Source: Chloroflexus sp. (lineage in GTDB: Bacteria > Chloroflexota > Anaerolineae > Anaerolineales > Villigracilaceae). Taken from it: DNA of 64,000 nucleotides. The notes below the pieces were generated by a model. That model saw only the letters and a list, made by a program, of their open reading frames with translations, was not told the origin of the DNA and did not search any database. This document shows, piece after piece, positions 1 through 64,000 of this stretch (position 1 is its first letter; each line of letters starts with the position of its first letter). The stretch is taken from contig DYHT01000002.1 of the NCBI GenBank assembly GCA_020723995.1, positions 1 to 64,000 of the forward strand, given 5' to 3'. Made by a program: the position numbers and the translations under genes.

Positions 1-41
1 TAACTCATGTTCAACCAAAGTCAATCAATTTCCCCCACTAA

Positions 42-1238
42 TCTGAGGAGAACCATTTTTTATATGCTTTCTACGAAGGTAAAACTTACCGCTCAACTGA
101 TCAGGGAGGGACATGGCAAGACCTGGAACTTGGATGCGATGCAATCTCTATCTCACCGCAAGACAATCTTAGCGTCTATTGTACGAAAGGAAGTGGCGTC
201 TTCCACACCACAAACGGTGGAAATTCATGGGGGGAAATTACAAGACTGAGTTCGAATGGCACGACCATTAGCGTTTCGCTGTCGTCTGACCAAACAATAT
301 ATGTTGGCGGAGAAGGGCTTTGGGTATCCAACGATGGAGGCAAAAGCTGGACAGAACGCTCTAGTGGGCTGGCAGCTCAACAGTTACAGATCAGTTTGCA
401 TCCAATAGATTCTTCTTCCCTGCTGCTCGAGGCCAACAACATATTCCAATCATCTGACGATGGCAAGAATTGGGAGGCAATCAGCGTTTGGCCCCCTCTG
501 CAAAGAACTACTACTTTCAACCGAAGCGGGTATCTATTTTACGAAGCTGGAAATTACCTGTATCGCTCCGATGATGAAGGCAAGACTACAACTCAATTCC
601 CTATGCCCCGAAACGACCTGAGGAGCCTTGCCTCGCATCCAACTATCCCTGGAAAATTATTTGCGCTGTACGGTAGAGGGAATCCACCCTATATATTCGT
701 ATCCAACGACAACGGCGAAACATGGCAAAGCGGCGCTGGCATAGGCGACATCGAAGATGCCAGACTTTTCTTCGACCGTGACCAAGGAAAACGGGGCTAT
801 GCAATTGGTGATCTCGATTTCTTCCGATCTGAAGATTCGGGAGAGACTTGGCAAAGTTGTCAAAGCACCATGGGAGTCTGGACAACGCCCATGAATTCGA
901 GAATGATCGTTGACCCGCGGGATGCAAATCACCTGGTTCTTGCAACGCGCGGAGATGGTGTAATCATTAGTGATGATGGATGTGACTCATGGCAATCCAG
1001 TAATATCGGCCTCGGCAGCCTGTTCGTCAACACGATTGCGTTTGACCCCAACAACCCCGATATAATCTACGCAAGTACAGATGGCGGCGTGTATGTTTCC
1101 TTCAACGACGGCGAGACCTGGGGCCAGGTCAACGACGGCCTGCTCGGCGCGACGGTGGTCTATTCCATCGTGGTGGACCCGCAATCCAACGTCTACGCCG
1201 CGACGCCGTATGGGATTTTCAGGTTGGAGGGTAAGTGA
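42..1238 (+). CDS. Asp-box (BNR) repeat beta-propeller protein, 5' incomplete
   Basis: The frame is open from 42 to the stop at 1238 and holds about nine Asp-box motifs of the S-x-D-x-G-x-T/S-W type (for example STDQGGTW, SNDGGKSW, SEDSGETW, SFNDGETW), the mark of sialidase/VPS10-like beta-propellers. No ATG occurs in frame between 42 and the first possible start, TTG at 396. Asp-boxes continue upstream of 396, so that TTG is not the real start. An in-frame TAA lies at 39-41, and the residues just before it (SINFPH) fit the repeat pattern, so either the gene is interrupted there or the base call is wrong. Only 38 bases lie upstream, so this cannot be settled here. The last 50 residues are nearly identical to the end of the next gene. 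No catalytic sialidase residues were recognised; a surface or periplasmic binding role is a guess. Confidence 0.7.
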   Translation, partial: SEENHFLYAFYEGKTYRSTDQGGTWQDLELGCDAISISPQDNLSVYCTKGSGVFHTTNGGNSWGEITRLSSNGTTISVSLSSDQTIYVGGEGLWVSNDGGKSWTERSSGLAAQQLQISLHPIDSSSLLLEANNIFQSSDDGKNWEAISVWPPLQRTTTFNRSGYLFYEAGNYLYRSDDEGKTTTQFPMPRNDLRSLASHPTIPGKLFALYGRGNPPYIFVSNDNGETWQSGAGIGDIEDARLFFDRDQGKRGYAIGDLDFFRSEDSGETWQSCQSTMGVWTTPMNSRMIVDPRDANHLVLATRGDGVIISDDGCDSWQSSNIGLGSLFVNTIAFDPNNPDIIYASTDGGVYVSFNDGETWGQVNDGLLGATVVYSIVVDPQSNVYAATPYGIFRLEGK

Positions 1239-1269
1239 GTAGAGAGTAGAGAAAAGGGAGTAGTGAGAG
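1239..1269. repeat. Short degenerate repeat GAGTAGAG type
   Basis: The gap between the two Asp-box genes is filled by a purine-rich repeat of the units GTAGAGA and GTAGTGAG. The ribosome binding region of the downstream gene lies in it. It belongs to the same broad class of intergenic satellites seen at 47335-47376 and 52967-53050, which use almost the same unit. Confidence 0.5.
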
Positions 1270-3480
1270 ATGACAAAACATCATGAACTCGAATCTTTCT
1301 ACAAAGAAGCACAATCCGCGCTCAAAGCCAAAGACTACGACCGCGCCGCGGAGTTGCTCAAGCAAATCCTGAAAGCTGACGTGGAATACAAAAACGCCTC
1401 GCGCCTGCTGGCGCAGACGGTGAAACTCCGGCGGCGGCGCTGGCACAATGATGCGCGAATATGGGGCGGATTGGGCATATCGGCGCTGATTCTTGTGATC
1501 ATTCTGGCTTTCCCAAAAATCGAAACATTCTATGCCAGCCGCATTCCCCTCAACCCAACGGCGACATCGAGACCAACCAGCACAGCAATACCGACCATCA
1601 CACCCACTCCCACCCCAACACCCATCCCGCTGGTCTGGAAGCGGATTTACATCGGGCAGGAGTTTCTTCGAGATAAAATCACTGCCATCGCCGCAAACCC
1701 CAAGGACAAAGATGTTATATATGTTGGAACCGCCAACGCGGGGATTTACAAAACCATTGACGGCGGCTTGTCATGGTCGCCGGCATTCAATGGAATAGAT
1801 TACCCAAAAACAGATAGTCTTCTGATTGATCCACACAATCCGAGCATCCTTTATGCCGCCACGGATCAAGGCGCATATAAAACCGATGACGGGGGACAGA
1901 ATTGGCGAATGGTAAAATCAGATCCCGCACAGTATATCGCCATGGATCCCCAAAACAGTACCCATCTGTACTTTTATGCTCCGGGGTGGGTCTTTGAATC
2001 AAGGGACAGCGGTGAGACGCTAACTAATAATTATTTTTCATCCTCCGGTGATAAGTGCCCGAACGGTTGGTATACCCTTGCCATCCATCCACTGGATGGC
2101 AATACTCTTTATACAGTTGAAATCAGATGGGGCTTTTGCGAGCCTGGCGTCTATCAGTCAAACGACGCAGGAAGAACGTGGGATTTGATAGGCCTGGGAG
2201 GCATTGGAGATTTGCACAGAATTACTGCAGGAACCGATTTCAATGGAAACGTAGTGCTTTACGTTGAATCCGAAAGCGGAAGCACCTATATCTCATACAT
2301 CTCATATGATGGGGGCCAGACATGGGACACAATGGATTTTGGATGTAACCTATTCACCATTGATCCCCAAACGCCCACAAAGGTTTATTGTAATGAAAAT
2401 GGTCTGACTTTCTCTGAGGACGGAGGACATTCCTGGCAATCAATATCCATTTCCGCGAATAATATTTCGGCGATTGGCATTGATTCCTCCAGCGCAAATC
2501 CTCGGCTGATGGTAGGTGAGAATAGTCTCTTTGTTTCACCCGACCTCGGTGTCACGTGGTCAGAGTTAGCCAATGGACTTGGGGGCAGTAAGGTGTCTAT
2601 CAAGATCAATCTTGTTGATCCATCGAACATGTATGTGATTGTATTTCCAGAGACACGGCCATCCTATTGCAGTCTGTATCGGTCGCTCGACCGTGGAAAG
2701 AGCTGGACGTATGTATTTGATATTCAGGATTGTGTCCCCTCCTTTGACAAAGGCGGAAAGTTCTATGTTGTCAAAGACGGTCAATTCGTGATGTCCGCAG
2801 ATAAAGGCATGACGTGGTCGGATATCAATCCACCACAGGATCAATTCCAAACTGCCATTATTAATCCGAGTATCCCCGGTCTTGCATACTGGATATTGGA
2901 ACAAGCAAAAGGGTTGATAGTCCGTTATTCAACCGATTACGGCCAATCCTGGTCAGTCAGCGACGGGATTCCATCAGAGGTTATGGTATGTGGGGTTACT
3001 CATCGGCTGTTCTTCAGCAATGATGGAAACACAGTCTACTTGAATACCTGCAATTGGATGCTTTCCTCAATAGATGCGGGAAAAACCTGGGAGTACGGGG
3101 GAATGGAATTCTCCGTCGCAGGAGTTGAAGAACGCCTTGCTGTCAATCCACAGGATGGCAATCTTTTCTATATGGGAAAAGGGGAAAGGGATGGTGGCAT
3201 TTGTACATGTAGGCTTGTAGACAACTACAGAATCAGCACAACGACATGCAAACTAGAGAACACCCATGTAAACAGCATCGCTATTGATCCCAATAATCCT
3301 GACACTATCTACGTTGGCGCAGATAGTGGTGCGTACGTCTCCTTCGATGGCGGCCAAACCTGGGGACAGATCAACGACGGCCTGCTCGGCGCGACGGTGG
3401 TCTATTCGATTGTCGTGGACAAGGAGGGCAATGTCTACGCCGCGACGCCGTATGGGATTTTCAAACTGGAGGGCAAGTAA
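1270..3480 (+). CDS. Membrane-anchored Asp-box (BNR/VPS10-like) repeat protein
   Basis: 736 residues. Residues 1-60 are charged and TPR-like (a helix pair ending in a KLRRRRW stop-transfer motif). One membrane helix follows at about 66-84, then a Thr/Pro-rich linker at about 95-121. The remainder is an external beta-propeller region with about twelve Asp-boxes (TIDGGLSW, TDDGGQNW, SNDAGRTW, SYDGGQTW, SADKGMTW, SFDGGQTW and others). The topology is inside N-terminus, outside propeller. The C-terminal 50 residues nearly duplicate those of the preceding gene, so the two are tandem paralogues. The stop overlaps the start of the next gene by one base (TAATG), which suggests translational coupling to the ATPase. 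The ligand is unknown, and no glycosidase active site was recognised. Confidence 0.85.
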   Translation: MTKHHELESFYKEAQSALKAKDYDRAAELLKQILKADVEYKNASRLLAQTVKLRRRRWHNDARIWGGLGISALILVIILAFPKIETFYASRIPLNPTATSRPTSTAIPTITPTPTPTPIPLVWKRIYIGQEFLRDKITAIAANPKDKDVIYVGTANAGIYKTIDGGLSWSPAFNGIDYPKTDSLLIDPHNPSILYAATDQGAYKTDDGGQNWRMVKSDPAQYIAMDPQNSTHLYFYAPGWVFESRDSGETLTNNYFSSSGDKCPNGWYTLAIHPLDGNTLYTVEIRWGFCEPGVYQSNDAGRTWDLIGLGGIGDLHRITAGTDFNGNVVLYVESESGSTYISYISYDGGQTWDTMDFGCNLFTIDPQTPTKVYCNENGLTFSEDGGHSWQSISISANNISAIGIDSSSANPRLMVGENSLFVSPDLGVTWSELANGLGGSKVSIKINLVDPSNMYVIVFPETRPSYCSLYRSLDRGKSWTYVFDIQDCVPSFDKGGKFYVVKDGQFVMSADKGMTWSDINPPQDQFQTAIINPSIPGLAYWILEQAKGLIVRYSTDYGQSWSVSDGIPSEVMVCGVTHRLFFSNDGNTVYLNTCNWMLSSIDAGKTWEYGGMEFSVAGVEERLAVNPQDGNLFYMGKGERDGGICTCRLVDNYRISTTTCKLENTHVNSIAIDPNNPDTIYVGADSGAYVSFDGGQTWGQINDGLLGATVVYSIVVDKEGNVYAATPYGIFKLEGK

Positions 3481-4766
3481 TGAACCCCTTCACCTTCGGC
3501 AATCCGATCAAAGACTCGCAACGTTTCTACGGGCGCAGCGCGGAGATCCGCCAGATCACCAACCGGCTGCTTTCCAGCGCGCATGAGAGCACCTCCATTG
3601 TCGGCGAGCGGCGCATTGGCAAGACCTCGCTGCTGTATTTCCTCTCCAATCCGCAGGTGGCAGCCGGGCTGGGACTGACGCCGGATAAATATTGCCTGGT
3701 TTATGTAGACTTTCAAGGCCTGACTGACATCACCCCGCAGCGCTTCTGGCAGCGCGTGCTCAAGAAGATGTCCCGCAGCGTATGCGACAAGAGCCTGAAA
3801 CCATCCATCGAAACCTTGAGTGAACAGGATGCGTTCGATCTTTTCGATCTCGAAGACCTATTCCAATCTGCGCAGGATAAATGCTTGACGACCGTCCTGA
3901 TGATGGACGAGTTCGAATATGTCACCCAGAACCCTAATTTCAAAAGCGATTTCTTCGGCGGGCTGCGCGCCCTGGCCATTCATCACGGCTTGGCGCTTAT
4001 CCCCGCCACGCGACGTGAATTGGTGGATTTGTGTCACTCGGACGAGATCAAAGGCTCGCCGTTCTTCAACATCTTCGCCAACGTGGTGTTGCGCCCGTTC
4101 AACCGTCGTGAAGTGGACGAATTACTGACCGGTTACACGGAAACGGTTGAATTTGGCTTTACGCCCGAGGAAAAAGATTTCATCTGGAACCTGGGCGGCG
4201 GCCACCCGTTCTTCGTCCAGATGGCAGGTCACTATTTGGTCGAGGGGCAGGCCCAGAGCCTGAGCGGCGAGGCGCTCACGAAATTCGCGGTTATTAATTT
4301 CGACCAGCAGGCGGATGCTCACTATAGTTACCTGTGGTCGCATTGTTCCGAGAGCGAGAAGATCACCCTGCTCACTATCCTGACCCTCGGCCTGCAGAAG
4401 CCATCGAAAAAGACCGTACCCAGCCTCGAGAATCTGGCCCATCTCCGCCCCCGCGCCGCGCAGGATATCGTCTCGCTGAGCAAACGCGGCCTGCTGGAGG
4501 AGCGAGAGGGTGCCTACGCGCTGTTCTCATCATCATTTGTGCGCTGGATACGGCAGGAAATCACCGCCGCGCCGGGCGAGGAGGAATCGCAGCAAAGCGC
4601 GGACGAATGGCTGAAATCGGGCGGACAAAAGAACCTGAAAGAGGCCAAGAGCGTGCTGCCAAAATTCAAGAAGAAGTACTGGTCCTTGTTGGGGGACATC
4701 GCCAAGGAACTTACCTTTGAGTTTGCCGCAGCGGGCGCATTGGAATTAATCAAGGTTTTGGTATAG
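3480..4766 (+). CDS. AAA/STAND-like ATPase (Orc1/Cdc6-type fold)
   Basis: 428 residues. An N-terminal FYGR box (about residues 16-19) precedes a Walker A motif GERRIGKTS at 42-50, and a Walker B motif LMMDEFEY has its acidic pair at 143-144. The middle and C-terminal part looks like a winged-helix region (residues about 250-360), followed by a Lys-rich tail and a short hydrophobic C-terminus. This layout is typical of prokaryotic AAA_16/ATPase-domain proteins related to STAND regulators. The gene is coupled by a one-base overlap to the membrane Asp-box protein, so it may be the cytoplasmic partner of that surface protein, for example in sensing or assembly. The pairing is visible; the role is inference. 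Confidence 0.8.
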   Translation: MNPFTFGNPIKDSQRFYGRSAEIRQITNRLLSSAHESTSIVGERRIGKTSLLYFLSNPQVAAGLGLTPDKYCLVYVDFQGLTDITPQRFWQRVLKKMSRSVCDKSLKPSIETLSEQDAFDLFDLEDLFQSAQDKCLTTVLMMDEFEYVTQNPNFKSDFFGGLRALAIHHGLALIPATRRELVDLCHSDEIKGSPFFNIFANVVLRPFNRREVDELLTGYTETVEFGFTPEEKDFIWNLGGGHPFFVQMAGHYLVEGQAQSLSGEALTKFAVINFDQQADAHYSYLWSHCSESEKITLLTILTLGLQKPSKKTVPSLENLAHLRPRAAQDIVSLSKRGLLEEREGAYALFSSSFVRWIRQEITAAPGEEESQQSADEWLKSGGQKNLKEAKSVLPKFKKKYWSLLGDIAKELTFEFAAAGALELIKVLV

Positions 4767-5193
4767 CGATGTCGTCGCCCGCCGGATGACATCGCCCAAA
4801 AGATGGGCGTGCGCCTCATCTGCATAGATCGCCCCGGCTATGGCCTCTCCGATTTCCAGCCGGGCCGCCGCATCCTCGACTGGCCGAATGATATCGCCCA
4901 ACTCTATTCGCGATGTCTGTTACGCCAGCACGAAGGAAGCCCTGCGCAATGGCACGCGCGGCCACGCCTAGGAGACACGGCGCATCCCCCGTCCATGGGG
5001 TTTCTGACTGGAAGATATTGAGGCGCCTGTTTTTTTATGGCACGGCGTCGAGGATAACCTGACGCCTGACAGCATGGCGCGATATATCGCTGGTAAAATC
5101 CCCAACTGCAAAGCCGCCTTTTGCAAAGGCGAAGCATATCTGTTATTATTCCAGCACTGGGAAGAAATTCTCGACGTAATTCGTAAAGCGTAA
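4767..5193 (+). pseudogene. Alpha/beta-hydrolase relic
   Basis: Two separated pieces of an alpha/beta-hydrolase can be read. The first (from 4785) encodes a segment with the motif IDRPGYGLSD, the usual strand-plus-loop after the oxyanion region. The second (about 5040-5193) encodes a C-terminal part starting near HGVEDNLTPD, with the Asp-loop of the catalytic triad region, and ending at HWEEILDVIRKA. The nucleophile elbow region between them is missing or scrambled, and no single frame spans both. The final codons merge into a CGTAA-type repeat at 5174-5203. It is therefore a decayed gene. The 499 bases between the ATPase and the mannosidase hold nothing else recognisable. Confidence 0.75.
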
Positions 5194-5247
5194 AACGTAA
5201 TCTCCAACACCCCTCGCACGTGACACTTGACACGTGACACTGGAACA
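5174..5247. repeat. Two adjoining short satellites (CGTAA and GTGACACTTG units)
   Basis: At 5174-5203 the sequence is built of CGTAA-like units. At 5218-5243 it is built of the GTGACA/CTTGACAC unit, also found at 46012-46092 and 59961-60024. They fill the gap before the mannosidase and partly form the end of the hydrolase relic. Confidence 0.6.
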
Positions 5248-5265
5248 TCAAACCCAGGAGTACCC

Positions 5266-8247
5266 ATGCTCACCCTTCATCTCGTCTCCCACACTCACTG
5301 GGACCGCGAATGGTATCTCACCTTTCAGCAGTTCCGCTTGAAACTCGTCCATTTGATTGACGGCCTGCTCGACATCCTCGAAAACGACCGTCAGTTCCGC
5401 CACTTCATGCTCGACGGCCAGACCATCGTCCTGGACGACTATCTCGCCATCCGCCCGGAGCGCGAGGCCGACCTACGCCGGTACATCAAAAACGGACGCA
5501 TCCTGATCGGCCCCTGGCACATCCTGCCGGACGAGTTCCTGGTCAGCCCGGAGGCCACCATCCATAATCTACTTCAAGGGGATCATACTGCCAGGAAATT
5601 TGGCCCCAAGATGATGGTCGGCTACATCCCCGACCCGTTCGGGCATATCGGTCAGATGCCGCAAATCCTGCGCGGCTTCGGGATCGAGACCGCCTGCGTC
5701 CAGCGCGGCCTTGCCGACGAACCCTGCGAATTCTGGTGGGAGGGGCCGGATGGCTCGCGTGTTTTCATGGCCTATCTGCGGGATGGATATGGAAACGCCG
5801 CCAGCCTCCCCACCTCTGACCCTGAACGCTTCATTACCGAAGTCAAACGCCTGCGCGACTCCCTCCTCCCACACAAGCAACTCGCAACCCGCAACTCGCA
5901 TTTCTTGCTCATGCACGGCACTGACCACATGCAGCCGCCGCCGGAGACGAGCCGCGCTATCGCGTACACAAAAGGTAAACTGGACGGCGACATACTTGTC
6001 CACTCGACTTTGCCTGCCTACATTGCCGCTGTCCAATCGGCCATCGGCCATCAGCCATCGGCCATCCCTACAGTTATCGGTGAACTCCGCTCTCCAAAAC
6101 GCAGCCACCTCCTGCCTGGAGTCCTTTCCACCCGCATGTGGATCAAGCAGCGCAACCGCGCTTGCGAAACGCTGCTGGAAAAATGGGCGGAACCTTTCAC
6201 GACGTTCGCTGCAATTGCGTGTCATTCTGAGCCGCGCAGCGGCGAAGAATCTCATCATCAACTCCAGGAGACCCTTTGCTTCGCTCAGGGTGACAAACTC
6301 AAGAACAATGCCCCGATTCTCCACCAAGCATGGCGTTTGCTGATGGAGAACCACCCTCACGATTCCATCTGCGGCTGCTCGATTGACCAGGTGCACGACG
6401 AGATGAAAGTCCGCTTCGACCAGGTGGAACAGATTGGCGAGGAAATTACAAAACAAAGCCTGGAAACGCTCACCACAGCCATTCAGACTCAATCCACCAT
6501 CCGCAATCCGCAATCCGCCGTCGTCGTTTTCAATCCAATCTCCGGCCCGCGCACCGACGCGGTCACTGCTGAAATCACATTGCCGCCCAATATGGACAAA
6601 TTTGAAATCAATGATGAATCTGGCACAACCATTCCATATCAAATAATTGGTATGGGCAGCCGCGACCTGATCCGCGTGGCGTTGACGGCGAGAGATTTGC
6701 AGATCGCTTTCGGCAATATCCACGATGGCCGCGCCGCCAATATCGTCATTCAGAATATCACTGTTCGCCGCGAGGGGGCGCAGATCTTCATCGAGGCGAT
6801 TGTAAGCGACAGCGGCGAGCCAAATATAGCGGCGTGGAAGAGCGGTTTGCAGCAGATCGAAGCCTATTTTCGCGACGAAACCATCACCACGTACAATGTC
6901 CATGCCCATACTGCCGCTGCCACACGCGCCCTCTTCACCGCGCCGGAGGTGCCCGGCTATGGCTGGCGGACGTTTTATGTCCACGCGCAGTCCGGCGAAG
7001 AACAGCCGCCGGCGCGCCTCCCGCCGTTGGCGCGTCTGCTGCTGCCGCTTGCTAGCCCACCATTCCTGCAAAAACTGGCAACCCATCCGCGTTACAAGCG
7101 CGCCCCGCAGAGTATCGAAAACGAGTTCTTCAAAGTCCGTGTGGAACGGGATGGCACGCTTACTATATTGGCTACGCGCAACAATTTAGAATATCGCGGC
7201 CTGAACCGTTTCGTGGATGGCGCCGACTGCGGCGACGAATATAACTATTGCCCGCCTCCATCCGACCGGATGGCGACGGCAAAACTGAAAGGTGTGCGCG
7301 TCCATTCCGGCGCGGTGCAGCAAAAGCTGGAAATTCATCTCGAACTGCACCTTCCCGTTGAACTCTCCCTTGACCGAAAATCACGGTCGCGGCAAAACGT
7401 TATTATCCCCGTCACCTCTCACGTTTCACTCATCACTGGTGTGCCGCGTATTGATATTCAAACCGAGGTCGAAAACGATGCCCGCGACCACCGCCTGCGC
7501 GTGCATTTCCCGGCCCCATTCGCCGCGACGGAAGCCGATTACGATAGTCACTTCGAGGTCGTGCGCCGACCCGCCGGCGTTCCAGCCTTCGACGAGAGTT
7601 GGGGCGAGCAACCCCGGCCCGAGGTCCCGCAGCGCGTATTCACCACTATTTCAGATGGCAACAACGGATTAATGATCGCCAATCGCGGCCTGCCCGAAGT
7701 CGAGGTGCTGAAACGTCCCGATGGCAAAGCTGAAATTGCTCTCACCCTGCTGCGCTGCGTCGGTTGGCTGTCACGCGATGATTTCGCTAACCGCAAAGGC
7801 CATGCCGGGCCGTTCCTGCCCACGCCCGGCGCGCAGATGCTTGGCAAATGGGTGTTCGAGTATTCGATCATCCCCCATGATGTGGGGCGGGATGGCGTCC
7901 TGCCCTACGAGCAAGCCTATGCCTTCGAGACCCCAATGCGCGCCGTGAGCACTGGGCTGCACGATGGTACACTGCCCGCCAGCAGTTCTTTCGTGGAGGT
8001 CTCGCCGCAGGGATTTGTGCTCTCGGCCGTCAAGGTAGCCGAGGATGGAAAAGGCTGGCTGGTGCGCGGCTACAACATTAGCGGTGAGGAAATCAATGTG
8101 ACACTTACACCCTGGCGTAAATTCAGGCGCGTCGCGCGCGTCAACTTGGTCGAGGAAAAACACGCCGTCTTGAAGCCCCTCAAGGACAGGAGTGTGACCT
8201 TTGCGGCGCGAGGATATGAGGTTGTGACGGTAATGTTCCAGGAGTGA
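5266..8247 (+). CDS. GH38 alpha-mannosidase
   Basis: 993 residues; hydrolyses terminal alpha-mannosides (family GH38). The start is the ATG at 5266, preceded by CAGGAG at 5255-5260; the frame is open further up to a TTG at 5227, but that lies in a repeat. The N-terminal motif SHTHWDREW carries the zinc ligands His11 and Asp13, and the IPDPFGH motif carries the nucleophile Asp123. A helical linker region follows (HPHDSICGCS near 365-375), then the C-terminal beta-sandwich domains. There is no signal peptide, so it is probably cytoplasmic. The frame contains a palindromic element (residues 319-344) and several stretches made of short repeats (near 5873, 6031, 6486 and 7398), all read through in frame. 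The relic at 9301-9399 shows that a second copy once lay downstream. Confidence 0.93.
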   Translation: MLTLHLVSHTHWDREWYLTFQQFRLKLVHLIDGLLDILENDRQFRHFMLDGQTIVLDDYLAIRPEREADLRRYIKNGRILIGPWHILPDEFLVSPEATIHNLLQGDHTARKFGPKMMVGYIPDPFGHIGQMPQILRGFGIETACVQRGLADEPCEFWWEGPDGSRVFMAYLRDGYGNAASLPTSDPERFITEVKRLRDSLLPHKQLATRNSHFLLMHGTDHMQPPPETSRAIAYTKGKLDGDILVHSTLPAYIAAVQSAIGHQPSAIPTVIGELRSPKRSHLLPGVLSTRMWIKQRNRACETLLEKWAEPFTTFAAIACHSEPRSGEESHHQLQETLCFAQGDKLKNNAPILHQAWRLLMENHPHDSICGCSIDQVHDEMKVRFDQVEQIGEEITKQSLETLTTAIQTQSTIRNPQSAVVVFNPISGPRTDAVTAEITLPPNMDKFEINDESGTTIPYQIIGMGSRDLIRVALTARDLQIAFGNIHDGRAANIVIQNITVRREGAQIFIEAIVSDSGEPNIAAWKSGLQQIEAYFRDETITTYNVHAHTAAATRALFTAPEVPGYGWRTFYVHAQSGEEQPPARLPPLARLLLPLASPPFLQKLATHPRYKRAPQSIENEFFKVRVERDGTLTILATRNNLEYRGLNRFVDGADCGDEYNYCPPPSDRMATAKLKGVRVHSGAVQQKLEIHLELHLPVELSLDRKSRSRQNVIIPVTSHVSLITGVPRIDIQTEVENDARDHRLRVHFPAPFAATEADYDSHFEVVRRPAGVPAFDESWGEQPRPEVPQRVFTTISDGNNGLMIANRGLPEVEVLKRPDGKAEIALTLLRCVGWLSRDDFANRKGHAGPFLPTPGAQMLGKWVFEYSIIPHDVGRDGVLPYEQAYAFETPMRAVSTGLHDGTLPASSSFVEVSPQGFVLSAVKVAEDGKGWLVRGYNISGEEINVTLTPWRKFRRVARVNLVEEKHAVLKPLKDRSVTFAARGYEVVTVMFQE
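6031..6066. repeat. GGCCATC satellite inside the mannosidase frame
   Basis: Four copies of GGCCATCGG/AGCCATCGG occur in tandem and encode a segment around AIGHQPSAIP. The same unit forms intergenic arrays at 38866-38925, 12125-12156 and 63587-63621. Similar in-frame runs occur at 5873-5900 (CAACTCG units) and 6486-6520 (CAATCCGC units). Confidence 0.7.
6220..6295. repeat. Palindromic element R1 inserted in frame in the mannosidase
   Basis: The left end TGTCATTCTGAG and right end CTCAGGGTGACA form 12-base imperfect inverted ends. The left half (GAGCCGCGCAGCGGCGAAGA) matches, on the other strand, the element at 61274-61383. It is translated as residues 319-344 of the mannosidase, with no stop. 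This resembles the in-frame palindromic elements known from Rickettsia, but the sequence family is different. Confidence 0.85.
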
Positions 8248-8314
8248 TGTGTGCAGTAGGGATTGTTCAATAAGTCTTTAATCTAATAAAGAAGAATCCC
8301 TTATAGGTTGGCCG

Positions 8315-9202
8315 TCAAGAAGTAGGCATTACTGGCATCTTTGGGATCCTGGTCCCACTCGGTGCACGCATCTTCACCACCCATCGAGTTGGTTCTGCAA
8401 ATGGGTGTGGCATCAGCGCAACCAGTAACGAGATTCCAGCAGTAACAGGAATTGCGATTATCATCAGGATCCAATAAAGTAGGTTCTTGTCTCGATAATC
8501 CTTCGCTATCCGCATCTCGAGGCAAGACGGCCCTAAACTGACTACTGGCTGCCATCCTTGATCTATCCAGTCCTGTAACAGTATATTTATCGCCTTTTGG
8601 TACGCTGACCAAAAGCGTTGCCTGACTTCATCCACGCTCGGTGCACCGCGTCCGCTAAGACCTATCGCTAGACGCTTTCGGAGTTCATGGGAGAACTCGA
8701 GCACCCAATCAGTGTAGATATACTCATCGGAGGTGGACGGTGGCTGAATGGCGGAAGTGACAGGGATGGCAGGAGTTACCGGTGTATCAGTTTGTGTCGT
8801 TGCAACAGACTTGCCCCGATGAATTCCTGTACCAATAGGGGGTTGGGGAACGACTGGTCGAGTCGCAGGAACAGCAGCGGTATGAGTTGTGAGAATATCG
8901 GCTTCGATCACATCCACAAAATCTTTTGCTTCTTTTAAGCTTGCTCCCGTCTCGTCCCGATAAAGTTTGACCGCAAGTACTTTGGATCCTTGAGATAGCA
9001 GCTCTTTGATCTTGCTGATAGATTCTTCACTGACGGGGTATTTTTGTTGCTCAACAGGGACATTGGGATGCAGTTGCGGTGAGAGAGTCGCAGTGACAGG
9101 CAATACAGGAGCGTTGGCAGTAAGTGTAGGGATAGGCTTGCCGCAGTGTAAGCAGAACGCACTATTCTCCGGTACCGGTTTTCCGCACGATGGACAGTAC
9201 AT
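8315..9202 (-). CDS. Zinc-ribbon protein with L7/L12 C-terminal-like segment
   Basis: 295 residues. The start is chosen at 9202, where AAAGGA precedes the ATG, and the protein begins at once with a double zinc ribbon (CPSCGKPVPENSAFCLHCGK). A Pro/Thr-rich linker surrounds a short domain at about 72-105 that resembles the C-terminal domain of ribosomal protein L7/L12 (LLSQGSKVLAVKLYRDETG, then LKEAKDFVD). A C-terminal hydrophobic helix follows (about 253-273, ILMIIAIPVTAGISLLVAL). Such proteins are common hypotheticals in Chloroflexota; the function is not known. The gene lies between the intact mannosidase and the relic of a second one, so it was probably brought in or retained during loss of the duplicate. 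Confidence 0.8.
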   Translation of the reverse strand: MYCPSCGKPVPENSAFCLHCGKPIPTLTANAPVLPVTATLSPQLHPNVPVEQQKYPVSEESISKIKELLSQGSKVLAVKLYRDETGASLKEAKDFVDVIEADILTTHTAAVPATRPVVPQPPIGTGIHRGKSVATTQTDTPVTPAIPVTSAIQPPSTSDEYIYTDWVLEFSHELRKRLAIGLSGRGAPSVDEVRQRFWSAYQKAINILLQDWIDQGWQPVVSLGPSCLEMRIAKDYRDKNLLYWILMIIAIPVTAGISLLVALMPHPFAEPTRWVVKMRAPSGTRIPKMPVMPTS

Positions 9203-9300
9203 GAGTAATATCCTTTCTGCAATCAGCGATTGATTATATATATTGTCGTTTGATATACGATGATGAGAATAGTAGGTTGGCTGGATTTTACCATAACCTT

Positions 9301-9399
9301 GCAGGTCAAAGATTGCGGGCCATGAAATCATCCGAAGGCGGCCGCGTGACCTTGACGGCAAAAGGACACGAAATTGTGACAGTGATGTTTCGTGATTAG
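9301..9399 (+). pseudogene. 3' relic of a second GH38 alpha-mannosidase
   Basis: The frame 9301-9399 encodes 32 residues ending VTLTAKGHEIVTVMFRD. This matches the C-terminus of the intact mannosidase (VTFAARGYEVVTVMFQE) in length, position and end. No start or upstream domain is present. It shows that a tandem mannosidase paralogue was deleted or replaced. Nothing else is seen between 9203 and 9450. Confidence 0.75.
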
Positions 9400-9450
9400 A
9401 AAACTATTCCCACCGCCATAACTTTACCGCCAGCAGGTTGAGCAATAAGT

Positions 9451-10107
9451 TCAGTGATCAGGATCACAAAGAGTGATACGGAACAACCCGAATGTCGTTG
9501 CCTCCACCTGCCTGATTTTCAGACCTGCATTTGAACAGGTGCGGTTAAAATCTTGCCAGGCCCACGCATACAATAACTCAGACTCGTCGATTAATGATGC
9601 GCCAAACGCCCAGAGATTCCTCAGACATTGATTATGCGGCGGATTGGGTTCGACAATCACAAGACATTTTCGCGTCACCCGGCGCAGCTCTTTCAAGATA
9701 TGCCATTGAACGGTTTCAGGCATGTGATGAAGGGCCAACGACAGCACAGATATATCAAACGATTCGGAGGCAAACGCCAGTTCGATCGCATCCATTACCA
9801 TCCATGTAGGCCTCGCTGATGACTGTTTCGCGGCTGCCCGCCGCAGCATCTCTGGGGCGATATCCACACCTACCACATCCGCGCCTCGCCGAACAAAGGT
9901 CAGAGCCAATTCGCCTGTGCCGGTACACACATCTAACACCTTCTCGCCAGGTTGATAGTCGCTCAAAGCGACTGCTCTGCGTCGAGTCTCCCGGCGAATA
10001 AATTCTGACCAATCATAGCAGGAAGAAAACCGGTTATAGTGATCAAGAACATGGCGACGAAAATCAGAGTTAGCCATCACATTGACCCTTCCCTGTCCAT
10101 TATTCAT
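9451..10107 (-). CDS. Class I SAM-dependent methyltransferase (UbiE-like)
   Basis: 218 residues. The motif I region VLDVCTGTGELAL and the following acidic residue in VVGVDIAPEML mark a SAM-binding Rossmann fold; the post-I region with ALHHMPE fits the UbiE/COQ5 group. The first ATG overlaps the stop of the radical-SAM gene (ATGA), which suggests coupling. An internal ATG at 10077, eleven codons in, has the better ribosome binding site (GGAAGGG) and may be the real start. It is the third gene of a minus-strand operon with a receiver protein and a radical-SAM gene; the substrate is not known. Confidence 0.82.
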   Translation of the reverse strand: MNNGQGRVNVMANSDFRRHVLDHYNRFSSCYDWSEFIRRETRRRAVALSDYQPGEKVLDVCTGTGELALTFVRRGADVVGVDIAPEMLRRAAAKQSSARPTWMVMDAIELAFASESFDISVLSLALHHMPETVQWHILKELRRVTRKCLVIVEPNPPHNQCLRNLWAFGASLIDESELLYAWAWQDFNRTCSNAGLKIRQVEATTFGLFRITLCDPDH

Positions 10108-11005
10108 AGGTTTTCATCGCCATACATCTGCTCAGGTTTCAGAATTTGCGGGAAGCGCCCGCGCAGCGCCCTCCGCGATTCGTAGCACAGGTGACAGGCG
10201 TCGGCATAAGCCGCCTCGTGCGGCAAATTGTATTCCGTCACCAGCGCGGCCGGCCCGCCTGCCAGCAGCGGCCCACAGATTGGATGCGCGTCCGCGTCGT
10301 ACCGCGCGCATATTTCTTTCAAAGGCGTCTCGAAGACGTTCCCCAGTGAAACGCCCTGGCAAATATGCAAATTGCCGAGCGGATCGAGGTGGCAGCGCCC
10401 CGGCTCACGCAAGTTTTCGTGCGGACATTCGCTGAAATGCTCCTAGGGCTGGAGTCTGGCTCGAGAAACCAGCTTGCAGGCCGCTCGTCCGCGATACATG
10501 ACCGCTGATTCACCGCTCGGGATCTGCCCAACGGTCAGCATGGCGTTCGTGTCTTCCGGCTGGGCTACACAGATCGTCCCTAAAGGGATGCCCAATTGCT
10601 CGGCAGCGCGAGCGGCATCCTGCGCGTGCCGGCTGTTGCGCTCGTTGTAATGATACAGGTCACTGCTGATGGTAAGATCCGCCACCAGTCCGGCCAACGG
10701 ACGCAGCCACTCGAGGGCGTCTTCCAGGCCGGTCGCCCAGTACGCATTGGAGACAATGCCGGCGCTAAAACCCGCTTTGACGGCTTCCTGAAGGCCCTTG
10801 ACTAGAACGGCATAATAGAGAAACGGCTCACCGCCTCGAAATATATACTTGTGATGGTGCCTGCCTCGCGCGCCTGTCGCAGGATTTCCTGGATTTGGAG
10901 GATGGTCATCACGCCAGTTTGCGAGGGACTCCCGAAAACGAAACAATGGTCACACTCGAATGTACACTGGTAAGTCAAGAGCAGATGCAAGCCTGTAAGT
11001 TTCAT
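10104..11005 (-). pseudogene. Radical SAM/SPASM-like protein, frame broken twice
   Basis: Three open pieces together give one protein of about 300 residues. The N-terminal piece (from 11005) has the radical-SAM cluster motif C-x3-C-x2-C in YQCTFECDHCF. A one-base loss near 10841-10846 then shifts the frame just before the GGEP motif. The second piece runs to a TAG at 10443-10445, after which the same frame continues (EHFSECPHENLREPGRCHLD) into a Cys-rich SPASM-like end (HLDPLGNLHICQG, DACHLCYE). A Trp codon (TGG to TAG) would restore it. The start overlaps the receiver gene stop (ATGA) and is preceded by GGAGG. The gene was recently functional, or the consensus contains two errors. Confidence 0.8.
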
Positions 11006-11391
11006 GGCGTTCCTCCATGATCTCGATCCTGTAAAAACCTTCTCGTCACCGTGCGCAATACATCCATGTCAAAAGGCTTGGGCAAACAATCATCCGCGCC
11101 GGCCTCAATTCCTTTCAGCCGGTCGTTCTCGTCAACCAGCGCGGTCAGTATTACGATTGGGATATAGGCTGTAACCGGATTTTGACGCAAGCGCCGGCAC
11201 AGTTCATAGCCATCCATGTCCGGCATCATCACATCCAGGAACGCCAAATCGGGCGGAGTTTGGTCAGTCAATTGCAGGGCAGCCTCCCCGCTTTGCGCTG
11301 TAATGACTTCGTATCCCTCCATCTCAAGCAGCCTGGAAACAAGCCGCAGGTTGATATTCTCGTCGTCCACAACCATAATTCGTAAGGGCAT
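11002..11391 (-). CDS. Stand-alone response-regulator receiver protein
   Basis: 129 residues from the ATG at 11391, which is preceded by a GGGAG ribosome binding site; a longer frame to 11421 lacks one. It is a complete CheY-like receiver: acidic pair in MVVDDEN, phospho-acceptor Asp in LAFLDVMMPDMDGYEL, Thr in VILTAL and Lys in CLPKPFD. There is no output domain. It overlaps the radical-SAM start by four bases and so heads that operon. No histidine kinase is encoded nearby. Confidence 0.92.
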   Translation of the reverse strand: MPLRIMVVDDENINLRLVSRLLEMEGYEVITAQSGEAALQLTDQTPPDLAFLDVMMPDMDGYELCRRLRQNPVTAYIPIVILTALVDENDRLKGIEAGADDCLPKPFDMDVLRTVTRRFLQDRDHGGTP

Positions 11392-11498
11392 GGCAGTCGT
11401 ACTCCCGCTGAATATTTCCACACTAAAAATCTTTCAATAATACCAATTTTCCAAATATGCTCTATAATAACCCAAAACCATACCTCACGGAGAGTCAA

Positions 11499-12125
11499 AT
11501 GGCTAATATTTTTCCTTCTTCCCATCCCCTGGTCGCCCATAAATTAACCCGCCTGCGCGACAAGAACACCAATCCGAAAAAGTTCCGTGAACTGGTGCGC
11601 GAGATCGCCGCACTGATGGCTTACGAAGCCACCGCGGACCTCCAGACTGTTCCCCGAGAAGTAGAAACGCCGCTCACCTCATGCACCGGTGTAGAGTTGC
11701 AGGAAAAGATCGGTTTGGTGCCGATCCTGCGCGCCGGCCTGGGCATGGTGGAGGGCGTCTGGGAACTCATGCCGTCGTCCGAAGTCTGGCACATCGGGCT
11801 GTACCGCGACGAACGCACGCTCAAGCCGGTGGAATATTACAATAAACTGCCCATTGAGCCGACCGTATCCGTCTGCCTCATCCTGGACCCGATGCTGGCT
11901 ACCGGTGGTTCGGCCGTCGCCACTGCTGACGTTCTGAAGCGCTGGGGCGTGAAGAAGATCAAGTTCGTGGGTCTGATCGGCGCGCCGGAGGGCATCGCCG
12001 CCATGCAGAAAGCTCATCCAGATATTCCCATCCATCTGGCTGCGATTGACGATCACCTGAACGAGCACGGCTACATCGTCCCCGGCCTGGGCGATGCCGG
12101 CGACCGGCAGTTTGGGACGGGATAA
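11499..12125 (+). CDS. upp: Uracil phosphoribosyltransferase
   Basis: 208 residues, the usual length. It converts uracil and PRPP to UMP in pyrimidine salvage. The ATG at 11499 follows a CGGAGAG ribosome binding site. The PRPP-binding loop is [13 protein letters not shown] and the uracil-binding C-terminus is [24 protein letters not shown] at 11463-11468 may be the -10 element, but no good -35 is seen at the right distance. The gene is divergent from the receiver gene and its stop abuts a GGCGGATGG satellite before the next gene. Confidence 0.97.
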
Positions 12126-12156
12126 TGGCGGATGGCAAATGGCTGATGGCGGATGG
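12125..12156. repeat. GGCGGATGGC satellite between upp and the next gene
   Basis: The run ATGGCGGATGGCAAATGGCT and its continuation repeat a GATGGC unit, the complement of the GCCATC unit at 38866-38925 and 63587-63621. It starts one base inside the upp stop codon. It ends in GGAGGTGAG, which serves as the ribosome binding site of the following gene. Confidence 0.6.
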
Positions 12157-12166
12157 AGGTGAGCGC

Positions 12167-12472
12167 ATGAAAGTTATCCTCGAATTCAGCGTCATTCCGA
12201 TTGGAGTCGGCGTATCCCTCTCCGGGTACATGGCGGCCTGTGAGCGCATTCTGCAAGAGGCCGGTTTGACTTACGAACTCCATGCCAATGGCACAAACGT
12301 AGAAGGCGAATGGGACGAAGTTTTTGCCACCATCAAACGCTGCCACGAAGAGCTGCACGAGATGGGTGTCCCAAGAATATCCACCATCATTAAAGCCGGC
12401 ACACGAACAGACCGGTCACAAACGATGAGCGATAAAGTCCACAGCGTTCGAGCAAAACTGGGGACGCCATAA
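12167..12472 (+). CDS. MTH1187/YkoF-type thiamine-binding family protein
   Basis: 101 residues. The start at 12167 follows GGAGGTGAGCGC. The opening (KVILEFSVIPIGVGVSLSGY) and the end (RISTIIKAGTRTDRSQTMSDKV) are typical of the small ferredoxin-fold MTH1187 family, whose YkoF relatives bind thiamine or hydroxymethylpyrimidine. No thiamine transporter or TPP riboswitch was seen next to it, so the ligand is uncertain. Confidence 0.85.
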   Translation: MKVILEFSVIPIGVGVSLSGYMAACERILQEAGLTYELHANGTNVEGEWDEVFATIKRCHEELHEMGVPRISTIIKAGTRTDRSQTMSDKVHSVRAKLGTP

Positions 12473-12479
12473 CAGCGGC

Positions 12480-12863
12480 GACCGCAGCGCGCAAGAGCAG
12501 AAAATTGCCGTTCGTTCGGCGCGGCCACGCTTGCCATCCCGCGCTGGTGGCAGTTCGACGTCACCGGCTTCGGTCAAGGCTTGGCGTACTCCCTCGACTC
12601 TCGCCGCCGCGTCCCTCATCCTGACCTTGTGCCTGACCCCCTACGCTTTACAATATGATTACGTTCCGCTGACCTTGGCCTTTCTGCTGATGCTCAAGCA
12701 TCTGTCAGGTCTCAAGCCTCTATCGCGTGCCCTCGTCATCCTTCTGTTGGCTTTGAGCATACTCGTCTTGTATCTGACAAAGCTGCAATACCAGGCCACT
12801 TGGATTTTATTATTCGTATCCATCTCGTTTGCAGTCGCCATGTTGGGGAAAAAGCCCAACTGA
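12480..12863 (+). pseudogene. Relic of a polytopic membrane protein (GT87/DUF2029-like end)
   Basis: From about 12605 to 12863 one frame encodes a strongly hydrophobic end with three membrane segments (TPYALQYDYVPLTLAFLLML and following helices) that resembles the C-terminus of DUF2029/GT87 glycosyltransferases. Upstream, a different frame (ATLAIPRWWQFDVTGFGQGL) seems to continue the protein, so there is a frameshift around 12590-12610. No start or N-terminal domain is present. It lies in the 414-base gap before murJ; nothing else is seen there. Confidence 0.55.
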
Positions 12864-12886
12864 ATAAAGCAGTATAATCCCCGCTC

Positions 12887-14455
12887 GTGAACGAATCCCC
12901 CGTAAGGCCTTCGGCAGCCAACGCCAACCGCCAGATCGCCCGCGCCGCCGGGACGGTGATGTTCGCATTCGTATTCAGCCAACTCGCCGGCCTGGCGCGA
13001 CGCATCCTGGTTGCCAGCGCCTTCGGCGCGTATGTCGAACTGGATGCCTTCATCGCCGCCAATCGCGTCTCGGAGACTCTCTTTAACTTGATCGCCGGCG
13101 GGGCGCTCGGTTCAGCTTTCATTCCGACATTCACAGCTTTCCTGGCAAAAGGTGACAAGAAATCGGCCTGGCGTCTGGCCTCTGCGATTGCCAATCTGGT
13201 CGTCCTGAGCCTGAGTCTGCTGGGCGTGGCGGCCTTCTTTTTCGCCCCGCAGATTGTGCGCTACGCGCTGGCGCCCGGCCTGGCCGAAGAGCCAGCCCTC
13301 CAATCGCTGACGGTCAACCTGCTGCGCATCCAACTGGTCTCTGCGGTGCTTTTCGGCTTGAGCGGGTTGGTGATGGGCATTCTCAACTCACATCAGGTCT
13401 TCCTGATCCCTGCCCTGACCCCCTCCATGTATCAATTGGGCATGATCTTTGGCGTACTCGTACTGGCCCCCAAGATAGGCATCTACGGTTTGGCCTGGGG
13501 AGTGGTCGTCGGTGCAGCATTCCACCTGTTATTACAAGTCCCCCTGCTTCTAAAACAAGATAGCCATTACACCCTTTCACTGGGACTGGGTGACCCTGCC
13601 GTAGGCGAGGTAGTGCGCTTGATGGGCCCGCGCCTCCTGGGTGTGGCTGTCGTGCAGTTGAATTTTTGGGTTAACGCCTGGCTGGCCTCGCGCATGACCG
13701 AGGGCAGTCTGGTGGGTATTGACTATGGCTTCTCCCTGATGCTAATGGCGCAGGCGGTGATTGCTCAATCGGTGGCAACTGCGATGATGCCCACGCTGGC
13801 AGCCCAATATGCCATGGGCAAACTGGACGACATGCGCTCATCGCTGGCAGCCTCGTTGCGCGGCGTGCTGTTTCTGTCCCTGCCGGCCTCCGTTGGATTG
13901 ATGTTACTGCGTGAACCCATAATTGCCTTGCTCTACCAGCGAGGCAATTTCGATGCCCGCTCGACCCAATTGGTAGCCTGGGCGCTTTTGTGGTACGCGG
14001 CCGGATTGGTCGGTCATTGTGTGCTGGAAATATTGGCGCGTGCCTTCTATTCCTTGCATGACACAAAAACACCCGTCCTGGTCGGCGCGGCGGCGATGAG
14101 TCTGAACGTGGTCTTTAGTTTTGCCTTCTCGGCCCTGTTTGCCCGCCTCGGCTGGATGCCGCACGGCGGCCTGGCGCTGGCCAATTCACTGGCGACCGCG
14201 CTGGAGACAGCTGTCTTAATCGTGTTGATACGCCGCCGCTTGAAAGGAATCGATGGCAGGAACGTGGCAAAAGGTTTCGGTCAGGCCGCCGCGGCGACAC
14301 TGGCAATGAGCCTGGCCCTGATTGCTTGGCTGCAATTCGCCGGTCGCACCTCGCCGTGGGTGGCGGTAATGGGCGGCGTGGCTATCGGAGGTCTTATTTA
14401 TAGCCTGGGGGTTTGGGCTTTGCAGATTTACAAGTTTACCCTCACCGCCAAATAA
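12887..14455 (+). CDS. murJ: Lipid II flippase MurJ
   Basis: 522 residues starting with GTG at 12887. It is a MATE-like exporter that flips lipid II across the inner membrane for cell-wall synthesis. The sequence has the family opening (ARAAGTVMFAFVFSQLAGLA, then RRILVASAFG), the LFNLIAGGALGSAFIPTF motif of helices 1-2, and about fourteen membrane segments. It ends 14 bases inside the convergent DUF212 gene. Its presence suggests a peptidoglycan-like wall, which is not universal in Chloroflexota. Confidence 0.95.
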   Translation: MNESPVRPSAANANRQIARAAGTVMFAFVFSQLAGLARRILVASAFGAYVELDAFIAANRVSETLFNLIAGGALGSAFIPTFTAFLAKGDKKSAWRLASAIANLVVLSLSLLGVAAFFFAPQIVRYALAPGLAEEPALQSLTVNLLRIQLVSAVLFGLSGLVMGILNSHQVFLIPALTPSMYQLGMIFGVLVLAPKIGIYGLAWGVVVGAAFHLLLQVPLLLKQDSHYTLSLGLGDPAVGEVVRLMGPRLLGVAVVQLNFWVNAWLASRMTEGSLVGIDYGFSLMLMAQAVIAQSVATAMMPTLAAQYAMGKLDDMRSSLAASLRGVLFLSLPASVGLMLLREPIIALLYQRGNFDARSTQLVAWALLWYAAGLVGHCVLEILARAFYSLHDTKTPVLVGAAAMSLNVVFSFAFSALFARLGWMPHGGLALANSLATALETAVLIVLIRRRLKGIDGRNVAKGFGQAAAATLAMSLALIAWLQFAGRTSPWVAVMGGVAIGGLIYSLGVWALQIYKFTLTAK

Positions 14456-14894
14456 ACCACAGCAATTGCGTCACCACAAGTCCGAGGATAAGTCCGCCCA
14501 GCGCCTCCAACGGCGTATGCCCCAGCACTTCGCGCAGTTGCTTATCCGAGACCGGATGTCCCTTCAGCAGTTCATCTACCAGGATGTTAATCTTTTGCGC
14601 CTGTATACCAGCCTGCCGCCGGATGCCGGTGGCATCGTAGATGACAATCATGGCTATCGCGAACGCCAATCCAAAAGCCGGGGTATCAAAACCGGCATAC
14701 AAACCAATGGCATGAGCAGTTGCAACCACCAGCGCAGAATGTGAACTGGGCATGCCGCCGGCGCTAAACAACAATGCCCAATTCCAGCGCCGCGAAAAGA
14801 AATAATCCAACGGCACCTTCAGTCCCTGCGCCAGTCCCCAGGCCGCCAGCGCACTGAGCAATACGTGGTTTTGGAAAACAGCCAGCATATTCAT
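14442..14894 (-). CDS. Divergent PAP2 family (DUF212/YuiD) membrane protein
   Basis: 150 residues. The conserved motif GGMPSSHSALV and the following VIYDATGIRRQAG are diagnostic of the YuiD/DUF212 family, related to PAP2 acid phosphatases; there are three or four membrane helices. The substrate is unknown. The 3' end overlaps murJ on the opposite strand by 14 bases. It probably follows xseA and xseB in one transcript, since all are on the minus strand with short gaps. Confidence 0.93.
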   Translation of the reverse strand: MNMLAVFQNHVLLSALAAWGLAQGLKVPLDYFFSRRWNWALLFSAGGMPSSHSALVVATAHAIGLYAGFDTPAFGLAFAIAMIVIYDATGIRRQAGIQAQKINILVDELLKGHPVSDKQLREVLGHTPLEALGGLILGLVVTQLLWFIWR

Positions 14895-14914
14895 GCAATT
14901 TTTCCACCGCAGGC

Positions 14915-15163
14915 CTAATCGGCCAGCTGGGTTATTTCTTCGCCCGAAAGCTGTCGAATCTTGAGTTCGGCCTTATCGAGCAGTTCAGCGCAATGTTTGG
15001 CCAAAGCCTGCCCGCGTTCAAAAAGCGCCATCGCTTCCTCCAACGGTCGCTGCTCTGTTTCCAACGCGGAGACGATGCCGTCCAATTCAGCGAAGGCTTC
15101 CTCATAGGTCAATTCAGCCACAGGTTTGGCGTCAGCCGTAGGCCTGACGGCGGTTTTACTCAT
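14915..15163 (-). CDS. xseB: Exodeoxyribonuclease VII small subunit
   Basis: 82 residues. The sequence TYEEAFAELDGIVSALETEQ, followed by LEEAMALFERGQALAKHC, is the XseB signature. It binds XseA in the enzyme that degrades single-stranded DNA to oligonucleotides. It lies 25 bases downstream of xseA in the same direction. Confidence 0.95.
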   Translation of the reverse strand: MSKTAVRPTADAKPVAELTYEEAFAELDGIVSALETEQRPLEEAMALFERGQALAKHCAELLDKAELKIRQLSGEEITQLAD

Positions 15164-15188
15164 GATCGCACCTCAATACTCCAAAATA

Positions 15189-16409
15189 TTATTGCGTAAC
15201 GCGCGCCTCGAACTCGCCATCTGCGACGCGCACATTCAGGTCGTCGCCAGCTTTTACCGACGACGCACTGGATACAATTTTATCATCCCGCTTGTGGGTG
15301 ACGACCGCGTAACCGCGACTCAAAACGGCCAGGGGATTCAGCGCGCTCAAACGGCGTTCCAACCCCTTGAGCTGGCTCGTTTCAAGCGCGAGACGATGGG
15401 CCTGCGCCGCGTTCTCACGGCGGGAGAGGTCATCCAGGCGCTGACGCTCGGTCTGCACCCGGCGCAGGGGCGAAAAGAAGCGCAAATTGCTTTGCAGGCC
15501 ATCCAATAGACCGCGCTGTTGGTCGAAGAGCGCCTGCATGGCGGCTCCAAGGCGACTGGTGGAAAAAGTCAAGCCAGCCTGCAAGTCTATAATCGTGACC
15601 GGTGTAGCCAGTTCGGCCGCCGCAGTCGGCGTGGGGGCGCGCAGATCCGCGGCGAAATCAGCCAGCGTGAAATCGGTCTCGTGGCCGACGCCGGTGATAA
15701 CCGGGGACTGGGAAGCGACGATGGCGCGCACCACGCGCTCGTCGTTGAAAGCCCACAGGTCTTCGATCGAGCCGCCGCCGCGCGCCAGCAGGATCACGTC
15801 CGGATGGGCTGCCCGGTTGAGGTTCTGGAGCGCGGCGACAAGTCCGGGCGGGGCTTCGTCGCCCTGCACCGGCGAGGGCGCCAGAATGACCTCCGCCAGA
15901 GGGTACCGGCGTCTGATTGTATCCAGCATATCCCGCAGCGCCGCGCCGGTGGGCGAGGTCACAATGCCGATGCGTCGTGGAAGTTCCGGGATCGCCCTTT
16001 TGCGTTCGGGGTCAAATAATCCTTCGGCTTCCAGGATCGCTCTCAGGCGTAGGAATTCCTGATACAGCGCGCCTTCCCCAAGCGGGCGAATGGCATCCGC
16101 TTGAAGTTGGTATTGCCCCTGGGGTTCGTATACGCGGATGCCGCCATGCACCTCCACCGCCATGCCATCCTGCAAAGCCAGCCGGAGACGGGCCACGTCG
16201 CTGCGCCACATCACGCAGCGCAGGGAGGCGGCGCTGTCTTTGAGCGTGAAGTACAGGTGGCCCGAAGAGGGGCGCGCCAGGTTGGAGATTTCCCCCTGTA
16301 CCCAGATATTCTGGAGTGTCTCGTCCGATTCGAGCAATTGACGCAGATGACGCGTCAGGTCTGCGACAGTCCAGCGGGCAGGGATATTGAATAAGACAAG
16401 CTGTTTCAT
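15189..16409 (-). CDS. xseA: Exodeoxyribonuclease VII large subunit
   Basis: 406 residues, a normal length. The N-terminal OB-fold (VQGEISNLARPSSGHLYFTL, then KDSAASLRCVMW) precedes the catalytic region (GIVTSPTGAALRDML; RGGGSIEDLWAFNDE; GVGHETDFTLADFAADLRAP) and a coiled-coil end. With XseB it makes the bidirectional single-strand exonuclease. The gene is divergent from the HIT hydrolase gene; the 104-base gap between them contains AT-rich sequence but no clear consensus promoter. Confidence 0.97.
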   Translation of the reverse strand: MKQLVLFNIPARWTVADLTRHLRQLLESDETLQNIWVQGEISNLARPSSGHLYFTLKDSAASLRCVMWRSDVARLRLALQDGMAVEVHGGIRVYEPQGQYQLQADAIRPLGEGALYQEFLRLRAILEAEGLFDPERKRAIPELPRRIGIVTSPTGAALRDMLDTIRRRYPLAEVILAPSPVQGDEAPPGLVAALQNLNRAAHPDVILLARGGGSIEDLWAFNDERVVRAIVASQSPVITGVGHETDFTLADFAADLRAPTPTAAAELATPVTIIDLQAGLTFSTSRLGAAMQALFDQQRGLLDGLQSNLRFFSPLRRVQTERQRLDDLSRRENAAQAHRLALETSQLKGLERRLSALNPLAVLSRGYAVVTHKRDDKIVSSASSVKAGDDLNVRVADGEFEARVTQ

Positions 16410-16513
16410 AATATCAACAGGATAACCTCGTTCAAGGCGGCTGTCAACTATTCCTTATATCCTGATTCTTTGCTACAATACATTTAGAAACTATCTCAAA
16501 TCCCATAAATCCA

Positions 16514-17023
16514 ATGAAATACATCTTTTCCCCCTGGCGGATGAAATACATCCAAAACCACGACGAGGAAGGTTGCGTCTTCTGCAACGTGCAGGCGCAG
16601 ACCGACAGCGCGGAGAATTTGATTGTCTTTCGCGGCCGGCGGGCTTTTGTCATGCTTAATCGTTATCCATACACCAACGGTCATTTGATGGTGGTTGCCA
16701 ACGCCCATGCGCCTTCGTTAGAAGATCTGGATGCCGAAACACGCGCTGAAATGATGGAACTGCTCACGCAGTGCATGGGTATCCTGCGTAGGAATTACCG
16801 CCCACAAGGTTTCAATCTCGGCGCAAACATCGGGGAAGCGGCCGGCGCGGGAATTGCCGACCATGTCCACTTGCACATCGTGCCGCGCTGGGGCGGGGAT
16901 ACCAATTTCATGTCCACGCTGGGACAGACGCGCGTCCTACCGGAAGAGCTGGAAGAGACGTATCGCCGCATCCGGGAGGGCTGGGGAAGCAACTGGTTCT
17001 CCCAAAATAGGAGGCTGTCATAA
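16514..17023 (+). CDS. HIT family hydrolase (Ap4A phosphorylase-like branch)
   Basis: 169 residues. The catalytic triad H-x-H-x-H is seen in ADHVHLHIVPRW; the N-terminus has the CVFCN motif of zinc-containing members. Members hydrolyse or phosphorolyse dinucleoside polyphosphates or nucleotidyl conjugates. The stop TAA (17021-17023) overlaps the apparent ATA start of the next gene. Confidence 0.93.
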   Translation: MKYIFSPWRMKYIQNHDEEGCVFCNVQAQTDSAENLIVFRGRRAFVMLNRYPYTNGHLMVVANAHAPSLEDLDAETRAEMMELLTQCMGILRRNYRPQGFNLGANIGEAAGAGIADHVHLHIVPRWGGDTNFMSTLGQTRVLPEELEETYRRIREGWGSNWFSQNRRLS

Positions 17024-18018
17024 ATAGGAAATTTCGCTTGATCGCGCTGCTGGTCATCGTGGCGCTGCTTATAACAGCCTGCGAAATAATTGCAACACCT
17101 ACCCAAGTTGAGGAGGCCCAACCAGAGCAGGATGATACCGTCGAGTCATCCCCAATCACGCCATCCAATACGTCCACGGAAACACCCACACTCACACCTA
17201 CCGCAACCTTCACGCCCACACCGCAGTCAACCCAAGGTTCAGCCGCCGTCGGCCCAGACCCAGACGATTTCCCGGCTGGATTCAACCCGTTGACCGGTCA
17301 ACTGGCTGGCGACCCGAACTTGCTGAACCTGCCAGCGATCCTGATCTCGATCACCAACTTCCCACCCTCGGCGCGTCCGCAGGCCGGGCTTTCCTTCGCG
17401 CCGATGATCTTCGAGATCTACATCAGCGAAGGCATGACCCGCTTCCTGGTCGCTTTCTACGGGAAAGAGCCAAGAACCGAAGAGAGAATCACGGGAAATT
17501 GCGCAGAAAGGGAAGAGCCTTTCGAGGCAGCCGATATTGTCTTAGGCAACCTCGTCTGGCTGGATGAGAATTTCAACGGAACTCAAGACCCGGAAGAGCC
17601 GGGAGTGGGTGGCGTCTGCGTCACGCTCTACGACGCCGCTGGCAATATCCTCCAGACCACATTCACCGATTCCAACGGCTACTACGGCTTCAACGTCAGC
17701 CCTGGCGACTATGTGCTTGGGTTCAACGAAACAGCCTCACTGGCGTTCACGGCCCAGGATGTCGGTTTCGATGATTTCGACAGCGACGCTGACCCGCTGA
17801 CCGGCAAGACGCCCAACATCACGGTCAATGCGGCCGAGACGAAGATGCGCCAACTCGCCGAGGCTCAGAGGGCCAAGAATCCCGGCCAGGCGCTGAATTA
17901 TTCCGGCAACGTTTTCTCGGAACAGCCACCCCCCGGAGGGCTGAATGCGCAAGAGTTGAGAGTGTTCTACCAGGCAATTGCCGGCTGGATCGAAGTAGGA
18001 GTGATACGTGAAGCGTGA
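17020..18018 (+). CDS. Lipoprotein, DUF3048 pieces with an inserted SdrD-B domain, damaged
   Basis: Read from ATA at 17020 the protein opens with NRKFR, a hydrophobic core and the lipobox LITAC, so it is a lipoprotein. The ATA follows GGAGG and occupies the place where an ATGA stop/start overlap with the HIT gene would be expected, so it is either a rare AUA start or a mutated ATG; the first standard start is TTG at 17038. After a Thr/Pro-rich linker come the N-terminal motifs of DUF3048 (FNPLTGQLAGDP; ARPQAGLSFAPMIFE). An SdrD-B-type domain follows (GNLVWLDENFNGTQDPEEPG to the GYYGF motif), then a short later piece of DUF3048 (VFSEQPPPGG, LRVFY). The core between these is missing. The last residues and the stop come from the satellite at 18001-18044. 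Probably an internally deleted, truncated gene. Confidence 0.65.
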   Translation: MNRKFRLIALLVIVALLITACEIIATPTQVEEAQPEQDDTVESSPITPSNTSTETPTLTPTATFTPTPQSTQGSAAVGPDPDDFPAGFNPLTGQLAGDPNLLNLPAILISITNFPPSARPQAGLSFAPMIFEIYISEGMTRFLVAFYGKEPRTEERITGNCAEREEPFEAADIVLGNLVWLDENFNGTQDPEEPGVGGVCVTLYDAAGNILQTTFTDSNGYYGFNVSPGDYVLGFNETASLAFTAQDVGFDDFDSDADPLTGKTPNITVNAAETKMRQLAEAQRAKNPGQALNYSGNVFSEQPPPGGLNAQELRVFYQAIAGWIEVGVIREA

Positions 18019-18044
18019 CGAGTGATGAGTGAGGAGTGAGGAGG
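18001..18044. repeat. Left satellite arm (GAGTGATGA unit) before the four-helix-bundle gene
   Basis: The run GTGATACGTGAAGCGTGACG, then GAGTGATGAGTGAGGAGTGA, repeats a GAGTGAT/GAGTGAG unit. It is inverted relative to the arm at 18556-18606, so the two enclose one gene. It supplies the stop codon of the upstream lipoprotein and the GGAGG ribosome binding site of the enclosed gene. Confidence 0.8.
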
Positions 18045-18051
18045 ATGGTTT

Positions 18052-18555
18052 ATGAATTTTGAGGAGTGGGTGAAAGATGTTCCTGAGGAAATTTCAAGCG
18101 ATTCGCTATGGAAGGTTGAGGCCTACCGCCTGGGACTCTTTGTCGCCGATATTGGCTGGCACGATGTTACAAAACTCATCGGTGATAAACGCACCAGCAG
18201 TCTGGCGGATCAACTCTATTGTTCTCTTGGTTCTATCAGTGCGAATGTTGCCGAAGGATTTTTGCGAATCTCGCACAAAGAAAAAGCACACTTTTATGAA
18301 TATGCTCTCGGTTCGGCGCGCGAAAGCCGCGACTGGTATTTTAAAGCGCGCCACGTTCTTGACAAACAAGTGACAGAGCACCGAATTCGCCTTCTAACGC
18401 AAATCATCCGCCTGCTCATTACCATGATTCCACAGCAACGTAAACATGGCCTTATTCGAGAAGAGCAAGCGCCCTATTTAGTTACACCCGATGACACCAT
18501 TCCCCCAGACGCCAACATCCTCAACGCTCTCCTCCAAAACGTCCCTCCGCCTTAA
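18052..18555 (+). CDS. Four-helix bundle protein (S23/IVP family)
   Basis: 167 residues. The sequence LWKVEAYRLGLFVADIGWHD, the central SLGSISANVAEGF motif and FYEYALGSARESRDWYFKA are diagnostic of the four-helix bundle family first seen in 23S rRNA intervening sequences and related to the Avd protein of diversity-generating retroelements. Its biochemical role is not known. The gene lies exactly between two inverted satellite arms (18001-18044 and 18556-18606), with the right arm beginning right after the stop codon. No reverse transcriptase or rRNA gene is near. It interrupts the end of the DUF3048 gene, so the unit may be a mobile cassette (inference). Confidence 0.92.
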   Translation: MNFEEWVKDVPEEISSDSLWKVEAYRLGLFVADIGWHDVTKLIGDKRTSSLADQLYCSLGSISANVAEGFLRISHKEKAHFYEYALGSARESRDWYFKARHVLDKQVTEHRIRLLTQIIRLLITMIPQQRKHGLIREEQAPYLVTPDDTIPPDANILNALLQNVPPP

Positions 18556-18606
18556 GACATCACTCATCACTTATCACTTATCACTTATCACTCATCACTC
18601 ATCACT
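18556..18606. repeat. Right satellite arm (ATCACT unit) after the four-helix-bundle gene
   Basis: The sequence repeats CATCACT and TATCACT about seven times. Its complement reads GAGTGATGAGTGATAAGTGA, matching the unit of the left arm in inverted orientation. It starts directly at the stop codon of the four-helix bundle gene. Confidence 0.82.
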
Positions 18607-18629
18607 AAAACCTCAAAGGAGAACATGCA

Positions 18630-19829
18630 ATGGCTCAGAATCAACAAGAAGCAATAATCCTCAGCGCCTGCCGCACACCGAGCGGAAAGTTCCAAGGCAG
18701 CCTGTCCAGTTTCAGCGCGCCGAAGCTGGGGGCGATGGTCATCAAGGCGGCCGTCGAGCGCGCCGGGGTCAATCCCGCTGACATTGACGAAGCCTTTATG
18801 GGTAACGTTGTCTCGGCCGGATTGGGACAGGCTCCGGCACGCCAGGCCGTCATCCACGCCGGGCTGCCGTCCTCGGTCGGGGCGACCACGCTGAACAAGG
18901 TCTGCGGCTCGGGGCTGAAAGCGGCCATGCTGGCCGCGACGGCTATCAAAGCCGGGGAGGGACAGTTATTTGTCGCAGGCGGATTCGAGTCGATGAGCGG
19001 CGCGCCGTATCTGGTCCGCGGCCGCTCGGGCGAACTGCGTTTCGGCCATCAGCAATTGACCGACGCCCTGCTCTACGATGGATTGTGGTGCTCGCTGGCC
19101 AATTGGGGCATGGGCGACGCGGCCGAATTCATCGCCAGCGAATACAACGTCACCCGCGAGGCAATGGATAAGTTTTCTTATGAGAGCCACCAGAAGGCTC
19201 TCGCCGCCAGCGACAGCGGCAGATTCAAGGCTGAAATCACGCCGGTGGAACTGGTCAGCAAGAAAGGCACCACCATCTTCGACACCGACGAGGCGCCGCG
19301 CCGCGATACCACGCTGGAAGGACTGGCTGCGTTGAAACCAGCTTTTCAGAAAGACGGCAAAGTGACGGCCGGCAATGCCCCCGGCCTGAACGACGGCGCG
19401 GCGGCTGTGGTCGTCGCCAGCCGCGAGTACGCCGAGAAGAATGGCTTGCAGCCCCTGGCACGAATTATCGGCTATGCGCAGGCCGCCGACGAGCCGAAGT
19501 ACCTCTTCCGCGCCCCGGCTTTCGCCATCCCCAAACTGCTCAAGCAAATTGGCTGGACACTGAAGGATGTAGACCTGATTGAACTCAACGAAGCCTTCGC
19601 CGCCCAGGTGCTGGCGGATGGCTGCATTCTTGAGAAAGATGGCTGGGATTGGAGCAAAGTCAACGTCAATGGCGGCGCGGTGGCGCTCGGACATCCCATC
19701 GGAGCATCCGGTGCGCGCATCCTGACCACGCTCATTTATGCCCTCAAGGATCGCGGCCTGAAGCGCGGGGTTGCTTCCCTTTGCTTGGGCGGGGCGGAAG
19801 CCGTGGCCATGGCTGTGGAAGTCGAATAG
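18630..19829 (+). CDS. Acetyl-CoA acetyltransferase (thiolase)
   Basis: 399 residues, the usual thiolase length. The nucleophilic Cys lies in LNKVCGSGLKA, the His in GGAVALGHPIGASGAR, and the second Cys in SLCLGGAEAVAMAVE. It interconverts two acetyl-CoA and acetoacetyl-CoA, or cleaves 3-ketoacyl-CoA. The ATG at 18630 follows AAAGGAG. It is followed by 3-hydroxyacyl-CoA dehydrogenase, so the pair could work in butyrate-type metabolism or in degradation. The gap to that gene is a hairpin satellite. Confidence 0.94.
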   Translation: MAQNQQEAIILSACRTPSGKFQGSLSSFSAPKLGAMVIKAAVERAGVNPADIDEAFMGNVVSAGLGQAPARQAVIHAGLPSSVGATTLNKVCGSGLKAAMLAATAIKAGEGQLFVAGGFESMSGAPYLVRGRSGELRFGHQQLTDALLYDGLWCSLANWGMGDAAEFIASEYNVTREAMDKFSYESHQKALAASDSGRFKAEITPVELVSKKGTTIFDTDEAPRRDTTLEGLAALKPAFQKDGKVTAGNAPGLNDGAAAVVVASREYAEKNGLQPLARIIGYAQAADEPKYLFRAPAFAIPKLLKQIGWTLKDVDLIELNEAFAAQVLADGCILEKDGWDWSKVNVNGGAVALGHPIGASGARILTTLIYALKDRGLKRGVASLCLGGAEAVAMAVEVE

Positions 19830-19904
19830 GCAGGTAAACAGGTAAACAGGTAGACAGGTACATGTATACTTGTTTACTTGTTTACTTGTTTACCTATCTA
19901 CCTA
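19830..19904. repeat. Inverted satellite hairpin (GGTAAACA / TGTTTACC)
   Basis: The left arm (19831-19860) repeats CAGGTAAA and the right arm (19865-19904) repeats ACTTGTTT, ending in ACCTATCTACCT. The two are complementary over nearly their whole length and meet in a short centre, so the RNA would form a long imperfect hairpin. It begins right after the thiolase stop and ends just before the ribosome binding site of the next gene. No gene lies between the arms. Confidence 0.85.
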
Positions 19905-19918
19905 CACAAGGAGCAAAC

Positions 19919-20767
19919 ATGGAAATCAAATCCATCTTCATCATCGGCGCAGGGACAATGGGCAGCGGCATTGCCCAGGCTGCCGCGACTTCGGGCTACA
20001 CCGTCACTTGCATGGATGTCGTCCCGGCCGCGTTGGAAAAGGCCAAAGCGACAATTGGCAAGTCGGCCGCCAAACTGTTCGAAAAAGAGACGATCACTGC
20101 CGAGCAAAAATCTGCTACCGAGAAAATCAAGTTCGCTGGCAATCTGGATGATGTGCCGCAAGCCGACCTGATCATCGAAGCCGCCAGCGAAAACCCGGAA
20201 TTGAAATTCAAAGTGTTCCGCGATCTGGACGCGACAGCGCGGCCGGAAGTGATTCTGGCCTCGAACACATCATCCATCAGCATCACCAAAATTGCCGCCG
20301 CAACGAAGCGCCCGGACAAGGTCATCGGCATGCACTTCATGAATCCCGTCCCGTTGATGAAACTGGTCGAAGTGATTCGTGGACTGGCGACCTCCGACGA
20401 GACCACCGCCACGACTGTCGAGGTTTGCAAAGTAATGGGCAAAGAACCGGTGGAAGCTAACGATTCGCCCGGTTTCATCTCCAATCGCATCCTGTGCCCG
20501 ATGGTCAACGAAGCCATTTTCGCCCTGCAGGAGGGCATCGGCACAAAGGAGGCGATCGACGCGGTAATGAAACTCGGTATGAACCACCCGATGGGCCCGC
20601 TGACATTGTGCGATTTGATCGGTCTCGACGTGGTGCTCTCGGTGATGGAAATCCTCCAGCGCGACTTGGGCGATGACAAATACCGCCCCGCCCCGCTGCT
20701 GCGCAAGATGGTAGACGCCGGCTGGCTGGGGAGGAAGACTGGGAGAGGGTTCTATAGTTATCAGTAA
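19919..20767 (+). CDS. 3-hydroxybutyryl-CoA dehydrogenase
   Basis: 282 residues. The start at 19919 follows AAGGAGC; the longer frame to 19862 would translate the satellite. The Rossmann motif is [15 protein letters not shown], the catalytic region is [17 protein letters not shown], and the C-terminal domain has [20 protein letters not shown]. It oxidises (S)-3-hydroxybutyryl-CoA with NAD(P). It pairs with the thiolase upstream. The sequence following the stop is a CAGTGACCAGT repeat. Confidence 0.95.
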
Positions 20768-20849
20768 ACAGTGACCAGTCAGCTGCGCCACGTGTCAACG
20801 CACTTACCCCATCGTTGATGGCATCCCCGACTTTCTTCTGGAAAAGCCG

Positions 20850-21506
20850 GTGGAGAGCAGCAACCGCATCTTGCGCAACATTGAAAGGGTGGATAAAGCG
20901 GCGCGATTCTACGAGAGCAAATTCTGGTATCCCTTCGTGCTTAACTTTTACAGCGGATTGGGCGTCATGACATTCGAGAGGCTGGTCGCGTATACACGGG
21001 AGAAAATGCAGCCGGTCAAAGGCTTGGTGCTGGATGTGGCCTGCGGACCCGGCACTTATGGCCGCCGCGCCGCCGGGCCACAGCGCGAGGTTTATGGCAT
21101 TGACATCTCGCTGGGTATGCTGCGGGTAGGACAAGGCTTTGTCGCTAAAGAAGGGATCACGCAGATGCACTTCTCGCGCGCCGACGTGGAGCGCCTGCCC
21201 TTCGGCGAGCGTCTCTTCGCCGGCTGCCTGACCTGCGGCTCGCTGCACCTGTTTCCGGATACAGTCAAAGCCCTGGGCGAGATCGGGCGGACGCTGAAAA
21301 CCGGCGCGCCGCTGGTCGTCATCACGTTTACTAATGGCACGCAAGGGTTGTTCAAATATCGCTGGGCGCAGGAACGCGTCCAGCGGCGCGGCTTTCACCT
21401 GTTCCCGCTGGATGAGGCGGAACGATGCCTTTCAGAAACAGGTTTCGAGCAGTTCGAGCCGGAAGTTTATGGCTCGCTGCTGCTCTTCACAGCGCGCAAA
21501 GTGTGA
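20850..21506 (+). CDS. Class I methyltransferase, N-terminal zinc ribbon truncated
   Basis: 218 residues from the GTG at 20850. SAM-binding motif I is LVLDVACGPGTYGRR; the later DVERLPFGERLFAGC and SLHLFPD fit the Methyltransf_11 fold. The frame remains open upstream to 20775 and encodes CATCQRTYPIVDGIPDFLL, which is the end of a Trm112-like zinc ribbon that normally opens such proteins. The rest of that ribbon is missing, and a CAGTAAACAGTGACCAGTC satellite lies where it should be. The gene is thus probably cut short at its 5' end; whether it is expressed is unclear. Confidence 0.78.
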   Translation: MESSNRILRNIERVDKAARFYESKFWYPFVLNFYSGLGVMTFERLVAYTREKMQPVKGLVLDVACGPGTYGRRAAGPQREVYGIDISLGMLRVGQGFVAKEGITQMHFSRADVERLPFGERLFAGCLTCGSLHLFPDTVKALGEIGRTLKTGAPLVVITFTNGTQGLFKYRWAQERVQRRGFHLFPLDEAERCLSETGFEQFEPEVYGSLLLFTARKV

Positions 21507-21551
21507 TATGATTGTGCAAAAATCAGAATTTCGTACAACACGAGGCAAACC

Positions 21552-21869
21552 ATGAGTGAAACACGCCCCTATTACAAGACCCGCCTGCGCGCCCGCGGGC
21601 AAATAACCATCCCACCCGAAATCCGCAAACGGCTCCAGGTCCGCGAAGGCGACGATGTGATGTTCTACGTCACCGACAAGGGCCAGGTTGTGGTTGATCA
21701 GGTGCGGGTGATTGATCCCGAGCAGGCCTGGTTCTGGACGGAACGCTGGCAGAAGATGGAACGCGAGTCTCGTCAGGATTATGAAAACGGCGACTATGTT
21801 GAATTCGATAATATAGAAGATGCAATAAACCACCTGCACGAGTACGCTAATGCCAAAAATAAAGTTTAG
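21552..21869 (+). CDS. AbrB/MazE-like antitoxin
   Basis: 105 residues. The swapped-hairpin motif RLRARGQITIPPEIRKRLQV, followed by REGDDVMFYV, is the SpoVT/AbrB DNA-binding fold; the C-terminal acidic half probably binds the toxin. It overlaps the downstream toxin gene by 20 bases, so the pair forms one module. Autoregulation is expected from the family. Confidence 0.88.
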   Translation: MSETRPYYKTRLRARGQITIPPEIRKRLQVREGDDVMFYVTDKGQVVVDQVRVIDPEQAWFWTERWQKMERESRQDYENGDYVEFDNIEDAINHLHEYANAKNKV

Positions 21870-22116
21870 CAGGCGCTTTAAAGATTGTTACGCCGATCTG
21901 CCGTCAGAAATCAAAAAGAAGGTGGATAAGGCCTTGCAGTTTTCGCGCGAAAATCCGCGCCATCCTTCCTTGCAAGCAAAACCTATACAGGGCATTTTTG
22001 GATATTATGAAGCCCGTGTAGACATCAGCTATCGGATAACCTATAGGCGTCTTCCTGGCGATACATTGGAAATGAGCGCAATTGCCAGGCACGATGATGC
22101 GCTGAAAAATCCATAA
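21850..22116 (+). CDS. RelE/ParE-type toxin
   Basis: 88 residues. The pattern KFSRRFKDCYADLPSEIKKK ... KPIQGIFGYYEARVDISYRI, then ITYRRLP, is that of the RelE/ParE barrel. It is probably an mRNA interferase or gyrase inhibitor, neutralised by the AbrB-like product upstream. The pairing of an AbrB antitoxin with a RelE-fold toxin is known in environmental genomes. Confidence 0.85.
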   Translation: MPKIKFSRRFKDCYADLPSEIKKKVDKALQFSRENPRHPSLQAKPIQGIFGYYEARVDISYRITYRRLPGDTLEMSAIARHDDALKNP

Positions 22117-22163
22117 ACCAATAATCCAATTCAATCACTTGCCATCGGCCAAAGGAGTATCCC

Positions 22164-23822
22164 TTGAAAAACACCTCATCCACAACCTACGATTACGTCA
22201 TCATCGGCTCCGGCTTCGGCGGGAGCGTGGCCGCCATGCGGCTGGCCGAGAAGGGCTATTCGGTGCTAGTGCTGGAGCGCGGCAAGCGTTTCCGCGATGC
22301 AGATTTCCCCAAATCCAACTGGAACATCTGGAAATTCCTCTGGCTGCCGGCCTTGGGCTGTCACGGCATCTTCGAGATGACCTTCATGAACGGCCTGCTC
22401 GCCCTGCACGGCGCAGGCGTGGGCGGGGGCAGCCTGATGTATGGCAACGTGCTGCTCGAACCGGATGACAGTCTCTTTGCCGCGCCATCCTGGAAACATC
22501 TCAACGATTGGAAGAAGGAACTGCTCCCGCACTACGATACTGCCCGCAAGATGCTGGGCGTGACGACCAACCCGCGCTTGTGGAAAGCCGATGAAACCTG
22601 TAAAGCGATTGCCGAAGAACTCGGCCACGGCGAGACGTTCCGCCCGACCGAGGTGGGCGTCTTCTTCGGCAAGGAGGAAGTGACCGTCCCCGATCCCTAC
22701 TTCGGCGGAGAAGGCCCGCCGCGGGCGGGTTGCAACTTCTGCGGCGGCTGCATGGTCGGCTGCCGCTACAACGCTAAGAACACGCTGGATAAAAATTACC
22801 TATACTTTGCTGAAAAGAACGGGGCCGAGGTCCGCGCCGAGTGTAAAGTCACTGACATCCGCCCCCTCTCCCCTCCCCCATCGGGAGAGGGGCCAGGGGC
22901 GAGGGATGACGGCGCACGGTACGAAATCATTTATCGCCGCTCCACGGCACCCGTCACCCGTCACTCGTCCGTCCGGGCACGCAACGTGGTTGTCTCCGCC
23001 GGCACACTTGGGACGCTGGACCTGCTCTTCCGCTGCCGCGAAGTGACCCGCTCCCTGCCGCGCCTTTCGCCGCGCCTCGGCAACCGCGTCCGCACCAACA
23101 GCGAAAACATCCTCGGCGTCACTGCCCGCGGCCGCGAGGTGGATTATTCCAAAGGCATCGCCATCACCTCCATCGCCAGTGTTGACGAGGTGACGCGGGT
23201 CGAACCGGTGCGTTATTCCGACGGGTCGTCGTTCATCCGCACGCTGACCTCACCACTGATTGACGGCGGGGGCAGCATCCCAGTGCGCATATTGAAAACG
23301 CTTTGGGCAATCATCTGCCATCCGCTGGATCACATCTATGCCAAATACCTTTCCCGCTGGGCGCGCTACACTACGATCTTGCTGGTCATGCAGACCGAGG
23401 AGAATCTCACGCGTGTCCGCCTGGGGCGCAGTTTCTTCACCTTTGGCCGCAGGGGGCTGATCATCCGCCCGGAGAAGAAACACGTCGCCAGCGAGTTGAC
23501 CCTGGCCAGCCGCGTCACCCGCGCCTTCGCCGAAAAAACGAATGGCATCCCGGCGACTGCCTTCACCGACAGTCTGTTCAACTTCCCGACCACCGCGCAC
23601 CTCATGGGCGGCGTGCCTTTTGGCCGTGACGATCAGGAAGGCGTGATCGGCCTGGATTACCAGGTACACAACTATCCCGGCCTGTACGTGGTGGATGGCT
23701 CGGTCATGCCGGCCAACCCCGGTGTCAATCCGAGTTTGACCATCACCGCGCTGGCCGAGTATGCGATCAGCAAAGTGCCGGGGAAGAATGCACGCAAGAC
23801 GCTGACAACGCATGTTGAATGA
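22164..23822 (+). CDS. GMC oxidoreductase (cholesterol-oxidase-like)
   Basis: 552 residues with a TTG start at 22164 behind AAAGGAG. The FAD motif is YVIIGSGFGGSVAAMRLAEK, and the C-terminal GMC motif is LYVVDGSVMPANPGVNPSL. A Cys-rich loop CNFCGGCMVGC precedes the helix RYNAKNTLDKNYLY, as in the cholesterol oxidase-like branch. The electron donor is probably a sterol-like or other alcohol. Residues about 233-248 are encoded by a palindromic CCCTCTCCC element, and about 260-270 by a CACCCGTCAC repeat; both stay in frame and probably form a surface loop. Confidence 0.9.
   Translation: MKNTSSTTYDYVIIGSGFGGSVAAMRLAEKGYSVLVLERGKRFRDADFPKSNWNIWKFLWLPALGCHGIFEMTFMNGLLALHGAGVGGGSLMYGNVLLEPDDSLFAAPSWKHLNDWKKELLPHYDTARKMLGVTTNPRLWKADETCKAIAEELGHGETFRPTEVGVFFGKEEVTVPDPYFGGEGPPRAGCNFCGGCMVGCRYNAKNTLDKNYLYFAEKNGAEVRAECKVTDIRPLSPPPSGEGPGARDDGARYEIIYRRSTAPVTRHSSVRARNVVVSAGTLGTLDLLFRCREVTRSLPRLSPRLGNRVRTNSENILGVTARGREVDYSKGIAITSIASVDEVTRVEPVRYSDGSSFIRTLTSPLIDGGGSIPVRILKTLWAIICHPLDHIYAKYLSRWARYTTILLVMQTEENLTRVRLGRSFFTFGRRGLIIRPEKKHVASELTLASRVTRAFAEKTNGIPATAFTDSLFNFPTTAHLMGGVPFGRDDQEGVIGLDYQVHNYPGLYVVDGSVMPANPGVNPSLTITALAEYAISKVPGKNARKTLTTHVE
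22862..22905. repeat. CCCTCTCCC palindromic element inside the GMC oxidoreductase
   Basis: The left half CCCCTCTCCCCTCCC and right half GGGAGAGGGGCCAGGGG form a hairpin of the widespread CCCTCTCCC...GGGAGAGGG kind, normally intergenic. Here it is translated as LSPPPSGEGPGARDD. A short CACCCGTCACCCGTCAC satellite follows at 22946-22972. Confidence 0.85.
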
Positions 23823-23839
23823 TAGGCCAAATTTCGCTA

Positions 23840-23861
23840 TGCGACGACAGTAATCGTCGCA
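23840..23861. repeat. Palindrome TGCGACGA...TCGTCGCA
   Basis: The stem TGCGACGA (23840-23847) pairs with TCGTCGCA (23854-23861) around a six-base loop. It lies between two convergent genes. No T-run follows on either strand, so it looks like a REP-type element more than an intrinsic terminator. Confidence 0.65.
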
Positions 23862-23875
23862 CTCCGCTTTTATCT

Positions 23876-25972
23876 TCACTTGAGGATCTGGAATAGATTA
23901 CTGTAATCATCCGTCCACAAGCGGATGGATGTGCTGTAATCGCCCAATGGCGTAATCGCGCCGACAATCGCCGGTTGGTCGAGCAGCGCCGGATCACGCG
24001 CCAGCAGCATCCAGATTGAACGGTAACCGCGCACCCCATCACCCATGGATTCGACCAGTACCCGGCTCAGGTTGTAGACATCCGCCAATTGCCAGATGAC
24101 GGGCTGAAGGTCGAGGTGTTGATTGGTGATGTGAACTGCAAGTATACCCTCCGGACGAAGATGTCGCAGGTATAGTGCAAATGCCTCTCTGGTCACCAAA
24201 TGGACGGGGATCGAATCGCTGCTAAAAGTATCTAATACCAGGATGTCAAAGTCCTGAGGTTCGCCCGCCGCCAACTCCTTTTCGAGCGAAAGGCGCGCAT
24301 CCCCTGATATGACTGTCACCACTGCCCGGCTATCTGCCAGGAAAGAAAAATAACCGCCCTCCCCTTGCGCCAACCGGATGACCGCAGGATTGATCTCATA
24401 GAAACGATAAACATCGCCCGGCTGTCCGTAAGCCGCCAGAGTACCCACTCCCAACCCCAGTCCACCAACCCGCATCTGCTGCCCATATCGGGGATGATTC
24501 AAGATCGCCAGCCCCGCGCCACTTTCTTGTGTATAGTAGCTCGTGGGCAGGTCATGTTTATCGGCGGCTTCAAACTGAAACCCTTGCTGCGTGATGCCAT
24601 GCACCAGGCTGTAGGCGCGCAATTCAGGATCATGGGCGTTCATCTCTATTACCCGGATGACCCCATAGAAATTGCGTTCGGCGACCAGGGCATCCGAAAA
24701 TACACCGGAGATGTAGTAAACGGCGAAGATGACGAATGTCACTGCCACACTACCGAGCAGGGCGTTGTGGGTAAATTGTTTTCTGGGAATGTATCCAGTG
24801 GTCTTCTTGGGGAAAGATAAGATCACCAACAACAGCCAACATAATGCTATGCCAATCAATAACTCCCAGTATCCGCGAAACAGGTATGGGGCGATAAGGT
24901 TGACGAAAATTCCACCCAGCGCGCCGCCGAAGGAAACCATCAAATAAAAGGTGGTCAGGTGCTTGGTTGCAGGTTTGAGGTTGAACAGTTCCCCATGACA
25001 GATCATGCAACTCACGAATAAGAGGGCGCTATAGATCGCAATCTGCAGGATTAAGTTCACTAAAGGCTGAAGTAAAACCCAGGCAAAACCTGCGCTCAAA
25101 ATCAGCAGAAGCAGGCTATAGACAGGCCGCGCATACCAGCGCTCATTTGAAAAAGTAAGAATAAAAGAAAGCAGGTAGATCGTCAGCGGCAGCACCCACA
25201 AGAATGGGATCACGGCCACTTCCTGGGAAATTTGACTGGTTGTAGCCAGGAGCATGATCGCAGCACAGGCGCTCAACGTAATCCATAGCAGGCGCAGACG
25301 GAGCGACGGGCGCGCCACCCCGGGCTTGTCCTGTGATCCCGAAGCCTGGCTGCTGGCTGAATCCTTTGCCCGTAAGACACGCACTGCCCCGTAACCGGCC
25401 AGCAGCACGAAAAGCACGTATCCAAGCGACCAGATTCGCCCTTGCCAGCGCAGGGTCAAGAGCGGCTCAACTAAGATCGGATAACTGACCAATGCCAACA
25501 GAGAGCCGAGGTTCGAGAGGGCATACAGGCGATATGGCGAACGTCCCGGAAATTTACGGTTGAACCACGCCTGCATGAGCGGACCATTGGTTGATAACAA
25601 AAAATACGGCAGCCCTACCGCAACTGCCAGAAGCTTGAAAATATTCCCAACCGGAAAATCAACGCTTTCAGGTTTCCAACTCGCCCCGGGCGTGATCGGC
25701 GACGGCCAAAGCACGCCAAGAGCCAGGATTATGGTCAGGGATACTGCGACCAGCGCCAGGTGGATGATCCCCTGGCAGATGCTTCGAAAACGGGCGATCA
25801 ACCAGTAAGCATAGGCATATCCCCCCGTGAGTAAAGTCTGGAAGAAGAGCATAGCCGTGGACCAGACAGCCGGCGTGCCGCCGAACCAGGGTAAAATGAA
25901 TCGTCCGATCATCGGTTGGACTTGAAAGAGCAAAAATGCAGACAAAAAAACGCTGGCAGCAAAGTAGAGCAT
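23876..25972 (-). CDS. Membrane-fused spermidine-synthase-like protein
   Basis: 698 residues. Residues about 1-430 hold ten or more membrane helices resembling the transporter-like domain that often precedes spermidine synthase domains. Residues about 435-698 form a SpeE-like Rossmann domain (MRVGGLGLGVGTLAAYG, YRFYEINPAVI, DILVLDTFSSDSIPVHL, TREAFALYLRHLRPEGILAV). The usual polyamine-binding residues were not checked, so aminopropyl transfer is not certain. Family members in bacteria are widespread and mostly uncharacterised. The gene is monocistronic between two palindromes. Confidence 0.88.
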   Translation of the reverse strand: MLYFAASVFLSAFLLFQVQPMIGRFILPWFGGTPAVWSTAMLFFQTLLTGGYAYAYWLIARFRSICQGIIHLALVAVSLTIILALGVLWPSPITPGASWKPESVDFPVGNIFKLLAVAVGLPYFLLSTNGPLMQAWFNRKFPGRSPYRLYALSNLGSLLALVSYPILVEPLLTLRWQGRIWSLGYVLFVLLAGYGAVRVLRAKDSASSQASGSQDKPGVARPSLRLRLLWITLSACAAIMLLATTSQISQEVAVIPFLWVLPLTIYLLSFILTFSNERWYARPVYSLLLLILSAGFAWVLLQPLVNLILQIAIYSALLFVSCMICHGELFNLKPATKHLTTFYLMVSFGGALGGIFVNLIAPYLFRGYWELLIGIALCWLLLVILSFPKKTTGYIPRKQFTHNALLGSVAVTFVIFAVYYISGVFSDALVAERNFYGVIRVIEMNAHDPELRAYSLVHGITQQGFQFEAADKHDLPTSYYTQESGAGLAILNHPRYGQQMRVGGLGLGVGTLAAYGQPGDVYRFYEINPAVIRLAQGEGGYFSFLADSRAVVTVISGDARLSLEKELAAGEPQDFDILVLDTFSSDSIPVHLVTREAFALYLRHLRPEGILAVHITNQHLDLQPVIWQLADVYNLSRVLVESMGDGVRGYRSIWMLLARDPALLDQPAIVGAITPLGDYSTSIRLWTDDYSNLFQILK

Positions 25973-25994
25973 GGCGATATCCTTTTATAGAAAT

Positions 25995-26021
25995 GTAGGA
26001 CAAATTGGCAATTTGTCCCAC
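25995..26021. repeat. Palindromic element GTAGGACAAATTGG...
   Basis: GTAGGACAAATTGGCAATTT with the following GTCCCAC forms a near-perfect hairpin. The same element, with a perfect end (GTCCTAC), occurs at 49101-49127. A degenerate piece of the TGTCACCCTGA element (R1) lies nearby at about 26144-26193. Nothing else is seen between 26022 and 26230. Confidence 0.85.
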
Positions 26022-26230
26022 GCTTTACCGCCAAATATGGCGGTGATTCACGGCGATCCCAAAGACCCGCTTATTTTACAACAGAGGAGAACAAAAAAAC
26101 GAAGTAAAATAAAGCACGGTGTTCCCAAAAAACATTTCCCGCCTGTCACCCTGAACTGACGTACTGGGGCTCAGAAGAACAGCACTAGGGTGAAATTGCT
26201 CTCGCATTCGATAATTGACGGAGAAAAAAC

Positions 26231-27172
26231 ATGTCCGACTTTGCCATCCAAACCCAAGCCCTGACCAAAAACTACGCCTCCGTGCGCGCCCTGCGCGGTG
26301 TAGACTTGGAAGTCCATCAGGGTGAAATCTTCGGCTTCCTCGGCCCGAACGGGGCGGGGAAGACCACCACCATCCGCTGCCTGCTCGACCTGATCCACCC
26401 CAACGGCGGCAGGATTAGCGTACTGGGTCTCGATCCGCAGAAAGACCCGGTGGCGGTGCGCGCCCGCAGCGGGTACCTGCCCGGCGAACTGCGCATGGAA
26501 GAAAACTTCAGCGGTGAAGGTATCCTGCGCTATCTCAAAGCCCTGCGCGGCAACCAAACCGATTGGGACTACACCCGCCAAATCGCCGCCCGCCTGGATT
26601 TCGACCTGAAAACACTGGTCAAAAACCTTTCCAAAGGCAACAAGCAGAAACTGGGCGTCATCCAGGCGCTGATGCACCGCCCTGATCTGTTGCTGCTCGA
26701 TGAACCCACCGCCGGTCTCGACCCGCTGATGCAGCAGGAAGTGCTGAACATCATTCGCGCCGCCAGGGACGATGGAGCGACGGTTTTCTTCTCCTCACAC
26801 CTTATCCACGAAGTGGAAGTTATCGCTGACCGCGTTGGGATCATTCGTAATGGGAAGGTGGTCGAAGTGGCGCAGCCGTCCGCGCTGATCAACCGCTCCC
26901 TGCGGCAGGTGCGCATCCGCTTCAAGGAAAAGGTCAGCGAGCAGGAACTGACGCAGGTCCCGGGCGTCAGCCTGCTGGGCGGAGAAGACGGTCTCTCTGT
27001 CATCCTGAAGGTGGAGGGCGAGATGGACGCCCTCATCAAGGCCCTGGCGAAATATCCCGTCAGCAATTTCGAAACCGAGCGCCAGTCGCTGGAAGAAATC
27101 TTTATGACTTATTATGCGCAGCACTCTTCGAGCAAGAACAATCAAGTAGATGCTGCGCACGAGGAGGCCTGA
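26231..27172 (+). CDS. ABC transporter ATP-binding protein
   Basis: 313 residues. Walker A is GPNGAGKTT, the signature is NLSKGNKQKLG, Walker B is LLLLDEPTAGLDP, and the H-loop is in FFSSHLIHE. A C-terminal extension of about 90 residues follows, as in ABC-2 drug or antibiotic exporters. It ends one base before the start of the permease, whose ribosome binding site lies within this gene. It should drive export by the next protein; the substrate is unknown. Confidence 0.95.
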   Translation: MSDFAIQTQALTKNYASVRALRGVDLEVHQGEIFGFLGPNGAGKTTTIRCLLDLIHPNGGRISVLGLDPQKDPVAVRARSGYLPGELRMEENFSGEGILRYLKALRGNQTDWDYTRQIAARLDFDLKTLVKNLSKGNKQKLGVIQALMHRPDLLLLDEPTAGLDPLMQQEVLNIIRAARDDGATVFFSSHLIHEVEVIADRVGIIRNGKVVEVAQPSALINRSLRQVRIRFKEKVSEQELTQVPGVSLLGGEDGLSVILKVEGEMDALIKALAKYPVSNFETERQSLEEIFMTYYAQHSSSKNNQVDAAHEEA

Positions 27173-27173
27173 G

Positions 27174-28022
27174 ATGTTGACCGTATTCCGCTACTTTTTT
27201 GGGCGCGCCCGCGGCGCCATCCTGGGCTGGGGAATTACCCTGGCCCTGCTGGGACTGTACATGGTCGGTTTTTACGACACCCTGGCCGAACAGCGCGAGA
27301 TGCTCACGATGCTCATCCAACAATACCCGCCCGAATTAATGGCCTTCTTCGGCGGAGCGGCGGACCTGTTCACCCCAGCCGGGTACCTGAGCTTGGAATT
27401 CTTTTCCTATATACCGCTGGTGATTGGCATCTACGCCGTGCTGCTCGGCAGCGGGCTGCTCATCGGCGACGAGGAGAACGGCACGCTCGACCTGCTGCTG
27501 GCGCAGCCCATCAGCCGGACGGCGTTCTTCTGCGGGCGGCTGCTGGGCATGGCCGCCATCCTGGCCGCCATCCTGGGCATTGTCTGGATTGGGTTTGTGC
27601 TGGGTGAACGCGGCACCACAATGGACGTCGCCGCGCTCGACATGTTGTACCCGTTCATCACCTTGTTCGCAGTGCTTTTCATCTTTGCCACCTTTTCCCT
27701 GATGTTGAGCATGATCCTACCCTCGCGCACGCTGACCGCCACCCTGGGCGGCCTGCTCCTGTTTGTGAGTTACTTTATCAACTCGCTGGCGCAACTGGAT
27801 GAGAACCTGCGCGACCTCGCCGAATACCTGCCGCTGCGCTACTACCAGAGCGGCGCAGCCATCCACGGCCTGAACGGCGATTGGCTGCTCGGCCTGTTTG
27901 GTTTTGGGCTGCTGTTCGCCCTGCTGGCCTGGTTGCTCTTCCTGCAGCGCGATATCCGCGTCAGCGGCGAGGGGTCGTGGCGTATGCCATTCTTCAAAAC
28001 AGCAAGAAAGCAGCCGCGGTAA
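27174..28022 (+). CDS. ABC-2 type transporter permease
   Basis: 282 residues. The start at 27174 follows GAGGAGG (27161-27167). Six membrane helices are visible, and the segment GDEENGTLDLLLAQPISRTA is typical of ABC-2 permeases (the EE..GTL..LL motif). It forms a two-gene exporter with the ATPase upstream. An intrinsic terminator follows at 28096. Confidence 0.93.
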   Translation: MLTVFRYFFGRARGAILGWGITLALLGLYMVGFYDTLAEQREMLTMLIQQYPPELMAFFGGAADLFTPAGYLSLEFFSYIPLVIGIYAVLLGSGLLIGDEENGTLDLLLAQPISRTAFFCGRLLGMAAILAAILGIVWIGFVLGERGTTMDVAALDMLYPFITLFAVLFIFATFSLMLSMILPSRTLTATLGGLLLFVSYFINSLAQLDENLRDLAEYLPLRYYQSGAAIHGLNGDWLLGLFGFGLLFALLAWLLFLQRDIRVSGEGSWRMPFFKTARKQPR

Positions 28023-28095
28023 GCGCGTTCAATACTCCTGGCATAACGCTCATGGTTACATTACGAGTAATGAGTGATGAGTGATGTGCAAACAT

Positions 28096-28132
28096 AAAGG
28101 TCTGGATGACTGTGGAGTCATCCAGACCTTTT
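28096..28132 (+). terminator. Intrinsic terminator after the ABC exporter, bidirectional
   Basis: AAAGGTCTGGATGACT (28096-28111) pairs perfectly with the complementary arm 28116-28131 around a GTGG loop and is followed by TTTTATTT. On the minus strand the arm is preceded by the matching A-run, so it can also end the transcript of the gene at 28157-28690. A short TTACG satellite follows at 28136-28163. Confidence 0.93.
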
Positions 28133-28156
28133 ATTTGCGTTTTACGTTATTACGTT

Positions 28157-28690
28157 TTACGGATTAGCTTGCTGCGCCCAGCGGCCACCGCGCATCATGC
28201 CTGCGCCAACCGGCTGGCCTGTGCCGCCGCAATTGCCAAAGCCGAAGCCGTCCACTTGCCTCTCAGCCATGCGCTGGCTCATCCAGTCAGCTTGCTCTTG
28301 AGTTATGGCACCCGCCGCCACGGCTTTATCGAAGGCGGTCGAATGGACTTCGCTCAGCAAAGCCGGGATATCGGCCACAGCAACGCCCTGGTCGAGAGCG
28401 ATTTGGTACATAGTTGTGCCGCTCTGCAACAGTTCGTTGACCTGTGGGACGCTCAAGCCGACTTTGACGGAAAAGGCATCAACAACATAGGGATGCAGCG
28501 GGCCAGATTGTCCGCCTGGGATCATGCCCTGGCCGCCTCCGCTGCCCATCATCCCCATTCTGGGGGTCATACCGCCTCCATAACCGAAGGGTTGCGTTGG
28601 CGGCTGAGGTTCCTGGGCAAAGGCTACACCGGTGGCAAACACGCCAATGGCAACAGCCAACACCAGGGCAACTAATAAGGTCTTTTTCAT
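28157..28690 (-). CDS. Secreted Met/Gly-rich protein of unknown function
   Basis: 177 residues from the ATG at 28690 (AAAGGAG upstream). A clear signal peptide (MKKTLLVALVLAVAIGVFAT, cleaved near AFAQE) precedes a Gly/Met-rich stretch (GGGMTPRMGMMGSGGGQGMI). The middle is a helical region with a VPQVNELLQSGTTMYQIALD repeat-like segment, and a second short Gly/Met-rich end closes the protein. Met-rich runs can bind copper, but no metal role is shown. The leader upstream has TTCATGATTACTTTACATTC followed by ATG, a direct repeat with about 17-base spacing that could be a response-regulator site. Confidence 0.7.
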   Translation of the reverse strand: MKKTLLVALVLAVAIGVFATGVAFAQEPQPPTQPFGYGGGMTPRMGMMGSGGGQGMIPGGQSGPLHPYVVDAFSVKVGLSVPQVNELLQSGTTMYQIALDQGVAVADIPALLSEVHSTAFDKAVAAGAITQEQADWMSQRMAERQVDGFGFGNCGGTGQPVGAGMMRGGRWAQQANP

Positions 28691-28862
28691 CGTACACACT
28701 CCTTTAAGTGATATCTCCGTAGGGATTTATTGTGCTATCCCTATCGGGTTGTTCTGCCTAAAGGATAGCGCATGAATGTAAAGTAATCATGAAGAAACAG
28801 AAAAGATCATGCAAAGAATGCAAAGTTTGGATTGGCACGCCAAAGCGATGGGAAAGAATTTG

Positions 28863-29427
28863 TCATAAAAGCATGACTTCGTGCGCCACGTGCGGCTGCC
28901 CGGCGTAAGCGTAGCGGTTGATTGCGCCCAGTTCACAGCCCATTCGGGCGTAAAAGCGGCAGGCCGGGACATTGACGTTTTGCGTCTCGATTTTCATTTG
29001 CGTGCAACCCCGCGCCCGCGACCATTCGGCGGCTTGCATAAACAAGGCGTGCCCGATGCCCCGACCGCGCAACTCCGGCTGGACGCGGATATCCCACAGC
29101 ACAGATAAATCATGGCGGCCTTCGAGCATGTACACGCCGCTGGTATTGAAAGCCACTACCGCCCCGCCGACGGGACGGCCTTCATCACAACGCGAGAAAA
29201 AAGCCCCAGTTCGTCAGATCGAATTGCTTCGCCCATCGCTCTGGACCGCCTTCTTCAGTTGCATCGTAATCCTTGACATACGGCGCGACCGGCTGCTCCA
29301 CCAGCCGGAAGCCGCCCAGCCCGCCTCCGATAATCTCGACGCGGAAGATGGATGTCACCGTGAAGGCAATTGGGATTTGGGTGTATTGGGAGAGGAAACG
29401 GAGATCAGTTTCTTGTACTTCGATCAT
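28863..29427 (-). pseudogene. GNAT N-acetyltransferase with one frameshift
   Basis: The first part (from the ATG at 29427) reads to WGFF, where a run of six T on the coding strand (near 29197-29202) breaks the frame and gives a stop at 29185. With five T the frame continues through CDEGRPVGGAVVAFNTSGVY into the acetyl-CoA-binding motif VQPELRGRGIGHALF and the end at 28863. The joined protein of about 188 residues is a normal GNAT length. One-base homopolymer length is a common sequencing error, so the gene may be intact in the cell. Confidence 0.82.
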
Positions 29428-29507
29428 CGAAACGCCTTGGTTGGTAATCAATATGCTATAATAACACAAGATTTAGACATATATTGTGCCACTTAAAGGA
29501 GAACAAC

Positions 29508-29804
29508 ATGCTCCGAGCTATCCAATCCACAGACCTGCGGCGGCGCTCGCGCGAAATCCTCGACCGCGTGCGCTCCAAGAAAGAGGCGGTGGTCATCCAG
29601 AATTACACCACACCCCAAGCTGTCCTTATCCCCTACGAAGACTATAACGAGTTTCAAGCCTGGCGGTCAGCCAAAGAAAAGCGCGCCGTTTGGCTGGCGG
29701 AATTACAGCGCATCGCCGAAGGCGTGACTGCCCGCGCTTCCCTTTCCGAAGAAAAGGCGGAATACCTGGTTAACGAGGCAGTGCAGGCCACGCGGGGCAA
29801 ATGA
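29508..29804 (+). CDS. Phd/YefM-type antitoxin
   Basis: 98 residues. The start at 29508 follows AAAGGAG. The opening IQSTDLRRRSREILDRVRSK, then AVVIQNYTTPQAVLIPYEDY, is the Phd/YefM DNA-binding fold. It overlaps the PIN toxin gene by four bases (ATGA). A TATAAT at 29457-29462 is a plausible -10 element. Confidence 0.88.
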   Translation: MLRAIQSTDLRRRSREILDRVRSKKEAVVIQNYTTPQAVLIPYEDYNEFQAWRSAKEKRAVWLAELQRIAEGVTARASLSEEKAEYLVNEAVQATRGK

Positions 29805-30244
29805 TGCGCGTCGTGCTGGATACCAATTTTTGGGTCAGTTACCTCATCTCCCGCCGCCCGCCGATTGCCGATGTGATTGACATCCACCTGGCGCACGGCG
29901 ATTTCGAAGCCGTAACATCGCTCGTACTGCTGGAAGAGCTAGAGCGGGTACTACAGCATCCCAAACTACAACGCTATTACGACCCTGAAACCCGTTTGCG
30001 TTTTGTAGCCCTGGTCGCCGCGTTGAGCGAACTGGTTGACCTGCCCGAAAGCGTCCCCGCCATTTGCCGCCACCCGGCGGACGACTGGGTGATCGCCACC
30101 GCCGTTGCCGGAAATGCGCAATTCATCGTCAGCGGGAACAAGCATTTGCTAGAGTTGGGGCAAACTGGTAAAGTTGCCATCTTTTCGCCGAGGCAGTTTG
30201 TCGAATGGATTTCACGCAGTAATTTCGAGGAGGCGGTAAAATAG
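29801..30244 (+). CDS. PIN-domain toxin (COG1569 type)
   Basis: 147 residues. Acidic residues of the PIN nuclease are seen in VVLDTNFWVSYL, in LEELERVL, and in the C-terminal block PADDWVIATAVAGNAQFIVS with the HLLEL that closes the domain. It is probably an RNase held by the Phd-like partner upstream. The C-terminal block recurs as relics at 30881-31039 and 31817-31894, so the island contained further copies. Confidence 0.9.
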   Translation: MMRVVLDTNFWVSYLISRRPPIADVIDIHLAHGDFEAVTSLVLLEELERVLQHPKLQRYYDPETRLRFVALVAALSELVDLPESVPAICRHPADDWVIATAVAGNAQFIVSGNKHLLELGQTGKVAIFSPRQFVEWISRSNFEEAVK

Positions 30245-30258
30245 CATTGGAGGCCAAC

Positions 30259-30465
30259 ATGGAATCTTATGAAGTCTTGATTCGGCAATTGCCCCCTCAC
30301 CTGCAGCAGGAAGTTACCGACTTTATCGGCTTTCTGCTGGAACGTGAACATCAGAAACGGGGACGAACTCTGCGCCAGGATTGGGCAGGCGCGTTACGAG
30401 ACTATCGGAAGAGATACACTGCACTTGAATTGCAGAAAAAAGCGCTGGAATGGCGAGGGGATTGA
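30259..30465 (+). CDS. DUF2281 antitoxin-like protein
   Basis: 68 residues. The sequence LPPHLQQEVTDFIGFLLER is the DUF2281 signature, a small family normally found upstream of PIN toxins. The Lys/Arg-rich second half could bind the partner. It lies three bases before the next PIN gene. Confidence 0.83.
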   Translation: MESYEVLIRQLPPHLQQEVTDFIGFLLEREHQKRGRTLRQDWAGALRDYRKRYTALELQKKALEWRGD

Positions 30466-30468
30466 CTG

Positions 30469-30870
30469 ATGTTCCTGGTTGACACGAATGTTTGGCTCGA
30501 ACGGCTGCTCGATCAGGAACGTTCTGATGAAGTGGCTCGATTCCTCGAGCGGATTCCCAGTGACCAGTTATTCATCACTGATTTTTCCCTGCACTCTATC
30601 GGCGTGATCATGACGCGTCTCAAGCAATCAGAGGCGTTTGTGCACTTTGTGAACGATGTATTCGATTATGGCGCTGTTCGGCTCATTCATCTGATGCCGC
30701 AGGATTTGAAGCAAGTGGTTGAGAAGACCAAACAATTCCACCTTGATTTTGATGACGCTTATCAACTGGCAGCAGCGGAAAGACATAGATTGACTCTGAT
30801 AAGTTTCGACAGCGATTTCGACCGAACCGAACCAAAGCGGAAAACACCGGCGGAAATTCAGGCAGGGTAG
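30469..30870 (+). CDS. PIN-domain toxin
   Basis: 133 residues. The sequence MFLVDTNVWLERLL opens a PIN domain; further acidic positions lie in HLDFDDAYQLAAAE and LISFDSDFDRT. It pairs with the DUF2281 protein upstream as a VapBC-like module. Confidence 0.88.
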   Translation: MFLVDTNVWLERLLDQERSDEVARFLERIPSDQLFITDFSLHSIGVIMTRLKQSEAFVHFVNDVFDYGAVRLIHLMPQDLKQVVEKTKQFHLDFDDAYQLAAAERHRLTLISFDSDFDRTEPKRKTPAEIQAG

Positions 30871-30880
30871 GAAGGGATCA

Positions 30881-31039
30881 ATCCTGCCAATTGCCGATGC
30901 TTGGGTAATCGCCAGCGCGGTGACCGGAAATGCTGAATTCATCGTCAGTGGGAATCGGCATCTGCTCGAGTTGGAACGGGTTGGGAAAATAGAAATCCTT
31001 TCGCCGGGTCTGTTTCTGGAACAATTGAGCAAAACGTAA
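30881..31039 (+). pseudogene. C-terminal relic of a COG1569 PIN toxin
   Basis: The frame encodes ILPIADAWVIASAVTGNAEF, then IVSGNRHLLELERVGKIEIL and a stop at 31037-31039. It is close to the C-terminal half of the PIN protein at 29801-30244. No start or N-terminal half is present. Confidence 0.8.
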
Positions 31040-31081
31040 TGTATAATCAGGGAATGAAATCGAATGTGGTGAGGTGTTGAG

Positions 31082-31348
31082 ATGAAAAGAAAGACACAGG
31101 TCAAATTTTTAGGACGCTACATCGTTGCCGATCCTGAGATTTGCCACGGAAAACCAACGTTTCGTGGCACACGTATCTTCGTCGCGGATGTCTTGGAGAT
31201 GGTTGCCGATGGCCTGGCTTGGGAGACCATCATTGAGCAATGGCACGGCAGCATTTCAAAAGAGTCGATTGCAGAGGCGGTTAAATTGTCCAGTGAGGCG
31301 TTCTTGAAACATGCCGACGAATTTCGCTTGGAGCCGGTCGCTGCATGA
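31082..31348 (+). CDS. DUF433 antitoxin
   Basis: 88 residues. The sequence RYIVADPEICHGKPTFRGTR is the DUF433 signature (a small HTH-like family), usually partnered with DUF5615 proteins. It overlaps the next gene by four bases. Confidence 0.93.
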   Translation: MKRKTQVKFLGRYIVADPEICHGKPTFRGTRIFVADVLEMVADGLAWETIIEQWHGSISKESIAEAVKLSSEAFLKHADEFRLEPVAA

Positions 31349-31728
31349 ATATCCTTGATGAGAACATCCCCGAAGACCAGCGCAGTCAATTGCTGACTTG
31401 GGGCATCTCAGTTCATCAGGTGGGTTTTGATGTGTGGCGAAAGGGGATGAAAGACGAAGAAATCATCCCCTTTTTACATACACTCCGCGATACTTCATTC
31501 TTCACGCGCGACCTGGGATTCTACGAACGTAAACTCTCGCATCCTCGGTACTGCTTGGTATGTCTCGCCATAGAGAAAGACGAAGTTGCCGTTTTCGTGC
31601 GCCGTGTCTTGAATCATGCAGAACTCGATTCAAAAGCAAAGCGGATGGGCGTAGTGATGCGCGTTTTTCACGCAGGTTTTTCGCTTTGGCGACTGAAAGC
31701 CCAGAAGGAAGTTTACATTAACTGGTAA
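31345..31728 (+). CDS. DUF5615 PIN-like toxin
   Basis: 127 residues. The opening MNILDENIPEDQRSQL, the FFTRDLGFYER motif and the later CLVCLAIEKDE are typical of the DUF5615 PIN-like fold. With the DUF433 protein it forms the third complete toxin-antitoxin pair of the island. Confidence 0.88.
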   Translation: MNILDENIPEDQRSQLLTWGISVHQVGFDVWRKGMKDEEIIPFLHTLRDTSFFTRDLGFYERKLSHPRYCLVCLAIEKDEVAVFVRRVLNHAELDSKAKRMGVVMRVFHAGFSLWRLKAQKEVYINW

Positions 31729-31816
31729 GCGACGAACGCGCGAATTGTAAACACACGCACGCCGAAAACCCGCGTAATTCATCCTGCCAGAGGCGCTCAA
31801 AATTTCTCGTTGCAAG

Positions 31817-31894
31817 ACAGGTGTGGTAGGAAACGCGGAAGTCATCATAAGGAGGAAACGACATCTGCTTGAGTTTGAGCGGGTGGGGAAATGG
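31817..31894 (+). pseudogene. Short relic of a second PIN toxin C-terminus
   Basis: The frame encodes TGVVGNAEVIIRRKRHLLEF followed by ERVGKW, a decayed copy of the block TGNAEFIVSGNRHLLELERV found at 30881-31039. It lies in the 466-base gap before uvrB. Confidence 0.65.
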
Positions 31895-31930
31895 GTTGGT
31901 TCTACCCTTAGGAAAAACAGTTACCTGTGA

Positions 31931-32095
31931 GGCAGCTATCATCTGCAAGCCATCGAAACCTTCCGCGCGGCGCGCAAAATCGCCCCACATGCGGGCGTGG
32001 TCAAGCGCGTGTTGCGATTGTTCGATGAGTTGGTCAAATGCGATGAGGGGGGAATATTGAAAGATGTCCGCAAGGCGGCGGAGGGTGTGGAATAA
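31931..32095 (+). pseudogene. C-terminal relic of a TPR-like protein
   Basis: The frame encodes YHLQAIETFRAARKIAPHAG, then VVKRVLRLFDELVKC and a short tail to the TAA at 32093-32095. The first part has the helix pattern of a tetratricopeptide repeat. A TGA in the same frame lies just upstream, and no start is present. With the PIN relic and the element at 32100 it accounts for most of the gap 31729-32194. Confidence 0.55.
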
Positions 32096-32099
32096 TTTG

Positions 32100-32158
32100 C
32101 AGGGGCGACCCTTCACAATCAGCCGAAACGACTGATAAACCATGGCGGGTCGCCCCTG
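32100..32158. repeat. CAGGGGCGACCC...GGGTCGCCCCTG inverted-repeat element
   Basis: Perfect 12-base inverted ends (32100-32111 and 32147-32158) enclose 35 bases. This size and end sequence suggest a small palindromic, MITE-like element. A TTTACG satellite follows at 32162-32191 and abuts the uvrB stop. Confidence 0.88.
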
Positions 32159-32194
32159 TTGTCCTTTACGTTTCACGCATTACGTTTTACGGAT

Positions 32195-34237
32195 TCACTC
32201 CTCCCCCGCCAGCAACTTGATCCTCTCCCACGGCTTCAAATTCTCATCCTCCGCCAAAACGGACTTCAACTCATACATCTCGTCGCGCAGGGCGGCAGCC
32301 TTCTCGAACTCCAGGTTCTTGGCCGCTTCCTTCATCTGCTTTTCGAGTTCGGCAATGACGCGCTGCAACTCATTGCGCGAGGTGACCGCCTCACGACGCT
32401 TCGTCTTGTATTCGCCCCGCATCTCGGCCACCGCCTTGACCGATAACTGGTCGGTCAGGTCGCGGATGGCCTTGTGGATACTGACCGGCACGATGCCGTG
32501 TTCCTGATTGAACTTGACCTGCTTGGCGCGGCGGCGTTCCGTCTCGTCAATCGCCCGTTTCATCGAATCGGTCATCCGGTCGGCGTACATGATGACCCGT
32601 CCGTCCACGTGACGGGTGGCGCGGCCGGTGGTCTGGATGAGGGCTGTATCGGAGCGCAGGAAACCTTCCTTGTCCGCGTCCAGGATGGCGACGAGGGAAA
32701 CTTCCGGCAAGTCCAATCCTTCGCGCAGCAGGTTGATGCCCACGACCACGTCGAACACGCCCAGGCGCAGGTCGCGCAGGATGCCGATGCGTTCCAGCGT
32801 CTCCACTTCCGAGTGCAGGTAGTGAACCTTGATGCCGAGTTCCATCAGGTAATCGGCCAGGTCCTCGGCCATGCGCTTCGTAAGTGTAGTAACTAAAACG
32901 CGCTGTCCCACCTCGACGCGGGCGCGGATCTCCTTGACCAAATCGTCAATCTGGCCCTTCACCGGGCGGACTTCGACCTGCGGGTCCACCAGCCCGGTCG
33001 GGCGGATGATCTGCTCGACGACCTGGTCGGCGCGTGCCATTTCGTACGGGCCGGGCGTGGCCGAGGTGTAGATGGTGTAGCCCATCACCTGCTCGAACTC
33101 GGCGAACTTGAGCGGACGGTTGTCCAGCGCCGAGGGCAGGCGGAAGCCGTACTCGACCAACGTTCCTTTGCGTGTGCGGTCGCCGTTGTACATGCCGCGG
33201 ATTTGCGGCACGCTCATGTGGCTTTCGTCAATCACCAGCAGGTAGTCGCTGGGCAGGAAGTCGATCAGCGTCCAGGGATGCGTGCCGGGGGCGCGCTGAT
33301 CTAATTGGCGCGAGTAGTTCTCGATGCCGGAGCAGTAACCCACTTCCTTGAGCATTTCCAAATCGTAACGCGTGCGCTGTTCGATGCGCTGGGCTTCGAG
33401 CAGTTTTTCATTGGCCTTGAAATAGGCGACGCGCTCTTCCAACTCTTTTTCGATATTGACAATGGATTCCTTGAGCCGGTCTTCATCGGCCAGGTAATGC
33501 TTGGCCGGGTAGATGTCGGCGTGGTCGGGTTCGGACAGGATTTCGCCGGTCAGCGGGGAGAACTCCATGATGCGCTCCACCTCGTCGCCGAAAAACGTGA
33601 TACGCACGCCGCGTTTATCCTCGTAGGCGGGGATGATCTCCAGGGTGTCGCCGCGCACGCGGAAGGTGCCGGGGCGCAGTTCCATGTCATTGCGCTGGTA
33701 CTGCCCGTCCACCAGTTGCCGGATGAGCGCGTTGCGCCGGGTAATCTCCCCCACCTTCAGGTTGACCACGCCCTTGCCGTACTCCTCGGGCGAACCCAGG
33801 CCGTAGATGCACGAGACCGAGGCTACGATGATGACGTCCCGCCGTGACATCAGCGCGGTGGTGGCCGCCAGGCGCAGGCGCTCGATCTCCTCGTTGATCT
33901 CGGTCTCTTTCTCGATGTACAGATCCTGGCGCGGCACGTAGGCTTCCGGCTGGTAGTAATCGTAGTACGAGACGAAGTACGAGACAGCGTTATCCGGGAA
34001 GAACTCACGGAACTCGGCGTACAATTGCGCCGCCAGGGTTTTGTTGTGCGCCATGATGAGCGCCGGTTTTTGCACCTGCTGGATGACGCTCGCAATTGAA
34101 TAGGTTTTGCCAGTACCGGTCGCGCCAAGCAGGACCTGGTGCCTGAGTCCGCGCTGGATGCCGTCCACCAACTGACGGATGGCCTCCGGCTGGTCGCCGG
34201 TGGGCTGGAAGGGGGAGATGAGTTTGAAGGTAGACAT
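32195..34237 (-). CDS. uvrB: UvrABC system protein B
   Basis: 680 residues, a normal length. It is the helicase-like damage-verification subunit of nucleotide excision repair. Walker A is GATGTGKTY, the beta-hairpin that probes DNA is in [20 protein letters not shown], helicase motifs include [19 protein letters not shown] and [18 protein letters not shown], and a C-terminal UVR motif follows ([20 protein letters not shown]). It appears to be a single-gene unit. Confidence 0.98.
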
Positions 34238-34248
34238 GTTTCGTTCAG

Positions 34249-34797
34249 TTATTTCTGGCTAAGGCGCTTCTTGAACAATTCAAACTTGCGCTCAAAGTCT
34301 TGTGGGTCAGAGTGCAGACTAAAGGTTTCAACTTTAGGCAGCACTTCTTGAAAATACTGTTCCAGACTTACCAGATCAATCACCCCCGAGTGAATCATGC
34401 TGATAACGTCAGCGTAATCTTTTTCTGTGCCGCGGTGAAGTTTCCCTTAAGCAACCGAGTAGAAGTCAAAGTGAAATACGTCGAGTGCGCCGTACTGCCC
34501 AACGTAACTGTGACGACTCTGATAACCTGCAGGGAGAGGTAAAAATTCGTCAGGAGAGGCCTGTTCAACAGGCAATTGCATTTCACAGCTGAGGCGGCGC
34601 AGACAGCCAATGAATTCATCCTGATGTCCAGGAGGAACATCAAACCTCAGATCAATGTCGAATGTGCTCTCTTTGGCAGCTACCAGAAGAAGAGAAGAAC
34701 CGCCAACGAGGTAAATTCTGCCAGGGTGACGGTAACACTGACCCAATCGTTGCAAGAAATCCACAAGCGATCGTGAGTCAACGGGCCTGTTTTCCAT
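34249..34797 (-). pseudogene. Nucleotidyltransferase-like protein (DUF6036-type) with an in-frame stop
   Basis: The first part reads from 34797 (MENRPVDSRSLVDFLQRLG) with the nucleotidyltransferase-like motif YLVGGSSLLLVAAKESTFDI, then DLRFDV. It stops at a TAA (34447-34449) inside HFDFYSVA. The same frame continues without interruption for 65 residues (GKLHRGTEKDYADVISMIHS ... [10 protein letters not shown]) to a second stop at 34249. The continuation has normal coding character, so the TAA looks like a single substitution (for example TTA to TAA). It overlaps the upstream hypothetical gene by 20 bases, as in toxin-antitoxin pairs. Confidence 0.72.
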
Positions 34798-35299
34798 AAC
34801 CTAGCCTGAGTTGGTCCAGGAAGAGTGCTATCACAGATTGGTAGGTTTTCAACCACTCGTAGCCGGTTTCCTGCTTTTGCAAGTCTGCTAGAGCACGCAA
34901 TCCTGCTTCACCATAGTGGTCGTCTGGGGGTGGGAGAGTCTGTCCGAAATAATCCGGCAGTAATGGAAAGTCACCAAGATATAGTCCCAATGTCCCATGC
35001 CACAGCCGCTGTAGATAAACAGCGGCTGTGTACATGTGGCACAATATCTTGGCAGTAACAGGCTCAAGCGAGACGACTTTTTCTGGGACAAAGGCCGAAT
35101 AATCTGGATGTCGCAGGAACAAAGGGATTAAAGCCTCTCGGAAACGAGGCTGCGGATGCCGGGCAAGGGTAGTAATCAGAGTAGTGATGTCGAGAGGCGA
35201 CCATTCAGTTTTGGCCTCGCTCACCCGCAAATGACGCACGTCGTGGTCGGCCAGCGCGCTGGCTAATGCTGCATTGTCGAGAATATGAGACCCGTTCAC
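34778..35299 (-). CDS. Hypothetical partner of the nucleotidyltransferase-like gene
   Basis: 173 residues with a GTG start at 35299. No family was recognised. It is rich in helices and His/Leu, with no membrane segment. Its end overlaps the start of the nucleotidyltransferase-like gene by 20 bases, which suggests a two-gene module in which one product controls the other. This is inference from layout only. Confidence 0.65.
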   Translation of the reverse strand: MNGSHILDNAALASALADHDVRHLRVSEAKTEWSPLDITTLITTLARHPQPRFREALIPLFLRHPDYSAFVPEKVVSLEPVTAKILCHMYTAAVYLQRLWHGTLGLYLGDFPLLPDYFGQTLPPPDDHYGEAGLRALADLQKQETGYEWLKTYQSVIALFLDQLRLGYGKQAR

Positions 35300-35454
35300 A
35301 TCGCCATTCTAACCCATCAGCTCCACTTTAGCAATCATGTTTTTCTATCACAACCGAGGGTGAAGCAGTGGCGCGACGACCGAATGATACGGGGAAGCCA
35401 CCGATTGAAATCGGTGTCGGATTGATCCGATGCCTGAACAGAAACATATTATGT

Positions 35455-36426
35455 TTACAATGGCAGCCAGGCGCCAATGTCTTTCTCTCGCGCCCGCCGG
35501 TAGATTTCCGGCGCGACGGCCATATCGTCCATCGCCAGTCCGAGGTTGATAGCAAGCGTCCGTTCCTTGTTGGATTGGCGGCCTGGCTTGAGTCCGGCCG
35601 CGATTTCGCCCAGGTCGGCGTAGGGGTCGGGCGTCTGTTGAAAGTAACCAACGGACTTGTAATACTGAAATTGGGCGTGGTCGTCGGTGCTGATGCGATC
35701 CATCTGCGCCAGCGCGCCGCCGGTCCAATACGAATCGAAGTCCACCGCCGAACCGAACGCGCCGGGCTTGAGCCAGTCCTTTTCGATGGCCGGAGTTGGG
35801 TGCTTTAGAATCGGGCCGGAGGTCACGACCAGGTCCGATTCAACGACGGCCTGCTTTGGTTCCTTGACGCCGATGATCTCGAAATCGAATTTGGCCTGCA
35901 TCTCGGCGATGTATTTCTCCTGCGCCTCGGGCAGGATGTCGTAAGCGTAGACGCGCTCGAGCGGGAACAAGCAGGCCAGCGCTTCCAGGTTCGTCCGTCC
36001 CTGCACGCCGCAGGCCAGGATGCCGGCCGCCGCGCTGTTCGGACGCGCCAGATACTTGGCCGAGAGGCCGGTCGCCGCGCCGGTGCGGTAGGCAGTGATC
36101 CAGGCGCAGTCCATCACGGCGTAGGGGATGCCGGTCTCGGCGTCGTTGAGGATGAGCAGGCCGGTGATGTAGGGCAGGCCGCGCTTGTAGTTCTCCGGGT
36201 AGCCGCTGACCCACTTGATGCCCGCCGATTTCAGCGAGGGGATGTAGGCCGGCATGGCGTGGATGAAGGCGTCCGGCATGGTGTGGATGCCGGGCTTGGG
36301 CGGCATCTCGACCTTGCCACGACCCTTCTCGCCGAAGGCTTCTTCGAGCAGGCGCAGGATGGTGGGCATGTCGAGGGCGGTTTTCTCCACGTCGGCGCGG
36401 GAGAGATAGAGTAGTTTTTCAGTCAT
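35455..36426 (-). CDS. Ornithine cyclodeaminase/mu-crystallin family protein
   Basis: 323 residues. The sequence KWVSGYPENYKRGLPYITGL, then LILNDAETGIPYAVMD, AYRTGAATGLSAKYLARPNS and GILACGVQGRTNLEAL show the family fold with its NAD(P)-binding domain. Members are ornithine cyclodeaminases, alanine dehydrogenases or imine reductases; the substrate cannot be told from sequence here. It is divergent from the ZIP transporter gene; the 123-base gap holds an inverted repeat at 36487-36505. Confidence 0.88.
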   Translation of the reverse strand: MTEKLLYLSRADVEKTALDMPTILRLLEEAFGEKGRGKVEMPPKPGIHTMPDAFIHAMPAYIPSLKSAGIKWVSGYPENYKRGLPYITGLLILNDAETGIPYAVMDCAWITAYRTGAATGLSAKYLARPNSAAAGILACGVQGRTNLEALACLFPLERVYAYDILPEAQEKYIAEMQAKFDFEIIGVKEPKQAVVESDLVVTSGPILKHPTPAIEKDWLKPGAFGSAVDFDSYWTGGALAQMDRISTDDHAQFQYYKSVGYFQQTPDPYADLGEIAAGLKPGRQSNKERTLAINLGLAMDDMAVAPEIYRRAREKDIGAWLPL

Positions 36427-36486
36427 TGAATTCTCCTTGTCAGAATTAGGCCGGGATCACACAGATACCTTATAATTATAAGTCAT

Positions 36487-36505
36487 ACTGGTCCGACAGA
36501 CCGGT
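36487..36505. promoter_or_regulatory. Possible operator ACTGGTC-N5-GACCGGT
   Basis: Seven-base arms with one mismatch flank CGACA in the gap between two divergent genes. The left half and centre (CTGGTCCGAC) resemble the FadR-type operator of enteric bacteria. A TTATAATTATAA palindrome lies just upstream. No regulator gene adjoins, so the binding protein is unknown. Confidence 0.35.
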
Positions 36506-36549
36506 CTTGTTATACATGGCTCCTTCATCACCAGGAAACGAGGCGGAGA

Positions 36550-37365
36550 ATGATTCTTGAATGGCTTTCGAATCTCAACCCCATCTGGCAGGCCCTTGTG
36601 GGTACAACCTTTACCTGGTTCCTGACCGCGCTAGGAGCAGCCACTGTTTTCATTTTCAAAAGCGTCAACCGGAAAATTCTGAATGCCATGCTCGGTTTTG
36701 CCGCGGGTGTGATGATCGCCGCCAGTTACTGGTCACTGCTGGACCCGGCTATCGAAATGGCAGCCGGGTCCAAGCTGCCGGCATGGTTTCCGGCCACGAC
36801 AGGATTTCTACTCGGCGGCGTGTTCTTGTGGAGTGTGGACAAGCTGCTGCCGCACCTGCATATCGGTTATCCCATTGAGGAGGCTGAGGGCATCAAAACC
36901 AACTGGAAGCGCAGCATTTTGCTGGTTTTGGCCATCACCCTGCACAATATCCCCGAAGGATTGGCGGTCGGGGTGGCCTTCGGCGCAGTAGCAGCGGGTA
37001 TGCCCTCGGCATCCCTGGCCGGCGCGGCAGCACTTGCGATCGGCATCGGGATCCAGAACTTTCCAGAGGGGGCTGCGGTATCCATTCCCTTGCGGCGGGA
37101 AGGAGTAAACCGCCTGAAAAGTTTCTGGTATGGACAGTTATCCGGCCTAGTCGAGCCGGTGGCAGGTGTCCTTGGAGCAGCCGCGGTACTGCTCATCCGC
37201 CCAATTCTGCCCTATGCGCTGGCATTCGCGGCGGGGGCGATGATCTACGTCGTCGTTGAGGAGTTGATCCCGGAATCGCAGAGGGAGAAGGAAACCCACC
37301 TGTCCACAATCGGGGCGATGCTTGGTTTCGCCGTGATGATGATGCTGGACGTGGCGCTGGGATGA
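36550..37365 (+). CDS. ZIP family metal transporter
   Basis: 271 residues with eight membrane helices. The metal-site helices are seen in [20 protein letters not shown] (HN-PEG motif) and [18 protein letters not shown]. It imports zinc or another divalent metal. The GGAGA before the ATG at 36550 fits a ribosome binding site. It is followed by a clear terminator. Confidence 0.94.
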
Positions 37366-37401
37366 TTCTCTGACATGAGGCAACAGGAACATGACTAATC
37401 A

Positions 37402-37443
37402 AAAGACCCTCAAGGTTCTTGTCACCTTCAGGGTCTTATTTTT
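37402..37443 (+). terminator. Intrinsic terminator between the ZIP gene and tRNA-His
   Basis: AAGACCCTCAAGGT pairs with ACCTTCAGGGTCTT around a short loop, followed by ATTTTT on the plus strand. On the minus strand it can also end the hisS-tRNA transcript, because an A-rich run (here the complement of a T-rich run) borders the other arm. Confidence 0.88.
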
Positions 37444-37444
37444 C

Positions 37445-37521
37445 TGGGGTGGCTGACGGGGCTTGAACCCGCAACACCTTGATCCACAGTCAAGTGCTCT
37501 GCCGATTGAGCTACAGCCACC
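37445..37521 (-). tRNA. tRNA-His (GTG)
   Basis: The minus strand folds as a cloverleaf. The acceptor stem GTGGCTG pairs with CAGCCAC; a G at position -1 faces the discriminator C, as in histidine tRNAs. The D-arm is in TAGCTCAATCGGCAGAGCA, the anticodon loop is CTGTGGA with anticodon GTG, and the T-arm has GGGTTCAAGCCCC. The 3' CCA is encoded (complement of 37445-37447). It lies 36 bases downstream of hisS on the same strand. Confidence 0.97.
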
Positions 37522-37557
37522 GCGCTTGTGACCGGATGGTCAAGCGGGCAAATTTTA

Positions 37558-38847
37558 TCACGAAGCCAGAACCTTCGCAAGCGCCTGCCGGATCGCCTCG
37601 GCTGCCTTCTCGCGCGCAACTGTCACCTGCTTGCCTCGAGCCAGGTCTTTGAGCGTCACCTTGCCAGCAGCAGCTTCGTCTGGACCAACCACGGTGACCA
37701 GGCGTATGCCCATGCGATCTGCGAACTTGAATTGCTTGGGCAGCTTGGCCGGTTCTGGGTAACAGGTCACGCTCAGCCCGGTCCGGCGCAGCTCGGAGGC
37801 CAGGGCGTAAGACTCCAGCAAACGCTCATGATCAAACACAGTCACTAATACCGGCGCTGGAGAGACCTTCAAATCTTTGGGCAGCAAGCCATATTTCTCC
37901 AACATGAGGGTGATGACCACATCTCCCATGGCGTAGCCGACCGCCGGGAGCCGGTCACCGCCCACGTCGGCCAGCAACTTATCGTAACGGCCGCCTCCCA
38001 GGATGGAACGCCTGATGTCTCCGCCCACCTCCCAGGCTTCGAAGACCGTGCCGGTGTAATATGTAAAACCACGCACGATACCGGCGTCGAAGCGGACGTA
38101 ATCGCTCAAGCCGAGCGTCTCGATGGCCTTGAAGAAGCGAATCAGTTCAGCCGAGTTTTTCCACAGTTCTTTATCAGCCAGCATGGCTTCGATCTGCGAC
38201 AATTGCTCATCTGAGAGGCCGAGTTCGCTGGCTTTGGCGCGCCAGGCCTCGGCGGATAGCTTGTCGCGCTGGTCAATCCAGGCCGAGACAGCCGCCCGGC
38301 TCTCGGCTGGGATATCGAATGCGCTCAATTGGGCATCCAACAGGCAGCGGTCGCTGACCATGATCAGCACTTCCTTGGGCGTCAGGCCAACTGTCTTAAA
38401 GAACGTCGCTAGGACGGCCACGTTTTCGGCATCCGCTTCGGGTGAATCAGGCCCCAGCAGGTCCACGTTCCATTGGAAAAATTCGCGCGTGCGTCCCTTT
38501 TGGGGCCGTTCATAGCGCCAGAACGGGCCGAACGACCACCAGCGCAGCGGGAAGACTAATACGTTCTGCTTTTGGGCGACCATGCGCGCCAGGCTGGGGG
38601 TCAACTCGGGACGCAGAGTAATTAACTTGCCGCCCCGATCCTCGAAAACATAGGACTGCTCTTTGACCATCTCTTCGTTCGATTTGGCGGCATACAACTC
38701 GAGGCTCTCCAGGAATGGGGCGTCCCATTCCTGGTAGCCAAAAGATTCCGAGACCTGACGTATAATGTTATACAACCAGACGCGAATCGCCATCTGCTGC
38801 GGATAGAAATCGCGTGTGCCCTTTACAGGCGGAATGATATTTTTCAT
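37558..38847 (-). CDS. hisS: Histidyl-tRNA synthetase
   Basis: 429 residues from the ATG at 38847 (GTGGAG upstream). Motif 2 is seen in GPFWRYERPQKGRTREFFQW, the histidine-A-like motif in FDAGIVRGFTYYTGTVFEAW, and motif 3 in PAVGYAMGDVVI. The C-terminal anticodon-binding domain begins near PAPVLVTVFD. It charges tRNA-His; the tRNA gene follows in the same direction, so enzyme and substrate are probably cotranscribed. Confidence 0.97.
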   Translation of the reverse strand: MKNIIPPVKGTRDFYPQQMAIRVWLYNIIRQVSESFGYQEWDAPFLESLELYAAKSNEEMVKEQSYVFEDRGGKLITLRPELTPSLARMVAQKQNVLVFPLRWWSFGPFWRYERPQKGRTREFFQWNVDLLGPDSPEADAENVAVLATFFKTVGLTPKEVLIMVSDRCLLDAQLSAFDIPAESRAAVSAWIDQRDKLSAEAWRAKASELGLSDEQLSQIEAMLADKELWKNSAELIRFFKAIETLGLSDYVRFDAGIVRGFTYYTGTVFEAWEVGGDIRRSILGGGRYDKLLADVGGDRLPAVGYAMGDVVITLMLEKYGLLPKDLKVSPAPVLVTVFDHERLLESYALASELRRTGLSVTCYPEPAKLPKQFKFADRMGIRLVTVVGPDEAAAGKVTLKDLARGKQVTVAREKAAEAIRQALAKVLAS

Positions 38848-38865
38848 GTTAGCTCCACTTCCAGG

Positions 38866-38925
38866 GGATGGACGATTGACCATCGTCTGCCATCAGCCAT
38901 CTGCCATCAGTCATCAGCCATCTAT
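38866..38925. repeat. GCCATC satellite upstream of hisS
   Basis: Units of GCCATCAG and GCCATCTG follow a short inverted element (GATGGACGATTGACCATC). The same unit occurs at 12125-12156 (complement), 63587-63621 and inside the mannosidase at 6031-6066. Confidence 0.75.
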
Positions 38926-39007
38926 TGTCCGAATATTTTAGCATACTTCTGTCAGCCAAATGTATGACAACTCACTCGCCGGATTAGGAAAGAATACACT
39001 ATTGCTT

Positions 39008-39029
39008 ATTTGTGATAAATAGTACAAAT
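39008..39029. promoter_or_regulatory. Possible operator ATTTGT-N10-ACAAAT upstream of the hydrogenase operon
   Basis: Perfect six-base inverted arms spaced by ten bases lie 28 bases before the start of the cyclic-nucleotide-binding gene. The size and symmetry fit a dimeric regulator such as a Crp/Fnr-type protein. The product of the adjacent gene lacks a DNA-binding domain, so another protein would have to bind. Confidence 0.4.
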
Positions 39030-39057
39030 TGGGCAGCATAAGAGAAAGGAAAATGAC

Positions 39058-39549
39058 ATGAACCCACAACCTGAGATTATTGTTGAACTAAAAAAAATCC
39101 CCTGGTTCCGTGAACTCAAGCCGCAACACTTCCAGCGCATGGCCGCCATCGCCACGCTGCGCCGCGTGAAGGCCGGGGAAACGCTCTTTCATGAAGGCGA
39201 TAAGGAGGATTATCTCTATATTGTCATGGAAGGGCGCGTGGCGCTGGATATGTTTGTGCCACACCGCGGTAAAATGCGCTTTTACACCGTCGAGTCAATG
39301 GATGTCTTCGGCTGGTCGAGCGTGACGCCGGTCGTCCACCAGCGCACGGCCGGGGCGATGGCCGTGATGGACAGCCTGGTTGTCGCCCTGGATGCGGAAA
39401 AACTGCGCCAGATTTGCGACGAGGATCATGACCTGGGGTACGTGGTCATGCGCCGTCTGGCAAATATCGTCGCTGGCCGGTTGATGGTCACACGCCTGCA
39501 ACTGATTGACATGTTCGCCCGGCCCGACCCGGAGAGCGGTGATGATTGA
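39058..39549 (+). CDS. Cyclic-nucleotide-binding domain protein without HTH
   Basis: 163 residues. A Crp/Fnr-type sensor barrel is visible (KIPWFRELKPQHFQRMAAIA, GETLFHEGDKEDYLYIVMEG, DVFGWSSVTP) followed by the long dimer helix. The protein ends there, with no HTH. Such proteins commonly open group 3b hydrogenase operons. It overlaps the hydrogenase beta-subunit gene by eight bases, so it is likely a coupled accessory or regulatory subunit. The AAAGGAAAATGAC before the ATG contains the ribosome binding site. Confidence 0.88.
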   Translation: MNPQPEIIVELKKIPWFRELKPQHFQRMAAIATLRRVKAGETLFHEGDKEDYLYIVMEGRVALDMFVPHRGKMRFYTVESMDVFGWSSVTPVVHQRTAGAMAVMDSLVVALDAEKLRQICDEDHDLGYVVMRRLANIVAGRLMVTRLQLIDMFARPDPESGDD

Positions 39550-40663
39550 ACGACATCTCGCCATCGACAGCGCCGTTTCGCTCCCAAAAAACGAACTCGA
39601 CGCCGTGCTGTCTGATCTGCGTCAGCACGGCTACCAGACGGTCGGTCCGCGCCTGAAAGACGAGGGCCTGGTCTATGCCGGGATCGAAACACTGGACGAC
39701 CTGCCGCGCGGCGTCATCAGCGAGCAGGCGGCCGGAACATTCCGGCTGGTTCAGGCCGGGCAGGAGCGCTACTTCGATATCATCCCCGGCGGGCAGTCGT
39801 GGAAACAGTTTCTCTTTCCGCCGCGCGTTACGCTCTTCACGGCGCGCAAGAACGGACACTGGCGCATCGAATCGGATGGCGAGCCTGCGCCGCGCTATGC
39901 CCTGATCGGCGTGCGCGCCTGCGAACTGGCCGCCATCGAGATCCAGGATCGCGCCTTCATGCGCGCGGACTATTGCGATCCCATTTACAGCGCCCGGCAC
40001 AGGAACCTGTTCATCGTAGCCGTCAATTGTCTGCAACCGGCCGGGACATGTTTCTGCGTCTCGATGGGAACGGGGCCACGCGCTGAACGCGGTTACGACC
40101 TGTGCCTGACCGAGCTGGATGACGTTTTCCTGGTCGAAATTGGCTCGGAACTGGGGCGCAGCCTGCTGGCAAAGCGCTCTTTTGAACCGGCCAGCGCCTT
40201 TCTGCAAAACGCTGCCAATCAGGGTCTCGAACAGGCTGCACAGCAAATGGGTCGCCGCCTGGATACCAGCGACCTGCCCGACCTGCTGACAAAAAACCTG
40301 GAGGCCGAACGCTGGGAACAGGTGGGCAAACGCTGTCTCTCCTGCGCCAACTGCACCTTGGTCTGCCCCACTTGTTTCTGTTGGGACACGACCGATCATA
40401 CCGACCTGCTTGGCAAAATCACGCGCCGCGAACGCGTCTGGGATTCCTGTTTCAATCCATCCTATTCCTATGTCGCGGGTGGCAACACCCGCCAGGCCAT
40501 CCGCTCCCGTTACCGTCAGTGGCTGACGCACAAACTTGGCACGTGGAAGGAACAATATGGCACGCCCGGCTGCGTCGGGTGCGGGCGCTGCATCACCTGG
40601 TGCCCGGCCGGCATTGACCTGACCGAGGAAATTGCCGCCCTGCGCGAGGAGGTCAAGGCATGA
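39542..40663 (+). CDS. hydB: NiFe hydrogenase (group 3b-type) beta subunit, 4Fe-4S protein
   Basis: 373 residues. The ATG at 39542 lies inside the end of the preceding gene. Two [4Fe-4S] clusters are seen: [14 protein letters not shown] (about residues 267-280) and [14 protein letters not shown] (about 343-356). The N-terminal half matches the HydB/AsrA-type domain of sulfhydrogenases. It carries electrons between the hydrogenase module and the flavoprotein subunit. It overlaps the next gene by four bases. Confidence 0.92.
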
Positions 40664-41538
40664 CAACCACTGCAATCCACTCTGCCGCGCACCGCGCCGC
40701 GCATCCCGAACGCCTGCTCGAACCCGACTGGGCGGAAATCACCGCCATCACACCCGAAACAGAGGATATTTCAACCTTCTGGCTGCGCTTCGATGGCGCC
40801 GCTGTTCAGGAACGCTACCGTTACCAACCTGGCCAGTTCAACATGCTCTATCTGCCCGGCTACGGCGAAGCGGCCATCTCGATCAGTTCCGACCCGCACA
40901 ACCCTCAGCGGCTGGTGGGACACACCATCCGCTTTGTCGGCAATGTCACACGCGCCATCAGCCGCTTGAAGGCCGGCGACAGACTCGGTATGCGCGGGCC
41001 GTTCGGCGTGCCGTGGCCGATGCACGCAATCGAAGGCAAAGACGTGGTCATCGCCAGCGGCGGCATCGGCCTGGCCCCGCTGCGCCCGGCCATCTATCAC
41101 ATCCTTCACAACCGTGAGCGTTACAGTAAAGTCATTCTGGTTTACGGGGCGCGCACGCCGCGCGACCTGCTCTACTCAAACGAATACGACTCTTGGCGCA
41201 AGGCTGATATTGACGTGCAAATCACGGTGGACCGCGCCGATGAAACCTGGAGCGGCCGCGTCGGCGTGGTGCCAATGTGGTTCTATCACTTCCGCGTCGA
41301 CCCGCGCAAGACCGCCCTGCTGACCTGCGGCCCGGAAATCATGATCCGTTTCGTGGTCTTCGAAGCCCTGGCCCGCCGCATCCCGACCGACCAGATTTAT
41401 GTCTCGCTGGAACGCAATATGAAATGCGGACAGGGCGCCTGCGGCCACTGCCAGTTGGGGCCGTACTTCATCTGCAAAGACGGCCCGGTCTTCCCCTTCT
41501 CCGCTTTGGAGCGGTACTTCAACGTGGAGGAATTCTAA
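40660..41538 (+). CDS. hydG: NiFe hydrogenase gamma subunit, FAD/NAD(P) oxidoreductase
   Basis: 292 residues. The FAD-binding barrel ([20 protein letters not shown]), the NAD(P) domain ([20 protein letters not shown]) and a C-terminal [2Fe-2S] motif [17 protein letters not shown] (about 256-272) match the HydG/AsrB-like subunit. It exchanges electrons with NAD(P)H. The stop (41536-41538) and next ATG share one base. Confidence 0.93.
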
Positions 41539-42347
41539 TGAGCGACTCGATTAAACCCTCTGTGGCCGTCTATAAATTCTCATCCTGCGACGGCTGCCAG
41601 TTATCCCTGCTGAACCTGGAAGATGACCTGCTCGACCTGGCCGGCGCGGTGGATATTGCCTATTTCCTGGAGGCCACGCGGGCGGTCAAACCCGGGCCCT
41701 ATGAGGTGGCCATGGTCGAAGGCTCAGTGACCACACCCCACGAGGCGGAACGCATCCGCCAGATACGTAGCGAGGCGCGCTTTCTAATTGCACTGGGCAC
41801 TTGCGCCACGGCCGGCGGCATCCAGGCGCTGCGCAACTTCGGTAATGCCGACGAATTGGCGCGCATGGTGTATCCCCATCCCGAATATCTCGAATACCTG
41901 GATAAATCCACCGCCATCGCCGAACATGTCAAAGTGGATTTGGAAATCTGGGGCTGCCCAGTCAACAAGCATCTGGTGCTGGAGTGTACGGCTGCGCTGC
42001 TGCAAAAACGCAAGCCAAACTTGCCGCAATACACCCTCTGCATGGAGTGCAAACTGCGCGGCACGACCTGCGTGACGGTGGCGCAGGGTATGCCCTGCTT
42101 GGGCCCGGCCGTACAGGCTGGCTGCGGAGCGATTTGCCCGGCCAACGGGCGCGGCTGCTACGGCTGCTTTGGCCCGGTCGCCTATGCCAACACGGAATCG
42201 CTGACCACAACCCTGCGCGCCCTTGACCGATACGCGGGCGAGACGGCGCTCTTGTTGCGCAACATCAGCGGTTACGCCCCGGCGTTCCGCAAAGCCGCCG
42301 AGACCCTGTTTTCCGCCGAGGTCACATCCCACAAGGATCCCCAATGA
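41538..42347 (+). CDS. hydD: NiFe hydrogenase delta (small) subunit
   Basis: 269 residues. The cluster motifs are CDGCQLSLL near the N-terminus, LGTCATAGG, WGCPVNKH, and a Cys-rich second half (CMECKLRGTTCV, MPCLGPAVQAGCGAICP, GCYGCFGP) that should hold further Fe-S clusters. It relays electrons from the NiFe centre. The ATG directly follows the gamma-subunit stop; it overlaps the large-subunit gene by four bases. Confidence 0.94.
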   Translation: MSDSIKPSVAVYKFSSCDGCQLSLLNLEDDLLDLAGAVDIAYFLEATRAVKPGPYEVAMVEGSVTTPHEAERIRQIRSEARFLIALGTCATAGGIQALRNFGNADELARMVYPHPEYLEYLDKSTAIAEHVKVDLEIWGCPVNKHLVLECTAALLQKRKPNLPQYTLCMECKLRGTTCVTVAQGMPCLGPAVQAGCGAICPANGRGCYGCFGPVAYANTESLTTTLRALDRYAGETALLLRNISGYAPAFRKAAETLFSAEVTSHKDPQ

Positions 42348-43630
42348 ACAAGACCATCGAAGTCCCCGCCCTGGCGCGCGTCGAGGGCGAAGGCGGCCTG
42401 TACATCGGCATAAAAGACGGCCAGGCGGCCGAAATCCGGCTGGATATCTACGAGCCACCGCGCTTTTTTGAAGGTTTTTTGGTAGGCCGCTATTTGCAGG
42501 AAGTGCCCGACATCACCGCCCGCATCTGCGGCATCTGCCCGGTGGCTTACCAGATGAGTTCGGTCTACGCGTTGGAAAACGCTCTGGGCGTCACGGTTAC
42601 GCCGCCGGTGCGCGCCCTGCGCCGTCTGATGTACTGCGGCGAGTACATTGAAAGTCACGCCCTGCACATCTACCTGCTGCAAGCCCCCGACCTGCTCGGC
42701 CATGAAAGTGCCCTCTCCCTGGCCGCGGTTGCGCCCGAAGTGGTCAAGACCGCTCTGCGGCTGAAGAAAATCGGCAACCAGATTCTAATCGCCATCGGCG
42801 GACGCTCGGTGCATCCGGTCAATGTTTGCGTTGGCGGATTCTACCGCTGGCCCGATTCCGAACCGCTCAAGAAGCTATTATCCGATTTGGAATGGGGACT
42901 GGAGGCGGCGCGCGAATGCGTGCGCTGGGCGGCCACGCTGCCATACCCTGAACTGGAAGTGGATTACGAATTTGTCGCCCTGAACCACCCGCATGAATAC
43001 GGCGTCATCGAGGGTGTAATCTGGTCGTCCAAAGGCCGCAAACTCCCGATTGCCGAATACGAAAAGGCCTACATCGAGTCACATGTCAAGCGTTCCAACG
43101 CCCTGCACAGCCACGCGGTGGATGGCAACTCCTACCTGGTCGGGCCGATTTCACGCCTGAATTTGAATCACGAACAATTCCTACCGCAGGCGCGAGTAGC
43201 GCTCAAGGAATCAGGGCTAAAACTACCGCTGCGCAATCCCTACAAGAGCCTGATCGCCCGCGCAGTCGAACTGGTGCATTTTTACGCAGAGGCCATTCAA
43301 CTGGTCAGGGCCTATCAGCCGGAAGGCGCGGCGCACCTCGAATTGAAACTCAAGGCTGGCGAGGGCGCCGGCGCAACCGAAGCGCCGCGCGGCCTGCTCT
43401 ATCACCGCTATCAGATTGATGAGCAGGGGTGTGTACTTTTCGCCAAGATCACCCCACCCACCGCCCAGAACCTGCCGCGCATCGAAGCCGATCTGTATGC
43501 CCTGGCGCCACAGCTAGTTGCCATGCCGCAGGAGGCGGCCACGCTGACCGCTGAGCATCTTGTCCGCTCTTATGACCCGTGCATTTCGTGCGCCACGCAT
43601 TTCCTGAAATTGAAAATCGAAGTCAAGTAG
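42344..43630 (+). CDS. hydA: NiFe hydrogenase alpha (large) subunit, group 3b-type
   Basis: 428 residues. The N-terminal nickel motif is RICGICPVAYQMSS (L1; the pair of Cys at about 61 and 64) and the C-terminal one is DPCISCATH (Cys413 and Cys416). A nine-residue tail after His419 should be removed by the maturation protease encoded next. With HydB, HydG and HydD it makes the soluble sulfhydrogenase type that couples H2 and NAD(P)H. The stop codon lies within the left end of the palindromic element at 43627-43723. Confidence 0.95.
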   Translation: MNKTIEVPALARVEGEGGLYIGIKDGQAAEIRLDIYEPPRFFEGFLVGRYLQEVPDITARICGICPVAYQMSSVYALENALGVTVTPPVRALRRLMYCGEYIESHALHIYLLQAPDLLGHESALSLAAVAPEVVKTALRLKKIGNQILIAIGGRSVHPVNVCVGGFYRWPDSEPLKKLLSDLEWGLEAARECVRWAATLPYPELEVDYEFVALNHPHEYGVIEGVIWSSKGRKLPIAEYEKAYIESHVKRSNALHSHAVDGNSYLVGPISRLNLNHEQFLPQARVALKESGLKLPLRNPYKSLIARAVELVHFYAEAIQLVRAYQPEGAAHLELKLKAGEGAGATEAPRGLLYHRYQIDEQGCVLFAKITPPTAQNLPRIEADLYALAPQLVAMPQEAATLTAEHLVRSYDPCISCATHFLKLKIEVK

Positions 43631-43723
43631 GGCGGGTTTCTTACCCGCCGAGTAGTAGGACGGATTCCATTTGTCCCCGGAAGGGATACCCGCCATAGTG
43701 GCAGGTATGGAAACCTGCCCTAC
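43627..43723. repeat. GTAGGGCGGGTTTC... inverted-repeat element
   Basis: The left end GTAGGGCGGGTTTCTTACCC and right end GGTATGGAAACCTGCCCTAC form imperfect inverted ends around about 50 bases. The element overlaps the last codons of hydA and supplies its TAG stop. It separates the structural genes from the protease gene. Confidence 0.85.
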
Positions 43724-43745
43724 GTTTGAGCAAGGTAAAACAGGC

Positions 43746-44225
43746 ATGAAAATTATCGTCATCGGGACGGGACAAAGCCTGCGCGGGGATGACGCCGCCG
43801 GGCTGGAGGCTGTCCGCTTGTGGCGAGAAATGTATCCGCAAACGGCGAATCGGCCCGAAGTGTGGGCGAAAACGGTGGAACTGATCGGCCTGGGGCTGCT
43901 GGATTTGCTGGCAGAGGCCGAGGCGGCCATCATCGTGGACGCCGTCCACAGTTCCGCCCCTGCCGGGACCATCCACCGGCTCAGCCCGGAGCAAGTATCT
44001 GCCTTCACGCCCGATTCGCAGTTCGCGCACGGCTGGGGCCTGGCCGAGACGTTGGCACTGTGCCGCACACTGTACTCGTCGCGCGCCGAATGCCGCCTCA
44101 CGCTGATCGGCATCGAAGCCGGGCAGGTGGAGATGGGCGCCGGCCTCAGCCTCGAAGTGGGCGCTGCGCTCCCCGCCGCCGCCCGCCTAATTGAAGAGGA
44201 AGTGCAGCAAAAACTGGCGGGATAG
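43746..44225 (+). CDS. Hydrogenase maturation protease
   Basis: 159 residues from the ATG at 43746; a longer frame upstream is only the palindromic element. The motif VIGTGQSLRGDDAAGLEAV holds the metal-sensing acidic residue, and later IIVDAVHSSAPAG and FAHGWGLAE fit the HyaD/HycI family. It cuts the C-terminal tail of the large subunit after nickel insertion. No Hyp genes are in the window, so the rest of the maturation set lies elsewhere. Confidence 0.92.
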   Translation: MKIIVIGTGQSLRGDDAAGLEAVRLWREMYPQTANRPEVWAKTVELIGLGLLDLLAEAEAAIIVDAVHSSAPAGTIHRLSPEQVSAFTPDSQFAHGWGLAETLALCRTLYSSRAECRLTLIGIEAGQVEMGAGLSLEVGAALPAAARLIEEEVQQKLAG

Positions 44226-44336
44226 CCAAAAAAGTTTACTGCGTCCGGCGCAATCGTTGCTGCCTGCGTGCTCGTCGCCCGCGCCGTACATGCCACCCAT
44301 GCCACCATCATCATCGCCGCCCACAGCCGGACAATG

Positions 44337-44840
44337 CTATACCGTAGAATCTGCCACCTCACCTGCCAACTCAAGTGCAGATTGGTAGACAGACTCTCCC
44401 AAATAGAATCCGGCAGTCTGGCGCAGAGCGTCAAGATGAGGCTGCAACCCCTCAATCACCCTCTTTGCTTTGGCCTCCAAAAGCACCCCTACAACACCTA
44501 CCACATGCAGACCGAAGCGTTGGGCCGCATGACGACCTTCTTTCTCGTCCAGCAGGATAATGTCAACGCCAAGTTCCAAAGCCAGGGCAATGCTTTCGGC
44601 TTCGCCTTTATCGAAATCGCGGCGTAATGCTGCAACCAAAGTTTGATTTTGGACGCGGCGACGTTGTATCCAATCGGCATTTGCAACTTCATCACAGCCT
44701 GGCCAACGCCTGCCCTCGGCATTCAACTCCTCCCATGCCCCCAAAGCGATATGCAATTCGCCGTATAGGCGTCGCAAGACCTCAAATTGCCCAATAGCAG
44801 CCAGGTTCGTCAACGGGGATGTATCGCTGACGACGATCAT
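44337..44840 (-). CDS. DUF3368 PIN-like toxin
   Basis: 167 residues. The opening MIVVSDTSPLTNLAAIGQFE and the central FDKGEAESIALALELG, then IILLDEKEGRHAA, are diagnostic of DUF3368, a PIN-like family. It overlaps the UPF0175 gene upstream by four bases. The 111 bases between the protease and this gene show nothing recognisable. Confidence 0.9.
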   Translation of the reverse strand: MIVVSDTSPLTNLAAIGQFEVLRRLYGELHIALGAWEELNAEGRRWPGCDEVANADWIQRRRVQNQTLVAALRRDFDKGEAESIALALELGVDIILLDEKEGRHAAQRFGLHVVGVVGVLLEAKAKRVIEGLQPHLDALRQTAGFYLGESVYQSALELAGEVADSTV

Positions 44841-45094
44841 AGCCGCCCCATCTCGCGCAGCGTCGCCACATCCTCGCCCAAATCAGCCTCGTCGTAATGC
44901 GGCGCAATCTGGCGGGATGCCAGCAACTGGCGAAATTCCCACAGTGACATCCCCGCCAACTCACGCGCCTTGCCCACCGACAACCGCCTTTGCACGTACA
45001 AGTACACTGCCAATTCCATCTTCAAATCGGACAGCGTGAGGCGTGCCGAGTCCAAAATATCCTGGGATACTTCCAATGTCTGGATTGCGCTCAT
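44837..45094 (-). CDS. UPF0175 antitoxin
   Basis: 85 residues. The sequence LKMELAVYLYVQRRLSVGKA, then RELAGMSLWEFRQLLASR, is the UPF0175 helix-turn-helix family, which is regularly paired with DUF3368. Four-base overlap with the toxin gene. Confidence 0.9.
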   Translation of the reverse strand: MSAIQTLEVSQDILDSARLTLSDLKMELAVYLYVQRRLSVGKARELAGMSLWEFRQLLASRQIAPHYDEADLGEDVATLREMGRL

Positions 45095-45210
45095 CTTTTT
45101 ATCTCCTGTCTCACCTCAAACAGCCCGATTCTACCACCCTCAACAGTACGGGCGAAGGTAAATTCCTGTCCCCAGCCGGGACCGGTCCTTCCAAAGACGT
45201 CAAACTGTTT

Positions 45211-45561
45211 TTATTGGCCTCGCGGAATCCCTATCTCGATCATCCCCTCCCTCACCCGCACCGGATAGGCGGGGATATCCACCACGGCTGGCATCTGTGT
45301 CACTTTGCCGGTGCGGATGTCAAACCGCGCCCCGTGCCGCGGACAGGTGATTTCGTAACCTTCCACATCCCCGTCGCCGAGCTGACCGTCATCGTGTGAG
45401 CAAAGGTCGGCAATGGCATACAGATTTCCGGCGATGTTGAAAATCACGATGGAACTATCGCCCGCTGTCACAAACATGCGCTCGCCGGCCGGTAACTCAC
45501 TGGCAGGAGCAATCTCGATAAATCCGACCTTCGCTGGGTCAATCTGAGTGTAATTAAACAT
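45211..45561 (-). CDS. Rieske-type [2Fe-2S] ferredoxin
   Basis: 116 residues. The two cluster motifs are CSHDDGQLGDG and CPRHGARFD (C-x-H and C-x2-H pairs). It is a soluble single-domain member, probably an electron carrier. It is the last gene of the minus-strand suf operon, where a Rieske ferredoxin is often present; a satellite separates it from sufU. Confidence 0.93.
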   Translation of the reverse strand: MFNYTQIDPAKVGFIEIAPASELPAGERMFVTAGDSSIVIFNIAGNLYAIADLCSHDDGQLGDGDVEGYEITCPRHGARFDIRTGKVTQMPAVVDIPAYPVRVREGMIEIGIPRGQ

Positions 45562-45605
45562 AAGACTATCCGACTATCAGACCATCTGACTATCAGACTA
45601 CAGGA
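45562..45605. repeat. GACTATCAGACTA satellite between sufU and the Rieske gene
   Basis: About five units of GACTATC/GACCATC/GACTACAG are seen. The same unit forms the two arms at 55628-55773. It fills the whole gap between the two genes. Confidence 0.75.
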
Positions 45606-46001
45606 CTACTCGACCAACGCATCACTCGCCTCGCCCAGCCCATACACGCCTGCCTTGAGTACTTTCAGCGAGAGCAGCGCGCACTTCAGGCGCACCGGGC
45701 CGAGTTCGATGCCGAGCAAATCCAGCACATCCTGTTTAGTCAGGGTTTTGACTTCGTCCAAAGATTTGCCAACGATGGATTCCATCAGCATGTCGGCCGA
45801 GGCCTGCGAGATGGCGCAGCCCTTGCCGTCAAAGGCGGATTCGCTGACGCGCCCCGCTTTATCCACGCGCAGAGTGACGGCGATGTGGTCGCCGCACAGC
45901 GGGTTATCATCCTCGAAGAAAATATCGTGCGGGTCGAGGCGGCCTTTATAAGCGGGGTTTTTGTAATGGTCAATAATGATTTCGCGGTAGAGGTCTTCCA
46001 T
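45606..46001 (-). CDS. sufU: SufU iron-sulfur assembly protein
   Basis: 131 residues. The three conserved Cys lie in NPLCGDHIAVTL, GKGCAISQASADML and RLKCALLSLKVL, the SufU pattern with its Gly-rich insertion. In Gram-positive-type SUF systems it receives sulfur from SufS. It lies downstream of sufS in the operon. Confidence 0.95.
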   Translation of the reverse strand: MEDLYREIIIDHYKNPAYKGRLDPHDIFFEDDNPLCGDHIAVTLRVDKAGRVSESAFDGKGCAISQASADMLMESIVGKSLDEVKTLTKQDVLDLLGIELGPVRLKCALLSLKVLKAGVYGLGEASDALVE

Positions 46002-46011
46002 AAAGTTCTCT

Positions 46012-46092
46012 GGTGTCAGGTGTCAGGTGTCAGGTGTCACGTGTCACGTGTCCAGTGGAGCCTGACACCTGGCACTGGAACACTTGACACAC
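46012..46092. repeat. Inverted satellite hairpin (GTGTCAG / CTGACAC) between sufS and sufU
   Basis: The left arm (46012-46053) repeats GGTGTCA and CGTGTCA. The right arm (46060-46092) repeats the complement (CTGACACCTGGCACTGGAAC, ACTTGACAC). The same unit is used at 59961-60024 and 5218-5243. No gene lies between the arms. Confidence 0.85.
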
Positions 46093-46094
46093 TA

Positions 46095-47321
46095 TTAGCC
46101 AAATATCTTCTTGACTTTATAAATTCCTTCAACCAATTTATCCACTTCCGCGCGGGTGTTATACAGGTAAAAACTGGCGCGTGTGGTGGTCGGGATGCCG
46201 AACTTCTCGTGCAGCGGCTGGGCGCAGTGATGACCGGCGCGCACGGCCACGCCCTCGCCATCCAAGATTTGAGCCACGTCGTGAGGATGGACGCCCTCCA
46301 GCGTAAAAGCGGCCACGCCGCCCTTCTTTTCTGCGGATGGGCCGAAGACTTTTACGCCGGGGATTTCTTCCAATCGTTCCAGTGCGTAAGAAATAATTTC
46401 GTGTTCGTAAGCGGCGATGGCTTCCATGCCGACTTTATTCAAATAGTCAACCGCCGCGCCGAATCCGACCGCCTCGGCGATGGCGGGCGTTCCGGCTTCG
46501 AATTTGTGCGGGATCGAATTTGGCGTAAATGTGCGCAAATGGACGGCCTTGATCATGTCGCCGCCGCCCAAAAATGGAGGCATGCTTTCGAGCAACGCTT
46601 GTTTACCATACAGCACGCCAATTCCAGTCGGACCGAGCATCTTGTGAGCCGAAAAAACGAGGAAGTCCACGTCGAGAGCTTGCACATCCACAGGAATATG
46701 CGGCACGGATTGCGCCGCATCCACGAGAGTGATTGCACCCGCCGCGTGCGCCAGGCGAATGATCTCGGCAGCAGGATTGATCGTACCAAGCACATTCGAC
46801 ATGTGCGTGAAAGACACCAGTTTCGGCAGGCGTTCCAACAATTTCTTGTAGGCTTCCAAATCGAGCAACCCGTCTTCGGTGACCGGGATGAATTCCAGAT
46901 TCACGCCCCGCTCCGCCGCCAACATCTGCCAGGGGACCAGGTTGGAGTGATGCTCCATCTCGGTTAGAATGATGACATCGCCGGATTTCAGGTTGGCGCG
47001 CGCCCAGGTGTAGGCCACCAGATTCAATGATTCGCTGGCATTGCGCGTGAAAATCATCTGCTTCACGGAAGGCGAGTTGATGAACTTTGCGACCAGTTCA
47101 CGGCCATTTTCGTACATGGCGGTAGCTTCTTCGGCCAGCGTATGCACACCGCGGTGAATATTGGCATTATTCAGGCGGTAGAAAGAATCCATTGCCGAGA
47201 GTACGGCAACGGGTTTTTGCGCGGTGGCTGTCGAGTCCAGATAGACCAGCGGCACGCCGGGGCGCAGGTCGCGGCTCAGGATTGGGAAATCGGTGCGGAT
47301 GCGGGAAATGTCGAGGGTCAT
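46095..47321 (-). CDS. sufS: Cysteine desulfurase SufS
   Basis: 408 residues. The PLP Lys is in FSAHKMLGPTGIGVLYG and the active Cys in VRAGHHCAQPLHEKFG; TEMEHHSNLVPWQ is the typical group II motif. It releases sulfur from cysteine for SufU. It lies in the middle of the suf operon. Confidence 0.97.
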   Translation of the reverse strand: MTLDISRIRTDFPILSRDLRPGVPLVYLDSTATAQKPVAVLSAMDSFYRLNNANIHRGVHTLAEEATAMYENGRELVAKFINSPSVKQMIFTRNASESLNLVAYTWARANLKSGDVIILTEMEHHSNLVPWQMLAAERGVNLEFIPVTEDGLLDLEAYKKLLERLPKLVSFTHMSNVLGTINPAAEIIRLAHAAGAITLVDAAQSVPHIPVDVQALDVDFLVFSAHKMLGPTGIGVLYGKQALLESMPPFLGGGDMIKAVHLRTFTPNSIPHKFEAGTPAIAEAVGFGAAVDYLNKVGMEAIAAYEHEIISYALERLEEIPGVKVFGPSAEKKGGVAAFTLEGVHPHDVAQILDGEGVAVRAGHHCAQPLHEKFGIPTTTRASFYLYNTRAEVDKLVEGIYKVKKIFG

Positions 47322-47334
47322 AACGATTTTATAA

Positions 47335-47376
47335 ATAGAGAGTGGAGATTAGTGGTCACTATTCTCCACTCTCTAT
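47335..47376. repeat. Inverted satellite hairpin (AGAGAGTGGAGA / TCTCCACTCTCT)
   Basis: ATAGAGAGTGGAGATTAGTG (47335-47354) pairs almost perfectly with CACTATTCTCCACTCTCTAT (47357-47376). It lies between sufS and the gene at 47387. The unit matches those at 1239-1269 and 52967-53050. Confidence 0.85.
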
Positions 47377-47386
47377 TCTTCATTCT

Positions 47387-47752
47387 CTAATATTCGAGGA
47401 TTTCCTTCTTCCCCAGTTTCTTCTGCGTCCCGGCCGGGCGGAGATGCTCGGAAGTGAGTGGGTACCATAGGATGCGGTCCGGCACCATCCAGCCATCGGT
47501 CAGGAAAATGTTGGTGCGGAACTGCACCGCCACCATTTTGTTATCCACCTGGACAACAACGCCTTTCATCCAACCGCGCACACGCTCATTGCTTTTTTCG
47601 TGGTCGCAATAGACCTCGACGGTATCGCCGACCTCGAAGGCGTGTTCGATTCCGGGTGAACGCATAAAACCATAGGGTGCCATAGGCCCTCTCCGAGAAG
47701 GTTTTCTTTTATAGATACGACTACGGTCATTGGCAAGTGGTTTGGTTGTCAT
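47387..47752 (-). CDS. Conserved-looking hypothetical protein in the suf operon
   Basis: 121 residues. A Lys/Arg-rich start precedes a small beta-rich segment (AFEVGDTVEVYCDHEKSNER, GWMKGVVVQVDNKMVAVQFR) that resembles an SH3/KOW-like barrel with an aromatic second half (WMVPDRILWYPL). No family was recognised with certainty. It starts four bases inside sufD and is followed by sufS, so it is cotranscribed with Fe-S assembly genes. A nucleic-acid or protein-binding role would be a guess. Confidence 0.8.
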   Translation of the reverse strand: MTTKPLANDRSRIYKRKPSRRGPMAPYGFMRSPGIEHAFEVGDTVEVYCDHEKSNERVRGWMKGVVVQVDNKMVAVQFRTNIFLTDGWMVPDRILWYPLTSEHLRPAGTQKKLGKKEILEY

Positions 47753-49095
47753 TCTGCGGCCGTCTTTTCAAAAATTGCCTGCTGGAAGCGGGCGCGTACG
47801 CCTTCAAAGGGTATGCGTTGCATAATGGGGTCAAAAAATCCTTCCACAATCAGCCGCTCGGCATCTTTAGGCGGGATGCCGCGCGACTTGAGATAGAACA
47901 GGGGTTCCTGTTCGAGTTTGCCGACCGTCGCGCCGTGTGTGCAGCGCACGTCGTCGGCTAAAATTTCCAGGCCAGGGATGGAATCGGCGCGCGCCTCCGG
48001 GCTGAGGATGAGGTTGCGATTGGCCTGGTAGCCGTCCGTTTTCTGCGCGCCTGGGGCGACGTAAATCATGCCCTGCCAGACCGAGCGGCTCCTGCCCTTG
48101 AGCGCGCCTTTGAACAGCAGGTCCGACGTGGTATGCGGGGCAAGGTGATTCTGCTGCGTGTCGTGGTCGAGGTGCTGGCTGCCGTCGGCAAAATAAAAAC
48201 CGGACATTCGGCCTGTCGCGCCTTCCCCAACCAATTCCAACTCTGAGAAGTTTTTCGTCAGGCGCGAGCCGACCGCGCCGAAAATCCAATCCATGTTAGC
48301 ATCGTGCCCGACCTGCACGCGCTCGTGCGAAAAATTCCAGACGCCGCGGCCCCAGGACTGCAATTCAACAAAACGCAGATTTGCGCCAGCGCCGATTTTG
48401 ATTTCAACAATTCCAGCGTGCAAAGCCGCGCTGTTTTCATCCGGCGAAGCGGATTCGTGGGCGTAGGTGGCCGACGCGCCTTCGTCCAGCCAGATGAGCA
48501 GGTGCGAGAGATGCGCCAGGACCGCGCCGGGCCCCCACAGGATGCTGTGCAAAGGCTGGTCAACGTTCACACCTTTGGGGACGTATAATACCACGCCATT
48601 CTGCGCAAGCGAAGCGGCCAGCGCGGCAAACTTGCCTTCTTCCGGGCGGACAATGTCGTCAGTCATTTTGGCAATCAGTTGCGGGTGGTCATGCTCGGCG
48701 GTGCGCAGGTCAGTGAAGATGACGCCTTTACGAGTCAGCGATTCAGCCAGTTCAACGGTGGAACCGCCGGGCAGCAGGACGATTTGTCCGCCGTGTGCAT
48801 CGGCTGCCAGCGGCTTCAATAAGTCTGCCGGAACGGGTGGTAAACCTTGATATTCACCGTCTTTCGGCAGGCGGAAGGAGTCCGCCGGTAAAGCGCGCAA
48901 GTCCGTCCGCCGCCAGGCTTCCTCGGCAGTTGTCGGCAGGGCGAGACGGTTGAACGTCTCCCAAGCGCGGGCGCGGTAGTCTTTGAGCGCGCCACCGGGA
49001 ATCATATCCGCCGTAAAACCGAACTGTTTGGCAGCGGTTTCCGGGCGGCGAGTGCGACTGGTTACAACGACTCTAGGTTCCTCTTCCATAAGCAT
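47749..49095 (-). CDS. sufD: SufD (Fe-S assembly scaffold subunit)
   Basis: 448 residues. The beta-helix core with LHAGIVEIKIGAGANLRFVE, ALKGRSRSVWQGMIYVAPGA and CTHGATVGKLEQEPLFYLKS matches SufD. With SufB and SufC it forms the scaffold complex. It is followed with a four-base overlap by the hypothetical gene and preceded by the palindrome at 49101. Confidence 0.95.
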   Translation of the reverse strand: MLMEEEPRVVVTSRTRRPETAAKQFGFTADMIPGGALKDYRARAWETFNRLALPTTAEEAWRRTDLRALPADSFRLPKDGEYQGLPPVPADLLKPLAADAHGGQIVLLPGGSTVELAESLTRKGVIFTDLRTAEHDHPQLIAKMTDDIVRPEEGKFAALAASLAQNGVVLYVPKGVNVDQPLHSILWGPGAVLAHLSHLLIWLDEGASATYAHESASPDENSAALHAGIVEIKIGAGANLRFVELQSWGRGVWNFSHERVQVGHDANMDWIFGAVGSRLTKNFSELELVGEGATGRMSGFYFADGSQHLDHDTQQNHLAPHTTSDLLFKGALKGRSRSVWQGMIYVAPGAQKTDGYQANRNLILSPEARADSIPGLEILADDVRCTHGATVGKLEQEPLFYLKSRGIPPKDAERLIVEGFFDPIMQRIPFEGVRARFQQAIFEKTAAE

Positions 49096-49100
49096 TCTCT

Positions 49101-49127
49101 GTAGGACAAATTGGCAATTTGTCCTAC
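49101..49127. repeat. Palindrome GTAGGACAAATTGG... between sufB and sufD
   Basis: GTAGGACAAATTGGCAATTT followed by GTCCTAC is a perfect hairpin, the same element as at 25995-26021. It overlaps the sufB stop codon (complement of 49124-49126), so the stop is part of the element. Confidence 0.88.
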
Positions 49128-52100
49128 CCGACCGACCCTTCCATTTGAAGTTGAATCAAGCGATTCATTTCAACTGCATATTCCATTGGCAATTCTTTCA
49201 CCAGCGGCTCGATGAAACCGGAAACGACCATGGTGGTGGCTTCTTCCTGGCTCAGGCCGCGTGACATGAGGTAGAACAACTGCTCCTCGCCCACCTTCGA
49301 GACCGAGGCCTCGTGGCCGATGGTGACATTTTCCTCGTCAATTTCGATGTAAGGATAGGTATCGGAACGGGACTGCGGGTCGAGCAGCAGCGCGTCGCAG
49401 ACCGCATTGGATTTCACGTCGTGCGCGCCTTTATATACTTTGAGCAGGCCGCGATACGAGGCGCGTCCGCCGCCCCTCGAGATGGACTTGGAGGTGATTT
49501 TGCTGCTGGTGTTGGGCGCGAAGTGAACCATTTTACTGCCGGCGTCCTGCGTCTGGCCGGGGCCGGCGAAGGCCATCGAGAGCATCTCGCCGTGCGCGCC
49601 GGGTTCCATCAAATAGCAGGAGGGGTATTTCATAGTTAATTTGGAATTGTGCACGATGAAACCTTGCGAAATGAAATTGCCTGTGCCGTCCACTTCGATG
49701 TCCCATGTGGGGACACCATGTTCAGTGAGTTCAGATACTTCAACCTTGACGATTTCGACATCATCGCCAAGGGTCAAGGTAGAGCGGCCAACCTTCCGCC
49801 CCATCTGATTTTGACGCGGTTTCTGGTGGCGAATTTTCTCGTTCGTCGCGAAGCTAAGATGCGGCAGAAAGCGCTCATCCAGCCTGAAACTCAGGCGGTA
49901 CGCGCCATGAGCGACGCACTCGACGCCGAGGATTTTTACTTTGCGAGGCTCGATGAATTCCGTATGCAGGCGGGCAGTGATTCCCAGAGTTACCAGAAGT
50001 GAGGCGATATCTTCCAGCAGCGAGCGGTTGGCAGAACGAATGTGAAAACCATATTCGTTCGCGAAACCATCTGCATCCAGATAGCCAGCAACAAAAGCCA
50101 GTCGCTGCGATTCGGGAATAAACCACACCCATTGAGGCACGCGCTTTGTCGCCGCCTTGCCGCCAAACCCATTTAACTTAAAGAACTCGGCCAGTTCCTT
50201 ACTATTCCAGGCCAGATAATGGCCATCTGTACCTTCCGTGGGCTCTACATCAATGATATTGGTCATCACACCCATCAGACGTTCCCGCGCTCGATCTTGG
50301 CGGGGAGTGGAAAAACCCACTCTCGCAAAACGAATAACATCTGCAGTTTTTGCAGGAATGATGTCAATGTCTCCATCTCCAACCCAATAGCCCAACAACC
50401 ACATCAAATCATCAGTGGAATATTCTCCAATTGTCATGCGGGAGGAGCGCTGGCGCGTCATCACCAAATCAGAAGCATACTGATTATAGGACTCAAACTT
50501 TGTTTCCAGGCTGGGGATACTCAATAAATACGGTTTGCCATAATCCAATGATCTGCGCGGTAGAATGGCTCTCTTGAGATGATCGGCGCGTACATAGCCC
50601 AGGCGGTAGCGACGGCTTTTCTTTGCCACGTCTGGATTGTAGTGATATGAGTAAAAGGGATGGTTCGCCGTCACCAGCAATCGTCGCTCGCCTCCTGATA
50701 CTGTGTGAACAGGCTGATGCCCAGAGAATCGCTTGGCAGTAACAGTTCGAAAGCATAGTCGCCCCTCTGCTTCATCGTAAGATAGGACTTTATCCCCAGC
50801 TTGCAGGGACTCTATGGTCTTAATTCCATCTGGCGTTGTCACCGTAGAGCCTTCTGCCAGACATCCCAAATTCGCGTCCACCCATTCATGCGTGGCATCA
50901 CCAAAAACTTTGGCGCGCTGCGTGACCAGGTTGTAGACGTTGGTGGACCAGTTCTGGATGGTGGTGTAGCGTGAGCGCGCACCCTTCTTGACGATGATTT
51001 CGATAACGCCGGAGTGGAAGGAGTCGGTGGTGTATTGGGGTGCGGTGCAACCCTCCGTGTAGTGCACATACGCGCCCTCGTCCACAATGATGAGCGAGCG
51101 CTCGAACTGGCCGACGTTGGCAATGTTCAGGCGGAAATAGGCTTGCAGGGGCAAATCCACCTTCACGCCCTTCGGCACGTAGACAAATGACCCGCCCGAC
51201 CAGACCGCCGAATTCAGCGCGGCGAACTTGTTATCTTCGATTGGAATGACGGTGCCGAAATACTCGCGGAACAGATCCGGGTGCTGGCGCAGGCCGTCTT
51301 CGATGGATAGAAAGATAACACCCAGTTTTTCAAGATGCTCCTGGATGGAGTGGTAGACCATCTCGGAATTGTGAACGATAAGGCCTTCGGCGACAAAGTT
51401 GTGCGGGCCAGCCACTTCGATATCATAAACAGGTTCGCTTCCCACAGGAGTGATGGAATTGATACGAACATAACCGAGAGATTCGTTGGTGTGATTGCGG
51501 AACGTCGTCCCCTCGGCGCTGGAATAGGTATGATGGAACTTCCGTTTACCCAAGCGGGAAGTCCGTTGCGCCGAACGGCAACCCAGGCGCTCGAAATTGC
51601 CCGACATTTCCATGCGATAGCCGACAATTGTTCTGGTCTCATCATGAGGATGTCTTGACTCAAAACGATGAATATTTGACGTTGGCAGACCACACAATGC
51701 TGCCAAATTGCGGACATCTTGCAGTAGCTCTTTATTGCCGCTGGTCAGGATGACATCGTGATTCTTCGGATGATCGCGTACATAGCCATCGGCATCCACA
51801 TAGCCGCCGAGAAAAGCCAGGATTTGCGATTGCGGCAAAGATGCCACCCATGTAGGAACGCGTTTTTCGAGCGCGCCGCCTGCAAAGCCATTGACTTCCA
51901 GATAGCGGGCGACAATTGTTGAATAAACTGTCATCCGATATGGGTCACCATTGGCAGCAGATAATTCAAACAGGCGCGTTGTCGCGCTATTGAATTCTGA
52001 GCGTAAGGTTTTGTCCGTTTCAGGGATGGCAAACTCAACGCGGGCTTTATCCGCCCCTTGACAACAGTGAGCAAACCCGTCGCCAACATATAGCCCAAGC

Positions 52101-52957
52101 CACCACATCAAATCCTCGGATGTTTGTCGGGGCAGCGTGACCGGATTATAGCGATTGGTGATGTCGAGAGAGTATTCAACCGATTGATTGCGACCCACAA
52201 CTTTCGTCTTTATCACCGGCTGTTGCAGCGCATAAGATTGCCCCACATCGGGGAGAGTTTTGGCAACCGCAACCAAATCGCCTGCCCGCAATTCACGCAG
52301 ATATTTCCAGGCACGCGTATACCGTCCGCGCTGGCGGCCAGCCTCGCGGCGATATTCCAGCGTTAGAAAAGGATGATTCTCGGTTGAGCGGATTGTGCGC
52401 GTGCCAACCTTGACATCGAAAACAGGGCACTCACCTTTCGGCATGGTCGCCTTGACGGGAGAAGGCCGAATTTCGTTTGTTTCCTCGTCCAGCGAAAAGA
52501 CCACATCGCCAGGGACAATCTCACAGATAGGGACAATACCACGCGCGGTGTAAACGCGGGCATCGCCGCTCAGACATTCATACTGCGCGCCCACGCCAGC
52601 CAAAAACTTGCGTTCCGCTTCCGGGATACCAAGTTTGTCAAACGTGTTCTTGATGTCGTCGGGGACATCATCCCACGAGCCGCTGGAGGCCTGAGTGGGC
52701 TTCACGTAATAGAAAATATTGTCCAAGTCGAGGCCGGAGATGTCCGCGCCCCAGGTTGGCATCGGGCGCTGCATAAAATGTTCCAGCCCTTTCAATCGGA
52801 AGTCGAGCATCCACTGCGGCTCGCCCTTCATGCGCGAAATATTTTCCACCACGGCGCGGTTCAATCCCCGGCCGGATTTGAACACGTAGTTATCGGCGTC
52901 GTGAAAGCCGTATTTGTATTGGCCGATGTCTTGTAAAATCTTAGCGTCTTCGCTCAT
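49124..52957 (-). CDS. sufB: SufB containing two inteins
   Basis: 1277 residues before splicing. Removal of two inteins leaves exteins of 127, 168 and 173 residues, together 468, the normal SufB length. Extein motifs include GLNRAVVENISRMKGEPQWM near the start, CTAPQYTTDSFHSGVIEIIV, and the end VGEEQLFYLMSRGLSQEEA. Intein 1 (residues 128-530) is inserted after GAQYE and before SEMVY; intein 2 (699-1104) is inserted after DANLG and before SKLTM. Both have Cys1, a C-terminal His-Asn and Ser at +1. The junctions can be read exactly from the family. Both splicing events must occur for the scaffold to work. Confidence 0.97.
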   Translation of the reverse strand: MSEDAKILQDIGQYKYGFHDADNYVFKSGRGLNRAVVENISRMKGEPQWMLDFRLKGLEHFMQRPMPTWGADISGLDLDNIFYYVKPTQASSGSWDDVPDDIKNTFDKLGIPEAERKFLAGVGAQYECLSGDARVYTARGIVPICEIVPGDVVFSLDEETNEIRPSPVKATMPKGECPVFDVKVGTRTIRSTENHPFLTLEYRREAGRQRGRYTRAWKYLRELRAGDLVAVAKTLPDVGQSYALQQPVIKTKVVGRNQSVEYSLDITNRYNPVTLPRQTSEDLMWWLGLYVGDGFAHCCQGADKARVEFAIPETDKTLRSEFNSATTRLFELSAANGDPYRMTVYSTIVARYLEVNGFAGGALEKRVPTWVASLPQSQILAFLGGYVDADGYVRDHPKNHDVILTSGNKELLQDVRNLAALCGLPTSNIHRFESRHPHDETRTIVGYRMEMSGNFERLGCRSAQRTSRLGKRKFHHTYSSAEGTTFRNHTNESLGYVRINSITPVGSEPVYDIEVAGPHNFVAEGLIVHNSEMVYHSIQEHLEKLGVIFLSIEDGLRQHPDLFREYFGTVIPIEDNKFAALNSAVWSGGSFVYVPKGVKVDLPLQAYFRLNIANVGQFERSLIIVDEGAYVHYTEGCTAPQYTTDSFHSGVIEIIVKKGARSRYTTIQNWSTNVYNLVTQRAKVFGDATHEWVDANLGCLAEGSTVTTPDGIKTIESLQAGDKVLSYDEAEGRLCFRTVTAKRFSGHQPVHTVSGGERRLLVTANHPFYSYHYNPDVAKKSRRYRLGYVRADHLKRAILPRRSLDYGKPYLLSIPSLETKFESYNQYASDLVMTRQRSSRMTIGEYSTDDLMWLLGYWVGDGDIDIIPAKTADVIRFARVGFSTPRQDRARERLMGVMTNIIDVEPTEGTDGHYLAWNSKELAEFFKLNGFGGKAATKRVPQWVWFIPESQRLAFVAGYLDADGFANEYGFHIRSANRSLLEDIASLLVTLGITARLHTEFIEPRKVKILGVECVAHGAYRLSFRLDERFLPHLSFATNEKIRHQKPRQNQMGRKVGRSTLTLGDDVEIVKVEVSELTEHGVPTWDIEVDGTGNFISQGFIVHNSKLTMKYPSCYLMEPGAHGEMLSMAFAGPGQTQDAGSKMVHFAPNTSSKITSKSISRGGGRASYRGLLKVYKGAHDVKSNAVCDALLLDPQSRSDTYPYIEIDEENVTIGHEASVSKVGEEQLFYLMSRGLSQEEATTMVVSGFIEPLVKELPMEYAVEMNRLIQLQMEGSVG
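49646..50863 (-). mobile_element. SufB intein 2 with LAGLIDADG endonuclease
   Basis: 406 residues, from Cys (codon at 50861-50863) to Asn (49646-49648), followed by Ser. The splicing blocks are CLAEGSTVTTPDGIKTIESL (A), the ANHPF block (B) and the end GNFISQGFIVHN (F/G). The two LAGLIDADG-like motifs are LLGYWVGDG and FVAGYLDADG, so the endonuclease looks complete. The central part is clearly related to that of intein 1. Confidence 0.95.
51368..52576 (-). mobile_element. SufB intein 1 with LAGLIDADG endonuclease
   Basis: 403 residues, from Cys (52574-52576) to Asn (51368-51370), followed by Ser. Block A is CLSGDARVYTARGIVPICEI, block B has STENHPF, and the end is HNFVAEGLIVHN. The two LAGLIDADG-like motifs are WLGLYVGDG and FLGGYVDADG. 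The endonuclease core (VPTWVASLPQSQILAFLGGY) parallels VPQWVWFIPESQRLAFVAGY of intein 2. Confidence 0.95.
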
Positions 52958-52966
52958 GGCAACATC

Positions 52967-53050
52967 AGTGAGTAGAGAATAGAGAGTCGAGAGTAGTGCA
53001 TGAGTGCAAAACTACTCTCTATTCTCTATTTATTACTACTCTCTCCATTC
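52967..53050. repeat. Inverted satellite (GAGTAGAGA / TCTCTACTC) overlapping the sufC end
   Basis: The left arm (52967-52997) repeats GAGTAGAGAATAGAGAGT and the right arm (about 53010-53050) repeats its complement (CTACTCTCTATTCTC). The sufC stop codon (53026-53028) and last residues (ENGESSNK) lie in the right arm. Confidence 0.8.
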
Positions 53051-53808
53051 TCGTACTTCTCGCGCACCCAGTCATAGCCCTGCTCTTCGAGGTGCAGCGC
53101 CAGGTCCGCGCCGCCGGATTCGACAATCCGCCCGCCGAGCATGATGTGGACGAACTGCGGCTTGATGTAGTTGAGCAAACGCTGATAGTGTGTGATGACC
53201 ACCGCGCCCAGGTCGGGGCCGGTCAGTGCGTTGACACCATCCGCCACAATGCGCAAGGCGTCAATATCCAGACCCGAATCTGTCTCGTCCAAAATGGCAA
53301 TTTCGGGCTTGAGCGTAGCCATCTGCAAAATCTCAGCGCGCTTCTTCTCGCCGCCGGAGAAACCGTCGTTCAGGTAACGTCCGGCAAAAACGGAATCCAT
53401 TTTCAGGAGTTCCATCTTCTCTTTGAGCATCTTGCGAAACTCAGGGATGGGCATGCCCTTGTCTTCGGGATTGGCGGCGCGGCGGCGGGCATTGATTGCC
53501 GTGCGCAGGAAATTCGCCACTGTCACGCCAGGAATGGCGACCGGGTATTGGAAAGCCAGGAACAGCCCCAGCCGCGAACGCTCGTCGGCTTCCAATTCGA
53601 GGATGTTCCGCCCCTTGAACCAAACCTCCCCTCTCGTCACGGTGTAGGACGGGTGGCCCATCAGCGTATACGCCAGTGTGGACTTGCCTGTCGCGTTGGG
53701 GCCCATGATGGCATGGACTTCGCCTTGTTTCACCGTCAGGTCGAGGCCTTTGAGGATTTCCTTGCCTTCGACGCTGACGTGGAGATTTTTTACGACTAAC
53801 TCGGACAT
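53026..53808 (-). CDS. sufC: SufC ATPase
   Basis: 260 residues from the ATG at 53808 (AAGGAGTC upstream); the longer frame to 53868 lies in the leader palindromes. Walker A is GPNATGKST, the signature is [12 protein letters not shown], Walker B is [12 protein letters not shown]. It is the ABC-type ATPase that drives the SufBD scaffold and the first gene of the operon. The last seven or so residues are encoded in a satellite arm, so its C-terminus has probably been altered by repeat growth. Confidence 0.96.
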
Positions 53809-53835
53809 TAAAGACTCCTTGCCGTTTGTTGCGGA

Positions 53836-53913
53836 GTGCGAAGTCTCCAGACTTCGCACATGTCGCAAAATCCCGAAGTCTGGCCCTTACAGGGTGCTTC
53901 GCGAAGACTTCGG
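53836..53913. repeat. Two GCGAAGTC palindromes in the suf operon leader
   Basis: GTGCGAAGTCTCCAGACTTCGCAC at 53836-53859 is a hairpin with perfect nine-base arms. A second one at 53873-53913 has ends CCGAAGTC and GACTTCGG and an inner CCCTTACAGGG stem. Both lie downstream of the predicted suf promoter and upstream of sufC, so they would be in the untranslated leader. They look like a REP family; a regulatory effect on the leader is possible but not shown. Confidence 0.8.
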
Positions 53914-53929
53914 ATTCCAATGCGACGGG

Positions 53930-53958
53930 ATTATAGCACGCGCGGGGAGATATGTCAA
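53930..53958 (-). promoter_or_regulatory. Consensus sigma-70-type promoter of the suf operon
   Basis: On the minus strand TTGACA (complement of 53953-53958) and TATAAT (complement of 53930-53935) are separated by exactly 17 bases. Both hexamers are perfect. The start site would be near 53923, giving a leader of about 115 bases before sufC. Confidence 0.88.
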
Positions 53959-53988
53959 TATTTATGATAATATTCTAGTATATTGACA
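53953..53988. promoter_or_regulatory. Shared inverted repeat over both -35 boxes (probable SufR operator)
   Basis: TGTCAATAT (53953-53961) and ATATTGACA (53980-53988) are perfect inverted copies 18 bases apart. Each contains the -35 hexamer of one of the divergent promoters. A protein bound here would block both. A second perfect palindrome AACAGGCCTGTT (53995-54006) lies in the sufR promoter spacer. SufR is the obvious candidate binder (inference from layout). Confidence 0.65.
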
Positions 53989-54011
53989 AGGTTCAACAGG
54001 CCTGTTATACT
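53983..54011 (+). promoter_or_regulatory. Sigma-70-type promoter of sufR
   Basis: TTGACA at 53983-53988 and TATACT at 54006-54011 are separated by 17 bases. The start of sufR lies 25 bases downstream, with AAGAGGTAAGAA as ribosome binding region. Confidence 0.85.
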
Positions 54012-54036
54012 CTTTACAGCATAGAAGAGGTAAGAA

Positions 54037-54654
54037 ATGAAAAGCACGCGCGACCGAATTCTGCAAACCATCCAACGCCAGCCGCGCACGACCATCAATG
54101 CATTGGCCGAGGCGGTTGGCATTAACCCCATCTCGGTGCGCCACCACCTGACCAATCTACAGGTCGAGGGCCTGGTCGCGGCAGAGGAAGAACGGCACGG
54201 GGTCGGGCGGCCGCGCCTGGTCTACTACCTGACCGAGGCCGGCAGCGAGCGTTTCCCCACTCATTACCTGCGCCTGACCTCGCGTCTGCTCGACCAGTTG
54301 AAGGAATCGTTGCCCGAGCCGCTTGTCAGCAAGCTGTTTCTGCAAATGGCCGAAGATATGGCCGCAGAGTACGCCGAGCAAATGAAAGACATGCCGCTGG
54401 AAGAACGGCTGGAATTTATGAAACGCCTGCTGGCCGAGGAGGGATTTAACATCGAATGGGAGAAGGCCGCCGATGGCTACCACATCCATGAAATCACCTG
54501 CCCTTACCTGCAAATCAGCCAGAACCATCCTGAAGTCTGCACGGTGGACCATACGCTCATCTCACGCATGTTGGCCGTCCCGGCTGAAAAAGTCAAGTGC
54601 ATCTTGAGCGGCGACACGCAATGCACATATATTGTGCAGACGAGTGAAAAGTGA
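54037..54654 (+). CDS. sufR: SufR-type Fe-S transcription regulator
   Basis: 205 residues. The N-terminal winged HTH is in TTINALAEAVGINPISVRHH, then GLVAAEEERHGVGRPRLVYY with the wing. The C-terminal part has four Cys (155, 168, 188 and 196: TCPYLQ, PEVCTVD, VKCILSG, TQCTYI) placed as in SufR proteins that bind a cluster. Cluster-loaded SufR represses suf genes in other bacteria. Here it is divergent from the suf operon and shares its control region, so it probably regulates both. Confidence 0.93.
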   Translation: MKSTRDRILQTIQRQPRTTINALAEAVGINPISVRHHLTNLQVEGLVAAEEERHGVGRPRLVYYLTEAGSERFPTHYLRLTSRLLDQLKESLPEPLVSKLFLQMAEDMAAEYAEQMKDMPLEERLEFMKRLLAEEGFNIEWEKAADGYHIHEITCPYLQISQNHPEVCTVDHTLISRMLAVPAEKVKCILSGDTQCTYIVQTSEK

Positions 54655-54657
54655 TGG

Positions 54658-54687
54658 AGTGCGAGTTGCGAGTTACGAGTTGCAGAT
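54658..54687. repeat. GAGTTGC satellite
   Basis: Units GCGAGTTGCGAGTTACGAGT follow the sufR stop. The complement of this unit (CAACTCGCAAC) appears inside the mannosidase frame at 5873-5900. Confidence 0.65.
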
Positions 54688-54705
54688 TGGCAAGGTTGAT
54701 GGAAG

Positions 54706-55053
54706 ATGAACAACGAAGAAAAAAATGAAATCCGCTGGAATATTCACGAGACGCATCCCGACCTGGTCCAGCCGCTGCGCGAAAAACTGGCCGAAGTGGT
54801 GGACCCGGAGATCGGTATGAATGTGCTGCAATTGGGGTTGATCCGCAAGGTGGAGGTCGAGGAGGAGGTCGTCAAGATGTACATCATCCTGACCACGCCA
54901 TTTTGCCCTTACGGCCCGGCGATGATCGAAACCATCCGCCAGAAGGCGCAGGAAGCGGTCGGTAAACCGGTGACGCTGGAACTCGGCATGGAGCCGTGGG
55001 ATTTCTCGATGATGGAGGAGCCAGGGGCGTTAGATTGGGGGTTGTACGCCTGA
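54706..55053 (+). CDS. DUF59/MIP18 family protein (SufT-like)
   Basis: 115 residues. The sequence LAEVVDPEIGMNVLQLGLIR, then ILTTPFCPYGPAMIETIRQK with its Cys, is the DUF59 family, whose members help deliver or mature Fe-S clusters. Its place just downstream of sufR supports an Fe-S role. The 229 bases after it hold a short AT-rich stretch and a weak TGCC...GGCA hairpin but no gene that can be supported. Confidence 0.9.
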   Translation: MNNEEKNEIRWNIHETHPDLVQPLREKLAEVVDPEIGMNVLQLGLIRKVEVEEEVVKMYIILTTPFCPYGPAMIETIRQKAQEAVGKPVTLELGMEPWDFSMMEEPGALDWGLYA

Positions 55054-55282
55054 CTTTGGAATATAATGTCAGACGATGGGTGCGAGTTATCGTTCTACAT
55101 TCGCCCGTTGATGAATTGGATGAAACGGAATGATTGCAAGCAGCGGCTCGCAATCCCCCCTTTGATTTTCTATAAAAGATCCGCATTTCTGCCTTTTTGG
55201 CAGGGCAAGGCGCCTTTTGGAAGTTCAAATAGCAAGTTATGCGGTACTGCCTAAAAAGAAATCTGTCAGCCCAACATCTGCT

Positions 55283-55609
55283 TTACCGTATCTTGAACAT
55301 CGTCATCAGTTTCATGGCCAGGTTCAAGTCACCGGCCAGTTTGATCTTGCCCTGCATGAAAGCCTGCATCCCATCCATTTCGCCAGTAAAAATTTTGACG
55401 TAATCGGCAGAGTCGGCGGACAGGGTCATCTTTGGGCTGGGGTGCGCGCCCTGCGTGACGGTGCACTTGCCATCCTTGATGGCCGCGTACCACTCGCCGG
55501 CTTCCGCGCCGGAGAACTTGAACTGGATGACAGCATCCAGGCCGGGGGCTTTTTCCGGCAGGAACGCGCCGGGCATTTTGGACATGAGGTCTGCGACTGT
55601 TAGAGGCAT
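55283..55609 (-). CDS. SCP2 sterol-transfer family protein
   Basis: 108 residues. The pattern AVIQFKFSGAEAGEWYAAIK, CTVTQGAHPSPKMTLSADSA and AFMQGKIKLAGDLNLAMKLM is the SCP2 fold, a small lipid-binding protein. It probably binds acyl-CoA or other lipids. It lies at the end of the beta-oxidation gene row. Confidence 0.92.
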   Translation of the reverse strand: MPLTVADLMSKMPGAFLPEKAPGLDAVIQFKFSGAEAGEWYAAIKDGKCTVTQGAHPSPKMTLSADSADYVKIFTGEMDGMQAFMQGKIKLAGDLNLAMKLMTMFKIR

Positions 55610-55627
55610 TTTGGTCTCCTTGTCTAT

Positions 55628-55773
55628 TAGTCGGACAGTCTGATGGTCGAATAGTCTGATAGTCTGATAGTCTGTAGTCGGATAGGCAGTTGGTCAAGTA
55701 TTCAGTCAAAAGGCTTGGTAATGCCAAGCCACGGACTATGTGACTATAAGACTACCTGACTATCCGACTATGA
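55628..55773. repeat. Inverted satellite (AGTCTGATA / GACTATC) with an inner hairpin
   Basis: The left arm (55628-55685) repeats TAGTCTGATAGTCTGATAG. The right arm (55733-55773) repeats the complement (ACTATAAGACTACCTGACTA). The centre holds a hairpin GGCTTGGTAATGCCAAGCC. The unit matches that at 45562-45605. It lies between the thiolase and SCP2 genes. Confidence 0.82.
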
Positions 55774-55775
55774 GA

Positions 55776-56966
55776 TTAGTTCTGCAAGTTCTCGAAGATG
55801 GACGCCGCGCCCATGCCGCCGCCGATGCACATCGAAACCATGCCGTACTTCGACTTGCGGCGCGCCATCTCGTAGATGAGTTGCGTGGTCAGTTTGGCGC
55901 CGGTGCAGCCCAGCGGATGGCCGAGGGCGATCGCCCCGCCGTTGACGTTGACCTTCTCGGGGTACAGCCCGACTTCACGAACGACGGCCAGCGACTGCGC
56001 GGCGAAGGCTTCGTTGAGTTCGATTATATCAATATCGTTCAACGTCAACCCGGCCATCTTGAGCGCCTTCGGAATGGCGACCACCGGCCCGATGCCCATC
56101 AGTTCCGGCGCCACGCCGCCCACCGCAAAGCAGACGAATCTCGCCAGCGGCTTGAGCCCGAGCGCCTTGACCTTTTCGGCAGACATAACCACCACGCCCG
56201 CCGCGCCATCCGACATCTGCGACGAGTTGCCGGCTGTCACCACGCCGCCCTCTTTGAAGGCCGGCTTGAGTTTGGCGAGCGCTTCGATGGTCGTGTCGGC
56301 GCGCGGACCTTCGTCGCGCTTGACGGTGAATTTCTTCGTCACCGGCTTGCCTTCCGGCCCCATTTCTTTGACTTCCACGTCCACAGGCACCAGTTCGGGG
56401 TCGAAGCGGCCCGTGTTGACCGCCTCGGCAGCGCGCTGGTGGCTGGTCAGCGAGAAGGCATCCTGGTCGGCGCGGCTGACGTTGTACTTCACCGAGACGT
56501 TTTCGGCAGTCAGGCCCATGTTGGTGTAGTACTGCGGCAAGTCCATGGCGAATTGCGGATTGGGTGAAAACTTGTAGCCCATCATCGGCACCATGGACAT
56601 GGATTCCACGCCGCCAGCGATGGCGACGTCCAATTGCCCGGACATGATGGCATAGGCCGCATGGGCGATGGCCTGCACGCCCGACGAGCAGTAGCGGTTG
56701 ATGGTCTCGGCCGGCACGCTCTCCGGCAGCCCGGCGCGGATGACGACGGCGCGCGGCATGTTCATGCCCTGTTCGCCTTCTGGGAATGCGCAGCCGAGGA
56801 TGACGTCTTCGATGTCTTTGGGATCCAGCGCCGGTGTTCGTTTTAGTAATTCCTTGATCACCAGTACGGTCAGTTCATCGGGGCGGACAGTTGCCAATCC
56901 GCCGCGCTTGGCTTTGCCGACGGGTGTTCTGGCGGCTGATACGATTACAGCTTCACGAGTTGTCAT
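55776..56966 (-). CDS. fadA: Acetyl-CoA acyltransferase (beta-oxidation thiolase)
   Basis: 396 residues. Catalytic Cys in [13 protein letters not shown], His in [16 protein letters not shown], second Cys in [16 protein letters not shown]. It cleaves 3-ketoacyl-CoA. It belongs to the minus-strand beta-oxidation row and differs clearly from the thiolase at 18630-19829. Between it and fadN lies the GxxExxY cassette. Confidence 0.95.
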
Positions 56967-56982
56967 AGTGTTTCTCCTTGTT

Positions 56983-57021
56983 GTACACGGATGACACGGA
57001 TTTCACTGATAAGCACGGATT
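56983..57021. repeat. Left satellite arm (CACGGAT unit) of the GxxExxY cassette
   Basis: GTACACGGATGACACGGATT, then TCACTGATAAGCACGGATT. The outer ten bases GTACACGGAT are perfectly inverted at 57528-57537. The arm ends seven bases before the GxxExxY stop codon. Confidence 0.85.
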
Positions 57022-57028
57022 ATTTCTT

Positions 57029-57469
57029 TTACTTCTTCGTCCAGCGCAGGGAGCCCTTGTGCTCGTTGTCGTAGATTTTGCGTTTGAGGGTTGCTGACTT
57101 CCCAAAGTTAAGTACATAACCAACTTCGATTTCGGTGGTCTTGAGATAGTTGAGCAATTGAGCTTCATGTTCATCAACGATGGAGTCAACGGATTTCAAT
57201 TCCAACAAGATGACATCGTTGACGACCATATCAGCGAAAAACTCACCTACAACCTGGCCGTGATAGTAAACCTTGATGGCAACCTGCTCATCCACTTTGA
57301 AGCCAGACTCACGCAAGGCAATGGCAAACGCTTTCTGATACACCTTTTCACTGAAACCAAATCCGAGTTCGTTATGCACCTGATAGAACATGTTGATAAT
57401 CGTCTCACTCAGGTCGGCATACTTGCCCTCGAATGGCTTTTTCGGTGTCATATCTCTGCGAGCCTGCAT
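57029..57469 (-). CDS. GxxExxY family protein
   Basis: 146 residues. The motif GFSEKVYQKAFAIALRESG carries the G-x-x-E-x-x-Y pattern that names the family; the later GEFFADMVVNDVILLELKSV resembles the core of PD-(D/E)XK nucleases (D ... E-x-K). The function is unknown. The start at 57469 follows GGAGG. The gene lies within a unit bounded by inverted satellite arms at 56983 and 57537, inside the beta-oxidation operon and in the same direction, so it may be read through by that operon. Confidence 0.93.
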   Translation of the reverse strand: MQARRDMTPKKPFEGKYADLSETIINMFYQVHNELGFGFSEKVYQKAFAIALRESGFKVDEQVAIKVYYHGQVVGEFFADMVVNDVILLELKSVDSIVDEHEAQLLNYLKTTEIEVGYVLNFGKSATLKRKIYDNEHKGSLRWTKK

Positions 57470-57497
57470 CGTCCTGCCTCCAACAAAAACCTATGGG

Positions 57498-57537
57498 AAA
57501 TCCGTGTGACTCCGTGTAATCCGTGCAATCCGTGTAC
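57498..57537. repeat. Right satellite arm (ATCCGTG unit) of the GxxExxY cassette
   Basis: AAATCCGTGTGACTCCGTGT, then AATCCGTGCAATCCGTGTAC. The end ATCCGTGTAC is the exact inverse of the other boundary. It lies four bases before the fadN stop. Confidence 0.85.
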
Positions 57538-57541
57538 AGGT

Positions 57542-59941
57542 TTAATTCCTCAACGGCTTACCCGTATTCAGCAGGCTCCACATGCGCTCCTGCGTCTTCT
57601 GCTCGCCGCACAGCGACAGGAAGGCCTCGCGCTCCAGGTCGAGGATGTATTGCTCGCTGACCCAAGTCGGGCGGGAGAGATCGCCGCCGGTCATCACGTT
57701 GGCCAGTTTGGCGGCCATCACGCCTTCGTACTCGGTGATGTACTTGCCTTCCTTGAACGACCATGCGCCGACGCGTAACGCAGCCAGAGCGTCGCGGCCA
57801 GCCGCGTAAACCATCTCCGGCGCGGGCGGCTTGAAACCGGTGGCCGCCATGTGCAGCACTTCCTTCTTGGCCTCGGTCAGCAGATGATCGCGGCTCAACA
57901 CCACGCGGTCAGCCGGGCCGAGGATGGCGAACTGGCGCGCCTCCTCGGCGCTGGTGGCTACTTTGGCCTGCCCGATTTGCTCGAAGACTTTCATCAGGCC
58001 TGGCAGGGCTTCGGCGCTTGGCACGCGCATCAACGGGTTGAGGATGCGGCGCATCATCTCCTTCGTCCCCCCGCCGGCCGGGATAACGCCCGCGCCAAGT
58101 TCGACCAGTCCAATATAGGTCTCGGCCGCCGCCACCACGCGCGAAGCATGCATGGTGATCTCGCATCCGCCGCCCAGCGTCAGTCCAGCCGGAGCGACTA
58201 CCACCGGCCTGGCCGAGTAGCGCATGCGCATGTTCAGGTTCTGCAGCGCCGCCACCGCCTGCTTGAGCATCTCCCACATGCCCTGCTGGGCGGCGACCAC
58301 GATCATGAACAGATTGGCGCCCGCCGAGAAATTGTCGGCCTCATTGCCCACCACCAGCCCGGCAAAATCCCGCTCGACGCGGTCGAGCGCCTCGTTGACC
58401 AGGCCGATAATGTCGGCGTCCAGGGCGTTCATCTTGGTATGGAACTCGACCAGCGCCACCCCGTCGCCGATGTCGTACAAACTCGCGCCAGCATTCTCAC
58501 TGATGACTTTCTTCGCCCGTTTCAACTCGCTCAGAATCACCAGCCCCGGCGCGCGGGTGATGGGGACATAACTCTTTTTGACAACATCATAAACGCCGAC
58601 TTTGCTATCACCTTCATAATGATAGAACGAAGTGCAACCGGACTTGAGCATGGTTACAACCCATTCGGCGGGCGCGAAGCCCTCGGCTTTCATCTGCTCG
58701 ACCGTCTCGGCCACGCCAAGCATATCCCATATTTCGAACGGCCCGGAATCGTGCATGAAGCCCCAGCGCACGGCGTCATCAATTGGATTGGGCGTGTCGG
58801 CCACCTCGGGGATGAGCGAAGCCGAATACTGGAAACCCTGCAAGGTCAGCGCCCGGATGAGCTGCGCACCGCGGTCGGATTCGGCCAGGAATACTTTCAA
58901 TCGTTCGCCCAGCGTCGCGAGGTCCTTGGCCTTGCCGACCGAATCGAAGCGCGGCTTGGTCGGCGGGATGTGTTCCAGTTTCTGCAAGTCGAGCGGCCAG
59001 AATTCCTTCTTGCCGTCCTCCGTGCGGACTTCCTTGTAGAAGCCGACCTTGGTCTTGTTGCCCAGCCAGCCGCGCTCGACCATCGTATGAATGAGGTTGT
59101 TGGCGCCTTCGGCTTCGAGATATTTCAGCGCCAGTTTGTCGTGCTGGATGAGCGGGGCCAGGTTCTTGCCGACATGCTCCCACACGTCCACGCCGACCAA
59201 ATCAATCAGCCGGAAGGTGGCCGTCTTCGGGTGGCCCATCAGCGGGCCGGTCAGCGCGTCCACCTCGTCCACGGTGTAATTGTTCTCGAGGAAGTAGTTC
59301 ATGGCGAAGGCGGCCGTGCCAAAGGCGACGCGGTTGCCGATGAAGTTGGGCGTATCCTTGCACAGGACAATGCCTTTGCCCAGCCGGTATTCCCCGAACC
59401 ATGCAATAAATTCGGTCACTTCTTTCAGTGTGTCGGCTGTCGGAATGACTTCCAGCAGTTTCAAATAGCGCGGCGGGTTGAAGAAGTGCGTGCCGAGGAA
59501 ATGCTGCTTGAAGCCCTGCGAGCACTCGGCAGCGATATCCTTGACCGGAATGCCAGATGTGTTGGTGCTGATGATAGCCTCCGGCTTACGCACTTTGTCA
59601 ATGCGCGCCATCAACTGCCGCTTGATGTCCAGCCGCTCGATGATGGCTTCGATGATCCAATCGGCTTTGGCGATGACATCGAAATCGTCTTCGAGATTGC
59701 CAAGTTTGACGAAGGTCGCCAGATCCGAGGACATCAGGTTGGCCGGGCGGGCTTTGATGCAGCGCTCCCAACCCTCGTTGACAATCTTATTACGCCCTCC
59801 CTTATCGCTGGCAGGCGCGTCTTTAGGAACAATATCCAGTAGCGTCACCGGCACACCAGCATTGGCTAGGTGCGCGGCCAGCGCCGCGCCCATCGTCCCT
59901 GCGCCGATGACAACAGCGTTGTGAACATGATAGTTTTGCAT
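57542..59941 (-). CDS. fadN: 3-hydroxyacyl-CoA dehydrogenase/enoyl-CoA hydratase (FadN type)
   Basis: 799 residues. The dehydrogenase comes first (AVVIGAGTMGAALAAHLANA; LGTHFFNPPRYLKLLEVIPT; TPNFIGNRVAF). The crotonase-like domain follows at about 490-700 (LVVGNEADNFSAGANLFMIV; PAGLTLGGGCEITMHASRVV; AGVIPAGGGTKEMMRRI). This order is that of Bacillus FadN, not of enterobacterial FadB. It hydrates enoyl-CoA and oxidises the hydroxyacyl-CoA. It is part of the minus-strand fad row. Confidence 0.95.
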   Translation of the reverse strand: MQNYHVHNAVVIGAGTMGAALAAHLANAGVPVTLLDIVPKDAPASDKGGRNKIVNEGWERCIKARPANLMSSDLATFVKLGNLEDDFDVIAKADWIIEAIIERLDIKRQLMARIDKVRKPEAIISTNTSGIPVKDIAAECSQGFKQHFLGTHFFNPPRYLKLLEVIPTADTLKEVTEFIAWFGEYRLGKGIVLCKDTPNFIGNRVAFGTAAFAMNYFLENNYTVDEVDALTGPLMGHPKTATFRLIDLVGVDVWEHVGKNLAPLIQHDKLALKYLEAEGANNLIHTMVERGWLGNKTKVGFYKEVRTEDGKKEFWPLDLQKLEHIPPTKPRFDSVGKAKDLATLGERLKVFLAESDRGAQLIRALTLQGFQYSASLIPEVADTPNPIDDAVRWGFMHDSGPFEIWDMLGVAETVEQMKAEGFAPAEWVVTMLKSGCTSFYHYEGDSKVGVYDVVKKSYVPITRAPGLVILSELKRAKKVISENAGASLYDIGDGVALVEFHTKMNALDADIIGLVNEALDRVERDFAGLVVGNEADNFSAGANLFMIVVAAQQGMWEMLKQAVAALQNLNMRMRYSARPVVVAPAGLTLGGGCEITMHASRVVAAAETYIGLVELGAGVIPAGGGTKEMMRRILNPLMRVPSAEALPGLMKVFEQIGQAKVATSAEEARQFAILGPADRVVLSRDHLLTEAKKEVLHMAATGFKPPAPEMVYAAGRDALAALRVGAWSFKEGKYITEYEGVMAAKLANVMTGGDLSRPTWVSEQYILDLEREAFLSLCGEQKTQERMWSLLNTGKPLRN

Positions 59942-59960
59942 ATCAATCTCTCCTTTTCAA

Positions 59961-60024
59961 AGTGTCAGGTATCAGGTGTCAAGTGTCACGTGACACCTGA
60001 CACTTGACACGGGAACACCTGAAA
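59961..60024. repeat. Inverted satellite hairpin (GTGTCA / TGACAC)
   Basis: The left arm AGTGTCAGGTATCAGGTGTC continues to ACG at 59990. The right arm 59991-60024 begins TGACACCTGACACTTGACAC. The two pair closely. The element lies between fadN and the acyl-CoA dehydrogenase and abuts the latter's stop. Confidence 0.85.
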
Positions 60025-61257
60025 CTAACGCAACTCGCTCGAGCGATAGCCAAGTATCTGCCGCGCCACCACCAGCCGGTTGATCTGGCCGGTGCCTTCA
60101 TAAATATCTGAAATCTTGGCGTCCCGGAACCACTTCTCGAGCAGGTATTCACGGCTGTAACCCAACGGCCCCATGATTTCGACCGCCTTCTGGGTAATCC
60201 TATTGACCACATCACCAGCACGGACTTTGCTCATTGAGGACTCCAGAGCATTCGGCTTGCCGTTGTCCATCATCCAGACCGCCTTGAGCACCAGCCACCA
60301 GGCTGAGCGCAGCAGGATTTCCATATCAATCACATCCTTCTCGATGGAAGTCAACTTCTGGCGCGGCAAGCCATAACGGATGGTAACGCCTTTTTCGGCC
60401 AGCATCTCCTTGAGCAGTTCCAGCGTGGCGCGTGCCAGACCGATGGCCTGAGCAGCAACGATCGGCCGCGTCGCGTCGAAGGTGGCCATAGCGCCCTTGA
60501 AGCCGGTGGTGGCTTTGTCCGTGACCACCTCCGGACTGCCCAGGATGTTATCGAATGGTACGCGGCAATCCTGCAACACAATCGAAACCGTGTCACTGGC
60601 GCGGATGCCGAGTTTGTGCTCCATTTTGGTCACCTGGCAGCCGGGTGTGCCGGCCTCGACCACGAACGGCCTCATGCCGGCGCGGCCGGCCGAGGGGTCA
60701 ATCGTCGCCCAGACGACGATAAAGCCCTGCGAGTCGACCAAAGCCTTGTGTCCGGCGGTGACGAAAATCTTCTCGCCATTCAGCACCCACTCTTTGGTGT
60801 TCTTGTCCAGCACGGCTGTGGTGCGGATGGCGGAGGTATCCGAACCGGCTCCGGCCTCGGTCATGCACATGGCGTCGAAGGTCGGGGTCTCACCGCGGAA
60901 ACGAGCCAGGAAACGCTCTTTCTGCTCCGGAGTGCCGGTGGCAGAGACCGCCGCTGAGCCCAACATGCCGCCCGGCGTATCCAGGTAAATGCCGGCATCG
61001 CCCCATGAGAGCATCTCGACCATGTGCGCCAGCCGCTGAAAACCAATGCGCGGGCCTTCTTTCTTGCTGTCGCCAGGCGCCATCGAACTGCCGCCCATCG
61101 CCCGCGCCGCGGTGTGCATGAAATTGATGTAATCCCACGGGATTTCGTGCTCGTTTTCGTCAAAGTGGCGCGAGACCGGCCGCATCATGTTGTCGGCAAC
61201 GGTCTTGATGACGGTGCAAACACCAACAATTTTTTCGGGAGTTTCAAAGTCAATCAT
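60025..61257 (-). CDS. Acyl-CoA dehydrogenase
   Basis: 410 residues. The sequence AMCMTEAGAGSDTSAIRTTA, the later PFDNILGSPEVVTDKATTGF and the C-terminal YEGTGQINRLVVARQIL are acyl-CoA dehydrogenase signatures (FAD-binding, alpha-beta desaturation of acyl-CoA). It is one of two in this operon; the chain-length preference cannot be told. Nothing links it to a particular electron-transfer protein in the window. Confidence 0.95.
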   Translation of the reverse strand: MIDFETPEKIVGVCTVIKTVADNMMRPVSRHFDENEHEIPWDYINFMHTAARAMGGSSMAPGDSKKEGPRIGFQRLAHMVEMLSWGDAGIYLDTPGGMLGSAAVSATGTPEQKERFLARFRGETPTFDAMCMTEAGAGSDTSAIRTTAVLDKNTKEWVLNGEKIFVTAGHKALVDSQGFIVVWATIDPSAGRAGMRPFVVEAGTPGCQVTKMEHKLGIRASDTVSIVLQDCRVPFDNILGSPEVVTDKATTGFKGAMATFDATRPIVAAQAIGLARATLELLKEMLAEKGVTIRYGLPRQKLTSIEKDVIDMEILLRSAWWLVLKAVWMMDNGKPNALESSMSKVRAGDVVNRITQKAVEIMGPLGYSREYLLEKWFRDAKISDIYEGTGQINRLVVARQILGYRSSELR

Positions 61258-61273
61258 TAGTATCTCTCCTTCT

Positions 61274-61383
61274 TGTCACCCTGAGCCAAAGCCCAGACCC
61301 TGAACGAAGTGAAGGGGAAGGGGCGAGCGAAGGGTCTCCTCACTACAGGGAGATTCTTCGCCGCTGCGCGGCTCAGAATGACA
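61274..61383. repeat. Palindromic element R1, long form
   Basis: The left end TGTCACCCTGAG and right end CTCAGAATGACA form imperfect inverted ends over 110 bases; the right part ATTCTTCGCCGCTGCGCGGC is the complement of the element inside the mannosidase (6220-6295). It lies between the two acyl-CoA dehydrogenase genes. Confidence 0.88.
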
Positions 61384-61392
61384 ATATGTGAC

Positions 61393-62478
61393 TTAGACCA
61401 TTGCCAGGCCGGTAAACGTGGCAAAGCCACGCCCCTCGCGCATCCACATTTCCACCGGATGCTCACGGATATAGCCATGGCCGCCCAGGATTTGCACGGC
61501 GCGGTCGGTGACCATCATGGCCATATCTATCGCACCTGTCGCGGCCAGATAGGCCTGCTTGCTGGCCTCCGCGTGGCCCTTGTCAATCATCCAGGCCGTC
61601 TCCCAGACCAACATGCGGATGGCTTCGATTTCGGTGACCATCTCGGCCAGCATGAAAGCAATCGCCTGCTTCTGCGCCACCTTTACACCAAAGACATCCC
61701 GCTCCTTGGCATAATCGCGCGAATATTCAAAGGCGGCTTTCGTCACACCGATGGCCATGGCCGCAATCGCCACACGGCTGGCATCCAGCACCGGCGCAAA
61801 GTCACCAGCCAGCAGATTGGTTTTGGGGATTTTCACACCCTCCAACGTGACCTTGAAGAACGGGATGGCGTTCAGCCCCATGAATTTCTCCCGCTCCTCA
61901 CCGACCTTCAGCCCGGCCGCGCCCTTCGGGACGATAAATCCCTTCGTTGCCCCGTCCAGTTTGGCATAGACGATCATTGCTTCAGCATTGGCGGCAAACG
62001 GCGCAAAGGTTTTTTCGCCGTTCAGGATGTAGTCGCCGCCCTCGGCTTTGGCGACTGTTTTCAGGTCATTAGGGTCGAAGTCGAAGGCCGGTTCAATCAG
62101 CGCAGCGGTGTAGGCCTTCCAGTCGGCCGCGATGACCGGCGGCAGGTATTGGCTCTTCTGCTCCTCGGAGCCGGACAAAAGAATGGGGAGCGCGAATAGG
62201 CCCGGGGTCCCGACCGCCAGCGCGCCAGCCAAATCACCGTGCGCCATCTCTTCGGCGGCCAGCACGCCGGTAACCGCGGAACGGTCACCAAATCCACCGT
62301 AAGCTTCGGGAATTGAGGCCTGCAACACACCCAGTTCCCAGCCTTTGCTGATTAACTTGGGAGGCAGTTCCTTGTTTTCATCCGCGTCGTGCGCCGCCGG
62401 ACGCAGGTCACTGGCCGCGTACCGGCTAACAGCGTCTATCAACATTTTTTGTTCATCTGTGGGTTCGAAAGAATACAT
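61393..62478 (-). CDS. Acyl-CoA dehydrogenase (second)
   Basis: 361 residues, slightly short for the family. The middle (DYILNGEKTFAPFAANAEAM) and the C-terminal helix with VTDRAVQILGGHGYIREHPV are typical. The usual loop with the catalytic Glu was not verified. It is probably cotranscribed with the first dehydrogenase and FadN. Confidence 0.92.
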   Translation of the reverse strand: MYSFEPTDEQKMLIDAVSRYAASDLRPAAHDADENKELPPKLISKGWELGVLQASIPEAYGGFGDRSAVTGVLAAEEMAHGDLAGALAVGTPGLFALPILLSGSEEQKSQYLPPVIAADWKAYTAALIEPAFDFDPNDLKTVAKAEGGDYILNGEKTFAPFAANAEAMIVYAKLDGATKGFIVPKGAAGLKVGEEREKFMGLNAIPFFKVTLEGVKIPKTNLLAGDFAPVLDASRVAIAAMAIGVTKAAFEYSRDYAKERDVFGVKVAQKQAIAFMLAEMVTEIEAIRMLVWETAWMIDKGHAEASKQAYLAATGAIDMAMMVTDRAVQILGGHGYIREHPVEMWMREGRGFATFTGLAMV

Positions 62479-62498
62479 GGCTCCTCCTCGGTTAAGGT

Positions 62499-63581
62499 TT
62501 ACAGGTTTGAAGGTTGGCAGGTTGAAAAGTTGGATTCCAGGATCAGCGCGGCGGCGGGATGCTCGATCCGTTGGTAGAGGACGGCAGCGGGGGCGGTCTG
62601 CGCCTCGAGTTCGTCCATGTTGGTGATGCGCAGCAGGCCGCGCTGGTAGAGGTATTCGACGTACGCGCCGACCTTTTCCAGAACCAGCAGGGCGTTGTAA
62701 CCGCCCACGTCCGGATACAGCCGGGCAGTGATGCCGGCAATGGTGCGCTGCTCGGCCAGGATCTCCAGCGTCTGCGCCAAGCGCTCGGTCAGGAGCTGGC
62801 GCAGCGCCTCGATGCGGGCGGAAAGGTTCCCGATGGGGGCGTCATGGCCGTTGAGCGCCAGCCGCGCCCCGTTCGACCACCCATCCAGCCGCGCCAGCGA
62901 TTCGAGGTACTGACCGATTCCCATGTACTGGATGATGCTCTCCGGCGCCTGGTGCGGGATGATGCGCTTGAGAACGTGGTCGCCGCTGAAAATGACATCC
63001 TCCAGCCGGATCGCCACGTGACCCGGACAATGCCCCGGCAGATGCAGCATCTCGAATGGCCCGACTTTCATCCCCGCCGCTTCATAGGTGTAATCCACCG
63101 GCACAGAGTGATAGAGCGCCTTGGTGAATTTGTACATGGTGATCATCGCGCCGCGCTCTTCGGCCGGGACTCCCGCCTCGGCCAGGAATTCACCCAGGCG
63201 GCGGCTCATCAGCGCCAGGCGTTCCTCGTGACCGGAGACCGTCTGCAAATCGAGTTCGTGGATGCCGACGCGGGCGCGGGTTTTTCCATGCAGGTGGACC
63301 AGTCCGCCGAAGTGGTCAATGTGGCCGTGGGTGATCAGGATGTCGGTCAGGTATTCCAGGCGCATTGGCCTGCCGGTCTGCTGACCCACCTGCTCGAAGC
63401 CGGAAACCAGCCCGGCATTGGAGCGCTCGCTGCCGGAGCCGGTATCTATCAGCACGACCATATCCTCCACCAGCACCAGGTAGGCGTAGGCCCAGAACCT
63501 GGGAAACGCCTCCAGCGGCAGGCGGAAGATCTGCGCGCCGCCGGAGGTGGTGAACTGTTGTAAGGAAGGGTTCGAAGCCAT
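62499..63581 (-). CDS. MBL-fold metallo-hydrolase
   Basis: 360 residues. The zinc motif H-x-H-x-D-H is in DILITHGHIDHFGGLV; further ligands are in LPGHCPGHVAI and FSGDHVLKRI. A C-terminal winged-helix-like part follows. Members are hydrolases of thioesters and other substrates. A role in removing acyl or thioester by-products of beta-oxidation is inference from context. No ribosome binding site precedes the ATG; the satellite at 63587-63621 lies there instead. Confidence 0.9.
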   Translation of the reverse strand: MASNPSLQQFTTSGGAQIFRLPLEAFPRFWAYAYLVLVEDMVVLIDTGSGSERSNAGLVSGFEQVGQQTGRPMRLEYLTDILITHGHIDHFGGLVHLHGKTRARVGIHELDLQTVSGHEERLALMSRRLGEFLAEAGVPAEERGAMITMYKFTKALYHSVPVDYTYEAAGMKVGPFEMLHLPGHCPGHVAIRLEDVIFSGDHVLKRIIPHQAPESIIQYMGIGQYLESLARLDGWSNGARLALNGHDAPIGNLSARIEALRQLLTERLAQTLEILAEQRTIAGITARLYPDVGGYNALLVLEKVGAYVEYLYQRGLLRITNMDELEAQTAPAAVLYQRIEHPAAALILESNFSTCQPSNL

Positions 63582-63586
63582 TAGTT

Positions 63587-63621
63587 ATCAGCCATCAGCC
63601 ATCAGCCATCAGCCATCGGCG
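63587..63621. repeat. GCCATCA satellite at the TetR/MBL junction
   Basis: About four copies of CAGCCATCAGCCATC fill the junction. The stop codon and last residues (PMADG) of the TetR gene are formed by it. It lies directly before the MBL start. Confidence 0.78.
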
Positions 63622-64000
63622 ATTGTCGGCACAACAATCCATTCAGGAAAAGGTCTGCAATGTGGTCAGCGATCTGATCTATCGTCAGCGGGCCGGAAGG
63701 CTTGTACCACGTGATCGTCCAGTTCAGCACTCCAAGCAGGGCGCGGGCAGTCAGCGTCGCGTCAGTAGCGCAAAACTTACCGGCATCTATGCCCTCTTGA
63801 ATCAAATCCCGCCACAACCGTTCGAAGCGGTCGCGGCGGGGGATGTGGCGGGAGTGATATTTCGGTTCGAGGGAACGATGCTCGAGCAGGAGGACGGAGG
63901 CCAGATCCACTTTTTCGGTCAAGATACCGAGATAACATTTGGCGGCCTGGCGCAGTCTCTCGTCGGCTGGCAAATCCTGTTCCATCACGACCGAAAGGCG
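63602..64000 (-). CDS. TetR-family regulator, C-terminal part (cut by the window edge)
   Basis: The frame is open to 64000. The visible part is the ligand-binding half (LRQAAKCYLGILTEKVDLAS, LWRDLIQEGIDAGKF, TARALLGVLNWTITWYKPSG), typical of TetR_C regulators of fatty-acid degradation. The HTH would lie beyond the window. It is the first gene seen of the beta-oxidation row and probably represses it, lifting repression when acyl-CoA binds (inference). The C-terminus comes from the adjoining satellite. Confidence 0.85.
   Translation of the reverse strand, partial: RLSVVMEQDLPADERLRQAAKCYLGILTEKVDLASVLLLEHRSLEPKYHSRHIPRRDRFERLWRDLIQEGIDAGKFCATDATLTARALLGVLNWTITWYKPSGPLTIDQIADHIADLFLNGLLCRQSPMADG

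Follow-up and report, generated by a model that had tools for sequence, protein, structure and literature searches.

The proteins of the S23/IVP family are widely annotated with no ligand assigned to them, and heptamer arrays have so far had no partner protein. A described setting of S23 genes is the 23S rRNA IVS of Leptospira and Coxiella, in which terminal inverted repeats enclose, as a loop, an ORF of the same protein family, with sporadic presence; in Coxiella the repeat measures 28 bp and is cut by RNase III (PMC4990558). 23S_rRNA_IVP genes have also been found in cas loci (PMC3936711), and one family member, Xcc0516 (2gsc), is referred to in the same paper, through its ref. 48, as five four-helix bundles joined in one assembly. 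Partnerships between a gene and a repeat are known from the RAYTs, single-copy and mutually distinct genes with inverted REP pairs, for which co-evolution has been proposed (PMC3116915), while the homing of diversity-generating retroelements (DGRs) needs a hairpin or cruciform in the target (PMC3240598).

The locus described here lies in the window, the whole 64,000-nt stretch of Chloroflexus sp. DNA that was analysed, and consists of an S23 gene between two short-period arrays, with its neighbours on the same strand:

17038..18018, + strand: truncated DUF3048/SdrD_B lipoprotein gene, with about 135 C-terminal residues of the version in sister species G002 missing
18001..18047, + strand: left arm, a degenerate heptamer array (GAGTGATGAGTGA...) holding the likely Shine-Dalgarno sequence and the stop codon of the truncated DUF3048 frame
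18052..18555, + strand: S23 / four-helix-bundle gene, 167 aa, with PF05635 and TIGR02436 profile matches
18558..18606, + strand: right arm, CATCACT x7, the reverse complement of the left arm unit
18630..19829, + strand: acetyl-CoA acetyltransferase (thiolase) gene, the co-directional downstream neighbour of S23

The encoded protein matched PF05635 (E 4e-13, 50 bits, cut-off 33.8) and TIGR02436 (57 bits, cut-off 24). The left array is of the GAGTGATGA type with a period of 7, the right array has 95% matches across its seven CATCACT units, and the heptamer is common to both in opposite orientation. As the first-pass annotation had claimed, the right array starts practically at the stop codon, 2 nt past the TAA of S23, and the left array appears to supply the ribosome binding site, GGAGG at 18040-18044, 7 nt before the ATG, being the likely Shine-Dalgarno sequence of the gene. 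The framing by opposite arrays, claimed there as well, is borne out by the arm score, for which the upstream sequence was aligned with the reverse complement of the downstream sequence and compared with 200 dinucleotide shuffles: the S23 gene scored 41 (z 10.6), above 200/200 shuffles. Only two of the 64 window genes reached a score of at least 28, namely S23 and the GxxExxY gene at 57029-57469 (43); the other 62 stayed at 21 or below, none at the armed level. Between the arms, the S23 ORF was the sole recognised gene and PF05635 the sole Pfam domain, with no transposase, and in the predicted minimum-free-energy RNA fold of the locus the two arms pair with each other (z -3.26). The gene showed a dN/dS of 0.11 against L021. 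As a side observation, a short C-terminal tail motif, roughly [RHKS]..E[ED]...Y, occurred in 54 of 106 S23 proteins when searched as a loose pattern; it lies outside the Pfam domain, at about residues 140-150 of the window protein, and is possibly a partner-binding peptide.

The cassette was also said to sit at the damaged 3' end of a DUF3048 gene, and comparison with congeners agrees. The window DUF3048 frame breaks right after ELRVFY and reaches its stop (18016-18018) inside the left array, whereas in the sister species G002 (L035) the same gene runs about 135 residues beyond ELRVFY and ends shortly before a thiolase gene whose product is 91% identical to that of the window, with no S23 gene between. 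The site is therefore occupied in the window species and empty in its congener; where it is occupied, part of the host gene is missing. In relatives the thiolase gene directly follows either an intact DUF3048 gene or a HIT gene, the latter in G028 and G006, which hold neither DUF3048 nor S23 between HIT and thiolase; since most of the genomes compared are MAGs, genes absent from them may be assembly gaps. The window lipoprotein itself has an inserted SdrD_B domain and also lacks an internal stretch of the G002 copy.

Far from being rare in the family, as would have spoken against the first-pass annotation, inverted short-period arrays at both ends proved general for S23 genes. The genome of the window contains 10 TIGR02436 matches and three congeners hold more; by inspection, most intact S23 loci of these genomes carry matched inverted arrays with units differing from locus to locus. 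Arms scoring above all 200 dinucleotide shuffles were found at 72 of 103 S23 genes of Chloroflexota, and above all 100 shuffles at 49 of 80 named loci from many phyla (Cyanobacteria, Acidobacteria, Nitrospirota, Bacteroidetes, Verrucomicrobia, Planctomycetes, Poribacteria, Spirochaetes, Proteobacteria, CPR and others, Chloroflexota included); in about 30% of S23 genes the arms did not exceed shuffles. Loci were selected on their top HMM or BLAST score, so that intact copies may be over-represented. In the 72 armed Chloroflexota genes, the right arm starts a median of 2 nt past the stop codon, and the median distance from the end of the left arm to the start codon is 23 nt. In 864 kb of sequence sampled as 20-kb stretches, the single genes framed by arrays were almost only S23 and GxxExxY genes, the exceptions including a hypF fragment and a queA gene. 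At L169 (12956-13610), part of a hypF-like gene lies between inverted 8-mer arrays, and the reading frame of this gene passes through a heptamer array (IHPSSFILHPSSFIL).

Searches of plasmids with the window S23 protein gave no match, and those of phages two weak partial S23 matches only; the TCAGC subfamily, for its part, is present on cyanobacterial plasmids. On the Pseudanabaena galeata plasmid pPg_01 (L438, 1501-1860), an S23 gene lies between cas6 and cas4, in agreement with the published occurrence in cas loci, and its arrays, of a GCTAAAA-like unit, are apparently direct rather than inverted.

The arms had been regarded as one satellite, and on this point the first-pass annotation is to be corrected: the unit is specific to the protein subfamily. 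In each pair of S23 genes that we compared, one gene contributed its upstream arm and the other its downstream arm, which keeps any host flank in common out of the score; unit similarity followed protein similarity (Mantel r 0.394; none of 2000 permutations reached this value, the highest giving 0.113). In a tree of 105 S23 proteins, clades share arm units: AGAGANN (L001, L103, L106, L205, L220), TTCGATA (six copies at pheST), GGTTGAA (L003, L013, L196, L198, L216), GTAGTTAG (L206, L208, L209, L213, L218), ATGGATA (L187, L193, L219) and AGTGATC (L186, L188, L199), with further unit-sharing clades besides these. Pairs of proteins less than 50% identical almost never share a unit, whereas about three quarters of those at least 70% identical do. 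Part of this linkage reflects the common descent of gene and flank, as 34 of the 43 close pairs occupy the same site; at different insertion sites, however, the unit was still shared in 8 of 9 pairs, with a mean cross-arm score of 43.9 against a baseline of 14.7. Many unit-sharing pairs are moreover saturated at synonymous sites (e.g., L186/L188, dS 3.0, cross-arm score 61.5), so that either conservation of the arms exceeds what neutrality predicts or some active process keeps them similar.

The construction of the unit is best seen in the TCAGCNN arms, which come from several phyla. TCAGC recurs at a spacing of exactly 7 in 25 of 80 upstream and 21 of 80 downstream arms, other spacings in 0-3; the core shows 0-25% mismatch per position and the two spacer positions are mixed. 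By inspection, AGAGANN, AGGTTNN and ACAGGTAN have a similar appearance, and, to judge from these sequences, the units look like a fixed core with a variable spacer, as would be expected of a repeated binding motif. Exact pairing of one arm with the other shows no sign of being a conserved property, since the match within a locus (37.5) was not better than that between relatives (36.0, p 0.09); base-by-base pairing as the conserved trait found no support here, nor did the spacers show detectable pairing (4 loci usable). With the repeat unit depending on the protein subfamily across bacterial phyla, the S23 gene and its own repeats look like a widespread protein-repeat partnership rather than a local oddity, and apparently an undescribed one, as our search of the open-access literature turned up no account of S23 genes accompanied by cognate arrays.

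Gene and arms appear to move together. At the pheS-pheT junction, an armed S23 gene is present in 8 of 29 readable loci and a tight junction of about 10 nt in 10 of 29, the remaining loci holding gene-less arrays or other short insertions; here, as between DUF3048 and thiolase, both occupied and empty sites exist, in line with the mobility proposed at the outset. AGAGANN cassettes occur between pheS and pheT (L001, L103, L106) and, again with AGAGA arms, before a dehydrogenase-like gene (L205 and L220, in G030 and G007), from which it follows that gene and arms moved as a pair. The view that the S23 genes of pheST descend vertically from one insertion was not upheld, as 4 changes are required on the tree (bootstrap range 3-4) and the AGAGANN copies from the other site nest among the pheST genes. 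A reading of the feoB cassette as interrupting a gene was likewise rejected: most relatives searched have the feoB C-part as an ORF of its own, of comparable length, so the cassette sits at a natural junction. At one such locus (L278 of G042, 1465-3261) the S23 ORF continues in frame across the right array and on into feoB-C, so that S23 and FeoB are fused in one frame of 598 aa; a stop is present at the orthologous site of G051 (L276).

Armed cassettes are placed co-directionally at operon junctions. With neighbours called by longest ORF, the upstream neighbour was co-directional in 53 of 54 callable cases against 355:165 in controls (p 1e-7), and the downstream neighbour in 41 of 48 (p 0.02). 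As the arms lie between the ORF and these neighbours, both are normally transcribed with the gene. The dN/dS of S23 in the pairs compared was 0.03-0.18, which indicates that strong purifying selection keeps the protein functional.

The dispersed part of the system is another matter. Within a genome, the median best identity of S23 proteins was 0.40, versus 0.75 between genomes; copies in one genome are thus distant from each other with close relatives elsewhere, which amounts to about one copy per subfamily per genome. Arrays with no gene of their own, by comparison, are common, and 17 of the 22 arrays in the window match arms of S23 genes in the same genome above shuffles, most of the others matching arms of congeners. 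Among those of the window are the following (no strand assigned), each with the S23 gene of the same genome that has the unit:

19831..19893: gene-less inverted array pair (CAGGTAAA / TTTACTTG), unit of L005
38886..38922: gene-less array, GCCATCA unit, that of L008
46012..46090: gene-less inverted arrays, GGTGTCA unit, of the subfamily of L004
52970..53028: gene-less inverted arrays, GAGAGTA unit, of L001
55628..55775: gene-less inverted arrays, TAGTCTGA unit, of L006
59961..60026: gene-less inverted arrays, GTGTCAAG unit, of L004
63576..63624: gene-less array, AGCCATC unit, of L008

Among 100 genomes of the family, at least 5 AGAGANN array matches were present in 5 of 6 genomes with a protein at least 70% identical and in 11 of 94 without one (p 3e-4); the association was weaker for TCAGCNN (p 0.012; Fisher 0.076). 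Four genomes of genus g3 (G042, G051, G059, G067) have many AGAGANN arrays and no L001-like S23 protein, and one possibility is that these orphan arrays persist after loss of the gene. In the pheS-pheT junction of G048 (L101), AGAGA-like repeats and the first S23 codons (ATGAGCGTTCAAGGTTTGAAGCGG) are followed by a stop, as read from the sequence, and this looks like a decayed cassette whose gene was likely lost. The same junction in G057 (L109) contains two gene-less inverted hairpin arrays of the ACCGCGAAGAGCGCGAAG type in tandem. Arm units are also gained or lost between the close relatives G042 and G051 (L264/L265, L269/L270). The proposed class of mobile units made of a small gene between arms accordingly stands in the sense that gene and arms are carried jointly from site to site and from genome to genome, by transposition or otherwise. 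The gene, on the other hand, is not multiplied within a genome, and the dispersed part consists of gene-less arrays.

A second family behaves in the same manner, as had been suggested for the GxxExxY unit of the window:

57029..57469, - strand: GxxExxY gene (TIGR04256; PF13366 PDDEXK_3), with inverted CACGGATNN arrays at 56982-57009 and 57511-57538

Matched inverted arms frame 15 of the 19 GxxExxY loci of the genus, with units of about 9 nt in the styles CACGGATNN, CACGAANNN and GCAAAGNNN; the protein belongs to the PD-(D/E)XK nuclease family (PF13366). A near-identical hairpin (CACGGATTTCACGGATTCACACGGAAAAA ... reverse complement) recurs in the genome of the window at L166 (7938-8012), L172 (19411-19485) and L174 (11157-11231) and is, on the face of its repeats, a MITE-like gene-less form of GxxExxY-type arms.

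The AlphaFold model of the window S23 protein (pLDDT 88) has the four-helix-bundle fold of the solved family members, its best matches being 2rld and 2gsc (TM, target, 0.83-0.89) and then Avd (4dwl/8ub7); both 2gsc and 2rld contain five chains. TRAP (trp RNA-binding attenuation protein) is a ring protein that binds a repeated short motif with 2-nt spacers, and its likeness to S23 serves here as a working idea only, the two proteins being unrelated. The five-bundle assembly of 2gsc, the five chains of 2rld, the Coxiella IVS and the need of DGRs for a hairpin lead us to prefer a model in which a ring protein binds the repeat of its own cassette, with RNA as the probable ligand, and travels with that repeat. 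The S23 protein would form a five-membered ring of helical bundles, with a fold related to the Avd ring, and would recognise its own repeat, perhaps with one protomer per unit; the ligand would be the transcript carrying both arms rather than DNA, and the complex might form on its own mRNA as well as on the scattered gene-less arrays of matching unit. Gene and arms would pass between sites and genomes as one unit, with a mobility enzyme probably supplied in trans, and the cassette could be lost again, leaving gene-less arrays behind. We regard this reading as a whole, namely a single-copy gene with subfamily-specific inverted repeats, whose Avd-like ring protein would bind these repeats, most likely on the transcript, while gene and arms spread jointly, as evenly balanced between being right and being wrong. 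Tentatively, and with more doubt than hope, we would go on to suggest an unrecognised class of non-enzymatic ring proteins with a subfamily-specific code for 7-9-nt core-and-spacer repeats, which spread with these repeats through operons in bacteria of many phyla and maintain or disseminate gene-less arrays in trans, with GxxExxY as a parallel second lineage.

Several other explanations deserve to be weighed. The arms could be the terminal inverted repeats of a selfish DNA element, read by a trans-acting recombinase, with S23 as an accessory and the gene-less arrays as MITE-like derivatives. Gene and arms at different sites, the occupied/empty polymorphism, the cognate units of gene-less inverted arrays and the occurrence in many phyla and on plasmids would all fit; nevertheless, the gene is not multiplied within genomes and is under strong purifying selection, the cassettes are strongly biased to co-direction, no target-site duplication was defined, and PF05635 is the only domain, with nothing transposase-like, so that we consider such an element unlikely. 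It is decidedly improbable, in our judgment, that arm pairing alone matters as in an rRNA IVS, RNase III excising S23 from a polycistronic mRNA and the repeat sequence being incidental: the Coxiella ORF within an RNase III-cut inverted repeat, the predicted pairing of the window arms and the position of cassettes inside operons suggest as much, but arms match no better within a locus than between relatives, units are tied to the protein subfamily, spacers vary with no pairing detectable in the 4 usable loci, and the arrays of the Pseudanabaena plasmid copy are apparently direct.

A neutral origin, by which inverted arrays arise through replication slippage and quasi-palindrome correction wherever an operon junction tolerates them, both gene families lying there by chance, would account for the gain and loss of units between G042 and G051 and for the abundance of gene-less arrays. 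We find it very improbable all the same, as arms are specific to two gene families, one unit goes with one subfamily in different phyla and sites, and arms outlast synonymous saturation. To a role in phage defence or as toxin-antitoxin, with the arrays as regulatory decoys, we attach next to no credence: S23-family genes do occur in cas loci (PMC3936711; L438 between cas6 and cas4) and GxxExxY does fall in the PDDEXK nuclease family, yet PADLOC gave no match and insertions are found in housekeeping operons too (pheST, feoB, thiolase).

The linkage offers a testable answer both for the ligand of S23 and for the partner of heptamer arrays, each S23 subfamily having its own repeat word, and it provides a simple computational rule for annotating cognate protein-repeat pairs. 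If binding is confirmed, it would account for a large part of the short-period repeats found between genes in Anaerolineae and in other phyla, the Avd fold would acquire a general function beyond retroelements, and S23 with its arrays would constitute a gene-repeat pair of the REP/RAYT kind that does without a transposase.

Set beside the known systems, the S23 cassettes depart from the 23S rRNA IVS in that the window cassette adjoins DUF3048 and thiolase genes and the armed cassettes lie at mRNA operon junctions, not in rRNA; they also differ in having subfamily-specific core-and-spacer arms, cognate gene-less arrays and purifying selection on the gene. Their resemblance to an autonomous IS or transposon in inverted repeats ends with the absence of a transposase between the window arms. 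With the Avd proteins of DGRs (4dwl, 8ub7) they have the fold in common, although the immediate neighbours (HIT, DUF3048, thiolase) include neither a reverse transcriptase nor template/variable repeats. The TAACTGA heptamer arrays of Beggiatoaceae are likewise intergenic, upstream of start codons and scattered over phyla, but are mostly direct, of one unit, and described with no link to S23 (PMC4679880). A further parallel is with the RAYTs and their REP/REPIN sequences, which S23 resembles in being single-copy per type, in the coexistence of distinct types within a genome, each with its own inverted repeat at the flanks, and in the covariation of gene and repeat. A likeness in the dispersal of cognate repeats as inverted pairs may exist as well, with 17 of the 22 window arrays and AGAGANN (p 3e-4) pointing to it, genus g3 as exception and a weaker signal for TCAGCNN. 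Unlike RAYTs, S23 proteins lack the HUH Y1 tyrosine transposase, having PF05635 alone and the S23/Avd fold, and unlike REPs, which are palindromes of about 20 nt, the repeats of S23 and GxxExxY are tandem arrays of 7-9 nt, with no transposition intermediate seen. Without a transposase and outside rRNA, the S23 cassettes are therefore filed in neither the RAYT nor the IVS family, and a REP/RAYT-like protein with cognate repeats and presumed mobility would seem, from what the sequences suggest, to describe them better than a simple cassette does.
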